A stretch of 64,000 bases of DNA from Phycisphaera sp. (lineage in GTDB: Bacteria; Planctomycetota; Phycisphaerae; Phycisphaerales; UBA1924), in assembly GCA_025916675.1 (NCBI GenBank), contig CP098402.1, positions 3,033,205 through 3,097,204 of the forward strand, given 5' to 3'. Below are positions 1 through 64,000 of this stretch, piece after piece. A model generated the notes under the pieces. The model was given only the letters and a program-made list of their open reading frames with translations, was not told where the DNA came from and did not search any database. How positions within the stretch are numbered: position 1 is the first letter of the stretch; each line of letters opens with the position of its first letter. The position numbers were made by a program, and so were the translations under genes.

Positions 1-373
1 GGATGGCGCTCTGCAACTCGATCGGAGCCGTGGCCTGCGGCCGGCCCAGCAAATCGGGCCCGAACTCGTCGGGCACGCCCTCATAACTCTCGTAGCCCGC
101 GATCGACCGCACGTCGTCCATGAACCGTCGGTCGATGTCGATCTCGACCGGCGTGCGCTCGAACGTTCGCACGCCCTCGCCGCTGTCGCGCGCCTCGCGC
201 AGCTCGATCATCAGTTGGTCCACGAGCGCCCGCTGCGTCGCGGAACTCCCCCGATCCAAGGGCGAGGCGCACCCCGAGGCCACCAGCAACGCGGCGGCCC
301 CACCCAGCAAGAAACCGGCCCGCCGGGGACCACCGAGGCAACGCGAGCAGGGACGGCTGGCACGATCGATCAT
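1..373 (-). CDS. Lipoprotein, N-terminal part (runs off left edge)
   Basis: An open frame starts at the ATG at 373 and runs off the window start with no stop, so only the first 124 residues are visible. A basic N-terminus (MIDRASRPCSRC) precedes a hydrophobic stretch and a lipobox (LLVASGC, Cys at about residue 35), which predicts an exported, lipid-anchored protein. The mature part begins ASPLDRGSSATQRALVDQLM and is acidic and helical in character. This looks like the start of large TolC-type outer-membrane lipoproteins I associate with this lineage, but that is a weak resemblance; the rest of the protein would be needed. A modest ribosome site (AGCGGAA) lies upstream. Confidence 0.7.
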   Translation of the reverse strand, partial: MIDRASRPCSRCLGGPRRAGFLLGGAAALLVASGCASPLDRGSSATQRALVDQLMIELREARDSGEGVRTFERTPVEIDIDRRFMDDVRSIAGYESYEGVPDEFGPDLLGRPQATAPIELQSAI

Positions 374-641
374 CTTGATTCCGCTTTCTCGTTTCAAGTC
401 CGGCTCGCGCGCCGGGAGGGCTGGCAGGGGAGGCTGGCGGGAGGGGTTCGACCGGCGGCACGCCGGCGAGCCTCGAAGGCGCTAAGCCCCTCGCCCGTGG
501 GGAGCCGATGCTAGGAGGCTGGGACCGCCGCCCCAAGCGGTCTATCTTTCTATTGTCAGACCCAGGGATCCGGCGCATCGACGCGTCCGGGCCCGCAAGC
601 ACGACGATTTGCCCCCGGGGCCCCGTTCAACGGAGGGAACG

Positions 642-2084
642 ATGCTCACCGCACGCCAAAACCCGCTCACAACCATCACCCTGGCCGCCCTGGCCCTGCT
701 GGCCACCATGCTCGCCCCGGGCGCCCAAGCCCAGACCCGCGACGTCGAGCCCTACTTCATCACCATCACGGCCGAGCAGAGCTTCCTCCGCTCGGGCAAC
801 CTGCGGAGCTATTACCCCATCGCCACCCTCCGGCCCGGTGCCGTGCTCCGGGTGACCGGCGAGAGCGAGCGCTGGCTCCGGGTGGAGTACCCCAAGGGCG
901 TCCTGGCCCTCGTCAGGGCCGACCACGCCACCCTCGATCAGGCCGAGGGCGTCGTGACGCTCAGCCGCTCTGGTGCCCTCAAGGCCCTCAGCGACACCCG
1001 CTACGGCGTCGATGGCTCCTTCCGCGACGTGCAGGGCCCCGACACCCCCGCCACCACCCAGCTCAAGCACCACCGCACCGAGACCAGCAGCCGCGGCTTG
1101 GTCTTCTACGTCGTCGACGCCCCCAAGGGTGCCGCCGGCTTCATCGAGGCCGCCCACGCCCGCCGGGCCGTGCCAAGCGAGATCCAGGCCTACCGCGACA
1201 GCCTCGCCCAGGAGCCCGGCTCCCAGCCGGCTACCCAGCCCACTCAGGCCGAGGCCGATCCAACCCAGCCCCAGGGCGAGCTGCCGGTCGAGGTTCCAGG
1301 CGAGCAAGAGCAGGAAGCCAGGCAGCCCGCCGGCGAAGCCCCGGTGCCCACCGTGATGGAGCCGATGCGCATCGAGCCGGGCCGCACGCCCACGCAAGAT
1401 GCCCCAGCCATCACCAACCCGACGCCCGAGCAGAACCCCGCACCGGCCGAAATCGAGACGCGTAGCGATCCAGCCCGCCCGGCTGGTGCCCTGGATCGGA
1501 TGCCCAGCCTTGAGGCGCTCTCGGCGGCCTTCGACGCCGTCCGCCGCCAGGACACCCTTGGCGCCGAGGTCGACGAGCTGGTCGCCGCCTTCGAGCGCGT
1601 GCTGGCCAACACCCCCGATTCGGTGGATAACGAGTCCACCCGCGCTTGGCTCCAGCAGCGCCTCACCCTGCTGGACATCCGCAAGCAGCTCCAGAAGAGC
1701 CTGCAGGACGTCGCCGCCGCCCAGGCCCGCCTCAAGGAGGGAAACCAGCAGAGCGCCGAGGCCATGGCCAGGCTCGAAGCCTCGGCCATCTACGACTACG
1801 TCGGCAAGCTCGAGAAGAGCGCCGTCTACAACGGCAACCGCCTGCCCCTCATGTACCGCCTGGTCTCCATCGGCGAGGGCGTCCCCCGCACCCTGGGCTA
1901 CATCGAGCCCAAGGAAGGCCTCAACCTCGACCGCAAGCTGGGCGTGCTCGTGGGCGTCAGCGGCGGCGGCAGCCAACGCGCCGACCTTCGCCTGAGCACC
2001 ATCGACGCCACCAACGTGGTCGTCCTCCGCTCCGAAGAGTCCGAGAAGGTGCAGTACGCCACCGAGCCCGGTGACGAACCCTAA
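642..2084 (+). CDS. Exported SH3-like domain protein
   Basis: 480-aa secreted or periplasmic protein of unknown role. The ATG at 642 was chosen because GGAGGG lies 4 nt upstream at 632-637 and a clean signal peptide follows (hydrophobic core, cut after GAQA at residue 30); an upstream TTG at 609 would spoil both. Residues about 36-100 resemble a bacterial SH3 fold: start of the domain FLRSGN, then RPGAVLRVTG, then WLRVEYPKG. A Pro/Gln/Glu-rich linker (about 190-280) follows, and the C-terminal part has a charged helical segment near 340-380. SH3-like domains of this kind often bind peptidoglycan or cell-envelope peptides, so an envelope role is inferred only. The gene is monocistronic, with a terminator directly behind it. 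Confidence 0.8.
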   Translation: MLTARQNPLTTITLAALALLATMLAPGAQAQTRDVEPYFITITAEQSFLRSGNLRSYYPIATLRPGAVLRVTGESERWLRVEYPKGVLALVRADHATLDQAEGVVTLSRSGALKALSDTRYGVDGSFRDVQGPDTPATTQLKHHRTETSSRGLVFYVVDAPKGAAGFIEAAHARRAVPSEIQAYRDSLAQEPGSQPATQPTQAEADPTQPQGELPVEVPGEQEQEARQPAGEAPVPTVMEPMRIEPGRTPTQDAPAITNPTPEQNPAPAEIETRSDPARPAGALDRMPSLEALSAAFDAVRRQDTLGAEVDELVAAFERVLANTPDSVDNESTRAWLQQRLTLLDIRKQLQKSLQDVAAAQARLKEGNQQSAEAMARLEASAIYDYVGKLEKSAVYNGNRLPLMYRLVSIGEGVPRTLGYIEPKEGLNLDRKLGVLVGVSGGGSQRADLRLSTIDATNVVVLRSEESEKVQYATEPGDEP

Positions 2085-2108
2085 CCGATCAAGCATCACC
2101 CAAAAGCG

Positions 2109-2135
2109 AGGCCCGGGCACAAACCCGGGCTTTTT
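2109..2135 (+). terminator. Intrinsic terminator behind the SH3-like gene
   Basis: A perfect 7-bp GC stem (GCCCGGG at 2111-2117 with CCCGGGC at 2124-2130), loop CACAAA, followed by TTTTT. It lies 26 nt after the stop at 2084. Confidence 0.9.
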
Positions 2136-2211
2136 ACGTGGTATCACCGCCCTCTCGCGCCATCACGCGGGCAAACCCACACGCCACGCACCCGTGCCGG
2201 GCCCGCGCCCG

Positions 2212-2217
2212 TACACT
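2212..2217 (+). promoter_or_regulatory. -10-like TACACT, leaderless start of the FIST gene
   Basis: TACACT ends 6 nt before the GTG at 2224, the spacing expected if transcription begins at the start codon. No Shine-Dalgarno sequence lies between. Confidence 0.5.
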
Positions 2218-2223
2218 ACTTCC

Positions 2224-3519
2224 GTGAGCACGCACGCCACATCCGCAGTCCCCGCGACCATGATGGCCGCCGGCCTCTCGTCGCTCGACCGCACCGAGTA
2301 CGCGGCCGTCCAGGCCTTCGAGCAGGCCGCCGAGCAGTTGCCCGACGGCCCGGCCTCAGCCGATGTGGCGATGGTGTTCTTTTCGAGCGCCCACGCGGGC
2401 CAGGCCGGTCTGGTCGCCTCGGCCGCGCGCGCCGCGCTGCCCAACGCCACCATCGTGGGCTGCTCGGCCGAATCGGTCCTGGGCGGCTCGCTCGAGCTCG
2501 AAGACCGCCCGGGCATCAGCGTGCTGGCGTGCAGCATGCCGGGCGTCGACGTGCGCGCCTTCCCGCTCACGCGGTTGGGCACCATCGACCCGGCCAACCC
2601 CAATCAGGTCGAGCGCGTGCGCGACATCGCGGGCATGACCCACGAGCACCGCGCCACCATCCTGTTCCCCGATCCCTTCGGCCTGCCCTCGGGCCGCACC
2701 ATCGGGGTGGTTGACAAGGCCGCCCGTTTGGGCTTGGCCGACAACGAACGCCCGGTCACCCTCGGCGGCATGGCCTCGGCCGACAACAACGCGGGCGGCA
2801 ACGCCTTCCTGCTCGACGGCCAGATCATCCGCGACGGCGGCGTCGGCCTCTCCATCAACGGGCCCGTCACCGTCGACACCGTCGTCAGCCAGGGCTGCCG
2901 GCCCATCGGCCCCAACATGGTCGTGACGCAGGGCCAGGGCAACATCGTCAACCGCCTGGGCGGACGCCCGGCCTTCGACGCCGTGCGCGAGGTCATCGCC
3001 GACCTGGACGAAGACGACCGCCAGTTGCTCTCGCGCGGCGTGTTCCTGGGTGTCGTGGCCGACGAGCACCGCCGCCACTTCGGGCGCGGCGACTACGTCA
3101 TCCGCAGCATCATGAGCGCCAACGAGAAAGACGGCTCGATAGCCCTGGGCGACTACGTCCGCCTCGGGCAGACCGTCCGCCTGCACGCCCGCGATGCCAG
3201 CACCGCCCACGAGGACCTCGAACTGCTGCTCGACGCCCAGAAACTCCACGAGCACCCCGCCGGCTGCCTGCTCGTGACGTGCAACGGTCGCGGCACGCGG
3301 CTGTTCGACGAGCCCAACCACGACGCGGCCACCGTGCGGCGCGCGTTCGAGGCCGTCCGCAAGGGCTCGCCGGCCATCGGATCGGCCCCACGCGGCACGG
3401 GGCACCCCATGCCCATCGCCGGCTTCTTCGCCGCCGGCGAGATCGGGCCCATCCAGGGCCGCACGTTCGTGCACGCCCACACGGCCTGCGCCGCGCTGTT
3501 CCGCGGCGCGGCGGTCTAA
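2224..3519 (+). CDS. FIST N/C domain protein
   Basis: 431-aa cytosolic protein with the FIST_N then FIST_C layout: residues about 40-220 carry the typical VMVFFSSAHAG-like strand and a GCSAES motif (about 78-84), and about 235-380 the C-terminal part ending in FVHAHTACAALF. FIST domains are predicted small-ligand (possibly amino-acid) sensors, usually fused to kinases or GGDEF proteins. Here the domain stands alone, followed after 8 nt by aroDE. The GTG at 2224 is preferred because the frame's longer upstream extension would run through the terminator at 2109-2135, and a -10-like hexamer sits 6 nt before it; the ATG at 2260 is an alternative. What it senses cannot be told from the sequence. 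Confidence 0.85.
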   Translation: MSTHATSAVPATMMAAGLSSLDRTEYAAVQAFEQAAEQLPDGPASADVAMVFFSSAHAGQAGLVASAARAALPNATIVGCSAESVLGGSLELEDRPGISVLACSMPGVDVRAFPLTRLGTIDPANPNQVERVRDIAGMTHEHRATILFPDPFGLPSGRTIGVVDKAARLGLADNERPVTLGGMASADNNAGGNAFLLDGQIIRDGGVGLSINGPVTVDTVVSQGCRPIGPNMVVTQGQGNIVNRLGGRPAFDAVREVIADLDEDDRQLLSRGVFLGVVADEHRRHFGRGDYVIRSIMSANEKDGSIALGDYVRLGQTVRLHARDASTAHEDLELLLDAQKLHEHPAGCLLVTCNGRGTRLFDEPNHDAATVRRAFEAVRKGSPAIGSAPRGTGHPMPIAGFFAAGEIGPIQGRTFVHAHTACAALFRGAAV

Positions 3520-3522
3520 TCT
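3517..3522 (+). promoter_or_regulatory. -10-like TAATCT overlapping the FIST stop codon
   Basis: TAATCT contains the TAA stop of the preceding gene and ends 5 nt before the aroDE ATG at 3528. It could give aroDE its own leaderless transcript, though co-transcription with the FIST gene is equally possible. Confidence 0.4.
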
Positions 3523-3527
3523 CACAC

Positions 3528-5027
3528 ATGATCACCCTCGTGTGCGTGCCCATCGCCGTCGACACGCCCGAGCAGGCCCTCGCCGATGCCCAGCACGCGC
3601 AACTGGCCGGTGCCGACCTGGTGGAGTTCCGCCTCGACGCCTTCTTCGAGGAAGCCAGCCAGATCGACGCGTGCGTGAAGCTCGTCGCCGATTCTCCGCT
3701 GCCCTGCGTCGCGACGTGCCGGCCGAGTTGGGAGGGCGGCGAATACGAGGGCGACGAAGAAACCCGGCTCGCGCTGTTCCAGCGCTTGGCCGAAGCCGAG
3801 CACGCGCCGCGGTACATCGACATCGAGCTCGCCACGGAAACCAAGCCGGACATCGGCGACGGCCTTATCCTCAGCACGCATGACTTCGAGGGCCGCCCCT
3901 CTAACCTCACGCGCCAGCTGCTCCAGCTCCGCGATTCTTCGGCCACCGTCCACAAGATCGCCTTCCGAGCACGATCCCTTCGCGACAACATCGAACTCTT
4001 CGACATCCTGAGCCACCGCGACCGCCCCACCATCGCCCTCGGCATGGGCGCGTATGGGCTCATGAGCCGCGTGCTCGCGCCCAAGTTTGGTGGGTTTCTC
4101 ACGTTTGCGAGCCTGAAGCCCGAGAGCACCACCGCCCCCGGCCAGCCGACGATCGCCGAATTGCTCAACCTCTATAGGTTCAAGAGCATCACCCGCACCA
4201 CCAAGGTCTTCGGCATTGTTGGCGATCCCGTCGAGCACTCACGCTCTCCGGCCATGCACAACGCGGGCTTCGAGCGCATCGGCTTCGACGGCGTCTACCT
4301 GCCCCTGCCCGTCGCGCCGGGGTACGAGTCGCTCAAGGCCACGCTGACCGAATTGCTCGCCCACGACACGCTCGACCTGACGGGCCTGAGCGTCACCATG
4401 CCGCACAAGAAGAGCCTCGTGCGTCTCGCGCGAGAACAAGGCTGGCTGATCGACGACCTCGCCGAACGGTGCGGGGCGGCCAACACGCTCGTGCGCGACG
4501 GCGGCACGATCCGCGTGATGAACACCGACGGCCCCGCGGTCGTTGCCTGCCTCACGAACGCGGGTGTTGAGTTGCAAGGGGCCCCGATGCTCGTCCTCGG
4601 CGCGGGCGGCATGGCCCAGGCCGCCGCGTTCGCGCTCGCCGAGGCGGGCGCACGGGTTCACATCCACAACCGCACCGCCGAGCGTGCGCGGGAGCTGGCC
4701 GCCCGCATCGACGGCGCTACCCACCTCGAATCGCTCGAGAAACCATCGTCGATGCGCGCGATCGTGCAATGCACGCCCCTCGGCATGGCCGGCGGGCCCG
4801 CGCCAGGCGAGTCGCCCATCCCCGCCGACGCCCTAAGCGACGCAACGATCGTCGAGACCGTGTACCACCCGCGAGAGACGCCGCTGGTCAGAGCCGCGAC
4901 CGCGCGGGGCTTGCGTGTGATCGATGGGTTGGACATGCTCGTCACGCAGGCGGCGGCGCAGTTCGAGGCGTTCACCGGAAGCCAAGCGCCGATCGATCTA
5001 TTCCGAGAGACCGCGCAGGCCGAGTAA
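3528..5027 (+). CDS. aroDE: Bifunctional 3-dehydroquinate dehydratase / shikimate dehydrogenase
   Basis: 499-aa fusion of steps 3 and 4 of the shikimate pathway. Residues 1 to about 225 are a type I dehydroquinate dehydratase: EFRLD near the N-terminus, STHDF (catalytic His, about residue 117) and VHKIAF (Schiff-base Lys, about 143). Residues about 229-499 are shikimate dehydrogenase: GDPVEHSRSPAMHN, VTMPHKK with the catalytic Lys, AANTLV, NTDG and the Rossmann GAGGMAQA. Such fusions are known in plants, chlamydiae and planctomycetes, so substrate channelling or at least co-expression is expected. All catalytic residues I looked for are present. The 3' end faces a convergent operon across a 33-bp inverted repeat. 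Confidence 0.95.
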   Translation: MITLVCVPIAVDTPEQALADAQHAQLAGADLVEFRLDAFFEEASQIDACVKLVADSPLPCVATCRPSWEGGEYEGDEETRLALFQRLAEAEHAPRYIDIELATETKPDIGDGLILSTHDFEGRPSNLTRQLLQLRDSSATVHKIAFRARSLRDNIELFDILSHRDRPTIALGMGAYGLMSRVLAPKFGGFLTFASLKPESTTAPGQPTIAELLNLYRFKSITRTTKVFGIVGDPVEHSRSPAMHNAGFERIGFDGVYLPLPVAPGYESLKATLTELLAHDTLDLTGLSVTMPHKKSLVRLAREQGWLIDDLAERCGAANTLVRDGGTIRVMNTDGPAVVACLTNAGVELQGAPMLVLGAGGMAQAAAFALAEAGARVHIHNRTAERARELAARIDGATHLESLEKPSSMRAIVQCTPLGMAGGPAPGESPIPADALSDATIVETVYHPRETPLVRAATARGLRVIDGLDMLVTQAAAQFEAFTGSQAPIDLFRETAQAE

Positions 5028-5041
5028 GGCTGGAAGTGCCG

Positions 5042-5129
5042 CTCCTTCCGAGCCGCGGGCGTGAGCACGCGGACCCCTTCCTTCGGGCGATAAGAGGTCC
5101 GCGTGCTCACGCCCGCGGCTCGGAAGGAG
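5042..5129. repeat. Perfect 33-bp inverted repeat with 22-nt loop
   Basis: Left arm 5042-5074 (begins CTCCTTCCGAGCC) is the exact reverse complement of right arm 5097-5129; the loop is 5075-5096. It lies between the convergent genes aroDE and the hotdog dehydratase. The stop codon (5107-5109) and last residues (SPSEPRA) of the latter are encoded inside the right arm. There is no U-tract on either side. It may serve as a bidirectional terminator or 3'-end protector, or be a copy of a dispersed palindromic element. Confidence 0.95.
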
Positions 5130-5637
5130 ACTGCATATCCCCCACACCCTCACCATCCGCCCGCACACTCGACGAAATCAACGTCCGAAACGCCTCGGCG
5201 ATCAGCAACGAATCCCGCTCGGCGGGCACGTGCGCGAACATCAAATCGATCGTACCAAGCTCGCGCGGTGCGTCCCACGCCGGATCATGCACGCGCACCA
5301 GCCCATCGACCGAAGCCCCCGCTTCATCGATCGCGACCAGCCTGGCCTCGAACTCGATCGTCGCACCGGGCTGGACCTCAAAGTCCAGTTCGGCCTTGCG
5401 CAGCTTGGCCAGCACCACGTCGTCCTTGAACCCGCGCGCGTGGCCGGCCAGCAGGCCGCCGGCCTGGGCCATGCCCTCGATGATGAGGGGTGCCGGCACG
5501 ACGGGCATCGCGGCCTCCGCTTCGATCGCCGGAAAGTGCTGGTGCAGGTGCGGCTCGCTCAGGCTCACAGCCTTGCACGCGACGAGCCGCTTGCCCGGTT
5601 CGAGCGTCAGGATGCGGTCGATCCACAGCCAGCGCAC
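5107..5637 (-). CDS. Hotdog-fold beta-hydroxyacyl-ACP dehydratase (FabZ/FabA-like)
   Basis: 176-aa protein with a single hotdog domain. The helix-region motif reads HQHFPAIEA...PAPLIIEGMAQAGG, keeping the catalytic His and the Glu of the IIEG/IIEA position of FabA/FabZ, but with an insertion between HFP and the Pro-rich turn, so it is divergent. It would remove water from 3-hydroxyacyl chains carried on an ACP. Start is the GTG at 5637, 9 nt after the stop of the ACP gene, and no other start would keep the RWLWIDRI strand. The last residues are encoded by the inverted repeat at 5042-5129, suggesting that the element altered the 3' end. Third gene of the dehydratase-ACP-dehydratase operon. Confidence 0.8.
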   Translation of the reverse strand: MRWLWIDRILTLEPGKRLVACKAVSLSEPHLHQHFPAIEAEAAMPVVPAPLIIEGMAQAGGLLAGHARGFKDDVVLAKLRKAELDFEVQPGATIEFEARLVAIDEAGASVDGLVRVHDPAWDAPRELGTIDLMFAHVPAERDSLLIAEAFRTLISSSVRADGEGVGDMQSPSEPRA

Positions 5638-5646
5638 GAGTGTGCC

Positions 5647-6036
5647 TCAGGCCGCTGCGCCGAGCTTGCGCTCGACGAAGCTGGTCATCGCGTCGACAGT
5701 GAATATCTCGCCCACGCGGCTCAGCCTTGGGTCGGCCTCGATGGCATCGATCTCGGCGTGGGGCAGCTTCTCACGAAGGGCGGCCAGCCCGGACTCGGTG
5801 AGCGCCCCGTCCTGCACGTAGGTCGCGTCCTGCTGCAGGTTCTCGGGGAACAACTCGCCCTGCTCGATCTTGATGTCGAAGGCCTGCTCGAGGCGGAAGA
5901 CGATGTCCAGGAAGTCGATCGACTCGGCCCCGAGATCGCCGGTGAGCGTCGCCCGTGGGGTCACCTCGTCCTCGTCGATGCCCAGCACCTCAGCCAGCAC
6001 TTCCTGAACCCTCGCCTGGATCTCGTCTCGCGTCAT
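5647..6036 (-). CDS. Acyl carrier protein
   Basis: 129-aa acyl carrier protein. The phosphopantetheine attachment motif GAESIDFLD has its Ser near residue 38, inside a normal four-helix ACP (about 1-85). It is longer than the usual 75-85 aa: there is an insertion rich in Gln and Glu after helix II and a C-terminal tail ending in FVERKLGAAA. Start at the ATG at 6036 has GGAGG 7 nt upstream; in-frame extension further upstream is Trp/Pro-rich and looks non-coding. It sits between two hotdog dehydratases, so it is probably a dedicated carrier for a specialised acyl chain rather than the general fatty-acid ACP (inference from context). Confidence 0.85.
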   Translation of the reverse strand: MTRDEIQARVQEVLAEVLGIDEDEVTPRATLTGDLGAESIDFLDIVFRLEQAFDIKIEQGELFPENLQQDATYVQDGALTESGLAALREKLPHAEIDAIEADPRLSRVGEIFTVDAMTSFVERKLGAAA

Positions 6037-6106
6037 AGCGCCTCCGTCGTGCCCATCGTTCGCCCCGGGTGTAGTCCCAAACCATCCCCGCCAAGGGTGT
6101 TCGATG

Positions 6107-6553
6107 CTATGAGGCCCGGGGGTTCCACGCGCCACCAATACGAGCAGGACGAAGCACCAGGCGGCCCGAAATGGCCGTGGGAAGGCCACCCAAGGTGCCA
6201 AGATCACACTCAGCCTCGTCGGCCACAAGGCCGGCGACAGCCACCTTGGCTTCCTCAGCCGAGGCCCGAAGTAGCTTTACGTCGCACACCAGCCACTGCC
6301 CGGGAGTCAGGAACTTGCTGAAACGCACCGCCCTGGCCGAGCCCAGCACCCACCGCGCGGCACCCTCGACGTGATCACCGAGCAAGATCCGCGAGGCCTG
6401 TACCAGGGCCTCGGTCGCCAGCACGCCGGGCAACACGGGCCGCCCAGGAAAGTGATCCCGAAAGAACGGGTCGCCCTGGTCGAGGCGGTGCCGCGTCACC
6501 ACGCGCTCGGGCTCATGCAGCAGGATGTCATCGACGAAGGCGTACCAGTCCAC
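6107..6553 (-). CDS. FabZ-like 3-hydroxyacyl-ACP dehydratase
   Basis: 148-aa hotdog protein, the normal size of FabZ. The active-site helix reads HFPGRPVLPG then TEALVQAS, keeping catalytic His and Glu. Start: the GTG at 6553 (VDWYAF) is preferred over upstream in-frame starts because TACGCT ends 5 nt before it and extension upstream adds low-quality sequence overlapping the recO promoter. First gene of a three-gene operon with the ACP (70-nt gap) and the second dehydratase. No ketosynthase is present in the window, so which chain this pair of dehydratases works on is open. Confidence 0.8.
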   Translation of the reverse strand: MDWYAFVDDILLHEPERVVTRHRLDQGDPFFRDHFPGRPVLPGVLATEALVQASRILLGDHVEGAARWVLGSARAVRFSKFLTPGQWLVCDVKLLRASAEEAKVAVAGLVADEAECDLGTLGGLPTAISGRLVLRPARIGGAWNPRAS

Positions 6554-6558
6554 GGGCA

Positions 6559-6568
6559 AGCGTAGTGT
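6559..6568. promoter_or_regulatory. Symmetric bidirectional -10 (dehydratase operon / recO)
   Basis: The decamer AGCGTAGTGT holds TACGCT on the minus strand (6564-6559, 5 nt before the GTG at 6553) and TAGTGT on the plus strand (6563-6568, 31 nt before the recO ATG at 6600). Both share the central TA. This predicts divergent transcription from one element, leaderless on the minus side. Confidence 0.5.
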
Positions 6569-6599
6569 TTTGTTCGCACCGCGTCCCGATCGAACCACC

Positions 6600-7334
6600 A
6601 TGCCACCCATCCATGACGACGCCATCTGCCTCCGCCACAGCGAGTGGAGCGAGACCAGCCAGCACGCCACGCTGCTGTGCAAAGAGCACGGGCTCATCCG
6701 AGGGCTGGCGCGGGGCTCCCGCCGCGAGCGGTCGGCCTACTCGGGCGGCTTCGAGCTTCTGGCGCGTGGCCACGTGGTCTTCTACGAGAAGGCCACCCGC
6801 GAGCTGGCCAACATCACCGCCTGGGACCTGACCCACACGCAAGGCCAGCTCCGCAAGGACCTGCCCAGCCTCTGGCGGGCAATGTTCGCCGTCGACCTGA
6901 TGCAACGCGCCCTACCGGTCCGAGAACCCCACCCGCGCAGCTTCGATCAGCTAGCCGAGTTGCTCGGCCAGGATGCCATCGGGATGGAGCACCTCACTGG
7001 GTACCAGTGGGCCCTGCTCGACGAAGCGGGCCACAAGCCCGAACTCGACACCACCGCGCCGATCGGCCCCCAAACCGTGGTCTACTTCCTGCCCGAGGCC
7101 GGCCGCTTCGAGACCGACAAGCCCGCCGGCATCGGGCCGGCCTGGCCGGTGCGCGGCCGGACGCTGGCGGCGTTGCGGTCGATAACCGAAAGCCAACGTC
7201 CGCAAACCGAGGCCAGCGAAGATACATGGACCCGATCGGCGGCCTTCCTGTGCGCGTACTGGATGTGGGTGCTCGGCAGGCCGATACCAGCAGCGGGAGC
7301 CGTATTCGGCGACCGCATCGAACTGGGTGAGTAA
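6600..7334 (+). CDS. recO: DNA repair protein RecO
   Basis: 244 aa, typical for RecO, which loads RecA on SSB-coated DNA in the RecFOR gap-repair pathway. The N-terminal OB-fold region shows DDAICLRHSEWSET, then LLCKEHGLIRGLARGSRR with the usual basic strand, then FELLARGHVVFYEK. The helical C-terminal part carries FLCAYWMWVLG. No zinc CxxC motif is present, as in many RecO proteins. The ATG at 6600 is the first start after the divergent promoter at 6559-6568; an upstream in-frame start at 6525 would overlap the neighbour gene on the other strand. Confidence 0.85.
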   Translation: MPPIHDDAICLRHSEWSETSQHATLLCKEHGLIRGLARGSRRERSAYSGGFELLARGHVVFYEKATRELANITAWDLTHTQGQLRKDLPSLWRAMFAVDLMQRALPVREPHPRSFDQLAELLGQDAIGMEHLTGYQWALLDEAGHKPELDTTAPIGPQTVVYFLPEAGRFETDKPAGIGPAWPVRGRTLAALRSITESQRPQTEASEDTWTRSAAFLCAYWMWVLGRPIPAAGAVFGDRIELGE

Positions 7335-7393
7335 GGACACTCGCCCGGGTCGGCCATACAGAGACCCGGCCGACCGCCTGAGGACACGCGACC

Positions 7394-8866
7394 ATGGACG
7401 CCTGCGCCATCGAGGAAATCCTCTCGTGCGAATCGCTGCCGTCGCTACCGGCGACGGCCGTGCGTGTCCTCGAACTCAGCCAGGATCCCGACAGCACCGT
7501 CAACGAACTCGCCGAGACTATCCGCTTCGACCAAGGCCTCTCGGCCAAGATCCTCAAGACCGTCAACTCCAGCTTCTTTGGTCTGCGCACCAAGTGCGCC
7601 ACCATCGACAAGGCACTCGTCGTGCTGGGCTTACGCGAGCTGCGCAATCTCGCGCTGGGATTCTCCCTCGTGCCCGCCATGGAAGCCGCCTATACCGAAG
7701 GCTTCGATCCGATCGATTACTGGCGCCGCGGCATCTACTCGGCAGTTGCCTCCAAGATCATCGCCCAGCGCGTCGCGCGTGAGGTTGCCGACGAGGCATT
7801 CCTCGGTGGGCTCCTCCAGGACATCGGCATCATGGCGATGCTCCAGGCCCTGGGCGACCCGTACGAAGAGGTACTCCTGACCGCGGCAACGGACCACCGC
7901 CGCCTGGCGGCCGCCGAGCTACGCGCCTTTGACATGCAGCACCCCGAGGTGGGCGCGCTGCTCGCACGTAAGTGGCAGCTCCCCGATGAGTTAAGCGTGC
8001 CGATCCGCTTCCACGAGCGCCCCACCGCGGCCCCGAACGAGCTCAAGGAAGTCGTGAGCTGCGTGGCGCTGGGCAACTCCGTCCACCAGTGCCTGACCTA
8101 CGACGACAAGGCAGCCTGTTTTAGCCGGCTCTATGATCAGGCTTCGCGGTTCTTCGGCATCGACAACGCGACCTGCGACGAGATCCTCAAGGAGACCGCC
8201 ACGGCGGCCAAGGAGGTCTCGCGCCTGTTCGAGCTCGACACGGGCGACAGCGTCGACGCCGACGCGCTTCTCAAGAAGGCCCAAGAGCTGCAATCCGAGC
8301 CGGCCACCGAGCAGGACAACCTCAACCACGGCTCGGTCTCGGCGGTCATCCGCGACGGCGATCTTGTCGACCCGATCACCGGCGTGATGACCCGCCTAGC
8401 CATCGAACGCCACCTCGAAGCCGCCTACGAAGAAAGCAAGACCGAACGCACGCCGGTCAGCATCGCGATTATTCGCCTCGACGGCTTTGCCAAACTCATC
8501 GAAAATGAAGGCCTCGAAGCGGGTGACGTTGCCGCCATCGACATCACCGAATCCCTCGAAGAAATCTGCGAGGGCCTCGAGAACGGCCAGCTGGGCAGCT
8601 TCGACGACGCCACGGTGATCCTGCTCTGCACCTCACCGCTGCCCACCCTCACGACGGCTGTCTCCGCGTGGCGAGACTCGTACAAGGGCCCGAAGCGTCA
8701 GACCACGAGCGCCGGACTCACCGGTTGCGAGGGAGCGACCTACGACGTCTTCACCAAGCCCAAGCAACTGTTGGCCATCGCCTACCGCGCGATGGAAGCC
8801 GCCGAGAAGGCCGGCGGAGACGCGCTGCGCACCTTCGAGCCGGGCAAAGACAAGCGCGCCGCCTGA
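7394..8866 (+). CDS. HDOD domain protein with degenerate GGDEF domain
   Basis: 490-aa cytosolic signalling protein. Residues about 12-215 are an HDOD domain (LPSLPATAVRVLEL, FDQGLSAKILKTVNSSFFG, FLGGLLQDIGIMAML); the metal His/Asp pairs of true HD phosphohydrolases are mostly missing, as expected for HDOD. Residues about 330-485 look like a diguanylate-cyclase fold (DPITGVMTRLAIERHL, then VSIAIIRLDGFAKL), but the signature GGDEF position reads GSFDD, so catalysis is unlikely; it may bind nucleotide or serve as an interaction module. Start ATG has a GAGGA site 8-12 nt upstream. 59 nt behind recO, so it may be co-transcribed. Confidence 0.85.
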   Translation: MDACAIEEILSCESLPSLPATAVRVLELSQDPDSTVNELAETIRFDQGLSAKILKTVNSSFFGLRTKCATIDKALVVLGLRELRNLALGFSLVPAMEAAYTEGFDPIDYWRRGIYSAVASKIIAQRVAREVADEAFLGGLLQDIGIMAMLQALGDPYEEVLLTAATDHRRLAAAELRAFDMQHPEVGALLARKWQLPDELSVPIRFHERPTAAPNELKEVVSCVALGNSVHQCLTYDDKAACFSRLYDQASRFFGIDNATCDEILKETATAAKEVSRLFELDTGDSVDADALLKKAQELQSEPATEQDNLNHGSVSAVIRDGDLVDPITGVMTRLAIERHLEAAYEESKTERTPVSIAIIRLDGFAKLIENEGLEAGDVAAIDITESLEEICEGLENGQLGSFDDATVILLCTSPLPTLTTAVSAWRDSYKGPKRQTTSAGLTGCEGATYDVFTKPKQLLAIAYRAMEAAEKAGGDALRTFEPGKDKRAA

Positions 8867-8884
8867 GCGCTCTCTTCCACCAAT

Positions 8885-10105
8885 TCACGCCGGCTTGAGC
8901 ACACCTTGCGTCGTGGGTTTCAGCGGGTACTGCCGCGCGACCTCGCGCAAATCGTCCAGCGTCACCGAGCGCACCTGCTCCAATTCCTCTTCGAGTGGCA
9001 GGTAATCACCCAGCAACGTCCACCGCGCTCCCAGCCGCTGCATGCGATCCGAAGGCCGCTCGCCCCCCACTGTTACCCCCGTCGCCGCCTTGGCGCGCAA
9101 ACGCTCCAGGTCGTCCTCGCCCAGCTCATCGACCACCTTCGCAAGCTCCCCCGCGATGACTTCCTCGATCTGCCCGAGTTTGTCGGGATCGCCGCTGGCG
9201 TACACGATGAACTCGCCCGCACCGTCCTGGCCCATGTACGACGCGGCCGCCTCGTCGGCCAGTCCGGGCTCGACCAGCGCCCAATGCAGGCGGCTGTTGC
9301 CGGGCGCGCCGAGCACCTGCGAGAGCAACCGTGCCGCGTGCCGCAGCTCGTCCTGCAAAGGTGGCGCGGGCCACAGCGCGATGGTGTATCCACGGGACAC
9401 GCTCTCACGCTCGAGCTCAAAACGCCCACCGCCGCTCTCGGGCGCGGGCCCACGCGGCGGCGGATCGCCGTGCGTCCAGGGCTCGTCCAATCCTTCGAGC
9501 ACACCAGCCACCTCGTCCATGTCGAGCGCGCCGGCGAGCGCAACAACCGTCGCCTCGGCCGTGTATCGCCCGTTGAAATAGTCGCGCATCGTCGACACAG
9601 GGATGCCCGCAATGATCTCCTTGGTGCCCAGCACGCGATGCCCGAGCGCGTGCCCCTTGTAGTGTCGCTCGCTGGCCGCCTCGAGCAACACCCAGAACGG
9701 GTTGTCGTCGTACATCGCGATCTCTTCGAGGATCACGCCCCGCTCGGTCTCGAAGTCGTCCTCGCGCAGCGCGGGCCGCATCATCCTGCCCAGCAGCTTC
9801 GCGGCTTCGGGCAGCGCCCCGGGCAGCGTGTGCGCGTAGAAGCACGTCAGCTCGCTGGACGTGTACGCGTTGTTGCTCGCGCCAAGGTCGTCCATCGCGG
9901 TATTCAATGCTTCGGCGGTCAGGTCCTTGGTGCCCTTGAACATCATGTGCTCGAGGAAGTGGCTCACGCCCATCGCCTCGGCCGGCTCGTCTCGCGCCCC
10001 CGTGCGCACGAAGAAGCCCGCCGCCGCGCTGTGGGCCGCGGGGTCCACCTCGCCGATCAAACGGATGCCGTTGCTCAACACGCGTTCTTGGAATGAGATC
10101 GCCAT
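8885..10105 (-). CDS. M16 family zinc metallopeptidase (processing-peptidase-like)
   Basis: 406-aa pitrilysin-family peptidase, size of the PqqF/mitochondrial processing peptidase beta class. The inverted zinc motif H49-F-L-E52-H53 is intact and the distal Glu lies in VILEEIAMYDD. A second M16 half follows (about 190-406). No signal peptide, so cytosolic. The ATG at 10105 is chosen over longer in-frame starts because TAGACT ends 5 nt upstream and the preceding gene (thiamine phosphate synthase) ends at 10119. The family cleaves short or unfolded peptides; the substrate is not known. Convergent with the HDOD gene, with an 18-nt gap. Confidence 0.9.
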   Translation of the reverse strand: MAISFQERVLSNGIRLIGEVDPAAHSAAAGFFVRTGARDEPAEAMGVSHFLEHMMFKGTKDLTAEALNTAMDDLGASNNAYTSSELTCFYAHTLPGALPEAAKLLGRMMRPALREDDFETERGVILEEIAMYDDNPFWVLLEAASERHYKGHALGHRVLGTKEIIAGIPVSTMRDYFNGRYTAEATVVALAGALDMDEVAGVLEGLDEPWTHGDPPPRGPAPESGGGRFELERESVSRGYTIALWPAPPLQDELRHAARLLSQVLGAPGNSRLHWALVEPGLADEAAASYMGQDGAGEFIVYASGDPDKLGQIEEVIAGELAKVVDELGEDDLERLRAKAATGVTVGGERPSDRMQRLGARWTLLGDYLPLEEELEQVRSVTLDDLREVARQYPLKPTTQGVLKPA

Positions 10106-10110
10106 GCGCC

Positions 10111-10116
10111 AGTCTA
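10111..10116 (-). promoter_or_regulatory. -10-like TAGACT, leaderless start of M16 peptidase
   Basis: TAGACT on the minus strand (10116-10111) is 5 nt before the ATG at 10105 and only 2 nt past the stop codon of the upstream gene. No Shine-Dalgarno sequence is present. Confidence 0.5.
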
Positions 10117-10118
10117 GC

Positions 10119-11180
10119 TCACGATGCGGCCATCTTTCCCGGCTTCGCCCGGCCCATCGCCTCGACCACTTCGCGCGTCGCGGCCTCGGGGTCTTCAGCA
10201 CCACACACCGCGGCGCACACCGCGACCCCCGTGCAGCCCCGGCCCACCATCTCGCCGGCGTTCTCAGCATCGATGCCGCTGATCGCCAGATGTCCAAGCC
10301 CGCCAGCCAAAGGGTCGGCCACCACGGCCTCGATCAAGGCTGGCCCACTCAGGCTGTCCTTGGGCTTTGTGCCCGAGGGGAACATGGGCCCGAGCCCCAG
10401 ATAATCCGCCCCATCCCGTGCAGCCTGCCGAGCCTGCTCCAGCGTGGAGCACGAGACACCCACGAGCAGCCGCTCACCCGCCAGCTTCCGAACCTCGGCC
10501 ACGCCAAGATCGCCTTGGCCCCCGTGAACGCCCGCCGCCCCCGAGAGCAACGCGATATCCGGCCGATCGTTGATCACTACCGCCACGCCGTGCGGGCGAG
10601 CGATCTCAACCAAACGCTTGGCCCGCACAAGCAACTCACGATCATCCAGCCCCTTCTCGCGAAGCTGCAAGCACCCGGCCCCACCCCGGCACGCCGCCTC
10701 GGCCACGTCTTCCCAGGGCAAGCGGCACAATCCGGCCGTGATCAGCACGCACACCGGCCACCGAGGCATGCCCCCACCCCCAAGCGCCAGCACCAGCCGT
10801 TTCTGGATCTCGTACGCCTCGTACCGGGCCGCCTCAAACACCAGAGCATCCAGCCCGAGCACCTTGGCAATCTCCTCGCAGGCACGCAGCGCCTCAGTTA
10901 CACGATTCCCCGCAGCGAGAGCCAGGGCCCCCGCGTTGGCTCGCCTGGCCTCCATCTCCGTAGAAATCGTTGTCCCCACATCGCCCGGCGTATCCCGCCA
11001 CGCCACCAGCCGCTGCGGACCAACCGCCGAAGCCGAAGCCCGGATCACGTGCCTGGCATCCTTCGCCCGCCGAACCAGGTCGGCACCATCGAGCAGGAAG
11101 CGCGCGAGATCCTCGAGCGTGCGCAGGCCCTCGCACGCCCGGTTCACGTTCGCATCAAACATCCGCTCCAGGGCAGCCAT
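10119..11180 (-). CDS. thiE: Thiamine phosphate synthase with N-terminal helical domain
   Basis: 353 aa. The C-terminal part (about 146-345) is ThiE, which joins HMP-diphosphate and thiazole phosphate: QLREKGLDDRELL, INDRPDIALL, GVHGGQGDL, then ADYLGLGPMFPSGTKP (phosphate-binding). Residues 1 to about 140 form the extra N-terminal helical domain known from cyanobacterial and Aquifex-type ThiE, starting FDANVNRACEGLRTLED and ARFLLD; its role is unclear. The ATG at 11180 is preferred over a TTG at 11186 because TACCAT sits 5 nt upstream. No thiamine-pyrophosphate riboswitch fits in the 80 nt between this gene and the rRNA terminator. Confidence 0.92.
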   Translation of the reverse strand: MAALERMFDANVNRACEGLRTLEDLARFLLDGADLVRRAKDARHVIRASASAVGPQRLVAWRDTPGDVGTTISTEMEARRANAGALALAAGNRVTEALRACEEIAKVLGLDALVFEAARYEAYEIQKRLVLALGGGGMPRWPVCVLITAGLCRLPWEDVAEAACRGGAGCLQLREKGLDDRELLVRAKRLVEIARPHGVAVVINDRPDIALLSGAAGVHGGQGDLGVAEVRKLAGERLLVGVSCSTLEQARQAARDGADYLGLGPMFPSGTKPKDSLSGPALIEAVVADPLAGGLGHLAISGIDAENAGEMVGRGCTGVAVCAAVCGAEDPEAATREVVEAMGRAKPGKMAAS

Positions 11181-11185
11181 GACCA

Positions 11186-11191
11186 ATGGTA
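11186..11191 (-). promoter_or_regulatory. -10-like TACCAT, leaderless start of thiE
   Basis: TACCAT (11191-11186, minus strand) ends 5 nt before the ATG at 11180; there is no ribosome-binding site in between. Confidence 0.45.
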
Positions 11192-11259
11192 GAGATCGAC
11201 GATGCAGGAGCAGCTCTCAGGCCTTTTCCCCATTGCCGATTGCCGATTGTCATCCCAGC

Positions 11260-11298
11260 AAATAAAAAGAGCCCCCGATGTTTTACCATCGGGGGCTC
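11260..11298 (-). terminator. Terminator of the 23S-5S rRNA operon
   Basis: 12-bp stem GAGCCCCCGATG/CATCGGGGGCTC (11298-11287 with 11280-11269), 6-nt loop, then TTTTTATTT on the minus strand. It starts within a few bases of the 5S 3' end. Confidence 0.95.
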
Positions 11299-11301
11299 AA
11301 G

Positions 11302-11406
11302 TACGGCGATGACCTACTTTCCCGCAGTGCAGTATCATCGGCGGCCAGGGCTTAACTGCTGTGTTCGGGATGGGAACAGGTGTGACCCCTGACCTATGGT
11401 CGCCGA
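11302..11406 (-). rRNA. rrf: 5S ribosomal RNA
   Basis: About 105 nt. Conserved loop sequences such as CCATCCCGAACACAGCAGTTAAG read on the minus strand in two short blocks (CCCATCCCGAAC, GTTAAGCCC), and the terminal helix CGGCGA/TCGCCG closes the molecule. Ends are set from that helix and may be off by a few bases. Confidence 0.95.
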
Positions 11407-11632
11407 AAATGCACGAGCAGCCTTTCGGCCACCCGGCACTAGATCTTGCCTAAGCAAGTCCGGCCGGATCAAACGTCTACTGGCGTCATCGAGGTGAATC
11501 GATGACAGACGGAAGACCGTGTTCACTGAACGAATTCAGCTAAAACAGCGATATTCCTGGTTGATACTTCGAAGCACTCGAGCGAGTGCTGATGCCACGA
11601 TTCCAAAATCTGGGAATCGCGGCGATGGGTTG
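11407..11632 (-). other. 23S-5S internal transcribed spacer, no tRNA
   Basis: 226 nt between 23S and 5S. It holds short hairpins (for example GATTCC/GGAATC near 11600 and AGCACTCG/CGAGTGCT near 11575) that would suit RNase processing. No cloverleaf or T-arm is visible, so no tRNA is encoded here. Confidence 0.75.
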
Positions 11633-14375
<2,743 letters not shown>

Positions 14376-14719
14376 CCTGTCGCCACGATATGACTCCAGA
14401 TTGGCTCAAACGCACCTTATTATTCTCACATGTGATTGATCTGTCTTGCGACGGATCGCACACTGGCCAGGCCTCGGACTTGCGTCCTCCGCCTGGCGGC
14501 GCTCGCTCGATTCTTCTTGCTACCCGCCAGCCCCACACGCCACAACACACCGTTTCAAACTCCGCTTCACGGTTGCCCGATCGGCGTTGCCTTCCACCGT
14601 GCCCATGTGTGCGGGACGACGTTTTGATCCGTGCCGGTTGTCAAAGAGCCTTGGTCCGTTCGGGGCATCCGCCCCTCGAGACCGGTCCCCTCTGAGCGGC
14701 TTGTGGGCCGTCCAGAGCG
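14376..14719 (-). other. 23S rRNA leader
   Basis: About 340-nt transcribed leader between the promoter and the 23S 5' end. It contains a boxA element and GC-rich hairpins such as the one around 14670-14690. No 16S rRNA, tRNA or believable coding sequence is present in it. Confidence 0.7.
14638..14649 (-). promoter_or_regulatory. boxA antitermination element
   Basis: GCTCTTTGACAA on the minus strand is one base off the classical rRNA boxA core GCTCTTTAACAA, bound by NusB/NusE. Its position about 70 nt after the predicted start of transcription suits rRNA antitermination. Confidence 0.75.
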
Positions 14720-14725
14720 GTAGAG

Positions 14726-14753
14726 ATGATAACAGCCCCCGGGCTGTCGTCAA
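14726..14753 (-). promoter_or_regulatory. rRNA promoter (-35 TTGACG, -10 TATCAT)
   Basis: On the minus strand TTGACG (14753-14748), a 16-bp spacer and TATCAT (14731-14726) make the best sigma-70-type promoter in the window. Transcription would begin near 14719 and drive the 23S-5S unit independently of 16S. Confidence 0.75.
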
Positions 14754-14764
14754 TCTAGGGCATC

Positions 14765-14791
14765 AAAAAAACCGGCCAGAATCTGGCCGGT
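14765..14791 (-). terminator. Terminator of the pilM-type operon
   Basis: A 10-bp stem ACCGGCCAGA/TCTGGCCGGT followed by seven Ts on the minus strand, 42 nt behind the stop at 14833. It sits just upstream of the rRNA promoter and insulates it. Confidence 0.9.
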
Positions 14792-14832
14792 CGGGAGTGT
14801 GTCAGCTTGAGAGAATCGGGGTTCGACGGGCG

Positions 14833-16932
14833 TTAGCCACCACCACCGCCACCGCCACCGCCCTTACCACCACCACTGGGGCCAGTGGGGCTCGTGGGCC
14901 GCCGGCCTTCTTCTGGATCTCGAACCGCAGGACGCTCCAAAGATTCGCGGGCTTGGCCCTGGTTGCGGCCCTCGTCGGCAGACCGGGACAGCATCTGGTA
15001 CAGCACGCCCTGCCGATCTTCGGTTGCCACCCGACGCATCAGGCCGGCATCATCGAGCTGCGAGAAGTATGCCACGGCCCGACTCGTGCGGTCGCCGAGC
15101 CCCTCGGCCTGCGTGGGCTCGGTGGTCACGTCCACCAGATACACACCCATAATGGCGGGCACCTTGTCGGGCACGGGCTCACCCTGGCCGGCATCGTCGC
15201 CCTGGCCGCCGTCTCCCAGACGCCCACCGGGCTCTGCACCGATCACACCGCCGGGGCGGCCGGCACCGGGGTCGGCATCGCCCTCGGGCCCCATCGCCAG
15301 CAGGGGTAGCCGCAGGTCGTCGGGCATGTCGGCCTGGGTCGACACGAGGTCGCCGGGCCGCAGGGTCAGGGTGCTCCGGCGGTAATAGCCGTAATAGAAG
15401 GTGTACACCTCGATGCTGGCGCTGGGCTCGCTGGGGCCGAGCGCCCCGCCGCGGCCGTCGCTGGCGCTGGTCAGGAAGAACGCCGTCTTCGGCGCCACGA
15501 CCACCGGATCGCTCCACTCGGAGGGCTCGCTGAACACGATCGGCGAGGCCGCCAGCGGACGCTGGGCCTCGAGCAGCACGGGCTCGCGGCCGAACATCGG
15601 GTTGTTGATGACCAGGCGTGCGCGGTAGCGGTAGGCCTTGCCCGGCTCGGCCGTGACGTCGTGGGCCCACAGGCGAGCATCGCTGTCTTCCAGCAGGCGG
15701 GCGTCCTCGGTCGTGTCCTCGAAACCGGCCACCTCGATTGGGGCACCGGTCTCGGGGTCGTAGCCAAGCTCGACCATCTCGGCGTCGAACTCGGCGATCT
15801 GGGTTTCGAGCTGGGACTCCTGCTGACGCAGCCGCTGGGTCTGGCGGCCTTCGGGTTGATCTTCGGGATCACCCTGACGAGGACCGCGCGGGCCGCGTCC
15901 ACCCTGGTCGCCTCCCCGGCCCCTCGAGGCCTCTTCGATCTGGTCCCGGATCCCTTCCAGGCGGCGCATCACCGATGCACGCTGGCGGTTCAGTTGGTTG
16001 GCCCGATCCTGCTTGTCGGCTCCGCCTTGGGCGGCCATCTCCTGCTTTAGGATGGTCGGCGGCTTCCATTGCGGGCCGGCGATCATCGGCAGCGGCAGCG
16101 GGCGGCGATAGTTGTACGCCTCCTCGAACGCGATGCGGGCGGCCGACGCGAGCTGGTCGCGGCCCAGGGCGTCCGCTTCCGCGTCCTCCTGCAGCCACTC
16201 GAACTCGGCCTTGAAGCCCGGCATGCTGTTGATGAGCGTGGAGCCGCCCCACGACCCATCGGCCTGGCGCTCCTGTCGCTCGAGCTGGAGGCCGAACGCC
16301 TCGATCGAGTTGACCCAGTTGAACGGGAGCGCGCGGATGTCACCGTCGCCAGCGGTTCGGTACAGGTCGTTGAGCTCGGCGCCGTCGTAGGTCACCTCAA
16401 CGCTCACGGCCGCGATGTCGAACGGCTGGGACGGGCCGACGATGGCGGCCAATTCCTCGTTGCGAGTTCCCTCTTCGGACTCGGCCAGCAGGCTGGGGTC
16501 GAGCGTGCCGGCGGTCGACGCGACGACCGGGCGGCTCGGTGGCGGCGGTGTGACAACGGCGTACTCGGCGTCGTCGGCCTGCCCTTCCAGCAAGGCGTCG
16601 TCGATCTCGGCGGGCGCGCCCATCGCGATGATCTGTGGCCGCGGAGACACGCCACCCATCACGCGGGCTTCCACGCCGGCGAGCGCTTCGGTGCGGTCCT
16701 TCACCGGCGGCAGCGTCACGGTGGTCGCGCTCATCTGTCCGTCCAGTTCGCGTGCGCGGCGCTCGACAGGGTCGTACGCACGGGCTGGTGGCAGCTCTTG
16801 ATTGCGCACCATCACCTGATTCGGATTGGTCGCGAACTGCATCACCACCACGCCGGCGGCAACAGCCACCATCAGGCCCAGCAACAGCTTCTCGATATGG
16901 GCCTCAAAAAAGCCAACACCCTTGAGTTTCAT
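14833..16932 (-). CDS. Single-pass envelope protein, third gene of pilM-type operon
   Basis: 699 aa. A short cytosolic N-terminus (MKLKGVGFFEAHIEK) is followed by one membrane helix (about 17-38) and a long periplasmic part. The middle (about 310-395) is a charged helical stretch with Arg/Gly-rich insert. Around 420-560 there is a beta-rich region (AYRYRARLVINNPMFG; PVVVAPKTAFFL; STLTLRPGDLV). The tail is Gly/Pro/Arg-rich and ends in a run of glycines. By position it would take the PilP-like or an accessory alignment-subcomplex role, but I see no sequence match to PilP. Its ATG lies 23 nt behind the preceding gene. Confidence 0.8.
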   Translation of the reverse strand: MKLKGVGFFEAHIEKLLLGLMVAVAAGVVVMQFATNPNQVMVRNQELPPARAYDPVERRARELDGQMSATTVTLPPVKDRTEALAGVEARVMGGVSPRPQIIAMGAPAEIDDALLEGQADDAEYAVVTPPPPSRPVVASTAGTLDPSLLAESEEGTRNEELAAIVGPSQPFDIAAVSVEVTYDGAELNDLYRTAGDGDIRALPFNWVNSIEAFGLQLERQERQADGSWGGSTLINSMPGFKAEFEWLQEDAEADALGRDQLASAARIAFEEAYNYRRPLPLPMIAGPQWKPPTILKQEMAAQGGADKQDRANQLNRQRASVMRRLEGIRDQIEEASRGRGGDQGGRGPRGPRQGDPEDQPEGRQTQRLRQQESQLETQIAEFDAEMVELGYDPETGAPIEVAGFEDTTEDARLLEDSDARLWAHDVTAEPGKAYRYRARLVINNPMFGREPVLLEAQRPLAASPIVFSEPSEWSDPVVVAPKTAFFLTSASDGRGGALGPSEPSASIEVYTFYYGYYRRSTLTLRPGDLVSTQADMPDDLRLPLLAMGPEGDADPGAGRPGGVIGAEPGGRLGDGGQGDDAGQGEPVPDKVPAIMGVYLVDVTTEPTQAEGLGDRTSRAVAYFSQLDDAGLMRRVATEDRQGVLYQMLSRSADEGRNQGQARESLERPAVRDPEEGRRPTSPTGPSGGGKGGGGGGGGG

Positions 16933-16955
16933 GGCATGCTCCTTTTCGACGGCCC

Positions 16956-18320
16956 TTAGCCGATCCCCGGGTCTTCACCAAAGCCCATGTCTTCCTCGGG
17001 CTCGGGATGCGGTTGCAACCCGAGTTCCTGGCGGATGATGTTGGGCATCAGCGGCGCCGTCCACGCACGCAGATAGATCAATTCCAGTTCGATGTCCAGA
17101 CGCACGACGTGGTCCTTGCCGTAGTAATAGCCCTGCTCGAGATCGGCCCACACGTCGATAGGCTGGATGTCGAGATCGACCACCGTGATCAGGTTGTGCT
17201 CGGCCGCCGCATCGATGATCCGCGGGATGCGGGCCGAATCGGCCACGAGCGCCATCTTCACGCGGCGGATGTCATAGAGCTGGTTGAGCCAGTCGGCCTC
17301 GCGGCCCGAGGGCGAAGCAAAATACCGCGGCTGGTACACCTGCGATGCCGGGTCGGGCCCCATGTCGATCGCGTCGTCGTACTCGCCCCGGCCCGCGGTG
17401 CGGTTGAGCCTGAGGGGCTGGCCCTCGATCTCGAGCACGCGCTTGATGGGTGCGTCGACGATCGGCAGCAGGTCGCCGTCGCGCGTGTTCGCCTGGCCGA
17501 GGAAGCCGATGATGTCCTGCGCCAGCCAGTAATCGAGCTGCCACAGGAACGTCAGGCCGTGGTTGGGCGTGTTCGACAACGCCTGCCTCGGGAAGGCCGG
17601 CGCCACCCGGAAGGGCGAGCCCTCGGGGAATTCGTCGAGCGAGAGGTAGATCGAGTGCTCCTGCGCGGGCCGGGCGTACAGGCTCACACGCTGGGCGGTG
17701 AGCTCCTGGCTCATGATCTCGAGCTCTTCGGGATCCATCTCGGCGGCGCCGGTCTGGGCCTGGTCACGCTCGCGCAGGCGCGCGGCGGTGTCGTTGAGCT
17801 GGTCCAGCACGCTCTGGGGGTCGGGCGGCGTGGTCGCGTTGATGCTGGCCAGCAGCTTCCCGTAGGCCGACGTGCCGTCTTCGCCGGGGATCAACTGGTT
17901 CTGCATGCTCAGGCGGAGCAACTGCGCTTCGGAGTTGTCCTCGGGCTGCTTGGGGAAGAGTCCCTCGACCAGCACGCCGCGGTTCTTGCTGTTGAACGTG
18001 ATGATGTCCTGGGTCGCCTCGGTCAGGCGGCCGTCCTGGATCTGCTGCTGCTCGCGGAAGAACTCGGTGAGCCTGGGATGCGGCATCACGCCGCTCTCTT
18101 GCACCGGCTCCATGCCCTCGACGGGCGCGGGCAGCTCGTATGTCACCTTCAGCCCGTCGAGGCGGGTGTACAGCCCATTGGCCGCGTTCTCCTGCCGTTC
18201 CTTCAGCTGGGTATTGAGCTTGTTGCTCATCACCCAGGCAACGGGCAGCGCAACGAGGATGACCACGATGCTCACGATCAGCGGCCAGCGCTTCTTGATG
18301 AATGCCATCATGTTCTTCAT
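16956..18320 (-). CDS. Single-pass membrane protein, second gene of pilM-type operon (PilO-position)
   Basis: 454 aa. Basic N-terminus (KNMMAFIKKRW), one membrane helix (about 13-31), then a periplasmic domain whose first part is helical and charged, like the coiled coil after the membrane helix of PilO/PilN. The C-terminal part (about 330-430) has an alpha/beta pattern with DIRRVKMALVAD and VVRLDIELELIYLR, reminiscent of the ferredoxin-like fold of PilO, but this is inference only. The ATG overlaps the pilM stop by 4 nt, showing translational coupling. The tail is acidic (PEPEEDMGFGEDPGIG). Confidence 0.8.
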   Translation of the reverse strand: MKNMMAFIKKRWPLIVSIVVILVALPVAWVMSNKLNTQLKERQENAANGLYTRLDGLKVTYELPAPVEGMEPVQESGVMPHPRLTEFFREQQQIQDGRLTEATQDIITFNSKNRGVLVEGLFPKQPEDNSEAQLLRLSMQNQLIPGEDGTSAYGKLLASINATTPPDPQSVLDQLNDTAARLRERDQAQTGAAEMDPEELEIMSQELTAQRVSLYARPAQEHSIYLSLDEFPEGSPFRVAPAFPRQALSNTPNHGLTFLWQLDYWLAQDIIGFLGQANTRDGDLLPIVDAPIKRVLEIEGQPLRLNRTAGRGEYDDAIDMGPDPASQVYQPRYFASPSGREADWLNQLYDIRRVKMALVADSARIPRIIDAAAEHNLITVVDLDIQPIDVWADLEQGYYYGKDHVVRLDIELELIYLRAWTAPLMPNIIRQELGLQPHPEPEEDMGFGEDPGIG

Positions 18321-20362
18321 TGGTTGCCACCTTCCTGCTCGTCGACCAGCTCGACCACCCAGGTCATCTGGAAGAACGACCGCGTCTGGCCCGCCGGGAT
18401 GTTCCGATCGGGCCGCGGGATCGGGTACGTGTTGATGAGATCCGACAACCCGCCGGGAAGCGTGCGCATACCAGTGTCTCGCGGCATGCCGGTGGGCAAG
18501 GGGGCATCATCGGGTGATTCACCCGTGGTGGTGACGCCCGGCTGCGCGGCACCAGGACGGCTGCGCGTGCGGCTCGGCCCCCTTGGGTTGCCCCCGCGGT
18601 CTGGGCGTTCGGCCCCGCGACCGGGCGGGGGCGCCACGGCGCCGCCCTCGGGTTCCCCGTCAGCGGCGGCCGTCGAGCCGAACTGCTGGGTCACGCCCCA
18701 ATCCACGGTGTCGGGCAGCAGCTTGTACGGCACGCCCGAGCGTTCCTGGTTGCTGCGCAGCCACTTGTCCAACGAGTTCACGATGAACTCGTTGGCGTTG
18801 GGTTGGTCGGTCCAGCCCACGAGCTTGATCGTGATCTGCGGCTTCTCGGGTCGATCTTCGTTACCGCTCGACCTGCCTTCGGCGTAGGGGTCGACGTTCG
18901 GGTCGGCCGGGCCGGCGTACTCGGTCGTGAACGTCTGCACGTGTACCGCGGGCGAATCGCCCGTGGCGCTCGCATCGCCCCCGGCCACCATGTCAGCGCG
19001 CTCGAGCATGAGGCCCAGGTCGTTCACGATGTTGGCGTACACGTCGCGATTCTCGGCCAGTTCGACCAGGTTCGAGAGCGTGCGATCAACGAGCTGCGAG
19101 CCCGTGACATCCGAGGCGTCGTTCTTCAGGGCCTCGCCACTGGTGAGCACCTGCTGGATGATCGGCGGTTGCGTCTCCGCGTCAACGGCGGCCTGGTCGA
19201 GGAACGGGCGGATAAACATCGCACCACCGGCCACCAGGCCCAGCGCTGCGGCAGCGGCGAACCACGGTGTCTTGCGGCGCCACACTGCCTCGCGCACCAC
19301 GGCGGCCGGCATCAGGTTGGCCTCGAGGGTGGTGAACTCCAGCCCCTGGAGCGCCAGCCCGTACGCGGTCATCAACTGCCCCGCGTTCTCGCCCAGGGTT
19401 GCCTCATCAACGCCGTCAAACTTGGCACGCTTGAACTCTTCGACCGTGTAGACCGTCAGCTGCACCTGCTGCTGGAGCGCCTTGCGGATGCCCTGCAGCT
19501 CGAACGTGGCACCGACGCCGATCACGCGTTGCAGGTCCGAGTCGCTGTGCAGCGACTGGTAATAGCCGATCGAACGCTGGATCTCCTGGCCCAGATCGCT
19601 GAAGATCGGCCGCAGCGCCTGCAGCACGTGCCGGGCGCTCTTGCTCTTGTGCACCTCGCGCTTGATCTTCTCGGCCTTGGGATAGCTCACGCTGAACTTG
19701 TCGACGATCTCTTGCGTGAAGTTGTTTCCACCAAGCGGGAAGGTGCGCACCCACACGCGGCCGGCCTCGGCGATGATCAGATCGGTGGACGTCGTGCCCA
19801 CGTCGACGATCACCGTGCCGGGCGTGCGCTCGTCGAACACCAGGTCGTACGCCAGCGCGTTGTACGCGGCGATCGGGCTGAGCGTCACGATGTCGGGCAC
19901 GATGCCGAAGTCGTCGTAGAGTTGGAGCTGTTGGCGGATGCGCTCCTTGGTCGACGCGAAGATGCCCACCTCGACGTCGGGCGAGTCGGGCGAGCGGAAG
20001 GTCTGGAAGTCCCACTCCACCTCGTCGAGCGAGAAGGGGATCTGCTGCTCGGCCTCGAAACGCACGATCTTGGGGATCTGCTTGGGCTCGACCGGCGGCA
20101 GCTTAGCGAAGCGGGCGAACGCCGCGTGCCCCGGCACGCTGACGGCGATGCGCGCCTTGCTCAGGTCGTACTGATTGACAAAGGCGCCCAGCGCCAATCG
20201 GGTCGCGTCGTCCTGGTTGAGCTCGGGCGTGGACAGCACCCGCTTGTGGGGCATGTTCACGAACTCTGCAACCTGCACGCCCTCGCCGTCCAGCACCAGC
20301 TTGACGGCCTTGATGCCGCCCGCGCCTACCTCGATGCCCCAGCACGCGTTCGATGTCGCCAT
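18317..20362 (-). CDS. pilM: PilM-like type IV pilus/secretion ATPase-fold protein with C-terminal membrane domain
   Basis: 681 aa. Residues 1 to about 345 are the actin-like PilM fold: WGIEVGAGGIKAVKL (phosphate loop 1), FEAEQQIPFSLDEVEWDF, TVIVDVGTTSTDLII (phosphate loop 2), and a late VGVGATFELQGIR. Then comes a membrane helix (about 372-392, WFAAAAALGLVAGG) and a periplasmic domain of nearly 290 residues with a Pro/Arg/Gly-rich linker. Classical PilM is about 350 aa, soluble, and binds the short cytosolic tail of the membrane protein PilN; here the two appear to be one chain. AAGGAAGG lies 8 nt before the ATG. Likely part of a type IV pilus or type II secretion inner-membrane platform. 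Confidence 0.85.
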   Translation of the reverse strand: MATSNACWGIEVGAGGIKAVKLVLDGEGVQVAEFVNMPHKRVLSTPELNQDDATRLALGAFVNQYDLSKARIAVSVPGHAAFARFAKLPPVEPKQIPKIVRFEAEQQIPFSLDEVEWDFQTFRSPDSPDVEVGIFASTKERIRQQLQLYDDFGIVPDIVTLSPIAAYNALAYDLVFDERTPGTVIVDVGTTSTDLIIAEAGRVWVRTFPLGGNNFTQEIVDKFSVSYPKAEKIKREVHKSKSARHVLQALRPIFSDLGQEIQRSIGYYQSLHSDSDLQRVIGVGATFELQGIRKALQQQVQLTVYTVEEFKRAKFDGVDEATLGENAGQLMTAYGLALQGLEFTTLEANLMPAAVVREAVWRRKTPWFAAAAALGLVAGGAMFIRPFLDQAAVDAETQPPIIQQVLTSGEALKNDASDVTGSQLVDRTLSNLVELAENRDVYANIVNDLGLMLERADMVAGGDASATGDSPAVHVQTFTTEYAGPADPNVDPYAEGRSSGNEDRPEKPQITIKLVGWTDQPNANEFIVNSLDKWLRSNQERSGVPYKLLPDTVDWGVTQQFGSTAAADGEPEGGAVAPPPGRGAERPDRGGNPRGPSRTRSRPGAAQPGVTTTGESPDDAPLPTGMPRDTGMRTLPGGLSDLINTYPIPRPDRNIPAGQTRSFFQMTWVVELVDEQEGGNQ

Positions 20363-20628
20363 GGTTGAAGCCTTCCTTACTTAGATACAAGAACCGAGAG
20401 AACCGAGTCCCGGGCCACCACCGACCCAATCGAATGCCGGGCCGCTCCCGCGACCCAGAGGGGCCGATCGTACTCCACCAGCGGGCTCCAGAGGCCGATC
20501 GGCCTCGCCCGCGAGCCCCACACGACCCATCCATACGACCCCGAGCCCGGGCAGTTGCCCAAAGCCGCCGGGCCGTTACAGCCCGGTGACCAAACCGATC
20601 CGGCTCGGAGATTGCTTGGGGAAGGCCC

Positions 20629-21987
20629 CTATTCGCCCGCCGACTCGATCACGCCGGCCACCATCGACACGAGCATGTGCCCGTTCTGGTCGATCGCCCC
20701 CTGGTAGTGCAGCACGCGGGCCGTGCTGGGCGCGGCAATGCCCATACCCGCCACGATCGGCCCGGTCGAGGACCATCGCGTGGGGTTCTGCTGCCAAGCC
20801 ATGGCGGCCACCATCTCCTCGGGCTTGCCCTGGGCCAGCAGCTCGAGCATATCGCGGTCGTGCTGGACCACCTTGCTGCGAGCCTGCTGGGACTCCTGCG
20901 AATCGCCCAGCAGTTGCACCTGGTCGCCGAACATCGGGCCGAAGTGGCTCAGGTCGAAGCTCGAAACGATCAGCGTGGTGCCGCCAAGATCCGTCAGGGC
21001 TTCACGGATGGCGTCCACGAACGGCTGGATGGCCACGCCGTTGCCGTCGTAGCTCTCGCCGTTATTGGCCGCCGCGTCGTGGACCAGGGCCGCGAACACC
21101 TTGGGGTAGTTCCCGGCGTCGTCCTTCCCAAAGACGTGCTGGATCCACGGCATCTGCAGCTCGATGCTGTGCTCGCGCTCGTGGTCGTAACGGTGCTCGA
21201 AGAGCTTGTCTCCCAAGGACTTGCGCAGACGGTCGGCCAGCTCGGTGTCCAGCGGGCACTCGCCGAAGGGGCTCTGGAAGCCCTTGTCGCAGCCCGCGAT
21301 TCCCGACGAGCGGCCGTAGTGGTTGGGGCCCAGGATGATGACCCGGTCCGGGCGGTCGACCACGCGCATCCGGCCGTAAGCCTTGGCGAAGACCAGCCCG
21401 CCGCGGGCGTAGTCGATGGCCGGCACGACCACGCCGGGCGGCAGGGCGTCGAAGCTGGGGTTCTCGTCGTCCTTCAGGGCCTCGTCGATGAGCTGGTCGA
21501 GGTGCTCGCGGAGCGCCTCGGGGGCCTCCTCGGCCAGTTGCTCCTCGGTGGGCTCGTTGCCCTCGCCGTACTTCTTCTTGACCAGCGCCTCGGCGTAGTC
21601 GGCCGAGTTCGACGGCGGCAGCGAGTCGGTGCTGTCAAAGGTCCGGGTGAAGTCGTCCCACACCTCGTCGAACTTCGGACCGTGCAGCAGGGCCGCGTCA
21701 TCGAGCTGGGCGACCAGCAGTTCCACGCTGCGGCGCTCCAAGCCCTGGCCGACCTGGTCGACGATCTCGTCGAGTGTCCGCGTGCCGTCCATCAGCGGCA
21801 GGATCTGCTGGGCCGCAGGCGAGGTGAAGACCACCTTGCGGCTGATCTGCCGGGCGTCGGCCACGCCCATCGCGGGCTTGCCCTCGATTTGAGAGGGAAA
21901 TCCCTTTATTTGACGCAGCTTGGGCTTAGCCTGGTGCGGCGCATTGGGATCGAAAGCGGGCGGTGTCGGGGCGGCAGGATCGCTCAT
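20629..21987 (-). CDS. MEMO1-family protein (AmmeMemoRadiSam system protein B-like) with N-terminal winged-helix-like domain
   Basis: 452 aa. Residues about 185-450 are a MEMO domain, related to extradiol dioxygenases: GPNHYGRS, then HEREHSIELQMPWI and SSFDLSHFG keep the characteristic His and acidic residues. Residues about 40-110 (VVFTSPAAQQILPLMDGTRT, then LDEIVDQVGQG) look like the PqqD-type winged helix used as a peptide-recognition element. The AMMECR1 and radical-SAM partners named in the 'AmmeMemoRadiSam' system are not in the window. The ATG at 21987 is preferred over an upstream TTG because TAACAT ends 5 nt before it. The reaction is unknown. Confidence 0.85.
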   Translation of the reverse strand: MSDPAAPTPPAFDPNAPHQAKPKLRQIKGFPSQIEGKPAMGVADARQISRKVVFTSPAAQQILPLMDGTRTLDEIVDQVGQGLERRSVELLVAQLDDAALLHGPKFDEVWDDFTRTFDSTDSLPPSNSADYAEALVKKKYGEGNEPTEEQLAEEAPEALREHLDQLIDEALKDDENPSFDALPPGVVVPAIDYARGGLVFAKAYGRMRVVDRPDRVIILGPNHYGRSSGIAGCDKGFQSPFGECPLDTELADRLRKSLGDKLFEHRYDHEREHSIELQMPWIQHVFGKDDAGNYPKVFAALVHDAAANNGESYDGNGVAIQPFVDAIREALTDLGGTTLIVSSFDLSHFGPMFGDQVQLLGDSQESQQARSKVVQHDRDMLELLAQGKPEEMVAAMAWQQNPTRWSSTGPIVAGMGIAAPSTARVLHYQGAIDQNGHMLVSMVAGVIESAGE

Positions 21988-21992
21988 GCGCA

Positions 21993-21998
21993 ATGTTA
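21993..21998 (-). promoter_or_regulatory. -10-like TAACAT, leaderless start of the MEMO gene
   Basis: TAACAT (21998-21993, minus strand) ends 5 nt before the ATG at 21987, with no Shine-Dalgarno sequence. Confidence 0.5.
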
Positions 21999-22092
21999 CC
22001 GCCCAGCACGGGTCAAGCCGACCGGTTCTCGGGCTGTTGGGCCCGATTGGACACGATCGGCAACCAAGCTACCATCTAGGCCCCCGTTCTGG

Positions 22093-22126
22093 AGCCCCGT
22101 TGGGTTCGATCGATGCGGGGCTTTTC
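22093..22126 (+). promoter_or_regulatory. Leader hairpin with T-tract before the 110-aa basic protein gene
   Basis: AGCCCCG (22093-22099) pairs with CGGGGCT (22116-22122), followed by TTTC. No plus-strand gene ends upstream (the neighbour is divergent), so the hairpin lies in the 5' leader of the next gene; a -10-like TACCAT is at 22070-22075. It could be an attenuator. Confidence 0.45.
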
Positions 22127-22151
22127 GTCTCAACCGCTGGGAAGTCTTGCC

Positions 22152-22484
22152 ATGGCCAACACGATCGACAGCCTCGACACCGGTGCCAAAGTCACCTGCA
22201 CCATCACCGCCGTGCCGCGCAGCCGCGCGGGCAAGGTCACCATCGGCCGCCTGATGAAGCAGGACCCCGAGATCCAACGCCACCTGCGCAAGGCCCAGGA
22301 CCGCCGCCGCCAGAACATGAAGGTCTACGTCCGCGGCGGCCGCGACTGGTACGCCCGGGAGAAGTGCGGCAAGGGCGGACAGGTCCGCGAGGGCGAGACC
22401 TTCAACATGACCTACGTGCCCCACCTCGCCGCCGATATGAAGTCGGTCGAGAGCTACCTCAAGGTCGAACCCGCCAAGGGCTGA
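22152..22484 (+). CDS. Small basic protein of unknown function
   Basis: 110 aa, rich in Arg and Lys, no signal peptide, no membrane segment. I do not recognise the family. It opens with a beta-strand-like part (AKVTCTITAVPRSRAGKVTI), has a very basic helix (QRHLRKAQDRRRQNMK), then VYVRGGRDWYAREKCGKGG and an acidic-to-neutral C-terminus. The start is supported by GGGAAG 6-11 nt upstream and consistent codon use. The basic character, small size and the terminator-like hairpin in its leader would suit an RNA- or ribosome-associated protein that controls its own synthesis, but that is speculation. Confidence 0.75.
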   Translation: MANTIDSLDTGAKVTCTITAVPRSRAGKVTIGRLMKQDPEIQRHLRKAQDRRRQNMKVYVRGGRDWYAREKCGKGGQVREGETFNMTYVPHLAADMKSVESYLKVEPAKG

Positions 22485-22494
22485 TCTGCTCCGC

Positions 22495-22500
22495 TAAACT
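22495..22500 (+). promoter_or_regulatory. -10-like TAAACT, leaderless start of the CusF-like lipoprotein
   Basis: TAAACT ends exactly 6 nt before the ATG at 22507; no ribosome site lies between. Confidence 0.5.
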
Positions 22501-22506
22501 TTGCGC

Positions 22507-22953
22507 ATGAAGAATGCTCCCCGAACCGGCCCGCTCCTCGCAGCGGGCCTTGTTGTTGTTAGCCTGGGCCTGTTCGCGTGTGGTGAGAGCGACCCAACGC
22601 CCGACGCGCGGTACACCACGCAAGGCCGCGTCTACTCGGTGGTCACCCCCGAGAGCCCGGCAAGCGAGTTCAAGATCCACCACGAGGCCATCCCGAACTT
22701 TGTGAATGGGCAGGGCGAGGTCGTGGGCATGAATAGCCACCCGATGTCGTTCCCTCGCGTCGCCGAAGGCATCGATGTTCAGCCGTTGGAAGTCGGCCAG
22801 CCGGTGCGGTTTACGTTCGATGTCACGTGGGGCGAGAGTTCCCCGACCTGGGTGATTACCGAACTCGAGCTGCTGCCCGATGACACGCGGTTCGCCTTTG
22901 AGATGCCCGAGGGCGATGAATCCGCCCCAACGCCCGATAGCTCTGGCGGCTGA
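22507..22953 (+). CDS. CusF-like copper-binding lipoprotein
   Basis: 148 aa. Signal peptide with lipobox SLGLFAC (Cys at about residue 25), so lipid-anchored in the envelope. The mature domain (about 38-130) follows the CusF/'copper-binding' beta-barrel pattern: YTTQGRVYSV, FKIHHEAIPNFV, then VVGMNSHPMSFP, then VGQPVRFTFDV. The His and Met residues in the HHEAIP and GMNSHPMSFP segments are the likely Cu(I) ligands. It would carry or buffer copper outside the cytoplasm. No Cus or Cop partner is adjacent. Acidic Ser/Pro tail. Confidence 0.75.
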   Translation: MKNAPRTGPLLAAGLVVVSLGLFACGESDPTPDARYTTQGRVYSVVTPESPASEFKIHHEAIPNFVNGQGEVVGMNSHPMSFPRVAEGIDVQPLEVGQPVRFTFDVTWGESSPTWVITELELLPDDTRFAFEMPEGDESAPTPDSSGG

Positions 22954-22995
22954 AAACGGTCACGCACGCTGCAACCCCGGTGCTGCCAGGCGATA

Positions 22996-23036
22996 GAAAA
23001 ACCCGGTGACGAACATCGAGTGCTCAATCACCGGGT
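22996..23036 (-). terminator. Terminator of the epimerase-UDG operon
   Basis: ACCCGGTGA/TCACCGGGT 9-bp stem (arms 23028-23036 and 23001-23009), followed on the minus strand by TTTTT at 23000-22996. It lies about 165 nt behind the UDG stop. Confidence 0.75.
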
Positions 23037-23200
23037 CTCGTGGGGGTCTTGGTTGTGCCCGGGCTGTCCCGGACGCCAGGATATTCGCGTCGATTGAATG
23101 CCCTGTTGCAGGGTGAATCAAAAAAATGGCATGGCTATTCCAAGCCCTTATGCAGATTCTTGCCCGATACGGACGAACCCCCACCCCGATCGGGAACGCC

Positions 23201-24043
23201 TCAGCGCGCCGGCACCGGCAGTTCCAGCCGCTCGAGGACCATCTTGAGGTCCTCCCACATCTTGCGTCGGGTGTCGGGCGTGTAGTTGCGCAGCAGATAG
23301 GCGGGGTGGTAGGTCGGCAAGACGTCGAAGCTCTTGCCCGAGGGTGTGGCCATGGGCCACCATTGGCCACGCAGCTCGCGCATCGAGAGGGTCTGGCCCG
23401 TGAGCAGCTTGGCCGAGGGCAGGCCGAGCGACACGATGGCCTCGGGGTTGATGGCCTCAATCTGCCGCATCAGGTAGGGGGCGCTGGCCTCGGCCTCCTC
23501 GATGGTGGGCGTGGCGTTGTTGGGCGGGCGCACTTTCAACACGTTGGCGATGTACACGTCCTCGCGCTTCAGGCCCATGGCCAGGATCATCTGGTCGAGC
23601 TTCTGCCCGGCCCGGCCCACGAAGGGGCGGCCCAGCCGGTCCTCGTCGGCCCCGGGTGCCTCGCCGATGAACATGATCCGGGCGCAGGGGTCGCCCTCAC
23701 CGAAGACGATGGTGCTGTGGGGCGTGCCCGTCTTGGCGTGCGGGGCGGCGGCGGTGTAATCCTCAAGGATCTCGTCAAGCAGTTGCTCGGCGACCTCTCG
23801 GGCGCTGCCGCTGGGTGCCTTTCGGGGCTTCTTCTCGACCTGGGCCTTGGGCTCTGGGCTTGCCTTGGGCATGGATGCCGGCTCCTGTGGTTGGGGCGCG
23901 GGCCTGGTTTGTGCAGGTTCGGAGGCCATCACTTCGGCCGCGAGGGGAGCGGGGGTGCCGAGCACGCCCCAGGCCACGCCAAGCTGGCCCCAGGCGCGGG
24001 CGTCCTGGGCGACGACACGCCCGATGGTTACCGGATCGGCCAC
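23201..24043 (-). CDS. Type 4-like uracil-DNA glycosylase without Fe-S cysteines
   Basis: 280 aa. It would excise uracil from DNA in base-excision repair. Motif A is GEAPGADEDRLGRPFVGRAG and motif B is HPAYLLR, both as in family 4 UDGs. Yet the four cysteines that bind the 4Fe-4S cluster are missing: the N-terminal CxxC region reads TAAAPHAKTG, the usual KCRPP reads KVRPP, and the following Cys is Ala (EASAPYL). Only one Cys (DPCARI) is left in the whole protein. An N-terminal extension of about 85 residues is Pro/Ala/Lys-rich. Start is the GTG at 24043, 2 nt behind the 69-aa gene's stop. Confidence 0.88.
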   Translation of the reverse strand: MADPVTIGRVVAQDARAWGQLGVAWGVLGTPAPLAAEVMASEPAQTRPAPQPQEPASMPKASPEPKAQVEKKPRKAPSGSAREVAEQLLDEILEDYTAAAPHAKTGTPHSTIVFGEGDPCARIMFIGEAPGADEDRLGRPFVGRAGQKLDQMILAMGLKREDVYIANVLKVRPPNNATPTIEEAEASAPYLMRQIEAINPEAIVSLGLPSAKLLTGQTLSMRELRGQWWPMATPSGKSFDVLPTYHPAYLLRNYTPDTRRKMWEDLKMVLERLELPVPAR

Positions 24044-24045
24044 GA

Positions 24046-24255
24046 TTAGCGCCCCCGCCTGACGCGATTCGCCCAGGCCCCGAACTCGATCATGCCGCGG
24101 ACGAGCTCACCCCTCGGTGGCATGCCGCGCCCGAAGGCTGTCTGCCAGCGCCATGCGTAGTACGGCCCGCGCAACCGGAAGCGGGCGACGATGGCCATGC
24201 GGGGCAGCTCGTACATCGCCAGGGGCAGGTCTCGCAGCAGGCCCAAGGCGGCCAC
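24046..24255 (-). CDS. Small basic protein of unknown function
   Basis: 69 aa, filling the space between the epimerase stop (TAG at 24256, immediately before this GTG) and the UDG start. The packing TAG-GTG...TAA-TC-GTG shows a tight operon and supports it as a real gene. The sequence is basic and aromatic: FRLRGPYYAWRWQTAFG, then ELVRGMIEFGAWANRVRRGR. No signal or clear membrane segment; an amphipathic, membrane- or nucleic-acid-associated role would be guesswork. Family not recognised. Confidence 0.65.
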   Translation of the reverse strand: MAALGLLRDLPLAMYELPRMAIVARFRLRGPYYAWRWQTAFGRGMPPRGELVRGMIEFGAWANRVRRGR

Positions 24256-25350
24256 CTAGTGCCCGCCGCTCGACGCGCCGGCCTCGATCTGGGCCCGGTG
24301 CCAGTGGATGGTCTCGGCCAGGCCCTCGCGCAGCGACGTGAACGGCTCGTACCCCAGAAGTCCCCGGGCCCGCTCGATGCTCGCCAGCGAGTGGCGGACC
24401 TCGCCCTGGCGGGCGGGCTGGTGCTGGGGCTTGATCGAGCTTGGGTCCACGTCGCTCTGCTGGCCCACGATCTCGGCCATCTGCTCGGCCAGACGATTGA
24501 GGCTGGTGGCGTGGCCCAGGCCCACGTTGGCGATGGCGTTGTCGGGCAGGGTGCTGGTGGCCCCGGCCAGCAGGTTCGCCTGCACGACGTTGGCGACAAA
24601 GGTGAAGTCCCGGGTCTGCTGGCCGTCCCCATAGATCACCGGCGGCTTGCCAGCCAGCATCCGCGAGGCAAAAGCAGGGATCACCGCGGCATACGCGGAA
24701 TCGGCCCGCTGGCGGGGGCCGAAGACGTTGAAGTACCGAAGGGCGATGCTCTCGAGCCCGTAGCAGCGTGCCCAGGTGGCCAGCAGTTGCTCACCGGCCA
24801 GCTTGCTCGCGGCATAGGGCGAGAGCGGGCAGGGGGGCATGTCTTCCTGGCAGGGCTCGCCCGACGTGGCCCCGTTGTCGCCGTAAATCGAACTGGAGCT
24901 CGATTGCACGATCCTGCCGCCGCCAGCAGCACGGAGGGCCTCAAGCACCCTCAGTGTGCCAGTGGCGTTCACATCCCACGCCCGGCCGGGCTGCTCGATG
25001 GAGAGCGGCACCGAACCGACGGCGGCCAGATGGAAAACCACCGGGCCGCGATCGGACTGGTCGGCCTTCCGGCCGCCGTGATCCAGCACGAACGCGTCGG
25101 CCAGGGCGGCCTGGTCGAGGATGGATCCATGCACGAACGCCACCCGATCGGGCTCGAGCTCGACGAGGTCGGCCACGTAGGACGCGTTGGAGTTCGAGAG
25201 GTCGTCGATGACCCGAACGTGGGCGCCCAGCGATACCAGGGCATCGACCAGATGGCTGCCGATGAAACCGGCACCTCCAGTGACCACCACCCGCCTGTGC
25301 TCATAGGCGGGGCGGACGCTGGCAACAAGCTCTGAGGGGAACCGCAGCAC
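24256..25350 (-). CDS. NAD-dependent nucleotide-sugar epimerase/dehydratase
   Basis: 364-aa extended short-chain dehydrogenase similar to UDP-glucose/UDP-GlcNAc 4-epimerases. The Rossmann motif is VVTGGAGFIGSH; the catalytic triad is in SSSSSIYGD and YAASK; GDGQQTRDFTFV and YFNVFGPRQ are typical of the nucleotide-sugar epimerase branch. It would supply sugars for envelope polysaccharides. The start is a GTG at 25350 with TAGGAT 6 nt upstream. First gene of a three-gene minus-strand operon with the 69-aa protein and UDG, a combination without obvious metabolic logic. Exact substrate cannot be assigned. Confidence 0.88.
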   Translation of the reverse strand: MLRFPSELVASVRPAYEHRRVVVTGGAGFIGSHLVDALVSLGAHVRVIDDLSNSNASYVADLVELEPDRVAFVHGSILDQAALADAFVLDHGGRKADQSDRGPVVFHLAAVGSVPLSIEQPGRAWDVNATGTLRVLEALRAAGGGRIVQSSSSSIYGDNGATSGEPCQEDMPPCPLSPYAASKLAGEQLLATWARCYGLESIALRYFNVFGPRQRADSAYAAVIPAFASRMLAGKPPVIYGDGQQTRDFTFVANVVQANLLAGATSTLPDNAIANVGLGHATSLNRLAEQMAEIVGQQSDVDPSSIKPQHQPARQGEVRHSLASIERARGLLGYEPFTSLREGLAETIHWHRAQIEAGASSGGH

Positions 25351-25356
25351 GGCCGT

Positions 25357-25362
25357 ATCCTA
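25357..25362 (-). promoter_or_regulatory. -10-like TAGGAT, leaderless start of the epimerase
   Basis: TAGGAT (25362-25357, minus strand) is 6 nt before the GTG at 25350; no Shine-Dalgarno sequence. Confidence 0.45.
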
Positions 25363-25438
25363 CCGCCTCTTTGCCCGAGCGAAGCGGGATTTTTTGGGGT
25401 CACGCAACACGCTCACGATCGGACGGCCAACCTTCCGA

Positions 25439-25444
25439 TACGCT
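25439..25444 (+). promoter_or_regulatory. -10-like TACGCT, leaderless start of murC
   Basis: TACGCT is 5 nt before the GTG at 25450. It would start the murC-murB-ddl operon. Confidence 0.5.
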
Positions 25445-25449
25445 TGATT

Positions 25450-26964
25450 GTGCCCCGCGAGATCGACATGACCCCACCCACCCGCGCAAGCGACCTGAAG
25501 GGCAAGGCCGTGGCCATGCTGGGCGTGGGCGGCAGCGGCATGAGCGCCCTGGCGCGGCTGCTGCACTCGATGGGGGCCATGGTGGCCGGCTACGACGCCA
25601 CACAGACGCCAGTGACCGAACGGCTAGTCGCCGCCGGCCTGAGCATCTCGATCGGTGATGACCACGACGCCGCGAAGGCTGCCCACGTGATGGTGGCATC
25701 GGCGGCCATCCCCAAGGATCACCCCGCCCTCGTGGAGGCGGCCAGGCTTGGACTGCCCATCCTGAGCTACCCGCAAGCGCTCGGGCTGGTGATGCGCGGG
25801 CATACCGGGCTCGCCGTCGCGGGCACGCACGGCAAGAGCACGACGGTGGCCATGCTCGGGGTGGCGATGGTCGACGCGGGGCTCGACCCGACGGTCATCG
25901 CCGGCGCGGCTTCGCCCCAACTGGCACACGGGGCGCTCGCGGACCCCGGACCCTGGGTTGGCTCGAGGCTCGGGGCGGCGACCATCCCCAGCGGGCCACG
26001 CTTCGGCAGGGCCGGCTTGCTGGTAGCCGAAGCGTGCGAGTTCAACCGCTCGTTCCACAACCTGCACCCGACCATCGCGGGCATCAACAACGTCGAGGCC
26101 GATCACCTGGATATCTATGGCAGCCTCGACGCCGTGGTGGAGGCATTCGCCCGGTTCGCGCGGGCGTTGCCATCGGCGGAGGATGGCGGCGTGCTGGTCA
26201 TCGGCCACGACGGCGCGCACCGGCGCGAGATTGCTGCAGGCCTGAACTGCAATGTGCAGACAATCGGCTTCAGCCCCGAGGCCGACTGGGCCATCCAGTA
26301 CGACCAGCGCACGCACGACATGGTGGTGCGGCACCGCGACGGCACGATCGGGCGCTGGCGGCAACGCCTGCCCGGCGCGCACAATGCGGCGAACGCGGGG
26401 CTGGCCTTTGCGCTCGCGTGCGTGGCCGGTGGTGACCCAACCATCGTGGCACGTTCGCTCGGAGCATTCAGCGGGCTCGAGCGTCGCTGCCAGGTGCTGG
26501 GCGATCGGGCCCTCCAGGGCGGCACCGTGCGCGTGTACGACGATTACGGGCACCACCCGACGGAGGTCGACGCGACGCTGCGGGCGATCCGCCTGGCCGA
26601 GAGGCCCGAGGAGAGCGGCGGGCGGCTGGTTGTCGTGTTCCAGCCCCACCAGCACTCTCGCACAAGGTTCCTGCTCGACGAGTTCGCCACGGCCTTCACC
26701 AGCGCCGACATGGTCATCGTTCCCGAGATCTACTTCGTGCGCGATAGCGAGGCCGAGAGGCAGCGCGTCAGCGCCGACGACCTGGTGCAACGGCTGCGTG
26801 ATCGGGGCGTGCAGGCGAACCACCGGCACCCGTTTGCCGCCATCGTCGAGCAATTGGAGCGGGACTGCCGGCCGGGAGACGTTGTCGTGGTCATGGGTGC
26901 CGGCCCGGTGTGGCAGATCGCGCGGCAGTTCATCGATGGCGCACGGGCGGTGGCGCATGCCTGA
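25450..26964 (+). CDS. murC: UDP-N-acetylmuramate--L-alanine ligase
   Basis: 504 aa. Adds the first amino acid to UDP-MurNAc in peptidoglycan synthesis. N-terminal UDP-binding loop LGVGGSGMSALARLL, ATP loop GTHGKSTT, the middle-domain NNVEADHLDIYGS and the C-terminal DDYGHHPTEV identify MurC rather than the later Mur ligases. The GTG at 25450 is favoured because of the -10-like TACGCT 5 nt before it; the ATG at 25468 is an alternative and would also keep the whole fold. Its 3' end overlaps murB by 8 nt. Its presence, with murB and ddl, shows this planctomycete makes peptidoglycan. Confidence 0.95.
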   Translation: MPREIDMTPPTRASDLKGKAVAMLGVGGSGMSALARLLHSMGAMVAGYDATQTPVTERLVAAGLSISIGDDHDAAKAAHVMVASAAIPKDHPALVEAARLGLPILSYPQALGLVMRGHTGLAVAGTHGKSTTVAMLGVAMVDAGLDPTVIAGAASPQLAHGALADPGPWVGSRLGAATIPSGPRFGRAGLLVAEACEFNRSFHNLHPTIAGINNVEADHLDIYGSLDAVVEAFARFARALPSAEDGGVLVIGHDGAHRREIAAGLNCNVQTIGFSPEADWAIQYDQRTHDMVVRHRDGTIGRWRQRLPGAHNAANAGLAFALACVAGGDPTIVARSLGAFSGLERRCQVLGDRALQGGTVRVYDDYGHHPTEVDATLRAIRLAERPEESGGRLVVVFQPHQHSRTRFLLDEFATAFTSADMVIVPEIYFVRDSEAERQRVSADDLVQRLRDRGVQANHRHPFAAIVEQLERDCRPGDVVVVMGAGPVWQIARQFIDGARAVAHA

Positions 26965-27859
26965 GGTGATCAAGCTCGAAATCGAAGAGGACGCCGCCAT
27001 CGACACGTGGTTCGGCATCGGCGGCCGGGCAGACCGCCTCGCCCGACCCGAGAATATCGACGAGCTGCGGCAGTGCCTGCGCATCGACCCCGATTTGAGA
27101 ATCATGGGCGATGGCGCAAACTTGCTCGTGGCCGACGGTGGAGTGCGCGAGCTTGTGGTGAGCCTGGAGCGGTTCAACGACGTCGAGATTGCCGAGGATG
27201 GCCTCGTGCGCGCGCAGGCGGGCGTGGACCTGCCTCGCCTCGTCTTAGACAGCGTGCGCGCCGGGCTCGATGGCTTGCACACGCTGGCCGGCGTGCCCGC
27301 GACGGTGGGTGGCGCAGTGGCGATGAACGCCGGGGGCAAGTACGGCAACACGTTCGACCATCTCGCGGAAGTCACGACGCTCGACCGCGAGGGCGAGCTG
27401 CGCACCGAGCCAGCGTCGAACTTCAACGCCGGCTATCGCAACGGCGGGCTGGATGGTCGCATCGTGGTCGAAGCTGTGTTCCAACTGATCCCCGGCGATG
27501 CGACCGACATCCGCGAGCGGTTCAAGGCCATCATGGCCGAGAAGAAGCACAGCCAGCCGATGGGCGAGCGGTGCGCGGGGTGCGTGTTCAAGAATCCCGT
27601 TCTTACGCAAGCAATGGACGGCATCGGCGAGGCGGGTGATCGGGTTGGCGCAGGATTGCTCATCGACCGCGCCGGGTGCAAGGGCCTTGCCGCCGGCGGC
27701 GCGAGCGTGAGCGAGCGGCACGCGAACTTCATGGTCGTCGACAAGGACCGCGCGACGGCTACAGACGTGATCGAACTCATCGGTCGCGTGCAACACGCCG
27801 TGAGTGGGCGGTTCGGAGTTGATCTTGAGACCGAGGTGGTCATCTGGGGGCAGCCATGA
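26957..27859 (+). CDS. murB: UDP-N-acetylenolpyruvoylglucosamine reductase
   Basis: 300-aa FAD enzyme that reduces UDP-GlcNAc-enolpyruvate to UDP-MurNAc. FAD-binding signatures: TWFGIGGRAD, MGDGANLLVADGG, AGVPATVGGAVAMNAGG. The length and lack of the extra Tyr loop indicate type II MurB. The proton-donor position, Ser in the usual AGSVFKNP motif, is Cys here (CAGCVFKNP). C-terminal Glu of the active site is in LETEVVIWG. Start overlaps murC by 8 nt and the stop overlaps ddl by 4 nt, so the three are translationally coupled. Confidence 0.95.
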   Translation: MPEVIKLEIEEDAAIDTWFGIGGRADRLARPENIDELRQCLRIDPDLRIMGDGANLLVADGGVRELVVSLERFNDVEIAEDGLVRAQAGVDLPRLVLDSVRAGLDGLHTLAGVPATVGGAVAMNAGGKYGNTFDHLAEVTTLDREGELRTEPASNFNAGYRNGGLDGRIVVEAVFQLIPGDATDIRERFKAIMAEKKHSQPMGERCAGCVFKNPVLTQAMDGIGEAGDRVGAGLLIDRAGCKGLAAGGASVSERHANFMVVDKDRATATDVIELIGRVQHAVSGRFGVDLETEVVIWGQP

Positions 27860-28809
27860 GCGAGAAGCGGGTGCTGGTGCTCGGCGGCGGGCCCGACGCC
27901 GAGCACGAGGTCAGCCTGAATAGCAGCGCCGCCGTGACGGAGGCACTCAATCAGAGTGGTCGCTACGTCGCGCGCCGGGAAGTCATCGGAGCGCTCACGC
28001 TCGAAGGCTTGCGCGCGATGCCGGGGGATGTCGTGTTCCCCGTGCTCCACGGGCCGTGGGGCGAGGGCGGGCCCATGCAGCGGCTGCTCGAAGCCGACGG
28101 CCGGCCGTTCGCGGGCTGCGGTTCGATCGCGGCACGGGCGGCGATCGACAAGCTGTTGACCAAGCAGGTGTGCCTGTCGCTCGGCATCGCAACCGGACCA
28201 TCGGCGATCTTGCATCCGCTCGACGACGTGCCGCCCATCGCGTTGCCGCTGGTGCTCAAGCCCGTGCACGAAGGTTCGAGCGTGGGGCTGGCCATCTGCA
28301 CGACGTTGGAGCAGTGGCTTGCCGCGCTGCACGTCGCCCGCTCGGCGCTGGCGGGCGGACAATCGGCGGCGTTCATGGTCGAGCCGCTCACCAAGGGCCG
28401 CGAGCTGACCGTGGGCATCGTGGCGGGCGAGGCGATGCCGATCGTCGAGATCACCCCCGCCGACGGCGTGTACGACTACGCCGCCAAGTACACCCGAGAC
28501 GACACGCGGTACGTCGTCGACCCGCCGCTGCCCGAGGGCGTGGGCCACGCCATGCAACGCGACGCCCTGCGACTGGCCGGGGCCCTGGGCTGCGCGATGC
28601 TGGCGCGCGTCGACTTCATGCTGGGCGAGCACGGGGGCCCGCAACTGCTCGAGGCCAACACCATGCCGGGGTTCACCAGCCACTCGCTGCTGCCGATGGC
28701 CGCAGGCCGTGCGGGGCTGGCGATGCCCGAACTGTGCGCCGCCCTGGTCGACGACGCCATCGCCCGCCACGGCGCGCACCAGCCGGCCCCGGCCGCCGTA
28801 CGCTCCTGA
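27856..28809 (+). CDS. ddl: D-alanine--D-alanine ligase
   Basis: 317-aa ATP-grasp enzyme making the D-Ala-D-Ala end of the peptidoglycan stem. Motifs: LGGGPDAEHEVSLNS at the N-terminus, PVLHGPWGEGGPMQ, LVLKPVHEGSSVGL (ATP-binding), and near the end RVDFMLGE plus LLEANTMPGFTSHSL (Mg and D-Ala binding). Slightly short for the family but complete. ATGA overlap with murB. Confidence 0.95.
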   Translation: MSEKRVLVLGGGPDAEHEVSLNSSAAVTEALNQSGRYVARREVIGALTLEGLRAMPGDVVFPVLHGPWGEGGPMQRLLEADGRPFAGCGSIAARAAIDKLLTKQVCLSLGIATGPSAILHPLDDVPPIALPLVLKPVHEGSSVGLAICTTLEQWLAALHVARSALAGGQSAAFMVEPLTKGRELTVGIVAGEAMPIVEITPADGVYDYAAKYTRDDTRYVVDPPLPEGVGHAMQRDALRLAGALGCAMLARVDFMLGEHGGPQLLEANTMPGFTSHSLLPMAAGRAGLAMPELCAALVDDAIARHGAHQPAPAAVRS

Positions 28810-28814
28810 GAACC

Positions 28815-29843
28815 ATGCCACGAAAAGCCGCACCAAAGAAGACCGCTCGCAAGGACAAGGCCAAGCCCAAGGCCCGCTCCGAGCCCCTCCTGCCCGAGGG
28901 CTCGACGCGCAAGCTCGTGCTGGCGGGCATCGGGCTGGTGCTGGCCGCGGGTGTGGTGATCGGCGCGGGCGTGGGCATCCCCGCGCTGGGCCGCAACGCC
29001 GCGAGCCGCATCAGCAATGAGTCTCGCACCGTGCAGGTGTGGCTCACCCCACCCGGTTGGAAGATGCCTCAGGACATCTTCGACGGCGTGATGGATCGCG
29101 CCGTGAATGCGTACGCGCAGACCAGCCGCGAGTTGGGTTCGGGCGAGGCGTTGAGCCCCGAGCCGTTGCGAGCCGTGCAGCAGGCGATACTGGCGTCGGG
29201 CTGGGCGGCCGACACGCCCCGCGTCTCCCGCCGGCGGCCCACGAACGTCGAGGGCGACGATGCCACCGCGAAACGCAACGACGTGGTCATCGAGATGGCC
29301 TGGCGCCGGCCGGTGGCCGTCGTGCGATCCAGCGCGTTCCAATACGGCGCGCGCCAGGGCCTGCGCGATACCGCAATCGATGCCACCGCCGACGTGCTGC
29401 CCATGAGTGGGCCGCCCGAGGGCTTCCCGGGCCTCAAGGTCATCCTGAACCCTTCGCGCCTGCCCAAGCCGATCGACGGCACCGACACCAATCCGAGTTG
29501 GCCCGGCCAGGATGTCCGCGACGCGATCGCGCTGCTGCGGCTCCTCGCCTCCGAGAACTTCGCCCCGCAGATCGTCGGCATCGACCTTGCCGAGCACGCC
29601 GAGCAGCGTCGGCTGCTGATCGTCACGACCACCGGCGGTCGCGTGGTGTGGGGCATGCCCCCCGGCGGCGAGGGCGTGTACAGCGGCGAGGTGCCCGACG
29701 AGAGCAAGCTGGCCAATCTGCGCGAGCTCGTCAAGGCGACCGGCCAGCTCGACGGCGGGCAGCAGCGCGTCGAGATCCACTGGCCGGGCACCGTGCTCAT
29801 CGGCGACGACATCGGAACGGGAGGCCGCGGGGGCCAGCCGTGA
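28815..29843 (+). CDS. Single-pass membrane protein in ftsQ position (FtsQ-like candidate)
   Basis: 342 aa. A Lys/Arg-rich cytosolic tail of about 30 residues (PRKAAPKKTARKDKAKPKAR), one membrane helix (about 32-54, LVLAGIGLVLAAGVVIGAGV), then a periplasmic part of almost 290 residues. Topology, size and location directly behind murC-murB-ddl match FtsQ/DivIB, the divisome scaffold. The periplasmic part contains YGARQGLRDTAIDATADVLP and IALLRLLASENFAPQIVGID, recalling the beta domain of FtsQ (YLVDRDGVL-type and later helices), but similarity is low. Assignment is by synteny and topology only. It lies 5 nt behind ddl, and its stop overlaps the next gene's GTG. Confidence 0.75.
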   Translation: MPRKAAPKKTARKDKAKPKARSEPLLPEGSTRKLVLAGIGLVLAAGVVIGAGVGIPALGRNAASRISNESRTVQVWLTPPGWKMPQDIFDGVMDRAVNAYAQTSRELGSGEALSPEPLRAVQQAILASGWAADTPRVSRRRPTNVEGDDATAKRNDVVIEMAWRRPVAVVRSSAFQYGARQGLRDTAIDATADVLPMSGPPEGFPGLKVILNPSRLPKPIDGTDTNPSWPGQDVRDAIALLRLLASENFAPQIVGIDLAEHAEQRRLLIVTTTGGRVVWGMPPGGEGVYSGEVPDESKLANLRELVKATGQLDGGQQRVEIHWPGTVLIGDDIGTGGRGGQP

Positions 29844-31318
29844 GCACCGAAGCCACCGAAGCGAACAATCTGCGCGACACCAGGCCCGACAAGCCCAAGA
29901 AACCCAAGAAGCCCAAGAAACCAGACCGCTGGGCCCACCGCCGCGCCGAGCCGCGCACGCTCGCGTTCTTGTGGGCCATGTACATTTTGGCCGCCGGCCT
30001 GCTGACCATCGGCGTGCTGCTGTTCCGCGGGCCTTGGGCGCTGCTCGACAAGGACGTGTACCAATACGCCGCGCGCACGATGCTGCTGTGCGTGGCGATC
30101 GGGCTCGCGGCGCTGTGGCCCATGGCGCGCCTCAGCCAGAGCGTGCCGCTCCGCGAGCGGGCGTCGGGGGCGATCTTCAAGGACATGCTGGTTCTGCTGC
30201 CGCCCACGCAGGCCGTCGTGTGGGCCCAGGCGGCGGCGCGGGCGGGCTGGGCCATCGACCTCATCGCCGCGATGGCCCTGAGCCTGGTGGCCTGGCCCAT
30301 GCTCGCCGGCGCGGTGATGGCGCTGGTGCTCAGGCCGGGGGCAGATCAAACCACCAGCGATACGTTCGACGCGGGCACGCCATTCGTGGGTGCCCGGGGC
30401 CCGAGCGGGATCGTGCGGACGCTGGCGATGCTGGGCTTCGTGGCCGCCGCTCTGCTGCCGCTGGTCGCCCTGCGGGTCGGCCCGGCTTGGGCCACCATGC
30501 TGAGCCCGGTCTCGGCCATGATCGACCTGGCCCACCCGCGCGAGATTGGCCCTGGGGCGAGTTCGGTGGACGGTGGGCGTTGGATCGTGCTGCTCACCCA
30601 ATCGGGCGTGGCGATGCTCGCGTGGCTCTTGCTTGCCGCGTTCGACCGCCGCCCAAAGATTGTCCAAACACCCGCCGAGACCGAGGGTGGCCCGGACGCA
30701 CATACGCCCATAGCATCGGCGACCACCCCGCGAGGCCGAGGCCCAGTGCCCGGCGCACGCGGGGATCGTCTTTCGGGCACGCCGTTCGTGCCCGACGCGA
30801 GACGCTCGCAGGAAGCGCGCACACAGGAAGGGCGCCCGATGGACTACATGACCGCCGAGGAAAAGGCGAAGATCAAGGCCCGGCTGGACGAGCTGGTCGC
30901 CAACCGCCCCAGGATCACCGAGCGCATCGCCGAGGCCCGCGCGCTGGGCGACCTCAAAGAGAACGCCGAGTACCACAGCGCCCGCGAGCTCCAGGGCATG
31001 GAAGAGGCCGAGATCCGCCGCCTCGAGGACCGCCTGGAGAACGCCAAGGTCGTCGACGACGCCCTGGCCAAGGACGCCCAGGTCGCGTTCCTCGGGTCGA
31101 TGGTCAAGATCCGCGAAGTGAGAGAGAACGGGCCCAAGGGTGCGGACGAGATGGTCAAGCTGGTGGGCGAGTTCTCGGACGATCCGCCCGACGATTACGA
31201 CGAGGTGACCGCCAACAGCCCCATGGGTAGCGCCCTGATGAAGTCCCGCGTGGGCGAGGTCGTCCGCGTGGACGCCCCGCGTGGCGTGAAGCGGTTCGAG
31301 ATCGTTGAGATCAGCTAA
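29840..31318 (+). CDS. Five-TM protein, reading frame continuing without stop into GreA
   Basis: 492 codons are open from the GTG at 29840 (GTGA overlap with the preceding stop) to the greA stop. Residues 1-34 are Lys/Pro-rich (repeats of KPKKP). About five hydrophobic helices lie within residues 37-270 (for example LWAMYILAAGLLTIGVLLF and LLTQSGVAMLAWLLLAAF). After FDRRPK the next 60 codons are Pro/Arg/Gly-rich with a weaker third-position GC bias, looking like untranslated leader, and then the whole of GreA follows. Either the protein is a membrane-tethered GreA, or the stop codon of the membrane gene has been lost by mutation or a sequence error. The membrane part is not recognised. Confidence 0.6.
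   Translation: MSTEATEANNLRDTRPDKPKKPKKPKKPDRWAHRRAEPRTLAFLWAMYILAAGLLTIGVLLFRGPWALLDKDVYQYAARTMLLCVAIGLAALWPMARLSQSVPLRERASGAIFKDMLVLLPPTQAVVWAQAAARAGWAIDLIAAMALSLVAWPMLAGAVMALVLRPGADQTTSDTFDAGTPFVGARGPSGIVRTLAMLGFVAAALLPLVALRVGPAWATMLSPVSAMIDLAHPREIGPGASSVDGGRWIVLLTQSGVAMLAWLLLAAFDRRPKIVQTPAETEGGPDAHTPIASATTPRGRGPVPGARGDRLSGTPFVPDARRSQEARTQEGRPMDYMTAEEKAKIKARLDELVANRPRITERIAEARALGDLKENAEYHSARELQGMEEAEIRRLEDRLENAKVVDDALAKDAQVAFLGSMVKIREVRENGPKGADEMVKLVGEFSDDPPDDYDEVTANSPMGSALMKSRVGEVVRVDAPRGVKRFEIVEIS
30839..31318 (+). CDS. greA: Transcription elongation factor GreA
   Basis: 159 aa from the internal ATG at 30839, which has a strong AGGAAGGG site 6-13 nt upstream, so a free GreA is almost certainly made. 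It rescues backtracked RNA polymerase by stimulating transcript cleavage. The N-terminal coiled coil carries the acidic tip GDLKENAEYHSA (Asp and Glu needed for activity), and the C-terminal FKBP-like domain ends AKDAQVAFLGSM ... SPMGSALMKSRVGEVV. Length is that of ordinary GreA. A -10-like TAGCAT at 30711-30716 could give a separate transcript. It shares frame with the upstream membrane protein (see that entry). Confidence 0.95.
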   Translation: MDYMTAEEKAKIKARLDELVANRPRITERIAEARALGDLKENAEYHSARELQGMEEAEIRRLEDRLENAKVVDDALAKDAQVAFLGSMVKIREVRENGPKGADEMVKLVGEFSDDPPDDYDEVTANSPMGSALMKSRVGEVVRVDAPRGVKRFEIVEIS

Positions 31319-31368
31319 GCCGCTCGCGACACTTCCAGCACTGAAAGCCGCCGCGATGGGAGCCCAAT

Positions 31369-31383
31369 ACTGGGTATCCCAGT
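31369..31383. repeat. Palindrome ACTGGG-TAT-CCCAGT
   Basis: A perfect 6-bp inverted repeat with 3-bp centre, extended imperfectly by CCCAA/TTGGG outside. It lies between greA and the DUF4097-type gene, 33 nt before the ATG. It may be an operator for the latter or a weak hairpin behind greA. Confidence 0.5.
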
Positions 31384-31415
31384 TGGGTTCGCACTCGCAT
31401 CGTGGAGGTACCCAG

Positions 31416-32261
31416 ATGATCACCAATCGCCGTTCCGCGGCTCTGATTGCCGCTCTGGCCCTGTCGTCGACCTTGCTGTCAGGTTGTTTCTACGGCTCTC
31501 CGCGCGCGACCGTGCCGGCCTCAATGACCTCGGCCGTGCCCGCGGCGACCACTGTGGGCATCGATGTCTCCACGAACAACGGCAAGGTGGTCATCAGCCA
31601 GGATGCCAGCGCGGGCGGGGCAACGGTGTCGGCTGAGGCCAAGTTGGTCAGCGAGGATCGCGCCCAACGGTTTACGATCAATGCCACGTTGACCGACGAT
31701 GGCGTTCTCGTCGTGCGCCCGGTGTGGCCCGATGGCGAGCGGCATAACAACGAAAAGTGCAGCTTCGAGATCACCGCGCCGGGCCTCAGCACGGTCACCG
31801 CGCGAACAAGCAACGGATCCGTACGGCTAGCCGGCGGCGAGGGCAAGGCGTACGTCCAGACCAGCAACGGATCGATCACGATCACCCAGCGCGAGGGTGA
31901 CACCGTCGCACGCACAAGCAACGGCAGCATCAAGGTAACCGATAGCGCCGGCACACTCGACCTGGCATCGTCCAACGGGGCCATCACCATCCGCGGCACC
32001 TCGCCCGGCACGGCCGGCGCACCCTACCACTGGCGCGCCTCGACCAGCAATGGCAGCATCCAGCTCGACCTGACCGAACCGGTCACGTGCCGCATCCGCG
32101 CCTCGACCTCGAACGGCAAGGCGACCGTGTCCCAGCGCAGCGCCTCGGGCGAATCTCGCCGCCTCGTCTCGGCCACGAGCGTCGACCACGACCTGGGCGA
32201 TGGTGAGGGCGAGATCGTGCTGTCGACGAGCAACGGGTCGATCGTGGTGGTGACGCCGTAA
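31416..32261 (+). CDS. DUF4097-type (putative adhesin) lipoprotein
   Basis: 281 aa. Lipoprotein signal peptide with lipobox TLLSGC (Cys at about residue 23), GGAGG 8 nt before the ATG. The mature part is a run of short beta-strand repeats in which TSNGS or SSNG recurs at least seven times (for example ARTSNGSVRL, QTSNGSITI, STSNGSIVVV), the pattern of DUF4097/DUF2807 right-handed beta-helix proteins. Such proteins are thought to be envelope or adhesin-like, often near envelope-stress sigma factors; function is unproven. Monocistronic, ended by a shared terminator. Confidence 0.85.
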   Translation: MITNRRSAALIAALALSSTLLSGCFYGSPRATVPASMTSAVPAATTVGIDVSTNNGKVVISQDASAGGATVSAEAKLVSEDRAQRFTINATLTDDGVLVVRPVWPDGERHNNEKCSFEITAPGLSTVTARTSNGSVRLAGGEGKAYVQTSNGSITITQREGDTVARTSNGSIKVTDSAGTLDLASSNGAITIRGTSPGTAGAPYHWRASTSNGSIQLDLTEPVTCRIRASTSNGKATVSQRSASGESRRLVSATSVDHDLGDGEGEIVLSTSNGSIVVVTP

Positions 32262-32295
32262 GGCGTTGAGGGCACCAGGAACCCGTGGCACAAAC

Positions 32296-32340
32296 GAAAA
32301 CGGCGATCGGGTGAATCCCACCCGATCGCCGTGATTCTTT
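32296..32340. terminator. Bidirectional intrinsic terminator
   Basis: A 14-bp perfect stem (ACGGCGATCGGGTG at 32300-32313 with its complement at 32319-32332), loop AATCC. T-rich on the plus side (ATTCTTT), and TTTTCGTTTG on the minus side. It ends both the DUF4097-type gene and the convergent dockerin gene. Confidence 0.9.
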
Positions 32341-32358
32341 CAATTCGCCAGGGCTCGA

Positions 32359-34659
32359 TCAGTCGCAGCCCGCGTCGAATTCGTTCTGGAAGGCCAGGAA
32401 GTCGAACAGGGTCAGCGAGCCATCGCCGTCGAAGTCGGCCAGCAGGTCGCCCGAGCTGAAGAGGTTCTGGAAGGCCAGGAAGTCGAAGATGTTGAGCGAG
32501 CCATCGCCGTCGATGTCGGCCCGGCAGGAATCACAGGTCATGCGAACGATCTCGAACGCATCGATGGCCGCCTCGGTCACCGAGTCGTTGGGCTGATCGG
32601 CGGCGATGAACCGCATGCGGAACTGGTCAGTGATCGTGACGAAGTCGGCCACGCGGTACGTGCGGAGGCTCCACGCTGGGCCCTGGCCGGGGACCGACTC
32701 GATGGGCACCCAGGAGCTGCCGCCGTTGGACGACATCTCGATCTCGAGATTCTCGTCGCCGTCGTCGTTGGTGTACCACAGGGCGAAGCGGACGCGGGCC
32801 TCGTCGCCAACGGCGGTGAGGTCGTACACCGGGCTGCTCAGGCGCGTGGGGCCGCCGTCGAGATCGACGTCGAGCCCGAGTCCGGTGGTATAGAGCGAAT
32901 CGGTGCCATCGAAGTCGTCGGCCGGGTCGCCGCGATCGCCGGTGCCACGCGGGGCACCACGCTCCCAGCCGCCCTCTTCGATGTCCGAGTCGGCAACGGT
33001 CCAGCCGGTGTCGGTCTGGAAGCTATCGCTGACGATCTGCTCGATGTCGGTGACGACGAACGCCTCGTAGTTGATGAACGGGGCCGAGAGCGGCGTACGG
33101 AAGAACTGCCCGTCGCTAGTCTGCGCCTCGAACCAATACTCGACGTTCTCGAAGCACGGCATGTTGGGCATGGCGCCCTCGTACAGGCTGCCGCCGATGG
33201 ACGCCAGCGGGGCCGACAGCACATCGCCGCTCTCGAGGCGCACCTTGACGTCGACGCTGTCGACGGCGCCGGCCAGTTCGTTGACCTCGAGCTGGATGGT
33301 CTGGCCGTGTGGCGCAACCTCTGTCGGTGCGCCGCCGGGCACGGTCAGTTCGAGCTTGCCCGCGCCGTCGGCGGTCACGTCGACGATGAACAACCCACGC
33401 TCGATATCGCTGATGAGCACGATGCCGCTATCGAAGTAGGGGTACGTGCTCCACGCGCCGTTGAACGAGGCCCGGTCGCTGCCGGGGAACGTATCAAACC
33501 ACGCGACCTCGGTGGGGTTGAGCGGGTCGTCCGACAGGTCCCAGACACGCAGGCCGCTGCGGTAGTTGGCCTGGTAGAGCGTGTCGCCCTTGACATAGTT
33601 GTTGTGGTCGATCGCGGCCAAACCCGTGGTGAACGTCGACGCGAGCGTGGGGTTGGTGATATCCGAAACATCGAACACGCGCGTGGTGGTCACCGAGACG
33701 GTGTCGCCCTCGTCGAGCTCGTCATTCATGTAGAGCAATTGCTTGTCTTCGCTCAGCCACGCCTGGTGCGTATAGCGTGCCTGGGCGTAGTCGGTACGAC
33801 CGACCAGGAACATGTTGCCCTTGTCGGTCACGTCGACGATCTCGAGCCCGTCGCCGCCGTTCAGGCAGAACGCGATCTCGCGGCCCGCGTACGGGCCCGA
33901 GGTATACGAGACGACCTGGGCGTCGTGCACGTAGTGGGTCGTCCACTCGCCCACGATGATCGGGTTGGTCGGGTCGTCCAGGCTCACGGCGATCAGGCCG
34001 CCGTTGGCGATGTTCGCACCGCACAGGTAGATGTAGCCCGAATCGGGATTCGAGATGATGTTGTGCGTGCTGCTGTGGCCCAGCTGGGTCTTGTTCTGGA
34101 TCAGGGCGACGCGGCCGTCGTCGATCTCGCCCATGTCCATGACCTGGATGCCCGAGCCGCCCTCGCTCACGCCGTAGGCGTACTGCCCGATGACCTTGAC
34201 GTCGTGCCAGCCGCTGCTGGGGCCCTCGACCCAGTCGATGATGACCGGGTTGGTCGGGTCGGTGACCTCAACGAAGCCGTAGCCGCGTCGTAGGCCCATG
34301 ATGGCGTACTCGCGGCCGCTGGGGCTGGTGTACCCCCAGCAATCGTTGCCCTCGCTGTGGCCCCCCGGGAACGCGCTGAGGGGGATCCACGAGAGCAGCG
34401 TGACGTTGTGGCTCTCGAACATGTCGGTGGGCGGGGCGTCTCCGCCCGGGCCGCCGTCTTGCAATTGCGCCTGGCCCGCCAACGTCCACATGGGCGCGGA
34501 GACGGCCGGCAGAGCGTCCCGCAGGACACGCCAGTTCTGGTGTGCACCGGCCGAGATGGCCAGCGTAAGGGCTCCGGTGCCCGCGAGGCCGAACGCGGCC
34601 AATCGCAAATTCCGAGCAGAAACCAAACGGTTTTGGCAGTTCGCCGTCATTTTCTTCAT
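32359..34659 (-). CDS. Choice-of-anchor B family exported protein with GC-type dockerin
   Basis: 766 aa. Signal peptide (about 1-42). Residues about 60-450 are LVIVD-type beta-propeller repeats in which IQVMDMGEI, LEIVDVTDKG, VFDVSDITN and LRVWDLSDD recur, the hallmark of 'choice-of-anchor B' proteins. A second region (about 560-710) looks like a lectin/jelly-roll domain. The C-terminal 55 residues are two Ca-loop repeats (DIDGDGSLNIFDFLAFQN and DFDGDGSLTLFDFLAFQN) ending DAGCD. This dockerin-like tail is shared with three other proteins in the window. Likely secreted or surface-bound; ligand unknown. Confidence 0.88.
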   Translation of the reverse strand: MKKMTANCQNRLVSARNLRLAAFGLAGTGALTLAISAGAHQNWRVLRDALPAVSAPMWTLAGQAQLQDGGPGGDAPPTDMFESHNVTLLSWIPLSAFPGGHSEGNDCWGYTSPSGREYAIMGLRRGYGFVEVTDPTNPVIIDWVEGPSSGWHDVKVIGQYAYGVSEGGSGIQVMDMGEIDDGRVALIQNKTQLGHSSTHNIISNPDSGYIYLCGANIANGGLIAVSLDDPTNPIIVGEWTTHYVHDAQVVSYTSGPYAGREIAFCLNGGDGLEIVDVTDKGNMFLVGRTDYAQARYTHQAWLSEDKQLLYMNDELDEGDTVSVTTTRVFDVSDITNPTLASTFTTGLAAIDHNNYVKGDTLYQANYRSGLRVWDLSDDPLNPTEVAWFDTFPGSDRASFNGAWSTYPYFDSGIVLISDIERGLFIVDVTADGAGKLELTVPGGAPTEVAPHGQTIQLEVNELAGAVDSVDVKVRLESGDVLSAPLASIGGSLYEGAMPNMPCFENVEYWFEAQTSDGQFFRTPLSAPFINYEAFVVTDIEQIVSDSFQTDTGWTVADSDIEEGGWERGAPRGTGDRGDPADDFDGTDSLYTTGLGLDVDLDGGPTRLSSPVYDLTAVGDEARVRFALWYTNDDGDENLEIEMSSNGGSSWVPIESVPGQGPAWSLRTYRVADFVTITDQFRMRFIAADQPNDSVTEAAIDAFEIVRMTCDSCRADIDGDGSLNIFDFLAFQNLFSSGDLLADFDGDGSLTLFDFLAFQNEFDAGCD

Positions 34660-34803
34660 GCTTTGATGCTCCCTGGCAGAGCATACGTCAATCCGCAGCC
34701 TACCTGTTTCAGAATCGTGCTATTTTGCCATCGCGCGTGCGGGCCATGTACCATTCCCGGCCTATCGGGCGAAGAAGAAGCGCCCGGTTGCTGGAGTGAA
34801 CCC

Positions 34804-35802
34804 ATGCCCATGGTCAAATTTCGCCGTCCGTGGCGGTCATCGGTCGGCTGTCGCGTGGCGGTGGCCACCCTTGGCTGCCTCACCCTGGCTCTTGGGGGTT
34901 CGGGCCAGGTCCAAGACGGCCAGCCCACCCAAGACCAGCCCAGGGGTGAACCCCCCGCCCAAGACGCCCAAGATCGCGGCTCGGGCCGGCCGCTGTTCAT
35001 CGACGACGCCCACGAACCAACGATCATGATCTCATGGATCCAGCGTGACGGCACACGCGTCGAGCTGGCCCGCACCCTGCCCTGGGGCACCAGCAACGAC
35101 CGGGTCGACCTGGGATTGAACGTACTGGCCTTCGCCGCCGTCGGTGGCACGCGGATCGAGCTCGGACGCGGCCATCCGCTCGGCGCCGTCGTACGCGTGG
35201 GCTTCTATCGAGAGGATGTCGAGAAGCCGTTCTTTGCCGACATCAAGCCCGGCTCGTCGGTCGAGGTCCGCCTCCAGGGCGTGCGCTTCCTGGAAGACGC
35301 ACGGCCCACACGGAGCACGGCGCTCAACCACCTGCAGTACCACCTCGACGACCTTCGTGAGTGCGGGCTCGACGCGAGCGCGGTCGACCAATACAACACC
35401 GCCCGCGCGGACGAGAACCTCGGCGGTGCCATCACCAAAAACAACGGCCGCCCAGGCGTCATCCGCGTCGTCCAGGGCGAACTCCCCGCCGACGCGCCGC
35501 GCTATTACCGCCAGGGCAGCGACCCCGAGGGCGACGAACCGCCGCAGCCGGCCGAGCGCTTCGCGACCGTTCGCTTCAGCCTCAACCAGGAAACCGGAGC
35601 GATCGGCCTGCGCGCCGAACTGCCGTATGAGCTGTTCCGCCACGTGAGCGACCCCTGGCTGCGCACTGAGCCCGGCACCTTCTTCGAGCCAACACACTTC
35701 CATATCGAGTTCGAGAGCCTCCCGCTGCGGGCGTACCCCGGCGGGATAGCCGAGCCCGACGAGGACGAGCCCGAAGACCAGCCCGAAGTGGTGGGCCCGT
35801 GA
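34804..35802 (+). CDS. Exported protein of unknown function
   Basis: 332 aa. Signal-peptide-like N-terminus (basic start, VAVATLGCLTLALGGSG) then a Gln/Asp/Pro-rich stretch (about 38-62). The folded part (about 65-300) is beta-rich: IMISWIQRDGTRVELA, TRIELGRGHPLGAVVRVGFY, SVEVRLQGVRFLED. I do not recognise the family. The stop overlaps the GTG of the M19 peptidase by 4 nt, so the two are co-translated and may act together on an envelope substrate (inference). TGGAGTGA lies 7 nt before the ATG. Confidence 0.8.
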   Translation: MPMVKFRRPWRSSVGCRVAVATLGCLTLALGGSGQVQDGQPTQDQPRGEPPAQDAQDRGSGRPLFIDDAHEPTIMISWIQRDGTRVELARTLPWGTSNDRVDLGLNVLAFAAVGGTRIELGRGHPLGAVVRVGFYREDVEKPFFADIKPGSSVEVRLQGVRFLEDARPTRSTALNHLQYHLDDLRECGLDASAVDQYNTARADENLGGAITKNNGRPGVIRVVQGELPADAPRYYRQGSDPEGDEPPQPAERFATVRFSLNQETGAIGLRAELPYELFRHVSDPWLRTEPGTFFEPTHFHIEFESLPLRAYPGGIAEPDEDEPEDQPEVVGP

Positions 35803-36827
35803 CGCACGCGGCGTCGACGCCGATCTTCGACGGACATCTCGACCTTGCGTACTTCGCCGAGATCGGCCGCGACATGCACGCCGAACTCGACCAGTGCCGC
35901 GGCACGCTGCTGCCCGCGGCGGTCACGCTGCCGTCGCTGAAGAGCGGCAACGTGCGCGGCTGCCTGGGCACGATCTTTACCGAGATGAGCGAGCAAGACT
36001 CGCCGACGGGCTTACAGCTCGGCGGGTTCGGCCACACCTATCCGCCGGGCGACGCCGAGGCGGCGCATCGCGCCGGGCTGCGACAACTCAAGCTCTACCA
36101 CGCCTGGCGCGACGCCGGCGTCATCGACCTCTTGCCGAATGTTGGCAGCGCGCCGCTCGCGCTCGGCATCCTGATGGAGGGCGCCGACCCCATCACCAAC
36201 GCGAACGAGGTCTCGTGGTGGGCCGAGCAGGGCGTGATCGCCATCGGCCTGGCGTGGGCGCTGGGCTCGCGCTACGCGGGCGGCAACGCGCAGAAGTCGG
36301 GCCTGACCGCTGAGGGCAAGGACGTCGTGCGCGCCATCGACGCCGCGGGCCTCTTCCACGACCTCTCGCACCTGAGCGACAATGCGATGGACGAATTGCT
36401 GTCGATGTCCGACGGCAGAGTGGTCGCCAGCCACAGCAACTCCCGGGCCTTACTGGGCGGGAAGAACCAACGCCACCTACGCGACGAGACCATCGCCGAG
36501 ATCGCGCGCCGCGATGGCGTCATCGGCGTGAACCTCTACGCGCCGTTCCTCGATCCCAACTTCGACAAGACCAGGAAGCGCCCGCCGCTACGCACCACGC
36601 TCGACCACACGCTGCACATCGCCGAGATCGCCGGTAAGGACACCGTGTGCCTGGGCACCGACATGGACGGCGGCTTCGCGGCCACCGACCTGCCCGAGGG
36701 CGTCAACGAGCCGAGCGACCTGCACAAACTGCTGGACATGCTGCGCGGTGAGGGGTGGAGCGAAGCCGAGGTTGCGGGGTTCGCGGGGGGGAACTGGGCG
36801 CGGGTGCTGGGGATGGACTGGGAATAA
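35799..36827 (+). CDS. Peptidase M19 (membrane-dipeptidase family)
   Basis: 342-aa zinc dipeptidase of the renal-dipeptidase family, in the amidohydrolase fold. Metal ligands: DGHLDLA (His, Asp), the bridging Glu in ILMEGAD, DLSHLSDN (His) and ASHSNSRAL (His); the substrate Asp is in GTDMDGGF. No signal peptide, so cytosolic. The family splits dipeptides including D-amino-acid ones, so a role in recycling peptidoglycan peptides is possible. GTG start from the GTGA overlap with the upstream gene. Followed by a large inverted repeat. Confidence 0.92.
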   Translation: MTHAASTPIFDGHLDLAYFAEIGRDMHAELDQCRGTLLPAAVTLPSLKSGNVRGCLGTIFTEMSEQDSPTGLQLGGFGHTYPPGDAEAAHRAGLRQLKLYHAWRDAGVIDLLPNVGSAPLALGILMEGADPITNANEVSWWAEQGVIAIGLAWALGSRYAGGNAQKSGLTAEGKDVVRAIDAAGLFHDLSHLSDNAMDELLSMSDGRVVASHSNSRALLGGKNQRHLRDETIAEIARRDGVIGVNLYAPFLDPNFDKTRKRPPLRTTLDHTLHIAEIAGKDTVCLGTDMDGGFAATDLPEGVNEPSDLHKLLDMLRGEGWSEAEVAGFAGGNWARVLGMDWE

Positions 36828-36829
36828 GA

Positions 36830-36902
36830 ACGAGCCCCTCGCGCGAGCGAGGGGAATGCATGTACGAGTGACAATTCCCCTCGCTCGCGCGAGGGGGCTC
36901 GT
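36830..36902. repeat. 28-bp inverted repeat with nested palindromes
   Basis: Left arm 36830-36857 and right arm 36874-36902 are reverse complements except for one extra G in the right arm; loop 16 nt. Each arm also contains the palindrome CTCGCGCGAG, so alternative hairpins form. It lies between the convergent M19 and M48 peptidase genes, 2 nt after one stop and 9 nt after the other. Probable bidirectional transcription end without U-tract. Confidence 0.9.
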
Positions 36903-36911
36903 AAACTCTGA

Positions 36912-37919
36912 TTACTCGTGCGCGTTCACACGCCGTGACCAGCGCGCCGCGAGCGTCTGGTCGTCCGCATCATCGCCACACAACGCGCACCAGATCGCCG
37001 CGTCGGGCAGCATCGCCGTTCCATCACCGGTCGGCGGTGGCGGCGCGGCGGGCATGCTCGCCAGCGGCTGGAGCATGCGCTGGCGGTAGCGATCGGGGAA
37101 CTTCTCGTTCGCACCGCTCGCCTCGGCTTGCGCGAAGGTCGTGCGCAGCAGCTCGTTGATGCGGTCGATGCGGGCCTCGGGGTAGGGGTGCGTCGCGAGC
37201 CAGGCCGGCGGACGCTGGCCGCCCGAGCTGAGCTGGGCGAGCTTCTGCATCACGCCGCGCTGGCCACTCGGCTTGTAGCCGGCCAGCGACATGTACCGCA
37301 TGCCAAGCTCGTCGGACTGGTACTCGGCATCGCGCCCGTAGCTGAGCAGCACGAGTTGCCCGCCAACTTGCGCGACGGGCAAGCCATACGTACCGTACTG
37401 CCGCAGCACACTGTCCTCATCGGCAGCGCCAATCACGAGCGCGCTCGCGGCAAGCCCGCCCTGGAGCGCAACCGACTTGCTCATCTGCTGGTTGCCGTGC
37501 CGCGCGGTAACGTGGCCGATCTCGTGGCCGAGAACACCCGCGAGTTGGGCCTCGTTGTCGAGCTGCGACGCCAGCCCGCGCGTGATGAACACCTGCCCGC
37601 CGGGCAGCGCGAAGGCGTTGACGACGTCTGAGTTGAGGATCGTGAACTCCCACGGCAGATCGTCGGGCACGCCCTCCTCGACGTGGGGGATCATCGATGA
37701 GCCCACCTCCGTGACGTAGGCCCGCACGCTCTCGTTGGGCAGATCGCCGCCGAACTCGTCGGTAAACGACGACGCCGCCTCGAGCCCGAGCGCGGTCTCC
37801 TGGTCCCAGGTGTAGATGCTGAAGAACCTGTCCCCGGTCGTGGGGTCGGTGGCGCAGCCGGTGAAAACTGCGGCGGTCACCAGTGCCATGGTGGCCAGTA
37901 CCTTCTTCGTGCCGGACAT
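36912..37919 (-). CDS. M48 family metallopeptidase lipoprotein
   Basis: 335 aa. Lipobox VFTGC (Cys about residue 22) puts it in the envelope, on the periplasmic side. Zinc motif HEIGH with third ligand Glu in AEYQSDELGMRY; the region is preceded by FALPGGQVFITRGL, typical of the BepA/LoiP/Oma1-like peptidases that control outer-membrane protein quality. The C-terminal tail has two CxxC-like Cys (WCALC) and HPYPEARIDRI. The ATG at 37919 has GGGAGGG upstream; longer in-frame versions would run into the divergent menG/ubiE gene. Confidence 0.92.
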   Translation of the reverse strand: MSGTKKVLATMALVTAAVFTGCATDPTTGDRFFSIYTWDQETALGLEAASSFTDEFGGDLPNESVRAYVTEVGSSMIPHVEEGVPDDLPWEFTILNSDVVNAFALPGGQVFITRGLASQLDNEAQLAGVLGHEIGHVTARHGNQQMSKSVALQGGLAASALVIGAADEDSVLRQYGTYGLPVAQVGGQLVLLSYGRDAEYQSDELGMRYMSLAGYKPSGQRGVMQKLAQLSSGGQRPPAWLATHPYPEARIDRINELLRTTFAQAEASGANEKFPDRYRQRMLQPLASMPAAPPPPTGDGTAMLPDAAIWCALCGDDADDQTLAARWSRRVNAHE

Positions 37920-37966
37920 TCCCAAACCCTCCCTTGATCGAGGCGAAGCCAAGACGTGGTGTGCTC

Positions 37967-37972
37967 TATCCT
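37967..37972 (+). promoter_or_regulatory. -10-like TATCCT before menG/ubiE
   Basis: TATCCT ends 11 nt before the ATG at 37984, which predicts a leader of about 4-5 nt, too short for a ribosome-binding site. Confidence 0.4.
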
Positions 37973-37983
37973 TCTGACAGCGT

Positions 37984-38778
37984 ATGAGCCAGAGTTCCCC
38001 CCCCGAGCCGCCCCTGAAGGAAGTTTCACCGCCCGCGTGGGACGGCCGGTCGCTCGCGGATCCGCACCACCAGTCCGATAAAGCCGATCGAGTCCGCCAG
38101 ATGTTCACCTCGATCGCCGGCTCGTACGACCTCAACAACCGCGTCCACTCCTTCATGCTCGACCAACGCTGGCGCAAGGCGGCCGTGAAGAAGGCAGCTG
38201 TGAACACCGGCGATGTGGTGGTCGACGTGGCCTGCGGCACCGGAGACTTGGCCGAGGCGTTCGCGGCAACGCCCGCAGCGGCGGTGATCGGCGTGGATTT
38301 CACCCACGCCATGCTCGAGCGGGCTCGATATAGACAAAATGACTTAAATAACCATCAATCTAGCAAACTCTTCTATATCGAGGGCGACGCCATGGCCCTC
38401 CCGCTGGCCAACGCCTGCTGCGACGTGGTGTCCATCGCCTTCGGGTTGCGCAACGTCCAGCGGCCCGAGGCGGCCATCGGCGAGTTCGCACGCGTGCTGC
38501 GACCCGGCGGGCGGCTGGTGATCCTGGAATTCGACCGCCCCCGCCTGGCACCCGTCCGCTGGGGGCACGACTTCTATACCAAGGTTGTCATGCCCCGCAC
38601 AGCCACCTGGATCAGCGGCGATCGATCCGGGGCGTACCAGTACCTGCCACGATCGGTCGAGACCTTCCTGACACGCGATCGCGTGGTGGGCCTCATGGGG
38701 GCCGCCGGGCTTGAAGAAGTTGGTGCGAAGTCGCTCAGTGGCGGTATCTGCGCGTGTTATTTCGGACGTAAGCGGTAA
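37984..38778 (+). CDS. menG: Demethylmenaquinone / ubiquinone methyltransferase (UbiE/MenG family)
   Basis: 264-aa SAM-dependent C-methyltransferase acting on the quinone ring. Family motifs: FTSIAGSYDLNNRVHSF at the start, VVDVACGTGDLAEAF (SAM loop), GDAMALPLANACCDVV, then AFGLRNVQRPEAAIGEFARVL and RPGGRLVILEF. YQYLPRSVETF is typical of UbiE/MenG. Planctomycetes generally use menaquinone, so menG is the likely role, but sequence alone does not decide. A short A/T-rich stretch around 38330-38370 codes for RYRQNDLNNHQSS, unlike the GC-rich surroundings but within the same frame. Confidence 0.9.
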   Translation: MSQSSPPEPPLKEVSPPAWDGRSLADPHHQSDKADRVRQMFTSIAGSYDLNNRVHSFMLDQRWRKAAVKKAAVNTGDVVVDVACGTGDLAEAFAATPAAAVIGVDFTHAMLERARYRQNDLNNHQSSKLFYIEGDAMALPLANACCDVVSIAFGLRNVQRPEAAIGEFARVLRPGGRLVILEFDRPRLAPVRWGHDFYTKVVMPRTATWISGDRSGAYQYLPRSVETFLTRDRVVGLMGAAGLEEVGAKSLSGGICACYFGRKR

Positions 38779-38964
38779 TCGGGCGTCCGGCCGCGCAGGG
38801 ATTGCCGCGCACGTTCTGCCATTTCAAAGATTTTTCACCACCATGGTTTTGCGCACACCCGTCGGGCGATGTATCCCCCGCCTGCGGGCGGCGATGGTCG
38901 CCGGCCTGGGGGCAAAGGCATTGGACCTCCGCGAGTGCGGCGGGCCGGAATCAGGGGAAGCACG

Positions 38965-39657
38965 ATGTGCACGGACGCGCTCCGGGAACGGTTCTTCGAC
39001 GTCTTGGTGACTGGTGATCGGGTCGAGGCTCGGCAGGTGGTGCTGCGGGCCCTGGAGGCCGGCGATACGGCCGTCGACCTGATCACCGAGATGTACTGGC
39101 CTACGTATGAAAGGATCGAGAAGCTCTTCCGCAACGATCAGCTCACCAAGCTGAGCCACCACTACGCCACACGCCTGCTCCGCGTGCTGGCCGATCAGAC
39201 TGCCGGGCTGATCGTCCCGACCACCAACAACGGGCGCACTATCGTGGTCGTGTGTGGCCCGAGGGACTCCGATGATCTCGCCGGCCAACTCGCCGTCGAC
39301 ATGCTCTCCAGCCAGGGCTTCACGGTCCACTTTGGCGGCGGGGGCATCCCCAACGACGAGCTGCTGGCCGAGATCAAGGCCCGGCGGCCTTCTGCCCTCG
39401 TGCTGTTCGCCTCGGGTGCCAACGACCTGCCGCACATCCGCGACCTGATCGACACCATCCACGAGGATTACCCCGAACGGGACATGCAGGTGGCCGTGGG
39501 CGGCGGCGTGTTTAACCGGGCGAACGGGCTGGCCGAGGAGATCGGTGCCGACCTGTGGGGCGAGGACCCGCTGGACGTGGTCCAATCGCTGATCGAAGAC
39601 GCCCACATCCGGACCGAGGCCCGGCCTCGCCGCCGGCGTCGCAAGAGCGCGGCTTGA
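38965..39657 (+). CDS. Cobalamin-binding-domain protein (MtaC/MerR-effector type layout)
   Basis: 230 aa. A helical domain (about 1-90: VEARQVVLRALEAGDTAVDLI, then YWPTYERIEKLF) is followed by a Rossmann-like B12-binding domain (about 92-215, with GLIVPTTNNGRTIVVVCG, MLSSQGFTVHFGGGG, PSALVLFASGAND). The ligand motif DxHxxG is not present: the position reads RDSDDLAG, so cobalamin, if bound, would not be in the base-off/His-on form. This layout is used by B12-dependent light or redox sensors and by methyltransferase corrinoid proteins. The ATG is chosen for AGGGGAAG just upstream. An ECF sigma gene follows under its own promoter. Confidence 0.8.
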   Translation: MCTDALRERFFDVLVTGDRVEARQVVLRALEAGDTAVDLITEMYWPTYERIEKLFRNDQLTKLSHHYATRLLRVLADQTAGLIVPTTNNGRTIVVVCGPRDSDDLAGQLAVDMLSSQGFTVHFGGGGIPNDELLAEIKARRPSALVLFASGANDLPHIRDLIDTIHEDYPERDMQVAVGGGVFNRANGLAEEIGADLWGEDPLDVVQSLIEDAHIRTEARPRRRRRKSAA

Positions 39658-39735
39658 GTCCATCCGCGAAGTTACCTACTTTTCGGACCTTGTGGCCAGC
39701 CTTGGCCGATACCAAATCCGTGACCAATCGATGCG

Positions 39736-39767
39736 AGCCCGCCCCGGGTGCAACCCCGGGTCGGGCT
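39736..39767 (+). terminator. GC-rich hairpin between B12-domain and sigma genes
   Basis: AGCCCG + CCCGGG (39736-39748) pairs with CCCGGG + CGGGCT (39755-39767) with one bulged T. It has no T-run after it. It sits right before the -10 of the sigma gene, so it may both end the upstream transcript and cover the -35 region. Confidence 0.5.
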
Positions 39768-39772
39768 TGTGG

Positions 39773-39778
39773 TATAGT
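39773..39778 (+). promoter_or_regulatory. -10-like TATAGT before the ECF sigma gene
   Basis: TATAGT ends 11 nt before the ATG at 39790, leaving a predicted leader of about 5 nt. An out-of-frame ATG at 39782 opens an 11-residue frame overlapping the true start. Confidence 0.5.
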
Positions 39779-39789
39779 GAGATGAAGCC

Positions 39790-40422
39790 ATGGACCGCCA
39801 GAGCGAACAAGACCTGATCCACGCCGCCCTCGCCGGCGACCGCACTGCCGCGGCCGGGCTGATCAAGGCTCACCAGGCGTCGCTGTACGCCTTCATGCTC
39901 CGCCGCTGCGGCCGGCCCGAGATGGCCGAGGACGTGGTGCAAGAGGCATTCGTCCGGGCGTTGACCAACCTGCACCGTTTTGATACCCGCTTCCGCTTCT
40001 CAACATGGCTGTTCACGATCGCCAAGCGGCTGCACTGCAACATGGTGCAGAAGCATTCGCCAACGTACGACAGCGATCTGGTCTCGTTTTCTGCGGGCGA
40101 CGTGAGCGGCCCGCAGCACGATATCGATCTCGGCGAGGAACGTTCGCAATCGCGCAGCGACCTTGACGAGGCGCTCAGCCGCCTTCCCGAGGTGCAGCGC
40201 GACGTGGTCGTGCTGTTCCATCAATGCGACTGGCCGATCGCCCGTATCGCCGAGCACTATCTCATGCCCGCGGGCACTGTCAAGAGCCACCTGCATCGTG
40301 GCCGCCGAAAACTTCGCGTCGCGCTCGAGGCCATTCGTGCCGAACACGCGGCGTTGCGTTCTGCCCATTCTCATTCTCAGTCAGAGCAACGGGTCGATCG
40401 TGGGGTAGCCGATGAAACGTGA
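39790..40422 (+). CDS. ECF-type RNA polymerase sigma factor
   Basis: 210 aa. Region 2 (about 22-90) contains LYAFMLRRCGRPEMAEDVVQEAFVRAL and FSTWLFTIAKRL; region 4 (about 128-180) contains LPEVQRDVVVLF, then IAEHYLMPAGTVKSHLHRGRRKL. It directs RNA polymerase to a dedicated regulon. The gene overlaps the next (membrane anti-sigma) by 11 nt, the usual arrangement for an ECF pair. The C-terminal tail after region 4 is short and His/Ser-rich. The inducing signal is not visible. Confidence 0.92.
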   Translation: MDRQSEQDLIHAALAGDRTAAAGLIKAHQASLYAFMLRRCGRPEMAEDVVQEAFVRALTNLHRFDTRFRFSTWLFTIAKRLHCNMVQKHSPTYDSDLVSFSAGDVSGPQHDIDLGEERSQSRSDLDEALSRLPEVQRDVVVLFHQCDWPIARIAEHYLMPAGTVKSHLHRGRRKLRVALEAIRAEHAALRSAHSHSQSEQRVDRGVADET

Positions 40423-41260
40423 GACGACACCGGGTGGGAACACCACCCCCAATGCGCGCGACTTGCTCGACGCGTACTTCGATGGCGATCTCGATCGCGC
40501 CGGAAAGGGGCAGTTGCACGAAGCGCTGCGCCACGACCCGGTGCTGGCCGAGGAGTTCAGCCGCACGAGCGAAGCGGTCTCGTTGCTGCGCCAGAGCGGC
40601 TCGGACGCGGGGCTTGGCACCGACCTGACCGATCGGGTGCTGACCCAGTGCGAGGGCACGCGTGGGTACCTCAACAAGCGCGGCCGCCGGTTCGTGATGG
40701 CCGGGCGGTCTGCCGTGGCGCTGGCGGCGCTCGCGCTCACCGCCGGCGTGGTGTTGTTCGTGCGGCTCACACCGCCCGAGCTGCGCCTGCCCGAGAGCCA
40801 GCGGCCGCTGAGCGCGCTCATCGAGGGCGGCAACGCCGACGCGGCCTCCATGCGCATCGTCCCGCTCAACGTCCATCAGGAGCTCTCGGACTCGGTCGAC
40901 CAGAGCAAGGCCGAGCGGACCATCGTGTTCGACCTCCGGCCCGATCCGGCGGGCAGCTTCTCGCCCTTGCGCCAGCAGCAAGCCGCACCGCGTGACACGC
41001 GCGCCATGGCACGGCTGCCGATGTTCGCCCGGCAATCGGGCCTCGAAGAGCAGCGCGCGTCGGCGATGCTCATGGGCCCGCTGCCCATGGATGCACAACG
41101 CTCGGCCAGTGTGGTGCGCACGCCCCATTCGAGCGATCGGGGCTGGTGGGGCCGCCCCGGCCCCCATGCCGAGGTGTTGCATCATCCCAACGGCGGGCGC
41201 GCGCTGTGGCTGATCCTTCGCATGGACGACCCAGCAAACGAAGATCGCGACCGGGAATGA
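40412..41260 (+). CDS. Membrane anti-sigma factor
   Basis: 282 aa. The cytosolic N-terminus (about 1-95) has the anti-sigma pattern ARDLLDAYFDGDLDRAGKGQ with a following HDPVLAEEFSR, but lacks the zinc HxxxCxxC motif. One membrane helix (about 100-120, SAVALAALALTAGVVLFV) and a periplasmic part of about 160 residues rich in Gln, Arg and Ser. It would hold the sigma factor at the membrane until the signal arrives. It overlaps the sigma gene by 11 nt and the next gene by 4 nt. Confidence 0.82.
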   Translation: MKRETTPGGNTTPNARDLLDAYFDGDLDRAGKGQLHEALRHDPVLAEEFSRTSEAVSLLRQSGSDAGLGTDLTDRVLTQCEGTRGYLNKRGRRFVMAGRSAVALAALALTAGVVLFVRLTPPELRLPESQRPLSALIEGGNADAASMRIVPLNVHQELSDSVDQSKAERTIVFDLRPDPAGSFSPLRQQQAAPRDTRAMARLPMFARQSGLEEQRASAMLMGPLPMDAQRSASVVRTPHSSDRGWWGRPGPHAEVLHHPNGGRALWLILRMDDPANEDRDRE

Positions 41261-42750
41261 ACGCCGTGGGCCGCGCGTGGCTGGCAGTTGTCATGCTGGC
41301 AATGGCGCTGTGCGGCCCGCGGGTTGCACGCGGTGATGATGCGCTGGGCACCGAGCTGCTCGAGCGGCTGCCGCGTGACATCGTCGGCGCGTTCTCGGTC
41401 GATAACGCAACGAAACTGCGTGCGAGCAAGATCGGCGACGCGGTCTCGCTCTGGATGGAAGAGCACGACGCGCTCACGAACTCAAGGCGAGCCTGGAGCC
41501 TGTTCGCCAAGCGGCTGGGCGTGAGCGAGGTCGAGGCGTTCGACGGCTTGCTCGGCGGGCACGCGGTGCTGGCATTCGGGAAACGCGACGCGCGATCATC
41601 CTTGGATTGGATGGTATTGACCGTAGTGGAACCGGCCATGGACGTGCGCATGCTCCGCCGAACGCAAGCGGTGCCGCGCAGGATCGTGCACGGCCGCGCG
41701 GTCTTCCAGCTCGAAGAAGAGTCGTTCTTCGTTGCAACATTGCCGCCGCTTGCCGACGATCGCGGTGTGCTCGCACTGGCGCCCGCGGGTGCCGAGTGGC
41801 TCTTGACCCAAACCCTCGCGGTCTCGGTGGGGAAGGCCAAGCCGGTTTCGGCCGACGCGCTCAAGCCCGCGCCCATCGGTGCCGTGGTGCGCGGCTTCTG
41901 GCAACCGCAGGGTGCCGAAGGCTTGTTCGGGGACATCGAGCGAAGCCTGTGGGACGAGCGCGAGCCCATGCACACGCTGGCTCTCTGGGCCGCCGCTCGT
42001 GAGAGCAAGATCGAGATCGGCTTGAGCCCTACCGCCGGTGGGGTGAAACCCGGCCCGAAGCCGCCAGAGATGGCCGATGGCGTGATGCTTGACGTGACCG
42101 GCCCGGGCATTGCCATCGTGGCCGGGGTGCTGGAGCGCGCGGGGCTCATCGGTCTGGTGCCCGACGGGCTCACCGTGTCACGCGAGACGGGCGAGTTGGT
42201 TGTCCGGCGAGGGCCCGAGGGCGTTGATCTTGGGGCGCGGCTGCCCTTGTCCTCTTCCGGGGCGAGCGCGGCGTTCCCCGTTGGGCAACCCTCGGCCGAC
42301 CTGGGCCAGGTCCGCATCCGCGAATTGGCCGAGACCGAGGCCTCCCGGGCTATCTTCGGGCCCGACGCCCTGATGGCTTGGACGGTGCTGAAACCGGCGG
42401 GCGGGCCGGCGGAGTTGGTCGTCGCGTTGACGGCCGGCCCGACCGAGGCAACCCCCCCGCCACCACCGGACAAGCAGCCCCGGGCCCAAGCGGTGGAGAT
42501 CGTAATCGAGGCGCTCGACCGCCCGAGCCCAAGGACCATCGGCCTGCACGGATCGGCCTGGCCCCACGAACTCTGGACCCTTCTGCAATCGACGGTCGAA
42601 CTGCCCGATCCCCGGCTGGCCCGGACCGAGATGGCCGGGTTCGCGTCGCTCTCCGCGCTGATCGAGCGGGCGAGGTGGGCGATCGAGAAGGGCCACGACG
42701 GGGTGCGTGGACGGATCGTGCTGGACTTGCGTGACCCGATGGGGCAATGA
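41257..42750 (+). CDS. Exported protein of unknown function in the sigma operon
   Basis: 497 aa with a signal peptide (cut near residue 26, PRVARG|DDALG). The mature part opens LLERLPRDIVGAFSVDNATKL and has a DUF3352-like feel (a protein family with 'LPADTLFAV'-type N-termini and repeated beta sheets), but I cannot claim the family. Pro-rich tract PPPPPDKQPRAQ near 410. ATGA overlap with the anti-sigma gene means it is made together with the regulator pair, so it is a candidate signal sensor, or the target that the anti-sigma monitors. Confidence 0.8.
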   Translation: MNAVGRAWLAVVMLAMALCGPRVARGDDALGTELLERLPRDIVGAFSVDNATKLRASKIGDAVSLWMEEHDALTNSRRAWSLFAKRLGVSEVEAFDGLLGGHAVLAFGKRDARSSLDWMVLTVVEPAMDVRMLRRTQAVPRRIVHGRAVFQLEEESFFVATLPPLADDRGVLALAPAGAEWLLTQTLAVSVGKAKPVSADALKPAPIGAVVRGFWQPQGAEGLFGDIERSLWDEREPMHTLALWAAARESKIEIGLSPTAGGVKPGPKPPEMADGVMLDVTGPGIAIVAGVLERAGLIGLVPDGLTVSRETGELVVRRGPEGVDLGARLPLSSSGASAAFPVGQPSADLGQVRIRELAETEASRAIFGPDALMAWTVLKPAGGPAELVVALTAGPTEATPPPPPDKQPRAQAVEIVIEALDRPSPRTIGLHGSAWPHELWTLLQSTVELPDPRLARTEMAGFASLSALIERARWAIEKGHDGVRGRIVLDLRDPMGQ

Positions 42751-42852
42751 GAAGCGAATCGCGGGGCAGGCGACTACCCTTGCTATCGCACTTTGGGAAC
42801 AGCACCGGCGACGCGCCGGCGATGCGGAATCCCGCCGGGACTGCACTTTATT

Positions 42853-44724
<1,872 letters not shown>

Positions 44725-44727
44725 TTC

Positions 44728-45438
44728 ATGGCAAAACCAAAGCGACTGAAAGCATCGGACATCATCGAGCGGTACGGCAAGCCGTGCACGCTGCTCATTC
44801 CCGATCTCGAAGCCGATGAGGGCGACCCGCACGGAAGTTGGCTGGGGCATGTGGCTGTCGCCGCGCCAGGCGAGACGTGGCCCGAGTTCGACGGGCAGCC
44901 GCTGGCTCCGATCGCCCAGCTGCGGTTGGATCAGATGCCGTTCGTGCCAGAAGAGCTGTGCGACTTTCAGGTCATTACCGTGTTCGTGCAGTTCGAAGAG
45001 GGGCACGTCGGAGAGGCGTTCTGCAAAGAACAACCCGGTTCGTGGGTCCTTCGAAGCTATGCCTCGGCTGCCGACCTTGTGGAAATTGAACGGCCCGAGG
45101 TCGACTTCGGCTTCGGCGGTGCTCCGCTGACGTACCAACTGCTGGAACGCGACACGCCCGACTGGGAAGACGTCTCGGACGAGATCGAATTGGATCAATG
45201 GCCGAAGAAGGGCTTGGATCGCGAGTACAGAGCGCGTGTTGGCGGCTGGCCAAACATAGTCCAGTCCGAGATTTACTGGGCCCCGCACAACAAGCACCCG
45301 GCCAACCCGAAGTACGCGTTCCAGATCGACAGCGATCCGGATCTGAATCTCTGGATCGGCGATGCCGGCTCGATGTACTTCGGGCGTGGCACGGGCGAGC
45401 ACCGCGATCAGTGGGCGATGGAGTGGCAGTGCCACTAG
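44728..45438 (+). CDS. DUF1963-like (YwqG-type) protein
   Basis: 236-aa cytosolic acidic protein, starting 3 nt after typA. The layout resembles DUF1963/YwqG proteins: an early SWLGHVAVAAPGETWPEFDGQPLAPIAQL (written here in parts: SWLGHVAVAAPG, WPEFDGQPL, APIAQL), then ITVFVQFE in the middle and a late PNIVQSEIYW, WIGDAGSMYFG. Such proteins are widespread with no known activity. Likely co-transcribed with typA; codon use matches neighbours. Confidence 0.75.
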   Translation: MAKPKRLKASDIIERYGKPCTLLIPDLEADEGDPHGSWLGHVAVAAPGETWPEFDGQPLAPIAQLRLDQMPFVPEELCDFQVITVFVQFEEGHVGEAFCKEQPGSWVLRSYASAADLVEIERPEVDFGFGGAPLTYQLLERDTPDWEDVSDEIELDQWPKKGLDREYRARVGGWPNIVQSEIYWAPHNKHPANPKYAFQIDSDPDLNLWIGDAGSMYFGRGTGEHRDQWAMEWQCH

Positions 45439-45461
45439 CCCTTTCCCCGGCCCAGAACCCC

Positions 45462-45470
45462 TGCTAACAT
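45462..45470 (+). promoter_or_regulatory. Extended -10 (TGC-TAACAT) for rplU
   Basis: TG at 45462-45463 plus TAACAT at 45465-45470 form an extended -10. Transcription would start near 45477, giving a leader of about 80 nt with a CCCGG/CCGGG stem. Confidence 0.45.
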
Positions 45471-45555
45471 CTCGACCCGCCGTGGCCCGGGCATCAAGCC
45501 GGGAGGTTTTCCCTCTCGCCCCAATCGCCGTGCGGTATTTGATAGGATTCGAGCC

Positions 45556-45888
45556 ATGACCACCTACGCGATCATCGAAGAATCGGGCGGCCAGCGCAAA
45601 GTCAGCCAGGACGAGGAGATCCTCATCGACCTCTATAAGGGCGGTGAGGCCAGCAAGGGCGACTCGATCACCTTCGACAAGGTCCTGGTCATCGGCGACG
45701 CGGGCGGCTCGGCGAAGGTCGGCACCCCGCTGGTCGGCGGCGCGAGCGTGACGGCCGAGATCGTCGAGCCGGTGGTCAAGGGCGAGAAGCTCGACATCCA
45801 CAAGATCCGCCCCAAGAAGAACTCGCGCACCAAGACCGGCCACCGCCAGCGCTACACGCTGGTGAAGGTCACCGGCCTGAACGGCTGA
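45556..45888 (+). CDS. rplU: Large-subunit ribosomal protein bL21
   Basis: 110 aa, the usual length. MTTYAIIEESGGQRKVSQ at the start, KVGTPLVGGASVTAEIV in the middle and IRPKKNSRTKTGHRQRYTLVKV at the end are diagnostic. It binds 23S rRNA. Normally rplU is followed by rpmA (bL27) and often obgE, but here a terminator and a convergent gene come next, so the pair is split in this genome. Confidence 0.96.
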   Translation: MTTYAIIEESGGQRKVSQDEEILIDLYKGGEASKGDSITFDKVLVIGDAGGSAKVGTPLVGGASVTAEIVEPVVKGEKLDIHKIRPKKNSRTKTGHRQRYTLVKVTGLNG

Positions 45889-45919
45889 GCCGGCCCCCAC
45901 CATTCCGAGCAACACAAAG

Positions 45920-45953
45920 ACACCCGCCTCCCGAGAAGGAAGGCGGGTGTTTT
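45920..45953. terminator. Terminator behind rplU
   Basis: ACACCCGCCT/AGGCGGGTGT 10-bp stem with TTTT behind; the reverse strand gives a TCTTTGTGTT run, so it probably also ends the convergent propeller gene. Confidence 0.9.
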
Positions 45954-45994
45954 GCTTCCCGGGGTAGGGAAGGAGAACGGGTCCGCGTGCCGGC

Positions 45995-47977
45995 CTACGG
46001 GCAGCCGGCTTCGATCTGGTTAATCGCTTCGAGAACGTCCATGTAGTCGAGCGTGCCGAAAGGGGCGGCCAGGTCTGTGGCTAGGTCGCCGGCCTCGAAG
46101 CGGTTGAGGTACTCGAGCAGGTCGAAGAAGGACAATCCGTCGACGCCGTCCATATCGACCACCGAGCATGGGCCGACGTGCAGCACACGATCGCCGATCT
46201 GATCGATCGTGCCCTCGATGACCGTCGGGGCCGAGCCGTCGGGCCACTGGATGGTGACGGTGAGCATGTCGCTCGGCTCGGCGTCGGCGCTCAAGCCGAA
46301 GTGGGCCTCGGCGGGCTCCTGGCCGGCCATGCTAATGCCGGCGGTGAGCAGGCGGACCATGTCGAGGTCGGTCGCGGCGCCGGCGAGCTCGACGCGGACG
46401 ACAGCACCGATGGCGTGAAAGTTGGGACCGGTCATGCGCGGGCGGACGGTGATCCAGTGCGGCAGCGGGTCATCGATATCTGGAACGTTCCTGAGGATCT
46501 TGACCGAGGAGCCCTCGCAGCCGGTGGGGCCGGCCGAGATGGTCACGGTGTGCAGGAGGTCGATGCACCCGTTGCGGCCCAGGTCGGCACCGATGATCGA
46601 CGAGCCCCGCTCGACGAGGGTGAGCGCATCGCTGACCTGCTCGGTGAAGCTCACGTTGTCGGGGTCGCCGTCGTGGAGCATCATGCGCGGGCGATCGACG
46701 CACGAGTTGAAGCCGTTAGTGATGAGCAGGTCGGGCCAGCCGTCGCGGTCCATGTCCTGGAAGGTCGTGCCCCAGCCCCAGCCAAACTTGCCGCCCATCT
46801 CGCTGACGCCCGCGGCGGCGGCGGCCTCGATGAAGGTCGGTTCGTCGGTCTGCGACAGGAAGAAGTTGTTGTGCAGGGCCGAGCCGGGCGTGTCGGTGAT
46901 GGTCACGAAGATGTCGAAGAGGCCGTCGGCGTTGGTGTCGCCCAGGGCCACGCCCATGTCGGTCTCGGGCATGGGGTCGGTCGCGCCCGCGGAGTCGGTC
47001 ACGTCGAGCATCGGGTGCATGAGCATGACGCCCGGGCGATCGGGATCCTCGTAGCTGCCCTGGTTGAGCCAGAGGTGGTTCTTGTCCATGTCGCAGGCGC
47101 CATAGATATCCAGCAGCCCGTCACCGTTGAAGTCGTTCATGACGATCTGCCAGAAGCTGCCGAAATTGTCGGTCCCTGGCTCTGCCACGCCCGGGGCGAG
47201 CACGTCGATGGAGACGTCCTCGAAGCGCCGGCCGCCGGTGTTGGGGTCGGGCTGGTTCAGCAGCAGGCGGCCGCCGATCTCGTCGGGGTCGTTCTCGCCG
47301 GCGGCGGACCAGACCCCGATCATCAGATCGATATAGCCGTCACCGTTGAGGTCGCCCGCGGCCACACCGCCCTGATGGCGGAGCAGAGTCGTCGCGGGTG
47401 AGCCGGGGTCGAGGCCGCGGTGGTCGCTGACAAGATCGAGGTCACTCAACCCCGTCGCGTCGCTGGCATCCTCAAAGGTGCCGTCGGGCAGCTGATGAAA
47501 GAGCCGGGGCGTCGCCCAGCCGTAGTTGATCTCGTCGATGGGCGTGAAGAACGAATCGCCCAGCACCAGGAGGTCGAGGCGGCGGTCGCCGTCATAATCA
47601 AGCCACAGCGCGACGCGCGAGCGCGGCTTGTCGACCCCGTCACCGCCCGAGACGCCCATTTCTTCGGCCATCTCGGCGAAAGTCCCGTCGCCGTTGTTCA
47701 CGTACAGCAGGTCGGGCACGCCTTCGGCGCTGGGCACGAAGAAATCGACGTACCCATCGTTGTTGTAATCCACCGCGGCAATGCCGGCGATCATGCCTGG
47801 GGCCGACGTGTAGTCGGCCGAATCGATGCCCACAAGGTCGCTCACGTCTTCGAGTGCGAACGTCTGGGCGCTCGCCAGGCTACACGCCAGGCCGATGGCC
47901 GAGGCCATTGCGGCGATGGCACAACTGTTGCAACGCCCGAGCGCAAGGCCCGGACCGCTCTTTGCGGTACTCTTCAT
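45995..47977 (-). CDS. CRTAC1-like FG-GAP/ASPIC-UnbV propeller protein with GC-type dockerin
   Basis: 660 aa. Signal peptide ending near ASAQT. Multiple Ca-binding FG-GAP repeats follow: AAVDYNNDGYVDFFVPS, LWLDYDGDRRLDLLVL, AAGDLNGDGYIDLMIG, MNDFNGDGLLDIYGA, ALGDTNADGLFDIFVT. Residues about 510-590 are an ASPIC/UnbV domain (IGAVVRVELAG, ISMAGQEPAEAHFGL, VTIQWPDGS). The tail (about 605-660) is a divergent dockerin pair ending EAGCP, with VDMDGVDGLSFFDLLEYL as first Ca-loop. Extracellular. ATG at 47977 chosen for the signal peptide. Confidence 0.88.
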   Translation of the reverse strand: MKSTAKSGPGLALGRCNSCAIAAMASAIGLACSLASAQTFALEDVSDLVGIDSADYTSAPGMIAGIAAVDYNNDGYVDFFVPSAEGVPDLLYVNNGDGTFAEMAEEMGVSGGDGVDKPRSRVALWLDYDGDRRLDLLVLGDSFFTPIDEINYGWATPRLFHQLPDGTFEDASDATGLSDLDLVSDHRGLDPGSPATTLLRHQGGVAAGDLNGDGYIDLMIGVWSAAGENDPDEIGGRLLLNQPDPNTGGRRFEDVSIDVLAPGVAEPGTDNFGSFWQIVMNDFNGDGLLDIYGACDMDKNHLWLNQGSYEDPDRPGVMLMHPMLDVTDSAGATDPMPETDMGVALGDTNADGLFDIFVTITDTPGSALHNNFFLSQTDEPTFIEAAAAAGVSEMGGKFGWGWGTTFQDMDRDGWPDLLITNGFNSCVDRPRMMLHDGDPDNVSFTEQVSDALTLVERGSSIIGADLGRNGCIDLLHTVTISAGPTGCEGSSVKILRNVPDIDDPLPHWITVRPRMTGPNFHAIGAVVRVELAGAATDLDMVRLLTAGISMAGQEPAEAHFGLSADAEPSDMLTVTIQWPDGSAPTVIEGTIDQIGDRVLHVGPCSVVDMDGVDGLSFFDLLEYLNRFEAGDLATDLAAPFGTLDYMDVLEAINQIEAGCP

Positions 47978-48222
47978 TTTCGAATCCCCCGTCTCCAGGG
48001 AGCACACCCACGACGGTGCACCCCGCAAACCCCCTCTGACTCGGGCCCGTTTGGACCCGTACCCAAGACGGCACCATCCCGGAACCAGCCACGCTGGCAG
48101 CCGGAACACGAGAAGCGCCGACCAACGAAACACCAATATCCCAGAAATGGAGCGCGTTGTCAAGCCTTTTTTCGTAGCATTGCGAACAAACACCAATCTC
48201 GTGCCCAGCCTGGGAGCCGCCG

Positions 48223-48957
48223 ATGACTGAGACGCCCGCCTCGCGCCCGGGGCCCGCCAATTCCAGATTCACCGATCACGAACTGGGCGAGGTGATCGCC
48301 GCGATCACCGACGGCTGGACGTGCCCGCAGTGCCGCTACGACCTCCGTGGGCAAGCAATCCATCTGGAGCCCAAGTACAAATTCCTGGTGTGCCGTTGCC
48401 CAGAGTGCGGGCGGGTGTGGCCGGCGCAAGTCCAGGAACTGAAGCCCAGCGTGCGCCGGCGGATGGTTTACGCCTCGGCATTCGTGTGGTGGGGCTTCGT
48501 GTTCGGGGGGCTGATGGGCAGCGGCATGTTCATGTTTGGCATGTCGGCCTCGGCGGCGTCCTGGGCCCGCTGGAACGGCGACTTCCTCGACTGGGCAGCG
48601 CTCAGCGACATGCTGTGGTTCCCGCCGGTCATGCTCATCTTCGCGTTGACGGCGGCCATCGGCATGCCCCACCTGACCACGCGGCGGCTCATGCTGCTCT
48701 CGCTCATTCCCGTGATCATCGGGGGCCTCAGCACGATTGCCTTCCACTCGAGCGGCTTTGACGCACCCTCGGAGGGCGAGGTCATCGCCTCGATCCTCCA
48801 CTTCTTCGTCGGCTGGCTCACGCTTGCGCTCGCCACGGCCATCGCCCGCCCCACCGCCCGCGGCATCGCGACGATGTTCATGAATCAGAACCTCCGCATC
48901 GCCGTATCGGCACTGTGGACCGCGGACGGCCGGACGCCACCGTGGATGAAGAACTAA
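48223..48957 (+). CDS. Zinc-ribbon membrane protein, four TM
   Basis: 244 aa. A cytosolic zinc ribbon (CPQCRYDLRG ... CRCPECGR, about residues 33-65) precedes about four hydrophobic helices (for example WWGFVFGGLMGSGMFMFGM and MLLSLIPVIIGGLSTIAF). This CPxCxYxLRG ribbon joined to membrane helices is a common planctomycete architecture of unknown function. GGGAG is 6 nt before the ATG. Its stop overlaps the convergent asparaginase stop (CTAA). Confidence 0.85.
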   Translation: MTETPASRPGPANSRFTDHELGEVIAAITDGWTCPQCRYDLRGQAIHLEPKYKFLVCRCPECGRVWPAQVQELKPSVRRRMVYASAFVWWGFVFGGLMGSGMFMFGMSASAASWARWNGDFLDWAALSDMLWFPPVMLIFALTAAIGMPHLTTRRLMLLSLIPVIIGGLSTIAFHSSGFDAPSEGEVIASILHFFVGWLTLALATAIARPTARGIATMFMNQNLRIAVSALWTADGRTPPWMKN

Positions 48958-49502
48958 TCTCCAACGCGGAAGAACGTTCCACGCGAGCGGTCCTTCGCTA
49001 CGCCGGGGAAGGGCAGCGCCCGGCCGTGGAACACGCACCACACGCCGGGCGAGAGCACGCCAGTGGCGAACAGGGCCTCGGTCAGGTTCTGCACGCCATC
49101 GCTGCGCGCCATGGCGAAGGGGCGCATCGCGCCGGTCAGGATCACCGGGACCGCTAGCGTGCCAAGCTCGGTGTGCAGCAGGTCACCCGTCTTGGCCAGC
49201 GTGTCGGTACCGTGCAGGATGACCACGCCGGTGGGCTTCGGATCGGCCGCGAGTGTCTCGCGGACGGCTTCCAAGATCGCTCGGCGATCGTGGTCCGTCA
49301 GCTCGAGGCTGTCCTTGCTCATCAGCTCGGTGACGCCTACCTCGGCGGCCGACAGCCGCAGGCGGCCCAGCTTACGGCGGACGATCGAGCGGTGGTTGGC
49401 CAGCTCGCCGGTGTACTCGTCGTAGCTCTTCTCGATGGTGCCGCCGGTGGTCAGCACGGCGATGCGGCGTTCAACGGGCAGCGGGGGCTTCGGGGGGGGC
49501 AT
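48954..49502 (-). CDS. Single-domain asparaginase-like protein
   Basis: 182 aa, only the N-terminal domain of L-asparaginase (full enzymes are about 320-340 aa). The first nucleophile motif is intact (LTTGGTIEKSYDEYTG), as are the second (VILHGTDTLAKTG) and VILTGAMRPFAMARSDG with the Lys-position neighbours. The C-terminal domain with the other half of the interface is lacking and the reading frame ends cleanly, so this seems to be a natural short form. It may hydrolyse Asn or a related amide, perhaps as an oligomer. TATAAA lies 5 nt before the ATG, so the mRNA may be leaderless. Confidence 0.85.
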   Translation of the reverse strand: MPPPKPPLPVERRIAVLTTGGTIEKSYDEYTGELANHRSIVRRKLGRLRLSAAEVGVTELMSKDSLELTDHDRRAILEAVRETLAADPKPTGVVILHGTDTLAKTGDLLHTELGTLAVPVILTGAMRPFAMARSDGVQNLTEALFATGVLSPGVWCVFHGRALPFPGVAKDRSRGTFFRVGD

Positions 49503-49507
49503 GGGCG

Positions 49508-49513
49508 TTTATA
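49508..49513 (-). promoter_or_regulatory. -10-like TATAAA, leaderless start of asparaginase
   Basis: TATAAA (49513-49508, minus strand) ends 5 nt before the ATG at 49502. The complementary TTTATA lies in the same place on the plus strand, upstream of the small frame at 49583. Confidence 0.45.
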
Positions 49514-49582
49514 GGCGTGCGGCCGCGCACGCCGGGGTGGCGGCCCGGGCGCATCCCTGAGAATCCACAAGGAGACCTCCCC

Positions 49583-49672
49583 ATGAAGACCACCCTGGCG
49601 ACGAAGAACCCCACCCACGATAAGCCCGTGGTCCACCCCGGCGGCATCTTCCCGCTGGTGTTCAGTGTGTAG
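49583..49672 (+). CDS. Possible 29-aa small protein
   Basis: MKTTLATKNPTHDKP then VVHPGGIFPLVFSV and a TAG stop. AAGGAG lies 8-13 nt before the ATG, a near-perfect ribosome site and one of the best in the window. Frame is too short to judge by codon use. It lies between the divergent asparaginase and a convergent zinc-ribbon gene, overlapping the latter's 3' end by 11 nt. No Cys, mostly polar N-terminus and hydrophobic C-terminus. Could be a real microprotein or a leader peptide, or chance. Confidence 0.35.
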   Translation: MKTTLATKNPTHDKPVVHPGGIFPLVFSV

Positions 49673-50105
49673 TGAGTGGTGCCAGGATCACGAACACGAT
49701 CACCGGCACGACGATCAGCAGGAAGATCGCGTTGAGCGGCACGGTGCCCGGATCGATGGCCCTGAAAGCGTGGCGGCGGCGCAGCACAAAGAAGAGGCCG
49801 ATCGCATGCAGGCCGACCACACCGGTCAGGATCACCATCACTCCGTCTTCACCGAGATGGGTGTAGCCCTCGAAGTACGAGCGTCGCATCGGGATCGCCA
49901 AGAGGATTGACCACAACACCCCCGTAGCCAGGATGGAGCACGCCCAGAGGCGCTGCGAGCGTTTCGCCCAGTGTGCCGGCGGCGGCGCGGGCGGTGGCGG
50001 TGGCCGCACATCACCGCCACACTCTGGGCAGATGTAGCCCGGCAACCCCTCGAGGCTGTACGCGCAATGCCGGCAGACCGGGATGGGCTCGGGCGGGGCG
50101 GCCAT
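49662..50105 (-). CDS. Zinc-ribbon membrane protein, small
   Basis: 147 aa. Zinc ribbon CRHCAYSLEGLPGYICPECGGD (shown in parts: CRHCAYSLEG, CPECGGD) at residues 11-31, a Pro-rich linker, then three hydrophobic helices (LWACSILATGVLWSILLAI; VMVILTGVVGLHAIGLFFVL; IFLLIVVPVIVFVILA). Same architecture as the protein at 48223 but unrelated in detail. GGAAG lies before the ATG. Function unknown. Confidence 0.85.
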   Translation of the reverse strand: MAAPPEPIPVCRHCAYSLEGLPGYICPECGGDVRPPPPPAPPPAHWAKRSQRLWACSILATGVLWSILLAIPMRRSYFEGYTHLGEDGVMVILTGVVGLHAIGLFFVLRRRHAFRAIDPGTVPLNAIFLLIVVPVIVFVILAPLTTH

Positions 50106-50212
50106 GAGAAACAAGCTTCCAATTCGGCGCGCGAAGACGCGCCGCATGTCTATACGGCACGCTCGCGGTTCGGTTCTGTAGGGGAGGCCGAGCGGTCGTA
50201 GCCACAGCGCGT

Positions 50213-51124
50213 CTAACACCCCGCGTCGAACTCGTTCTGGAAGGCCAGGAAGTCGAGGATCGTGAGCGAGCCGTCGCCGTCCAGGTCGGCGCGAACGCTG
50301 CCGGCGTCGAAAAGGTTGAGGAACGCCAGGAAGTCGAACACGGTCAACTCGCCGTCTCCGTCGAGATCGGCTCGGCAGGGAGACTCGAGCGGGCCCATCC
50401 AGGCGGCACCGCCGGTGGCGCTGCTGTCGTAGGGGTTGGTGAAGCCCACCCACTCTCCGCCCGCGACCTGGGAGAGGTCGTACGAGAAGCCGGGCACGCC
50501 CTCATCACCGCGCGTCGAAAGCATGTACACGGTGTTGTTGCCAATGGCCATCGCCCGGCCCTGCGTGTTGTCGGCGGGGTAGGGGTCGACGACCTTGGTC
50601 ATCTCTTGCGCGTCAATGTCGATAGCCCACAGTCCGGTGTCGCCGTACTCGGTGTAGCCGTAGAGCAGCCCGTCGGCACCGTTATAGTCGAGCGCGAAGA
50701 AGCGGAAGCCGGTACCGCTGTGGATGTCGTACACCAACTGGGTGGCACCCGTCGCCGGATCGATGCTGTAGATACCCTTGACGGGAGAGAAGTTCGAGTA
50801 GCCGTAGAGCGTCACGCCGTCGTAGGCCATGGCATGTATGTCGCGATCGATGGTCGCTAGCGGCATGGGCGAGCCCGAGAAGTCGTGCTCGTACAGCACG
50901 GTGGTGAATGCGCCGTTGCAGAAATAGACGCTACCATCACCCTTGCCCGCCGCCCCACTGACGTCCACGCTCACACCGGGTACCCACGAGACGCTGGGGA
51001 AGCCCGACAGGTCGGACGTATTGGTGTTGGGCGAGCCGCCCTCGAGCCCGACGAAGATCTGGGCGTTGGCCGACGCCGCAACAGCGCCGCACGCCAGCCC
51101 TACGATGGTGATTGCACGCTTCAT
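50213..51124 (-). CDS. Exported protein with GC-type dockerin
   Basis: 303 aa. Signal peptide (1 to about 21, cut after ASANA). The middle is a beta-propeller-like domain with repeats such as LYGYSNFSPVKGIYSIDPATG and YGYTEYGDTGLWAIDIDA. Two Ca-loop repeats close the protein (DLDGDGELTVFDFLAFLN and DLDGDGSLTILDFLAFQN), ending in EFDAGC. AGGAGG is 6 nt before the ATG, the strongest ribosome site among the dockerin genes. Function unknown; probably extracellular. Confidence 0.85.
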   Translation of the reverse strand: MKRAITIVGLACGAVAASANAQIFVGLEGGSPNTNTSDLSGFPSVSWVPGVSVDVSGAAGKGDGSVYFCNGAFTTVLYEHDFSGSPMPLATIDRDIHAMAYDGVTLYGYSNFSPVKGIYSIDPATGATQLVYDIHSGTGFRFFALDYNGADGLLYGYTEYGDTGLWAIDIDAQEMTKVVDPYPADNTQGRAMAIGNNTVYMLSTRGDEGVPGFSYDLSQVAGGEWVGFTNPYDSSATGGAAWMGPLESPCRADLDGDGELTVFDFLAFLNLFDAGSVRADLDGDGSLTILDFLAFQNEFDAGC

Positions 51125-51164
51125 TTAAATCCTCCTCATATCCTAGAGAACCAATCAGAGTACG

Positions 51165-51194
51165 AAAACACCGCCGCGAACGCGGCGGTGTTTT
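51165..51194. terminator. Terminator between subtilisin and small dockerin genes
   Basis: AAAACACCGCCGCG and its exact complement CGCGGCGGTGTTTT, 14-bp stem, minimal loop; T-run on both strands. Ends the subtilisin transcript on the minus strand. Confidence 0.9.
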
Positions 51195-51220
51195 GAGTAT
51201 GGGAATGTTGAGTAGGCGCG

Positions 51221-53464
51221 TTACGAGCAGCCGGCGGCAAACTCGTTCTGGAACGCCAGGAAATCGAAGATGTTCAGCGAGCCATCGCCGTCGAAGTCGG
51301 CGGCCAGGTCACCGCTGGAGAACAGGTTCTGGAACTCGAGGAAGTCGAAGATGGTCAGGCTGCCATCGCCGTCGAGGTCGACGCGGCAGTCTACCGGGCG
51401 GCTGAGTTCGCTGGCCGTCACGGTGCGCTTCACACCGTCGACGCCACGAATGCTCATGATGAGGCCCGCGCCGCCGCCACGCTCGAAGAACTCGACGGTC
51501 AGGGCGTGCGTGCCGGCTTGCAGGGCAACCTCCGTACCAACCTCAACCATCGGGTGCAGCCCATCGTTGTTGACGATCTCGTCGTCGCCCAGGTACAGCT
51601 TGCTGCCGTCGTCCGAGTTGGTGTACAGCGTGTACAGGCCCGACTCGGGGATGTCGATGAAGCCGTTGAACACCGCGCCAACGTCGTCGGCCCGGCCACT
51701 GGTGATGAAGTCCTCGCCGGTCGACGGGAAGTTGATGGCGCTCACCACATCGCTGGCGTAGGGCGAGAGCAAGTCAAAATCGGGAAGCAGCGAACCGGTG
51801 GTGTACACGTAGTAGTCCACGTCCATGCCCGGCTGAGTCAGCGTGGGGTTTTCGGGGGCGCGGAAGCTGGAGGGGTCCAGCACGTCGATGCTCACGGATG
51901 CCTCGGCGGTGAAGTCACCATTGGTGATCACGTAATCGAAGCTGTCGGCACCAAAGGTCGCGGCCGGAGCGGTGTAGATCAACTCGTCGCGACCTTCAGG
52001 CCCGGTGCCCACGCTCAAGGAGATGATTCCGCCGAGCGCGCTGCTGGCATCGAAGCTGTCGATCGAGATGTCCAGGCCGCCCAGGTCGAAGTCGTTGGCG
52101 GTCACGTCGAGCGTGGCCATCTCGCCGGCGATCACGGCGTACATGTCGTCGACGGCCAGCGGAGCACCAGGCGTGCCCGTACCCGCCGCCGCGGCGACGG
52201 CGCTGGACACGTTGACCCGGCCGTTGCTGAAGATGGGATCGAACCCGGGGGCCCCGATGTCATCACAACTGTTATATAGCAGCGTCTGGATGACGTCGGG
52301 CGTGACCGTCGGCGCCACGCTCCACATCATGCTCACCACGCCGTTGGTCACGGGCGTGGCCATGCTCGTGCCGCTCGCGAATCCGTAGCCGCCGTCGATC
52401 GTCGAGCTGAGGATGTCCACGCCGGGCGCGAACACGTCGACCCCGCGGCCATAGCTCGAGAAGCCGGCCTTCTGGTCATTGCGATCCGAAGCACCCACGA
52501 CGATCGTGTCGTCCCACGAGAAGCCGCTGTGGTCCTGGTTGAAGTTGTCGGCCGCGTATAGCAGCAGGCCGCCGATGCTCTTGATGTACGTGCCCGAGTC
52601 GCCCACGGCCGGGGTCTGGACGCCCGTCCACGAGCAGCTCGATGTCTTGGCGCCGTTCTCGATGGCCCACTCGGCACCGTGCAGGATGGCGTCGAACGAG
52701 GCGCTGCCCGCGCCGCCGGCCGAAGCCTCGGGCGCGCGCACGCCGCGGATGCTCAGGTTCCAGCCCACGCCGGAAACGCCCGTGCCGTTATTGCCGATGG
52801 CCGCGCCGCAGCCGGCCACGTGCGTGCCGTGCCCGTGCTGGTCACGCACGACACCGCCCGCGCTCTCCAGCAGGCGGTCGCCCGAGTTGTACCCCTCGAG
52901 CAATGAACTCGAAAGGTCGGCGTGGCCCAGCAGCGTGCCGGTATCCACGAACGCGGCGGTGATCGCCGCAGAGCCGGTAGAAATGTCCCAGGCCTCGGGC
53001 GAGTCGATCACCGGGTGGTGCCACTGATCGCCGTAGCGCGGGTCGTCGGGCTCTTGCGTGGTGTACACGATCCAGTTGGGGTGGGCGAAGCGGTAGTCGC
53101 TGGTCGTGCCCAGCCACGCGCCCATCGCCGACTCATCCATCCCATCGGGCAGCGCCAGCGTGTAGCGATCGGGGCCGCGATCGTGGCGCACCACGAAGGG
53201 CGCGATGCGGGCCTCGGCCGCGCGGCGGCGCGCCACGGCCTGCTCGTACGTCAGGCCCTCGCGCTGCAACTGCACGATGCGCTTGGACGCAACCAGCATC
53301 TGCCCACTAAACGTGCGCGAACCGGCTGTCTCGACGAACGGACCGAAGTACTCGGCCCCCAGCCCGATGGCATCATCGGCCAGCGCCGGTGCGGTCAGAC
53401 CGACCGAAAGAAGGATGGAAAGGGCTCCGAGAACCGGCCGACCCGAAACGTTGCGATGACCCAT
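51221..53464 (-). CDS. Subtilisin-like serine protease (S8) with PA14-type domain and GC-type dockerin
   Basis: 747 aa. Signal peptide (about 1-29), a propeptide-like region to about 125, then the S8 catalytic domain with Asp in AAFVDTGTLLGH, His in HGHGTHVAG and Ser in GTSMATPV. A cadherin/Ig-like part (about 440-540) is followed by a PA14-like sugar-binding domain (about 560-685: SDVVSAINFPSTGEDF, GLYTLYTNSDDGSKLYLGD, VEFFERGGGAGL). The C-terminal dockerin pair (DLDGDGSLTIFDFLEFQN and DFDGDGSLNIFDFLAFQN) ends AAGCS. An exported protease aimed at glycoprotein or polysaccharide-associated substrates is likely. GGGGAG precedes the ATG. Confidence 0.92.
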   Translation of the reverse strand: MGHRNVSGRPVLGALSILLSVGLTAPALADDAIGLGAEYFGPFVETAGSRTFSGQMLVASKRIVQLQREGLTYEQAVARRRAAEARIAPFVVRHDRGPDRYTLALPDGMDESAMGAWLGTTSDYRFAHPNWIVYTTQEPDDPRYGDQWHHPVIDSPEAWDISTGSAAITAAFVDTGTLLGHADLSSSLLEGYNSGDRLLESAGGVVRDQHGHGTHVAGCGAAIGNNGTGVSGVGWNLSIRGVRAPEASAGGAGSASFDAILHGAEWAIENGAKTSSCSWTGVQTPAVGDSGTYIKSIGGLLLYAADNFNQDHSGFSWDDTIVVGASDRNDQKAGFSSYGRGVDVFAPGVDILSSTIDGGYGFASGTSMATPVTNGVVSMMWSVAPTVTPDVIQTLLYNSCDDIGAPGFDPIFSNGRVNVSSAVAAAAGTGTPGAPLAVDDMYAVIAGEMATLDVTANDFDLGGLDISIDSFDASSALGGIISLSVGTGPEGRDELIYTAPAATFGADSFDYVITNGDFTAEASVSIDVLDPSSFRAPENPTLTQPGMDVDYYVYTTGSLLPDFDLLSPYASDVVSAINFPSTGEDFITSGRADDVGAVFNGFIDIPESGLYTLYTNSDDGSKLYLGDDEIVNNDGLHPMVEVGTEVALQAGTHALTVEFFERGGGAGLIMSIRGVDGVKRTVTASELSRPVDCRVDLDGDGSLTIFDFLEFQNLFSSGDLAADFDGDGSLNIFDFLAFQNEFAAGCS

Positions 53465-53513
53465 GCTGTGCTCCCCTTGTCTGTGGAATGCTGGCCTTGA
53501 AATATCTGAATAA

Positions 53514-53539
53514 CCCACGCACCGGGCAGGGTGCGTGGG
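53514..53539 (-). terminator. Hairpin behind pyruvate kinase, before subtilisin gene
   Basis: CCCACGCACC/GGTGCGTGGG 10-bp stem with 6-nt loop; on the minus strand TTATT follows. It lies about 155 nt downstream of the pyk stop and upstream of the protease start. Confidence 0.65.
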
Positions 53540-53692
53540 CTTCCCATGCCTGTATACGAACAAACAGACAGCCCGGACGACGCCCGAGCCACATTCTGCT
53601 ACTTCCAGTAGTTCGGACGGATGGATAGCGTTAGCACAACGTCCGATATGCGGTCATAATTCGCGAAAAAACGGGGTAACCCGGGTGCCACC

Positions 53693-55291
53693 TCAGTGGT
53701 GGTCGCGGTACCCGCCCGAGGGGTCGCCCACCTCGAGCACGCTCAACGAGTTCACCACGCGGGCTGTGCCCAGCGGCCGGCCGGCCACCAGCAGCACCTG
53801 GTCGCCCGCCTCCACCCAATGGTGCTCGAGCAGGTAGGCCTCGACCACGTCGGTCCAATCAGCTAGGCGTCCGCTCTCGGGCGGCTGCTGCAACACGGGC
53901 CACACGCCGCGCAGCAGCGCCATGCGCCGCGAGGCGGCCGCGTCGCTCGACCACGCGATGATGGGGATGTCGAAGTCGTTCTGGCTCAGGTACCGGGCCG
54001 TCCCGCCCAGCTGGCTCCAGCACACGATGGCAGTCGCGTCGAGATCCTCGGCCAGATGCCACGCGCCGTGCGCGAGCGCGGCGGTGCGGTAGCGCGTCTG
54101 CTTGAGCTTCTGCGGCGGGCTTGCCTTGCCCTCGGCCGTAGCGAGCGCACACTCGGCCGCACGCGCGATGCGCGCCATCATGTCGACGACCAGCGCCGGG
54201 TGCTTGCCTACGGCCGTCTCGCCCGAGAGCATGACCGCGCCGGCGCGATCGAAGATGGCGTTGGCCACGTCGCTGGCCTCGGCCCGAGTCGGAATCGAGC
54301 TCTCGATCATCGTCTCGAGCATCTGTGTGGCCACGATGCAGGGCTTGCCCCAGTCGTTGGCGGCCTTGATGATGCGCTTCTGCGCGGGCGGAACTTCGGG
54401 GATGTCCATCTCGACACCCAGGTCTCCACGCGCCACCATGATGGCGTCGGCCACCTGGGCGATCTCGTCGATGCGCGCGAGCGCCTGGGGCTTCTCGATC
54501 TTGGCGACAATCGGGATTGGCTCGCGGTCAGGATTCTCAGCGATGATCAGGTCGCGAAGCTCCTCGATCTCCTTGCCGCTGCGCACGAACGACAACGCAA
54601 GATAATCCAGCTCGTTAGCCACCGCCCACTTGACCATCTCGCGGTCGCGCTCGGTCAGGGCGGGCACCTTCAGTTCGGTCTCGGGCAGGTTGATGCCCTT
54701 GCGCGTCGTCACCGTGCCGCCCATGGTCACCACGCAGCGCACGGCGTTGCCATCGGGCTCGATGCCGACGGCCAGCATCCGGATCGCCCCGTCATTGATC
54801 AGCACGCGCTGGCCCGGCTGCACCTCGTCGACCAGCCCGCCGTAGGTCAGCGGCAGCGCGGGAACACGCTCGCAGTGGTCGCCTTCGGGCTCTTCGCGGA
54901 TCTCGGCGGTCTCGATGCTCCGGTCGAGCAGCACGTTCTGGCCCGGCTGCAGCTCGATGCCCCCGTTCTCGTCGATATCGGGCACCGTGCCAACGCGGAT
55001 CTTCGGACCGGGCAGGTCGCCCAGCACGCCGATGCACGCGCCCTTGGCCTGCGCCGCATCGCGGATGGCCTCGAGCCGCTTCTTGTGCTCGTCGTTGGTG
55101 CCGTGGGAGAAGTTCAGCCGGAAGATGCTCGCGCCCGCATCGATCAGGCGTTCGAGCACGGCGGGGCTCTCCGAAGCGGGGCCGATGGTGGCCACGATCT
55201 TCGTCAGCGTGGGGCGCTCAGTGCGCGCGGCGTTGTCGACCGGCGTTGGGGTCAGCTTGGGCATGGGCGCTGGGTGGAGTTGGGTTGGCAC
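53693..55291 (-). CDS. pyk: Pyruvate kinase
   Basis: 532 aa; makes pyruvate and ATP from phosphoenolpyruvate in glycolysis. LTKIVATIGPASES at the N-terminus, FRLNFSHGTNDEH, GDLPGPKIRVG, IVAKIEKPQAL, MVARGDLGVEMDIPEVP (active-site Lys and Mg ligands nearby), MLSGETAVGKHP, and a C-terminal allosteric-type domain about 390-532. The Glu/Lys around the K+ site cannot be judged by eye. The N-terminus is extended by about 20 residues; start is GTG at 55291 with GGAAGG upstream; an internal ATG (PKLTPTP) is an alternative 9 codons later. Confidence 0.95.
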   Translation of the reverse strand: MPTQLHPAPMPKLTPTPVDNAARTERPTLTKIVATIGPASESPAVLERLIDAGASIFRLNFSHGTNDEHKKRLEAIRDAAQAKGACIGVLGDLPGPKIRVGTVPDIDENGGIELQPGQNVLLDRSIETAEIREEPEGDHCERVPALPLTYGGLVDEVQPGQRVLINDGAIRMLAVGIEPDGNAVRCVVTMGGTVTTRKGINLPETELKVPALTERDREMVKWAVANELDYLALSFVRSGKEIEELRDLIIAENPDREPIPIVAKIEKPQALARIDEIAQVADAIMVARGDLGVEMDIPEVPPAQKRIIKAANDWGKPCIVATQMLETMIESSIPTRAEASDVANAIFDRAGAVMLSGETAVGKHPALVVDMMARIARAAECALATAEGKASPPQKLKQTRYRTAALAHGAWHLAEDLDATAIVCWSQLGGTARYLSQNDFDIPIIAWSSDAAASRRMALLRGVWPVLQQPPESGRLADWTDVVEAYLLEHHWVEAGDQVLLVAGRPLGTARVVNSLSVLEVGDPSGGYRDHH

Positions 55292-55315
55292 GGTCGCGAT
55301 CCTTCCGATTATCGG

Positions 55316-56872
55316 TCAGTTCGGCTGGGAGCGGGCCTCGAGCTCCACCACCTCCTTATATCGGTCGCGGAAGAACCGGGTATAGGCGATTCTGGCCTCG
55401 GCGGCGGCCTCGGGGTCCCGCCACACGTTGCGGACGGCCCTGTAGTTCTCCTCGCTGAATACAAGGACCTGGACATTCCCGTCCTCATCCACCACTTCCT
55501 GGCTGGGGAAGGCGTAAAACGCCGCTTCGGCCTGTGCGAGCACCGGTGCCCAGGCCGGGTCACTCGAAACCATGCCGCGCAGGCGCCACAACGCCGCCCA
55601 CGCCTCGTGCAGCTCATCATCGCTGTCGACGCCGAACGCCCCCATCATCACCGGGATGGCCGACCGCCAGCCGCGCGACGGCACGTCGGCCGCAGCCTCG
55701 AACGGGTCGAGCGGATCGATAAAGCGATCGGCGTGCTTCTCGTACATCACCCGCCGCACCGGCGCGCGGCGCAATTCGTACTTGATCGGCCCGACCGGTG
55801 CAGGCCCGGTTTGCTCGGGATTGGCCGAGAACTGCCACAGGCTCTGCGCCTGCTCTGTCATGCAGAACTCGACGAACCGCCTAGCGAGCTCAAGGTTCGG
55901 CCCGCCGCGCAAGATCGAGATCGGGTCGGCATCGATGTACACCGCGCCCACCGGATCGACGTAACCCACGCGGCTCGATTCGGGCGGCGCGCCAGGGGCC
56001 GTGACGGCCTGCGCCTGGGTACGCCCATAGAAGTCGATAGCTAAACCCGCCATCGCCTCGCCGGCGGCGATGTCGAGTGGCGGCTTGGTCGCCGCGCTGG
56101 TGAAGTACCGCGTGTTCGCGCTCATCTCGCGCAGGATCTTCCAGCCCTCGTCCCACCCGTAGGCGTTCTGGATCGACTCGAACGTCGTGGTGATCGAGCC
56201 GCTCTGCCTGGGGTCGGCCAGCGCGACCTGGCCCATCAGCCGCGGGTCGGTCAGGTCCTTGAAGCCAGTGGGCGTTTCCATGCCCGCCTCGGCGTACAGG
56301 TCCTTGTTGAAGATGATGCCAAAGCCCGAGAGCGCCACGCCCAGCCAGTACTGGTCCTGTTCGTAGAGCAACTGATTGCCGATGGCATTCTCGCCGAACC
56401 ACTCATCGAGCTTCGATTGCTCGAACCCCGCCGGCACGCTGATGGGCACCCGGACGTCCTCGCCGTCGATCTCGACGGTGAACCCCTTGGCGATCTCCGT
56501 GTGCTCGTAGCTCCCCCCGCCGAAGAGCATGTCGAAGCCCATACGGCCCGGCTCGATGACGACCTCGCCATCGATCAATTCGTACTCGTCGTTGCGGATC
56601 GCCGCCTGGTACTGGTCTACGAGCAAACGCCGGATCTCGCTGGTGCCGCCCGGCGCGCGCCAGTCGATGGTGACCGGCTCGCCATGATTGTCCTCGTGCC
56701 ACGCGGAGAACGCGCGCTCGAACTCGAAGCGGATCTGCTCGGTGTGGGGCGTAATGATGACCAGCGTCGGGCCGTCGGCGCTGGCCCCGCCCGCGCCGCG
56801 CGGCCGAACCGCCCAGGGCAGGGCCAGCAAGATCACGAGCAACACACCCAATATACCGGCCGTCCACCGCAT
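55316..56872 (-). CDS. Extracellular solute-binding protein (ABC-type, iron/sugar-binding fold)
   Basis: 518 aa. An uncleaved-looking N-terminal hydrophobic segment (WTAGILGVLLVILLALPWAV) would anchor or export it. The fold matches family 1/Fe-type binding proteins: VIITPHTEQIRFEFERAF, MGFDMLFGGGSYEHT, ALSGFGIIFNKDLYAEAG, ALADPRQSGSITTTFE, and a late ARRFVEFCMTEQAQSLWQF. It is longer than usual owing to a C-terminal extension (about 400-518). No permease or ATPase gene is adjacent. It starts from a leaderless-type promoter shared with the SDR gene on the other strand. Confidence 0.85.
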   Translation of the reverse strand: MRWTAGILGVLLVILLALPWAVRPRGAGGASADGPTLVIITPHTEQIRFEFERAFSAWHEDNHGEPVTIDWRAPGGTSEIRRLLVDQYQAAIRNDEYELIDGEVVIEPGRMGFDMLFGGGSYEHTEIAKGFTVEIDGEDVRVPISVPAGFEQSKLDEWFGENAIGNQLLYEQDQYWLGVALSGFGIIFNKDLYAEAGMETPTGFKDLTDPRLMGQVALADPRQSGSITTTFESIQNAYGWDEGWKILREMSANTRYFTSAATKPPLDIAAGEAMAGLAIDFYGRTQAQAVTAPGAPPESSRVGYVDPVGAVYIDADPISILRGGPNLELARRFVEFCMTEQAQSLWQFSANPEQTGPAPVGPIKYELRRAPVRRVMYEKHADRFIDPLDPFEAAADVPSRGWRSAIPVMMGAFGVDSDDELHEAWAALWRLRGMVSSDPAWAPVLAQAEAAFYAFPSQEVVDEDGNVQVLVFSEENYRAVRNVWRDPEAAAEARIAYTRFFRDRYKEVVELEARSQPN

Positions 56873-56878
56873 GAGGGC

Positions 56879-56888
56879 AGTCTACGCT
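56879..56888. promoter_or_regulatory. Symmetric bidirectional -10 between two start codons
   Basis: AGTCTACGCT holds TAGACT on the minus strand (56884-56879, 6 nt before the ATG at 56872) and TACGCT on the plus strand (56883-56888, 6 nt before the ATG at 56895). Both use the same TA pair at 56883-56884. Only 22 bp separate the start codons, so both mRNAs would be leaderless and the -35 region of each lies within the other gene. Confidence 0.6.
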
Positions 56889-56894
56889 CAGCCC

Positions 56895-57614
56895 ATGGCC
56901 CACCCGACCCATCCGAGCGATTCGAAGGCCGCCATCGTCACCGGCGGCACCGCCGGCATCGGCCTGGCCACCGCCACGCTGCTCATCGAGCGCGGCTGGC
57001 GCGTGCTCGTCGTCGGGCGAGATCCAAAACGCCTGGGCGAGGCCCTCGACGCCCTGGGCGGGAAGGCCCAGGGCTGCAGCGCCGACGTCAGCAAGCCCGA
57101 CGGCCCGGGCGCCATCGTGGCCGCGTGCATGAAGGCCTTCGGCAGCATCGACGCACTCATCAACAACGCCGGCACCGCCCCCTTGGTACCCCTGGCCCAG
57201 CACACGCCCGGGCTCATCGACCAGTGCTTTGCCACCAACGCCATCGGCCCGGCCAAGCTCATCCTGGCGGCGTGGCCCTATCTGTCGGCATCCAAGGGGC
57301 GCGTGGTCAATGTCTCGTCGATGGCAACGCGCGATCCCTACCCCGGCTTCTTCGCGTACGCGTCGAGCAAGGCGGGAGTTGAGCTGATGGTCAAGAGCAT
57401 CGCCAACGAGGGCCAGGCCGCCGGCGTGCGCGCCTTCGCCGTCGCGCCCGGCGCCACCGAAACGGCCATGTTCCGTGCGCTCTTCGACGAAGAAGCCGTC
57501 CCCAGCAGCGACGTGCTCGACCCCAAGGCCGTCGCCACGATCATCGTCGACTGTGCCACGGGCCAGCGCGACGATGACAATGGCAAGGCGATCGAGATCA
57601 CGCCGGATCGATAG
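56895..57614 (+). CDS. Short-chain dehydrogenase/reductase
   Basis: 239-aa NAD(P)-dependent oxidoreductase. Cofactor loop VTGGTAGIGLATATL, LINNAGTAP, catalytic Ser in NVSSMAT and YASSK (Tyr, Lys). A C-terminal APGATETAMF loop is usual. VVGRDPKRLGE after the second strand suggests NADP preference. Substrate unknown. Its TAG abuts directly on the TAG of the convergent gene (TAGCTA), leaving no room for a terminator. Confidence 0.92.
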   Translation: MAHPTHPSDSKAAIVTGGTAGIGLATATLLIERGWRVLVVGRDPKRLGEALDALGGKAQGCSADVSKPDGPGAIVAACMKAFGSIDALINNAGTAPLVPLAQHTPGLIDQCFATNAIGPAKLILAAWPYLSASKGRVVNVSSMATRDPYPGFFAYASSKAGVELMVKSIANEGQAAGVRAFAVAPGATETAMFRALFDEEAVPSSDVLDPKAVATIIVDCATGQRDDDNGKAIEITPDR

Positions 57615-60600
57615 CTACTCGAACCGCAGCACCACCGTCCGCTGCCCGGTCGAGATCAAGCCGTAGCCATCGATCAGCCGCGCCACGCGCGGGGGCTCGG
57701 GCAGCAGGATGGCGCGCGTGCCGGTCACCTTGGCCGACACGGTGTCGACCGTGGACACGATGTACTCGCCCTGCCCGTTATTGATCGAGAAGCTCCCCTG
57801 GGGCACCAGCAGCACGCGATTCTCACCCAGCGCGGGCGGCAGCTTCTCGTAGGTGCGCCCGCCGTTGCTCCGCAAGGCGTCGCGGCCCATCACCTCGCCC
57901 GACGCGTCGAGCACGGTCACGCCACCGGTGGTCAGCACCACCACGCGTTCGCCCTGCCGCGAGAGCCGGGGCACCTCGCCGTCGTCGAGCGAGAGCATGA
58001 TGCGCTTGCTGTCGAACGTGCCGTCGCCGGTATGCGCCATCGATAGGTCGCCGCGCGACGACATCACCAGCAGCGCGTCGCCCAGCACCCAGCCGAGCGC
58101 CGCGTTGAGCGCCGCGTCGTCGTTGCTCTCCCACACAACACGGCCGGCATCACCGGTCTCGTCCACGCCATAGCTGGCGATCGAGCTGTGCGTGCCCATC
58201 ACCACCGAGCCATCCTCCACCGCCGCAAGCCAGCGTGGCGGCTCGGGCATGCCCACGCGTCGTACGGCCTCGGTGCCATCGACACCGAACCCCCACAGCG
58301 CGAGCGATTCGATCTCGCCGGCCGAAGGCGAACCGGGCGCCTCGGTCGAGCCCATGACCCACACCCGGCCGCCGGCGATCGCCACGTCCATCACGGTGCC
58401 CAGGCCCTGCCGCCCCGCGTACAGCTTCTCGCCGGTCGTCGCGTCGAGCACGGCCAGCAGCCCGTCGCGCCGCGCGACCGCGACGTGCGCCCCATCGCTG
58501 GCAATGACCCAGCTCAGCGGGTCGGCCTGCTGCCCGGTGGCCATCAGCGCCGCCACGTGCGGGCCGCGATCGCCCAGGTTCGGCTCGCGCAGGTCCTCGC
58601 CGAACAGCCCGATCAGCGAGGGAAGGCTCCATTCGCTCGCGTCGAAAAACGACACGCTTCGCAACCCGGCCAGGCCGCCCGTCTGCCACACGAATAGCGC
58701 TCGCTCGCGGTCCTGCCGCAGCAGCGTCGGCGGTCGCGACGGATCGTGGGTCGCGGTCCATACCAGCTCGAGCGGGCCCTTGGGGTCGGCCTCGAAGGGC
58801 TCGCCCTCGATCGGGCCGAGGTCGGGCGCGAGCGCCCACACACCAACGAGATGCCCCGCCGCGAGCACGGCATGCTCGGGCACGGCCGTCTCCACCTCGG
58901 TGGCCATGGGCGTAACAAGGTTCCAGCCGTCCAGCCGCTGGCTCACCTCCACCGGCCGGTTGCCCACCCGCGCCCCGCGCTGGCGCTGCGCGAACCGCTC
59001 GGCAAGTTGCGCCAGGTCGGGCGCGTCGATCGTCTCGATGGGCGACACCGCGCGGAGCTGGCGGATCACCCGCCCCGCCGCGGCCACGTGGTCGCTCTCG
59101 GCCAGCACACGCGCGAGGTTGGCGCCGAGCGCCGCAACATCGGCGCCACTCACCGGCCCGCCGCTGGTGCGCACCAGGCGCGCCGCGTCGAGCGCCCGCC
59201 GCCACGCCCGGGTGGCCCGTTCGATCTTGCCATCCGCTTCGGCGACGCGCGCCACGCTCGAGTACGCCTCGACCGCCGCCATCGATACGGGAAGCCGCGA
59301 CGCGACCCCCAGCCTCGCTTCGTCGCCCGCCGGCCCGGCATCGGCCAGCGCCAGCGCTTCGGCCGCGGCCCGCTCGTGCGGCTCGATGATGCCGTAGCCG
59401 TGCATCGGCAGCAGCTTCTGCAAACGCCGCGTGGCCAGCACGCCCGCGGCCTCGGCATCGGGCCCGACCACCGCGATCCGCAGCGACGCGTCGGCCAGCA
59501 CGTCGAGGTAGGCCACCGCCGACTCGGCCGCGCGGCCCTGCGTGTCGCGCAGCTCGGCGATCGTCAGCAGCGCCCGCGCGCGGCCCTTCGAGCCCGGCGC
59601 CGCCTCGAACGCCAGACGCGCCAGCTCGTCGGCCAGCTCGTCGTCGCGCTCGGCCGCGTCGAGGCCCACCATGCGCACCGTCATCGACAGCAGCGCCTCG
59701 AACAGCCGCCGGGTCTCCGATTGCGCCCGACGCAGCGCCACCTCGCCGTTCTCGCCCGCGCGGCCGAGCGCCTCGAGCGCCCGCTCGGCCGCCTGGGGCA
59801 CGGCGTCGAGCACGTCCTGCCGCTGGGCCAGCAGCACCAGGCTCACGAGCGAAGCGATGTCGTCCGGATCATCTTGCAAGCGCTGGGTGAGCGCCATGGC
59901 CGCCACGTCGGCGCCCATCACGCTCTCGAGCACACCGGTGTCGACCACCACGATCTGGTCTTCCAGCGGCACCACGCTGCCCGACCTTGGCAGCGCGATG
60001 ATCGGCCCGTCCATCTCGCCCGTGGCCGGGTCGAGCAGCACGGCCGCATCGCCCGAAGGCACCATCAGGCTGCCACCCGCCGCCATCGCGCGCCCGGTGA
60101 TGAGCGCCTCGAAGCCGTCGGCCAGCTCGAACGCATCGCTCTGCCGGCGATTCATCCGCACCGCTTCGGGCTCGAAGAACCACACGTTCGAGCCGCTTAC
60201 CGCGGCGACGTGGTCGCCCACGCCCACCAGGTAGTCCGCATTGCTCAGCGCAACCGACGACACACGCCCCAGCTCACGCCCGGTCTTGCGGTCGAGCCGG
60301 TAGATCATCTCGAGCCGGTCGACCAGCGCCAGCACCGAGTCGCCCTTCACTACCGGTGGGCGCACCATCCAGGCGCCCACCGCGCTCCTGCGGTCCGGGC
60401 GGACGCTGGTATCGAACCGCCGGAGCCAGATCGGCCGCCCGTCGTGAGCATCGAAGGCCGCCACCACGCCCATGGGCTCGAACCAGTACACCACGCCGCC
60501 TTCGATCACCCCGCCGGCGCCCACGTTACGGTTCGAGCGGCTCCAGCCCGTTCCCGCGCTGCCCAGCGAGCGCATCCACGCGGGCTCGCCCGTGAGCGCG

Positions 60601-61880
60601 TCGAGGCCCACCAGGGCCGTGCCCACCTGCCGCCCCGCGCGGTTGTCCTCGCGCAGCCCGAAGATCACGCGGCCCTCCCCCGCGACCGGCCCGCCGCGCA
60701 CGTTGGCCAGCGCGTACCGCGGGTCGAGGTTCCGCGTGTCGGCCGTCCACAGATGGTCGCCGCTTTGCAGGTCGACCGCGATGATGCCCACGGCCAGGTC
60801 CGGCGCGCTCGACATGTGCAGGCCCATCGACGCGTACGCCGCCCGCGCGTCGGCCGCCACGGTGTTGGGCGCCTCGATCGACCGCCACGTCTGCGGCTCG
60901 CGCCGGGCGCCGGCGATGTCGCGGATCGACCCTTCATTGGTCAGGATCGACTTCCGCCAGCGCAGCCGTAGCGAGTATCGATCCCACGCCGACAACGTCC
61001 CGCCGTCGTTGATCAGAATCGTGTCGCCCGCCACCATGGGCATGAGCCAGAACCCACCACCCTTGGGCTCGATCGGTGGCGGCGGCGGCAGCGTGTCGTC
61101 GGGCCCGGGGGCCAGGTCGCGGTCGATCGCCTGCGACCAGGGCTCCTCGCCGGGCAGGTGCGGCGGCCGCTGCCCTCCAGAAATCGTGCTCGCGTCGCGC
61201 CGAACCACCGCCGCGGGCTTGGGAATCTCCAGCGCCGCGAAATCGGCCGGTTCCAGGCCCGCCTGCTCGCGCCACGCCCGTGCCATCGCACGCGCTGGCT
61301 CGTCGTCGAGCTGCGCGGCCACCCGCGTCAAGAGCTCGGCCGCCGCTCGCGCATCGGCCCTGCGATCGGGATGCCCTTCGAGCTGCGCCAGCACGCGCGC
61401 CGCCGACTCGAACCGCGCGAGCCCGAACCGCTCGCGCGCCACGTTCAGCGCCGCCTCATAGCCCGCGGGCGTCAGCAGGTAGCTGCGCTCGACCTCGGCA
61501 TACCGGCCCTCGCCCAGCATCCGCCGCGCGCGAGCCGAGTGCTCCACGCGGTATCGTTCCAGCAACTCGGGCTCGGCCACCAGCCGCTCGTGGATGGCAT
61601 CGCGCACCGACACGAACAGGTCGGCATCCTCCTCGGTGGGCACCAGCCGGTTGGGTCCGGTATCCAGCGACGCCTGGAGCGCCCGCACCGCCTCGGCCTC
61701 GTTGCCCGCGCGCAACAGCGAGGGCAGCGACCGCAGCGTGCTCTGCGTCGCCGTCGAGTCATCAACATAGATCGAGCTGGTCTCGCCCTGCCCGAGGGCC
61801 TGGCTCCCCGCGATCGACAGCGCCAGCCCGGCCGCGGCCGCGAGCGTCGTGAATCGTTGCAAGCTGGTCTGTGTGCTCAC
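57615..61880 (-). CDS. Giant exported PQQ-like beta-propeller / TPR protein
   Basis: 1,421 aa. Start is the GTG at 61880, supported by GGAGG 7 nt upstream. Signal peptide (about 1-33, SIAGSQALGQG). Residues about 60-230 and 680-970 are alanine- and leucine-rich helical repeats like TPR (LLRAGNEAEAVRALQASLDT; AVAYLDVLADASLRIAV). Two sets of PQQ/BamB-type propeller blades: about 290-650 (DGGTLSAWDRYSLRLRWRK; VDLQSGDHLWTADTR; GLDALTGEPAWMRSLG; FDAHDGRPIWLRR) and about 1,030-1,421 (LAVLDATTGEKLYAGRQG). Probably an envelope-side scaffold. It is one of the longest genes of the window, with normal codon use. Confidence 0.85.
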   Translation of the reverse strand: MSTQTSLQRFTTLAAAAGLALSIAGSQALGQGETSSIYVDDSTATQSTLRSLPSLLRAGNEAEAVRALQASLDTGPNRLVPTEEDADLFVSVRDAIHERLVAEPELLERYRVEHSARARRMLGEGRYAEVERSYLLTPAGYEAALNVARERFGLARFESAARVLAQLEGHPDRRADARAAAELLTRVAAQLDDEPARAMARAWREQAGLEPADFAALEIPKPAAVVRRDASTISGGQRPPHLPGEEPWSQAIDRDLAPGPDDTLPPPPPIEPKGGGFWLMPMVAGDTILINDGGTLSAWDRYSLRLRWRKSILTNEGSIRDIAGARREPQTWRSIEAPNTVAADARAAYASMGLHMSSAPDLAVGIIAVDLQSGDHLWTADTRNLDPRYALANVRGGPVAGEGRVIFGLREDNRAGRQVGTALVGLDALTGEPAWMRSLGSAGTGWSRSNRNVGAGGVIEGGVVYWFEPMGVVAAFDAHDGRPIWLRRFDTSVRPDRRSAVGAWMVRPPVVKGDSVLALVDRLEMIYRLDRKTGRELGRVSSVALSNADYLVGVGDHVAAVSGSNVWFFEPEAVRMNRRQSDAFELADGFEALITGRAMAAGGSLMVPSGDAAVLLDPATGEMDGPIIALPRSGSVVPLEDQIVVVDTGVLESVMGADVAAMALTQRLQDDPDDIASLVSLVLLAQRQDVLDAVPQAAERALEALGRAGENGEVALRRAQSETRRLFEALLSMTVRMVGLDAAERDDELADELARLAFEAAPGSKGRARALLTIAELRDTQGRAAESAVAYLDVLADASLRIAVVGPDAEAAGVLATRRLQKLLPMHGYGIIEPHERAAAEALALADAGPAGDEARLGVASRLPVSMAAVEAYSSVARVAEADGKIERATRAWRRALDAARLVRTSGGPVSGADVAALGANLARVLAESDHVAAAGRVIRQLRAVSPIETIDAPDLAQLAERFAQRQRGARVGNRPVEVSQRLDGWNLVTPMATEVETAVPEHAVLAAGHLVGVWALAPDLGPIEGEPFEADPKGPLELVWTATHDPSRPPTLLRQDRERALFVWQTGGLAGLRSVSFFDASEWSLPSLIGLFGEDLREPNLGDRGPHVAALMATGQQADPLSWVIASDGAHVAVARRDGLLAVLDATTGEKLYAGRQGLGTVMDVAIAGGRVWVMGSTEAPGSPSAGEIESLALWGFGVDGTEAVRRVGMPEPPRWLAAVEDGSVVMGTHSSIASYGVDETGDAGRVVWESNDDAALNAALGWVLGDALLVMSSRGDLSMAHTGDGTFDSKRIMLSLDDGEVPRLSRQGERVVVLTTGGVTVLDASGEVMGRDALRSNGGRTYEKLPPALGENRVLLVPQGSFSINNGQGEYIVSTVDTVSAKVTGTRAILLPEPPRVARLIDGYGLISTGQRTVVLRFE

Positions 61881-62061
61881 CGTATTGGACCTCCGACGCA
61901 GTCGATACGCACGGCAACCCCAGCCTGATCGGCTCAGCCCGAATGCCAAGCCAGTCTAACCCCCCCGACCCGACCCCTTTCGATGCGCCGCAGCCCGCAC
62001 GCCGTGCATAAAGGCCCGCCACGGCCCGATCCCAGCCCCAAGCAGGGATGGGGGAACGGGC

Positions 62062-62562
62062 ATGGCACAATCGATCGCGGCGCCGGCGACGCGGAAGGCT
62101 CGCTTCTCGGACGCCCTCGGGGCCGATGGGTTCCCAAAGTGGATGCGGGTGCCCCTGCGTCAGCAGTGGGCAAACCCTGATTTCCGTGCCCGCCGCGTCA
62201 ACCTCTTCCTGCTGGCCATCGTCTTTCTGAGCCTGGCCGACCTCTCGATGACGCTCGACCACATGGTCGGCCCGGGCATGTACGAGAGCAACCCGCTGGC
62301 CCGCTTCATCCTCCAGTGGGGCTCGCCGGCCACGCTGGCCATGTTCAAGTGCATGACCCTGCTCCTGGGCACCTGGCTGCTCTGGCGCGCGCGCCGTAGC
62401 GTGGCCGGCGAGATCGGTGCCATCCTGTGCATGGTCGTGCTGACCTGGCTCATGTTCCGCTGGAACCACTACAGCAACGAGATGACCGCCCTCACGCCCC
62501 ACCTGGCCGAGATCCAGACCTACAACGGCGACAGTTGGGTGGCCATTACGTCCGACCCGTGA
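62062..62562 (+). CDS. DUF5658-like membrane protein, three TM
   Basis: 166 aa. A basic N-terminal tail of about 45 residues, then three membrane helices (NLFLLAIVFLSLADLSMTLDH; AMFKCMTLLLGTWLLW; ILCMVVLTWLMFRW). The 'D-x-x-x-T ... E-x-NPLAR' pattern (SMTLDH then YESNPLARFILQWG) is that of DUF5658 proteins, of unknown function. GGGGAA precedes the ATG at 62062. The 3' end overlaps the convergent pyrB stop by 17 nt. Confidence 0.75.
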   Translation: MAQSIAAPATRKARFSDALGADGFPKWMRVPLRQQWANPDFRARRVNLFLLAIVFLSLADLSMTLDHMVGPGMYESNPLARFILQWGSPATLAMFKCMTLLLGTWLLWRARRSVAGEIGAILCMVVLTWLMFRWNHYSNEMTALTPHLAEIQTYNGDSWVAITSDP

Positions 62563-63562
62563 CCGCCCCACGCGCCTCCAGGCACGCCATCCGCACCGCG
62601 ACGCCCAGAGCCACCTGCCGCGTGATGATCGAGCGCGGCTGGCCCATCACTTCCGCGTCGATCTCGACGCCCGGGTTCACCGGACCGGGGTGCATGATGA
62701 CTGCGCCCGGCTTGAGCGTGCGGACGCGATCGACGGTGAGACCAAACTTCTCGCGATAGGCCGCGTCGGCACCGGCGGCGTCCAGATCGCTCCCGCCCCG
62801 CTCGTGCTGGATGCGCAGCGCCATCACCGCGTCGGCCTCACGAACGTCGCTCAGGAAGTTCTCGCTCACCTGCCCACCCGCCGACGCCGCGATCGCCTCG
62901 TCCACATCGGGCCCGGCGACGAGCACCCGTGCGCCCAGCGCCGCCAGGCAGGGCCCGCTCGACCGCGCGACCCGGCTCCGGGCCACGTCGCCCACGATCA
63001 GCACCGTCAGCCCATCGAGGTCCAGCGAGTCGAGCCTCTTGTGCGCCTCGGCGAAGGCGAGCGTGTCGAGCAAGCCCTGCGTCGGGTGCTCGCCATCGCC
63101 CGCACCGGCGTTGAGCACCGGGATGCGAACGGCCTGAGCCACTTCGAGCACGTCGTCGGTGCGCTTCGAGCGCACCACCAGCCGCGACACGCCCATCGCC
63201 TCCACCGTGCGGGCCGTGTCGGCCAGCGTCTCGCCCTTGCTCAGCGAGCTGCCCTTGTCTGTCAATTCGATGAACCGCCCGCCGAGCCGGTGCAGCGCCA
63301 TGGCGAAGCTCAGCCGCGTGCGCGTTGAGTCCTCGAAGAACAGCAGCCCCACGACCTGGCCCCGCAGGGTCTGCCCCACGTCGAACGGATCCTCGTCGAG
63401 CGCCCACGCGTGCTGCCGCGCACGCGACAGGAGCCGCCGGAGCACCGAAGGCTCCAGGTCGCGGAGGTTCACCAGGTCCTTGCCCGGCATGACGCCCGAC
63501 AACGCGTGCGCACCGGAGATCCCCATCGGCTCACCCGTGCTACCAGGGCTGCTCGTCGTCAT
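62546..63562 (-). CDS. pyrB: Aspartate carbamoyltransferase catalytic chain
   Basis: 338 aa; second step of pyrimidine synthesis. Carbamoyl-phosphate loop FFEDSTRTRLSFAMAL, the KGSSLSKGETLADT loop, aspartate and PALA-site HPTQGLLDTLAFAE, VGDVARSRVARS, and HPGPVNPGVEID near the end identify ATCase rather than OTCase. About 25 extra residues precede the usual start. The gene begins 8 nt behind the upstream partial gene, so both are one operon; no pyrI or pyrC follows. Confidence 0.95.
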   Translation of the reverse strand: MTTSSPGSTGEPMGISGAHALSGVMPGKDLVNLRDLEPSVLRRLLSRARQHAWALDEDPFDVGQTLRGQVVGLLFFEDSTRTRLSFAMALHRLGGRFIELTDKGSSLSKGETLADTARTVEAMGVSRLVVRSKRTDDVLEVAQAVRIPVLNAGAGDGEHPTQGLLDTLAFAEAHKRLDSLDLDGLTVLIVGDVARSRVARSSGPCLAALGARVLVAGPDVDEAIAASAGGQVSENFLSDVREADAVMALRIQHERGGSDLDAAGADAAYREKFGLTVDRVRTLKPGAVIMHPGPVNPGVEIDAEVMGQPRSIITRQVALGVAVRMACLEARGAVTGRT

Positions 63563-63570
63563 CGCCGGCC

Positions 63571-64000
63571 TCAGCCCTGGCCCGGATCCTCGGCTGGGTC
63601 ATCGCCGGGGTCGTCGCCTGGGTCATCCGCGAGATCTTCCGCCGGCATCTCCGGCACCTGCTGGCCCTCGGGCTCCGGCTCCGCTTCGGGCTCGGGCAGG
63701 CCGCTGGGCGCGATGTCGTCGATGAGGTTGAGCGCCGGGGCTGGGATGACGCCCGGCGTAAATCGCTCGACCCACGTGATGTGCCAGGGGCGGAAGCCGC
63801 CGCTCAGCCGCACGGTGTACCCCTCGTAAGCCTCGCTGTTGGTCAGTTCGGCACGGTCCAGTTCGCCCGGACCAAAGATTGGTCGCAGGATGTCGATCTC
63901 GGCCTTGCCCGTGCGGATGCGCACGCCAGCAACGTGGTAGATCGGCAGCGCGAGCCCGGCCTGGTCCAGGGGCGTCACCAGCCGGTTGACGCCCGGCTCG
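63571..64000 (-). CDS. Unknown protein, C-terminal part (runs off right edge)
   Basis: Open frame with no stop through the window edge, so the visible 142 residues are the C-terminus; a GTG at 63978 is not needed as a start because the frame continues upstream (VNRLVTPLDQAGLALPIYHV). The middle shows VRIRTGKAEIDILRPIFGPG and YTVRLSGGFRPWHITWVERF, followed by an acidic tail with DDPG repeats (GDDPGDDPAEDPG). I do not recognise the family. Likely cotranscribed with pyrB, 8 nt downstream. Confidence 0.7.
   Translation of the reverse strand, partial: EPGVNRLVTPLDQAGLALPIYHVAGVRIRTGKAEIDILRPIFGPGELDRAELTNSEAYEGYTVRLSGGFRPWHITWVERFTPGVIPAPALNLIDDIAPSGLPEPEAEPEPEGQQVPEMPAEDLADDPGDDPGDDPAEDPGQG

Follow-up and report, generated by a model that had tools for sequence, protein, structure and literature searches.

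Results

Two head-to-head genes and the sequence between them

The window analysed here is a stretch of 64,000 nucleotides from Phycisphaera sp. (contig CP098402.1, positions 3,033,205 to 3,097,204), in which an extracellular solute-binding protein and a short-chain dehydrogenase/reductase (SDR) are encoded head to head (Table 1). The first-pass annotation had placed the two start codons 22 bp apart with a -10-like hexamer 6 nt before each ATG, and these coordinates were correct when the sequence was re-read. In a Pfam search neither protein resembled a regulator, and among the named relatives found the best protein identity, 90%, was to contigs deposited as Phycisphaerae or Phycisphaerales. 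On the same strand, the solute-binding gene is directly followed by a putative pyruvate-kinase-like ORF, judged by eye (53693-55291 of the window).

Table 1 Features of the divergent gene pair, in positions of the window
Feature	Position	Strand	Details
Extracellular solute-binding protein	55316..56872	-	518 aa; start ATG 56872-56870 (CAT at 56870-56872 as read on the plus strand); Pfam SBP_bac_6, 2.1e-16
Short-chain dehydrogenase/reductase (SDR)	56895..57614	+	239 aa; start ATG 56895-56897; Pfam adh_short, 3.1e-48
Whole intergenic region	56873..56894		22 bp; 21-24 bp within the genus
AGTCTACGCT, overlapping pair of predicted -10 elements, TA-centred	56879..56888	both	invariant in 7/7 genus genomes, flanks not
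TAGACT, predicted -10 of the solute-binding gene	56879..56884	-	6 nt before ATG; 6.8 bits (host-sample leaderless -10 matrix)
TACGCT, predicted -10 of the SDR gene	56883..56888	+	6 nt before ATG; 6.3 bits (host-sample leaderless -10 matrix)
Alternative in-frame SDR ATG, upstream	56871..56873	+	overlaps the solute-binding start codon; use unlikely

The longer SDR start at 56871 was rejected, as it is out of frame in one relative (L008, gap of 24 bp) and absent in another (L010, gap of 21 bp). A longer start for the solute-binding protein is excluded, as TAGACT begins with an in-frame stop codon, TAG, 12 nt upstream.

The two hexamers of AGTCTACGCT have the TA at 56883-56884 in common, and match E. 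coli TATAAT at 4/6 and 3/6 positions. At the sequence level they form the overlapping opposite-strand -10 pair that marks a bidirectional promoter, both scoring above 6 bits, and the predicted start sites are 23 bp apart when the A of each ATG is taken as +1. The site had been described as one symmetric -10 element, but it consists of two unlike hexamers with a two-base overlap. No Shine-Dalgarno match was detected at either start (locus L004; best scores -0.8 and -2.9 bits), in agreement with the proposed lack of a ribosome-binding site. Each start combines two features of leaderless genes, the lack of a Shine-Dalgarno sequence and a -10 at about 6 nt, a position for which there is a genome-wide signal in the host sample (see below). 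Neither a -35 nor an extended -10 is visible at the window site, and no Rfam family scored at or above its gathering score at 56300-57500.

Predicted leaderless -10 elements in the host genome

For the host sample, the window was combined with 20 further 20-kb stretches (464 kb in all, GC 66%), and 294 genes were called in it with a simple codon model. TANNNT is the label for the -10 just upstream of leaderless start codons. Counted with gene starts of our own choice, this motif ended 6 nt before 13/262 called ATG starts (5.0%) but before only 0.1% of 2901 internal ATGs, an enrichment of about 50-fold as expected of leaderless -10 elements, and it was also raised at gaps of 7 nt (8 of the 262) and 5 nt (5 of the 262). 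At gap 6, only 1/3200 internal ATGs of the sample has a hexamer that reaches the scores of TACGCT and TAGACT.

When EM was run on upstream regions with one motif, it settled on an AAGGAG-like Shine-Dalgarno sequence rather than on a -10, so that a two-motif mixture was needed. Fitted to 288 genes, with our own start choices favouring starts with a -10, this mixture assigned about 68% to Shine-Dalgarno and at most 32% to a TANNNT-like -10, mostly at gaps of 5-7, the latter share being a maximum, as the 'no motif' class had shrunk to 0.4%. A search for a -35 element in 30 strong leaderless host genes found none, TTG at a spacing of 16-18 occurring in 2/30. Judged by the TANNNT enrichment, the hexamer scores and the lack of Shine-Dalgarno matches, leaderless starts appear to be a minority mode in the host, and both window genes appear to bear that signature.

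Among 44 divergent neighbour pairs, called with start choices of ours that favour starts with a -10, the shared-TA layout was found only at the window pair, itself deliberately made part of the sample, so that the layout is rare within one genome. Another divergent host pair, with a 45-bp gap (L034:1389-1439), carries separate leaderless-type -10s, TACGCT (7 nt) and TACGAT (5 nt), and is a split counterpart of the window layout. At L053:7613-7623, the putative start codons of two called genes are head to head and just 5 bp apart (CATTGGCCATG), each start codon falling within the possible -10 of the other gene (TACCAT, TGTCAT).

Conservation of the 10-mer within the genus

Seven genomes from the family search made up the genus set (G000-G006, G000 being the host), and the gene pair together with the site was present in all of them. 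The first-pass annotation had named loss of the TA-centred symmetry in close relatives as a finding that would speak against it, and the symmetry was kept in 7/7. When the seven genomes were aligned on the 10-mer, 10/10 core columns were invariant against 0/6 flanking columns on each side. In the solute-binding gene (roughly its first 500 codons; six genomes, the partial G001 omitted) 30/141 fourfold sites (21%) were invariant, and in the SDR gene (seven genomes) 6/63 (9.5%); fully invariant 10-column windows numbered 4/1407 and 0/681, respectively, over the same codons and genomes. The gap measures 22 bp in five genomes and 24 and 21 bp in the other two; since these lengths shift the frame, the 10-mer cannot owe its conservation to coding for a longer SDR protein.

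The solute-binding hexamer stands 6 nt from its ATG in 7/7 genomes. The SDR hexamer does so in five, and lies 8 nt away in L008 and 5 nt away in L010, where a leader of a base or two is therefore possible. It had also been claimed that the gap leaves no room for separate promoters, which is too strong, as promoters could sit inside the neighbouring gene; the conservation of the site argues against them. The proposal that both genes are leaderless, each with its own -10 and the TA shared, fared better, being supported as a prediction from sequence.

The same gene pair beyond the genus

The solute-binding protein was found in 56/61 genomes searched, and 49 loci were examined, one per genome for 49 of the 56 (the truncated L009 was replaced by L074 from the same genome). 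An SDR gene was divergently adjacent at 21/49 loci, a count that may be low because short flanks and contig ends could hide more. With start choices of our own that favour starts with a -10, both starts carried a -10 of at least 5 bits at 14 of the 21 paired loci, and exactly one start had a good -10 at the remaining seven, on the solute-binding side in six. Among the 14, the TA was shared in eight, i.e., the seven genus loci and L027 of genus g25 (AGTGTACGGT), and the -10 elements were separate in six (L011, L012, L015, L016, L031 and L081). In L011 (genus g16) the gap is 63 bp long, and the same TAGACT and TACGCT as in the window each keep the 6-nt distance to their own ATG.

A quick protein tree, in which many branches are weak and gain is indistinguishable from loss, places L027 in a group (SH-aLRT 99) with L017 and the separate-form L016, apart from the window genus, g1. 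Because of this placement away from g1, the shared-TA form of the solute-binding/SDR pair probably arose more than once, that is, at least twice.

These loci bear on the idea that only one direction, probably that of the solute-binding gene, is a true promoter, the other -10 being a by-product of symmetry and the SDR gene being expressed otherwise. We regard this as unlikely: although a single good -10 falls on the solute-binding side at 6/7 of such paired loci, and the SDR hexamer departs from the 6-nt distance in two of the seven genus genomes, the SDR-side CGCT, comprising all four bases outside the TA, is invariant in 7/7, and the separate TACGCT of L011 still keeps its 6 nt from the SDR ATG.

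Recurrence at other gene pairs in the family

Pattern searches were run on 163 family genomes, with the reversed pattern and a shifted spacing as controls. The narrow pattern CATN{5,9}AGTSTACGSTN{5,9}ATG occurred at 16 places in 16/163 genomes, 13/16 with ORFs of 100 codons on both sides, against 0 for the reversed pattern; with the spacing set to 13-17 there were 3 places, and 2 for its reverse. The broader palindromic pattern CATN{5,8}AGNSTASNCTN{5,8}ATG gave 31 places in 27/163 genomes, and its reverse gave 15, which means that some of the 31 may be chance. When the spacing of the broader pattern was shifted by 8 (13-16), a single place was left (15 for the reverse). In our view the spacing control is the fairer of the two, as it keeps all elements. 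ORFs of at least 100 codons flanked 19/31 places on both sides and were lacking at 12/31; the sole shifted-spacing place was also flanked by two such ORFs. In a phylum sample the broader pattern was present in 44/246 genomes and the reversed control in 22 (our own count). The fully general geometry CATN{5,7}ANNNTANNNTN{5,7}ATG is too loose for counting, because it matched 5 host places against 3 in the reversed control and only the window place among the five had ORFs of 100 codons on both sides.

That the hexamers came together in the short gap by accident is very improbable. Six-letter -10 matches are short and the reversed pattern has a background of 15 places, but neither accounts for an invariant core between freely varying flanks in seven genus genomes, or for 31 places against 1 in the spacing control. 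For the genus, core conservation already refutes a chance arrangement, barring an unrelated constraint on the same ten bases. The overlapping pair of -10-like hexamers in the 22-bp gap is a confirmed observation and is more than chance.

Pfam was run on one representative locus per pair, and on both loci for the OMP decarboxylase/GBBH-like_N pair. Nine of the pairs among the 19 places have a Pfam family on both sides. The 19 comprise the window pair (solute-binding/SDR; 7 genomes), asparagine synthase/Vut_1 (3/3 genomes of genus g7), OMP decarboxylase/GBBH-like_N (two genera), pyruvate kinase/BtpA, ScpA/SIS, TatD/transglutaminase, Ham1/ketohexokinase, adh_short/AP_endonuc_2, PRAI/PRK and DNA polymerase III delta-type/unknown. 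At the three g7 loci (L124, L125 and L126), the starts of asparagine synthase and the Vut_1 transporter are 24 bp apart around a TA-centred element, with TACCCT as the asparagine-synthase hexamer throughout and TACGCT, TACTCT and TACTCT, respectively, on the other side. The Ham1/ketohexokinase set comprised 31 loci (30 search matches and L067), of which 21 were divergent; the TA was shared in five (L067, L094, L095, L112 and L113).

A palindrome between divergent genes is a common operator layout. The 10-mer could accordingly be an imperfectly palindromic binding site of a regulator, with the promoters lying inside each other's coding region and giving leadered mRNAs; AGTCTACGCT is near-palindromic, and AGCGTACGCT in L113 (Ham1/ketohexokinase) is a perfect palindrome. 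A regulator's site would, however, hardly be expected to split into halves that each stay 6 nt from their own ATG, as in L011, nor would it account for the enrichment of single TANNNT hexamers at 5-7 nt across the host sample. Moreover, the leaders would here be without a Shine-Dalgarno sequence, and no sigma-70-like promoter was found in 56700-57100 by simple consensus. We consider a regulator's site improbable.

A tighter arrangement is present in the host itself. The sequence at G000:C1:271213-271235 (L151:1501-1523) reads CATGGCCGTAGACTAGCCGGATG; the genes for a RecJ-like DHH/DHHA1 protein (minus strand) and a cobalamin adenosyltransferase (plus strand) face each other there across a gap of 17 bp, in which TAGACT and TAGTCT overlap as TAGACTA. 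G001 has this pair in the same layout (L152). Its predicted geometry fits the 18-bp class. For the 18-bp-class pattern the excess is weak, with 20 places as against 10 when the spacing was shifted.

Discussion

Our results suggest, with a probability that we put at roughly 0.8, that the 10-mer is a bidirectional promoter in which two overlapping -10 elements share a TA step and give rise to two leaderless mRNAs. This reading draws on the sequence, the spacing, the conservation, the leaderless -10 signal of the host, the separable halves in a relative and the spacing-specific recurrence. RNA polymerase would bind AGTCTACGCT in one orientation or the other, melting would begin at the shared TA, and transcription would start at the A of the ATG or a base or two from it, about 7 nt past the hexamer. 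Starting at or near the ATG, each product would be a leaderless mRNA, translated without a Shine-Dalgarno sequence. The actual start sites, leaderless translation and mutually exclusive occupancy are what we infer from this layout. If both mRNAs are leaderless as predicted, the promoter fills the intergenic region and locks the start codons about 22 bp apart.

The first-pass annotation had also suggested a built-in switch. According to the excerpt of PMC12825309, polymerase cannot bind both ways at once at a bidirectional promoter, and the basal activity of five of five tested E. coli bidirectional promoters was too low for polymerases to compete. For the candidate switch to be plausible, one direction would therefore have to be strong or activated. 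More tentatively, and in our estimate doubtful as a whole, this Phycisphaerales family might possess a minimal two-gene unit, in which 10 bp serve as the promoter for both genes with no 5' UTR, which would have arisen repeatedly at unrelated head-to-head pairs in 23-bp and 18-bp geometries, and in which mutually exclusive polymerase binding would couple the outputs.

Bidirectional promoters are usually recognised from start-site maps alone. Where both genes start leaderless, the predicted start sites can be read from the DNA itself, so that RNA data would not be needed to detect such promoters or to compare them between genomes. In addition, comparing the split form (L011) with the shared forms (genus g1, L027) reveals the relation between two ordinary leaderless promoters and a single shared one, and allows a direct test of whether sharing couples the two genes.

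Leaderless mRNAs and bidirectional promoters are each already known separately. What appears to be new is one promoter with two leaderless coding mRNAs that fills the intergenic region and is conserved across a genus and at several gene pairs; among the matches listed from the open-access literature, no bidirectional promoter with two leaderless coding products was found, and the founding 2021 paper may contain such cases. By occurrence counts, the word 'leaderless' is absent from PMC12825309 and PMC10268837.

The window site resembles the bidirectional promoters of Warman, Grainger and co-workers in its overlapping opposite-strand -10s, which the Grainger group described in a further paper as well (PMC10268837, in excerpt). 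In the excerpts of PMC12825309 and PMC10268837, start-site distances of 18 bp are commonest and those of 10 and 23 bp are also common, the latter being the distance predicted here. The window pair had been called an extreme case, which is not supported: 23 bp is one of these three common distances, the same layout recurs at other gene pairs of the family, and the host has the tighter pair with a 17-bp gap. The excerpts of both papers likewise place bidirectional promoters often between divergent genes, yielding two mRNAs, with 24% of those of E. coli so located (PMC12825309). Unlike the published promoters, both window mRNAs are predicted to be leaderless and no -35 is visible in the window.

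With leaderless genes such as those of Corynebacterium glutamicum, where 33% of mRNAs are leaderless (PMC3890552, in excerpt), the window genes have in common a -10 about 6 nt before the ATG and no Shine-Dalgarno sequence. They differ from known leaderless genes in having part of a -10 in common, and most genes of the host sample are of the Shine-Dalgarno type. Divergent genes with overlapping core promoters are also described for EcoRV CR/M, but the C transcript is not leaderless in the excerpt of PMC5333194. The core promoters of lysG/lysE of M. tuberculosis overlap as well, and a second lysE promoter gives a leaderless transcript; in that account (PMC5648196, in excerpt) the two genes are 108 bp apart and lysG encodes a regulator, whereas the window genes are separated by 22 bp and neither is regulator-like.
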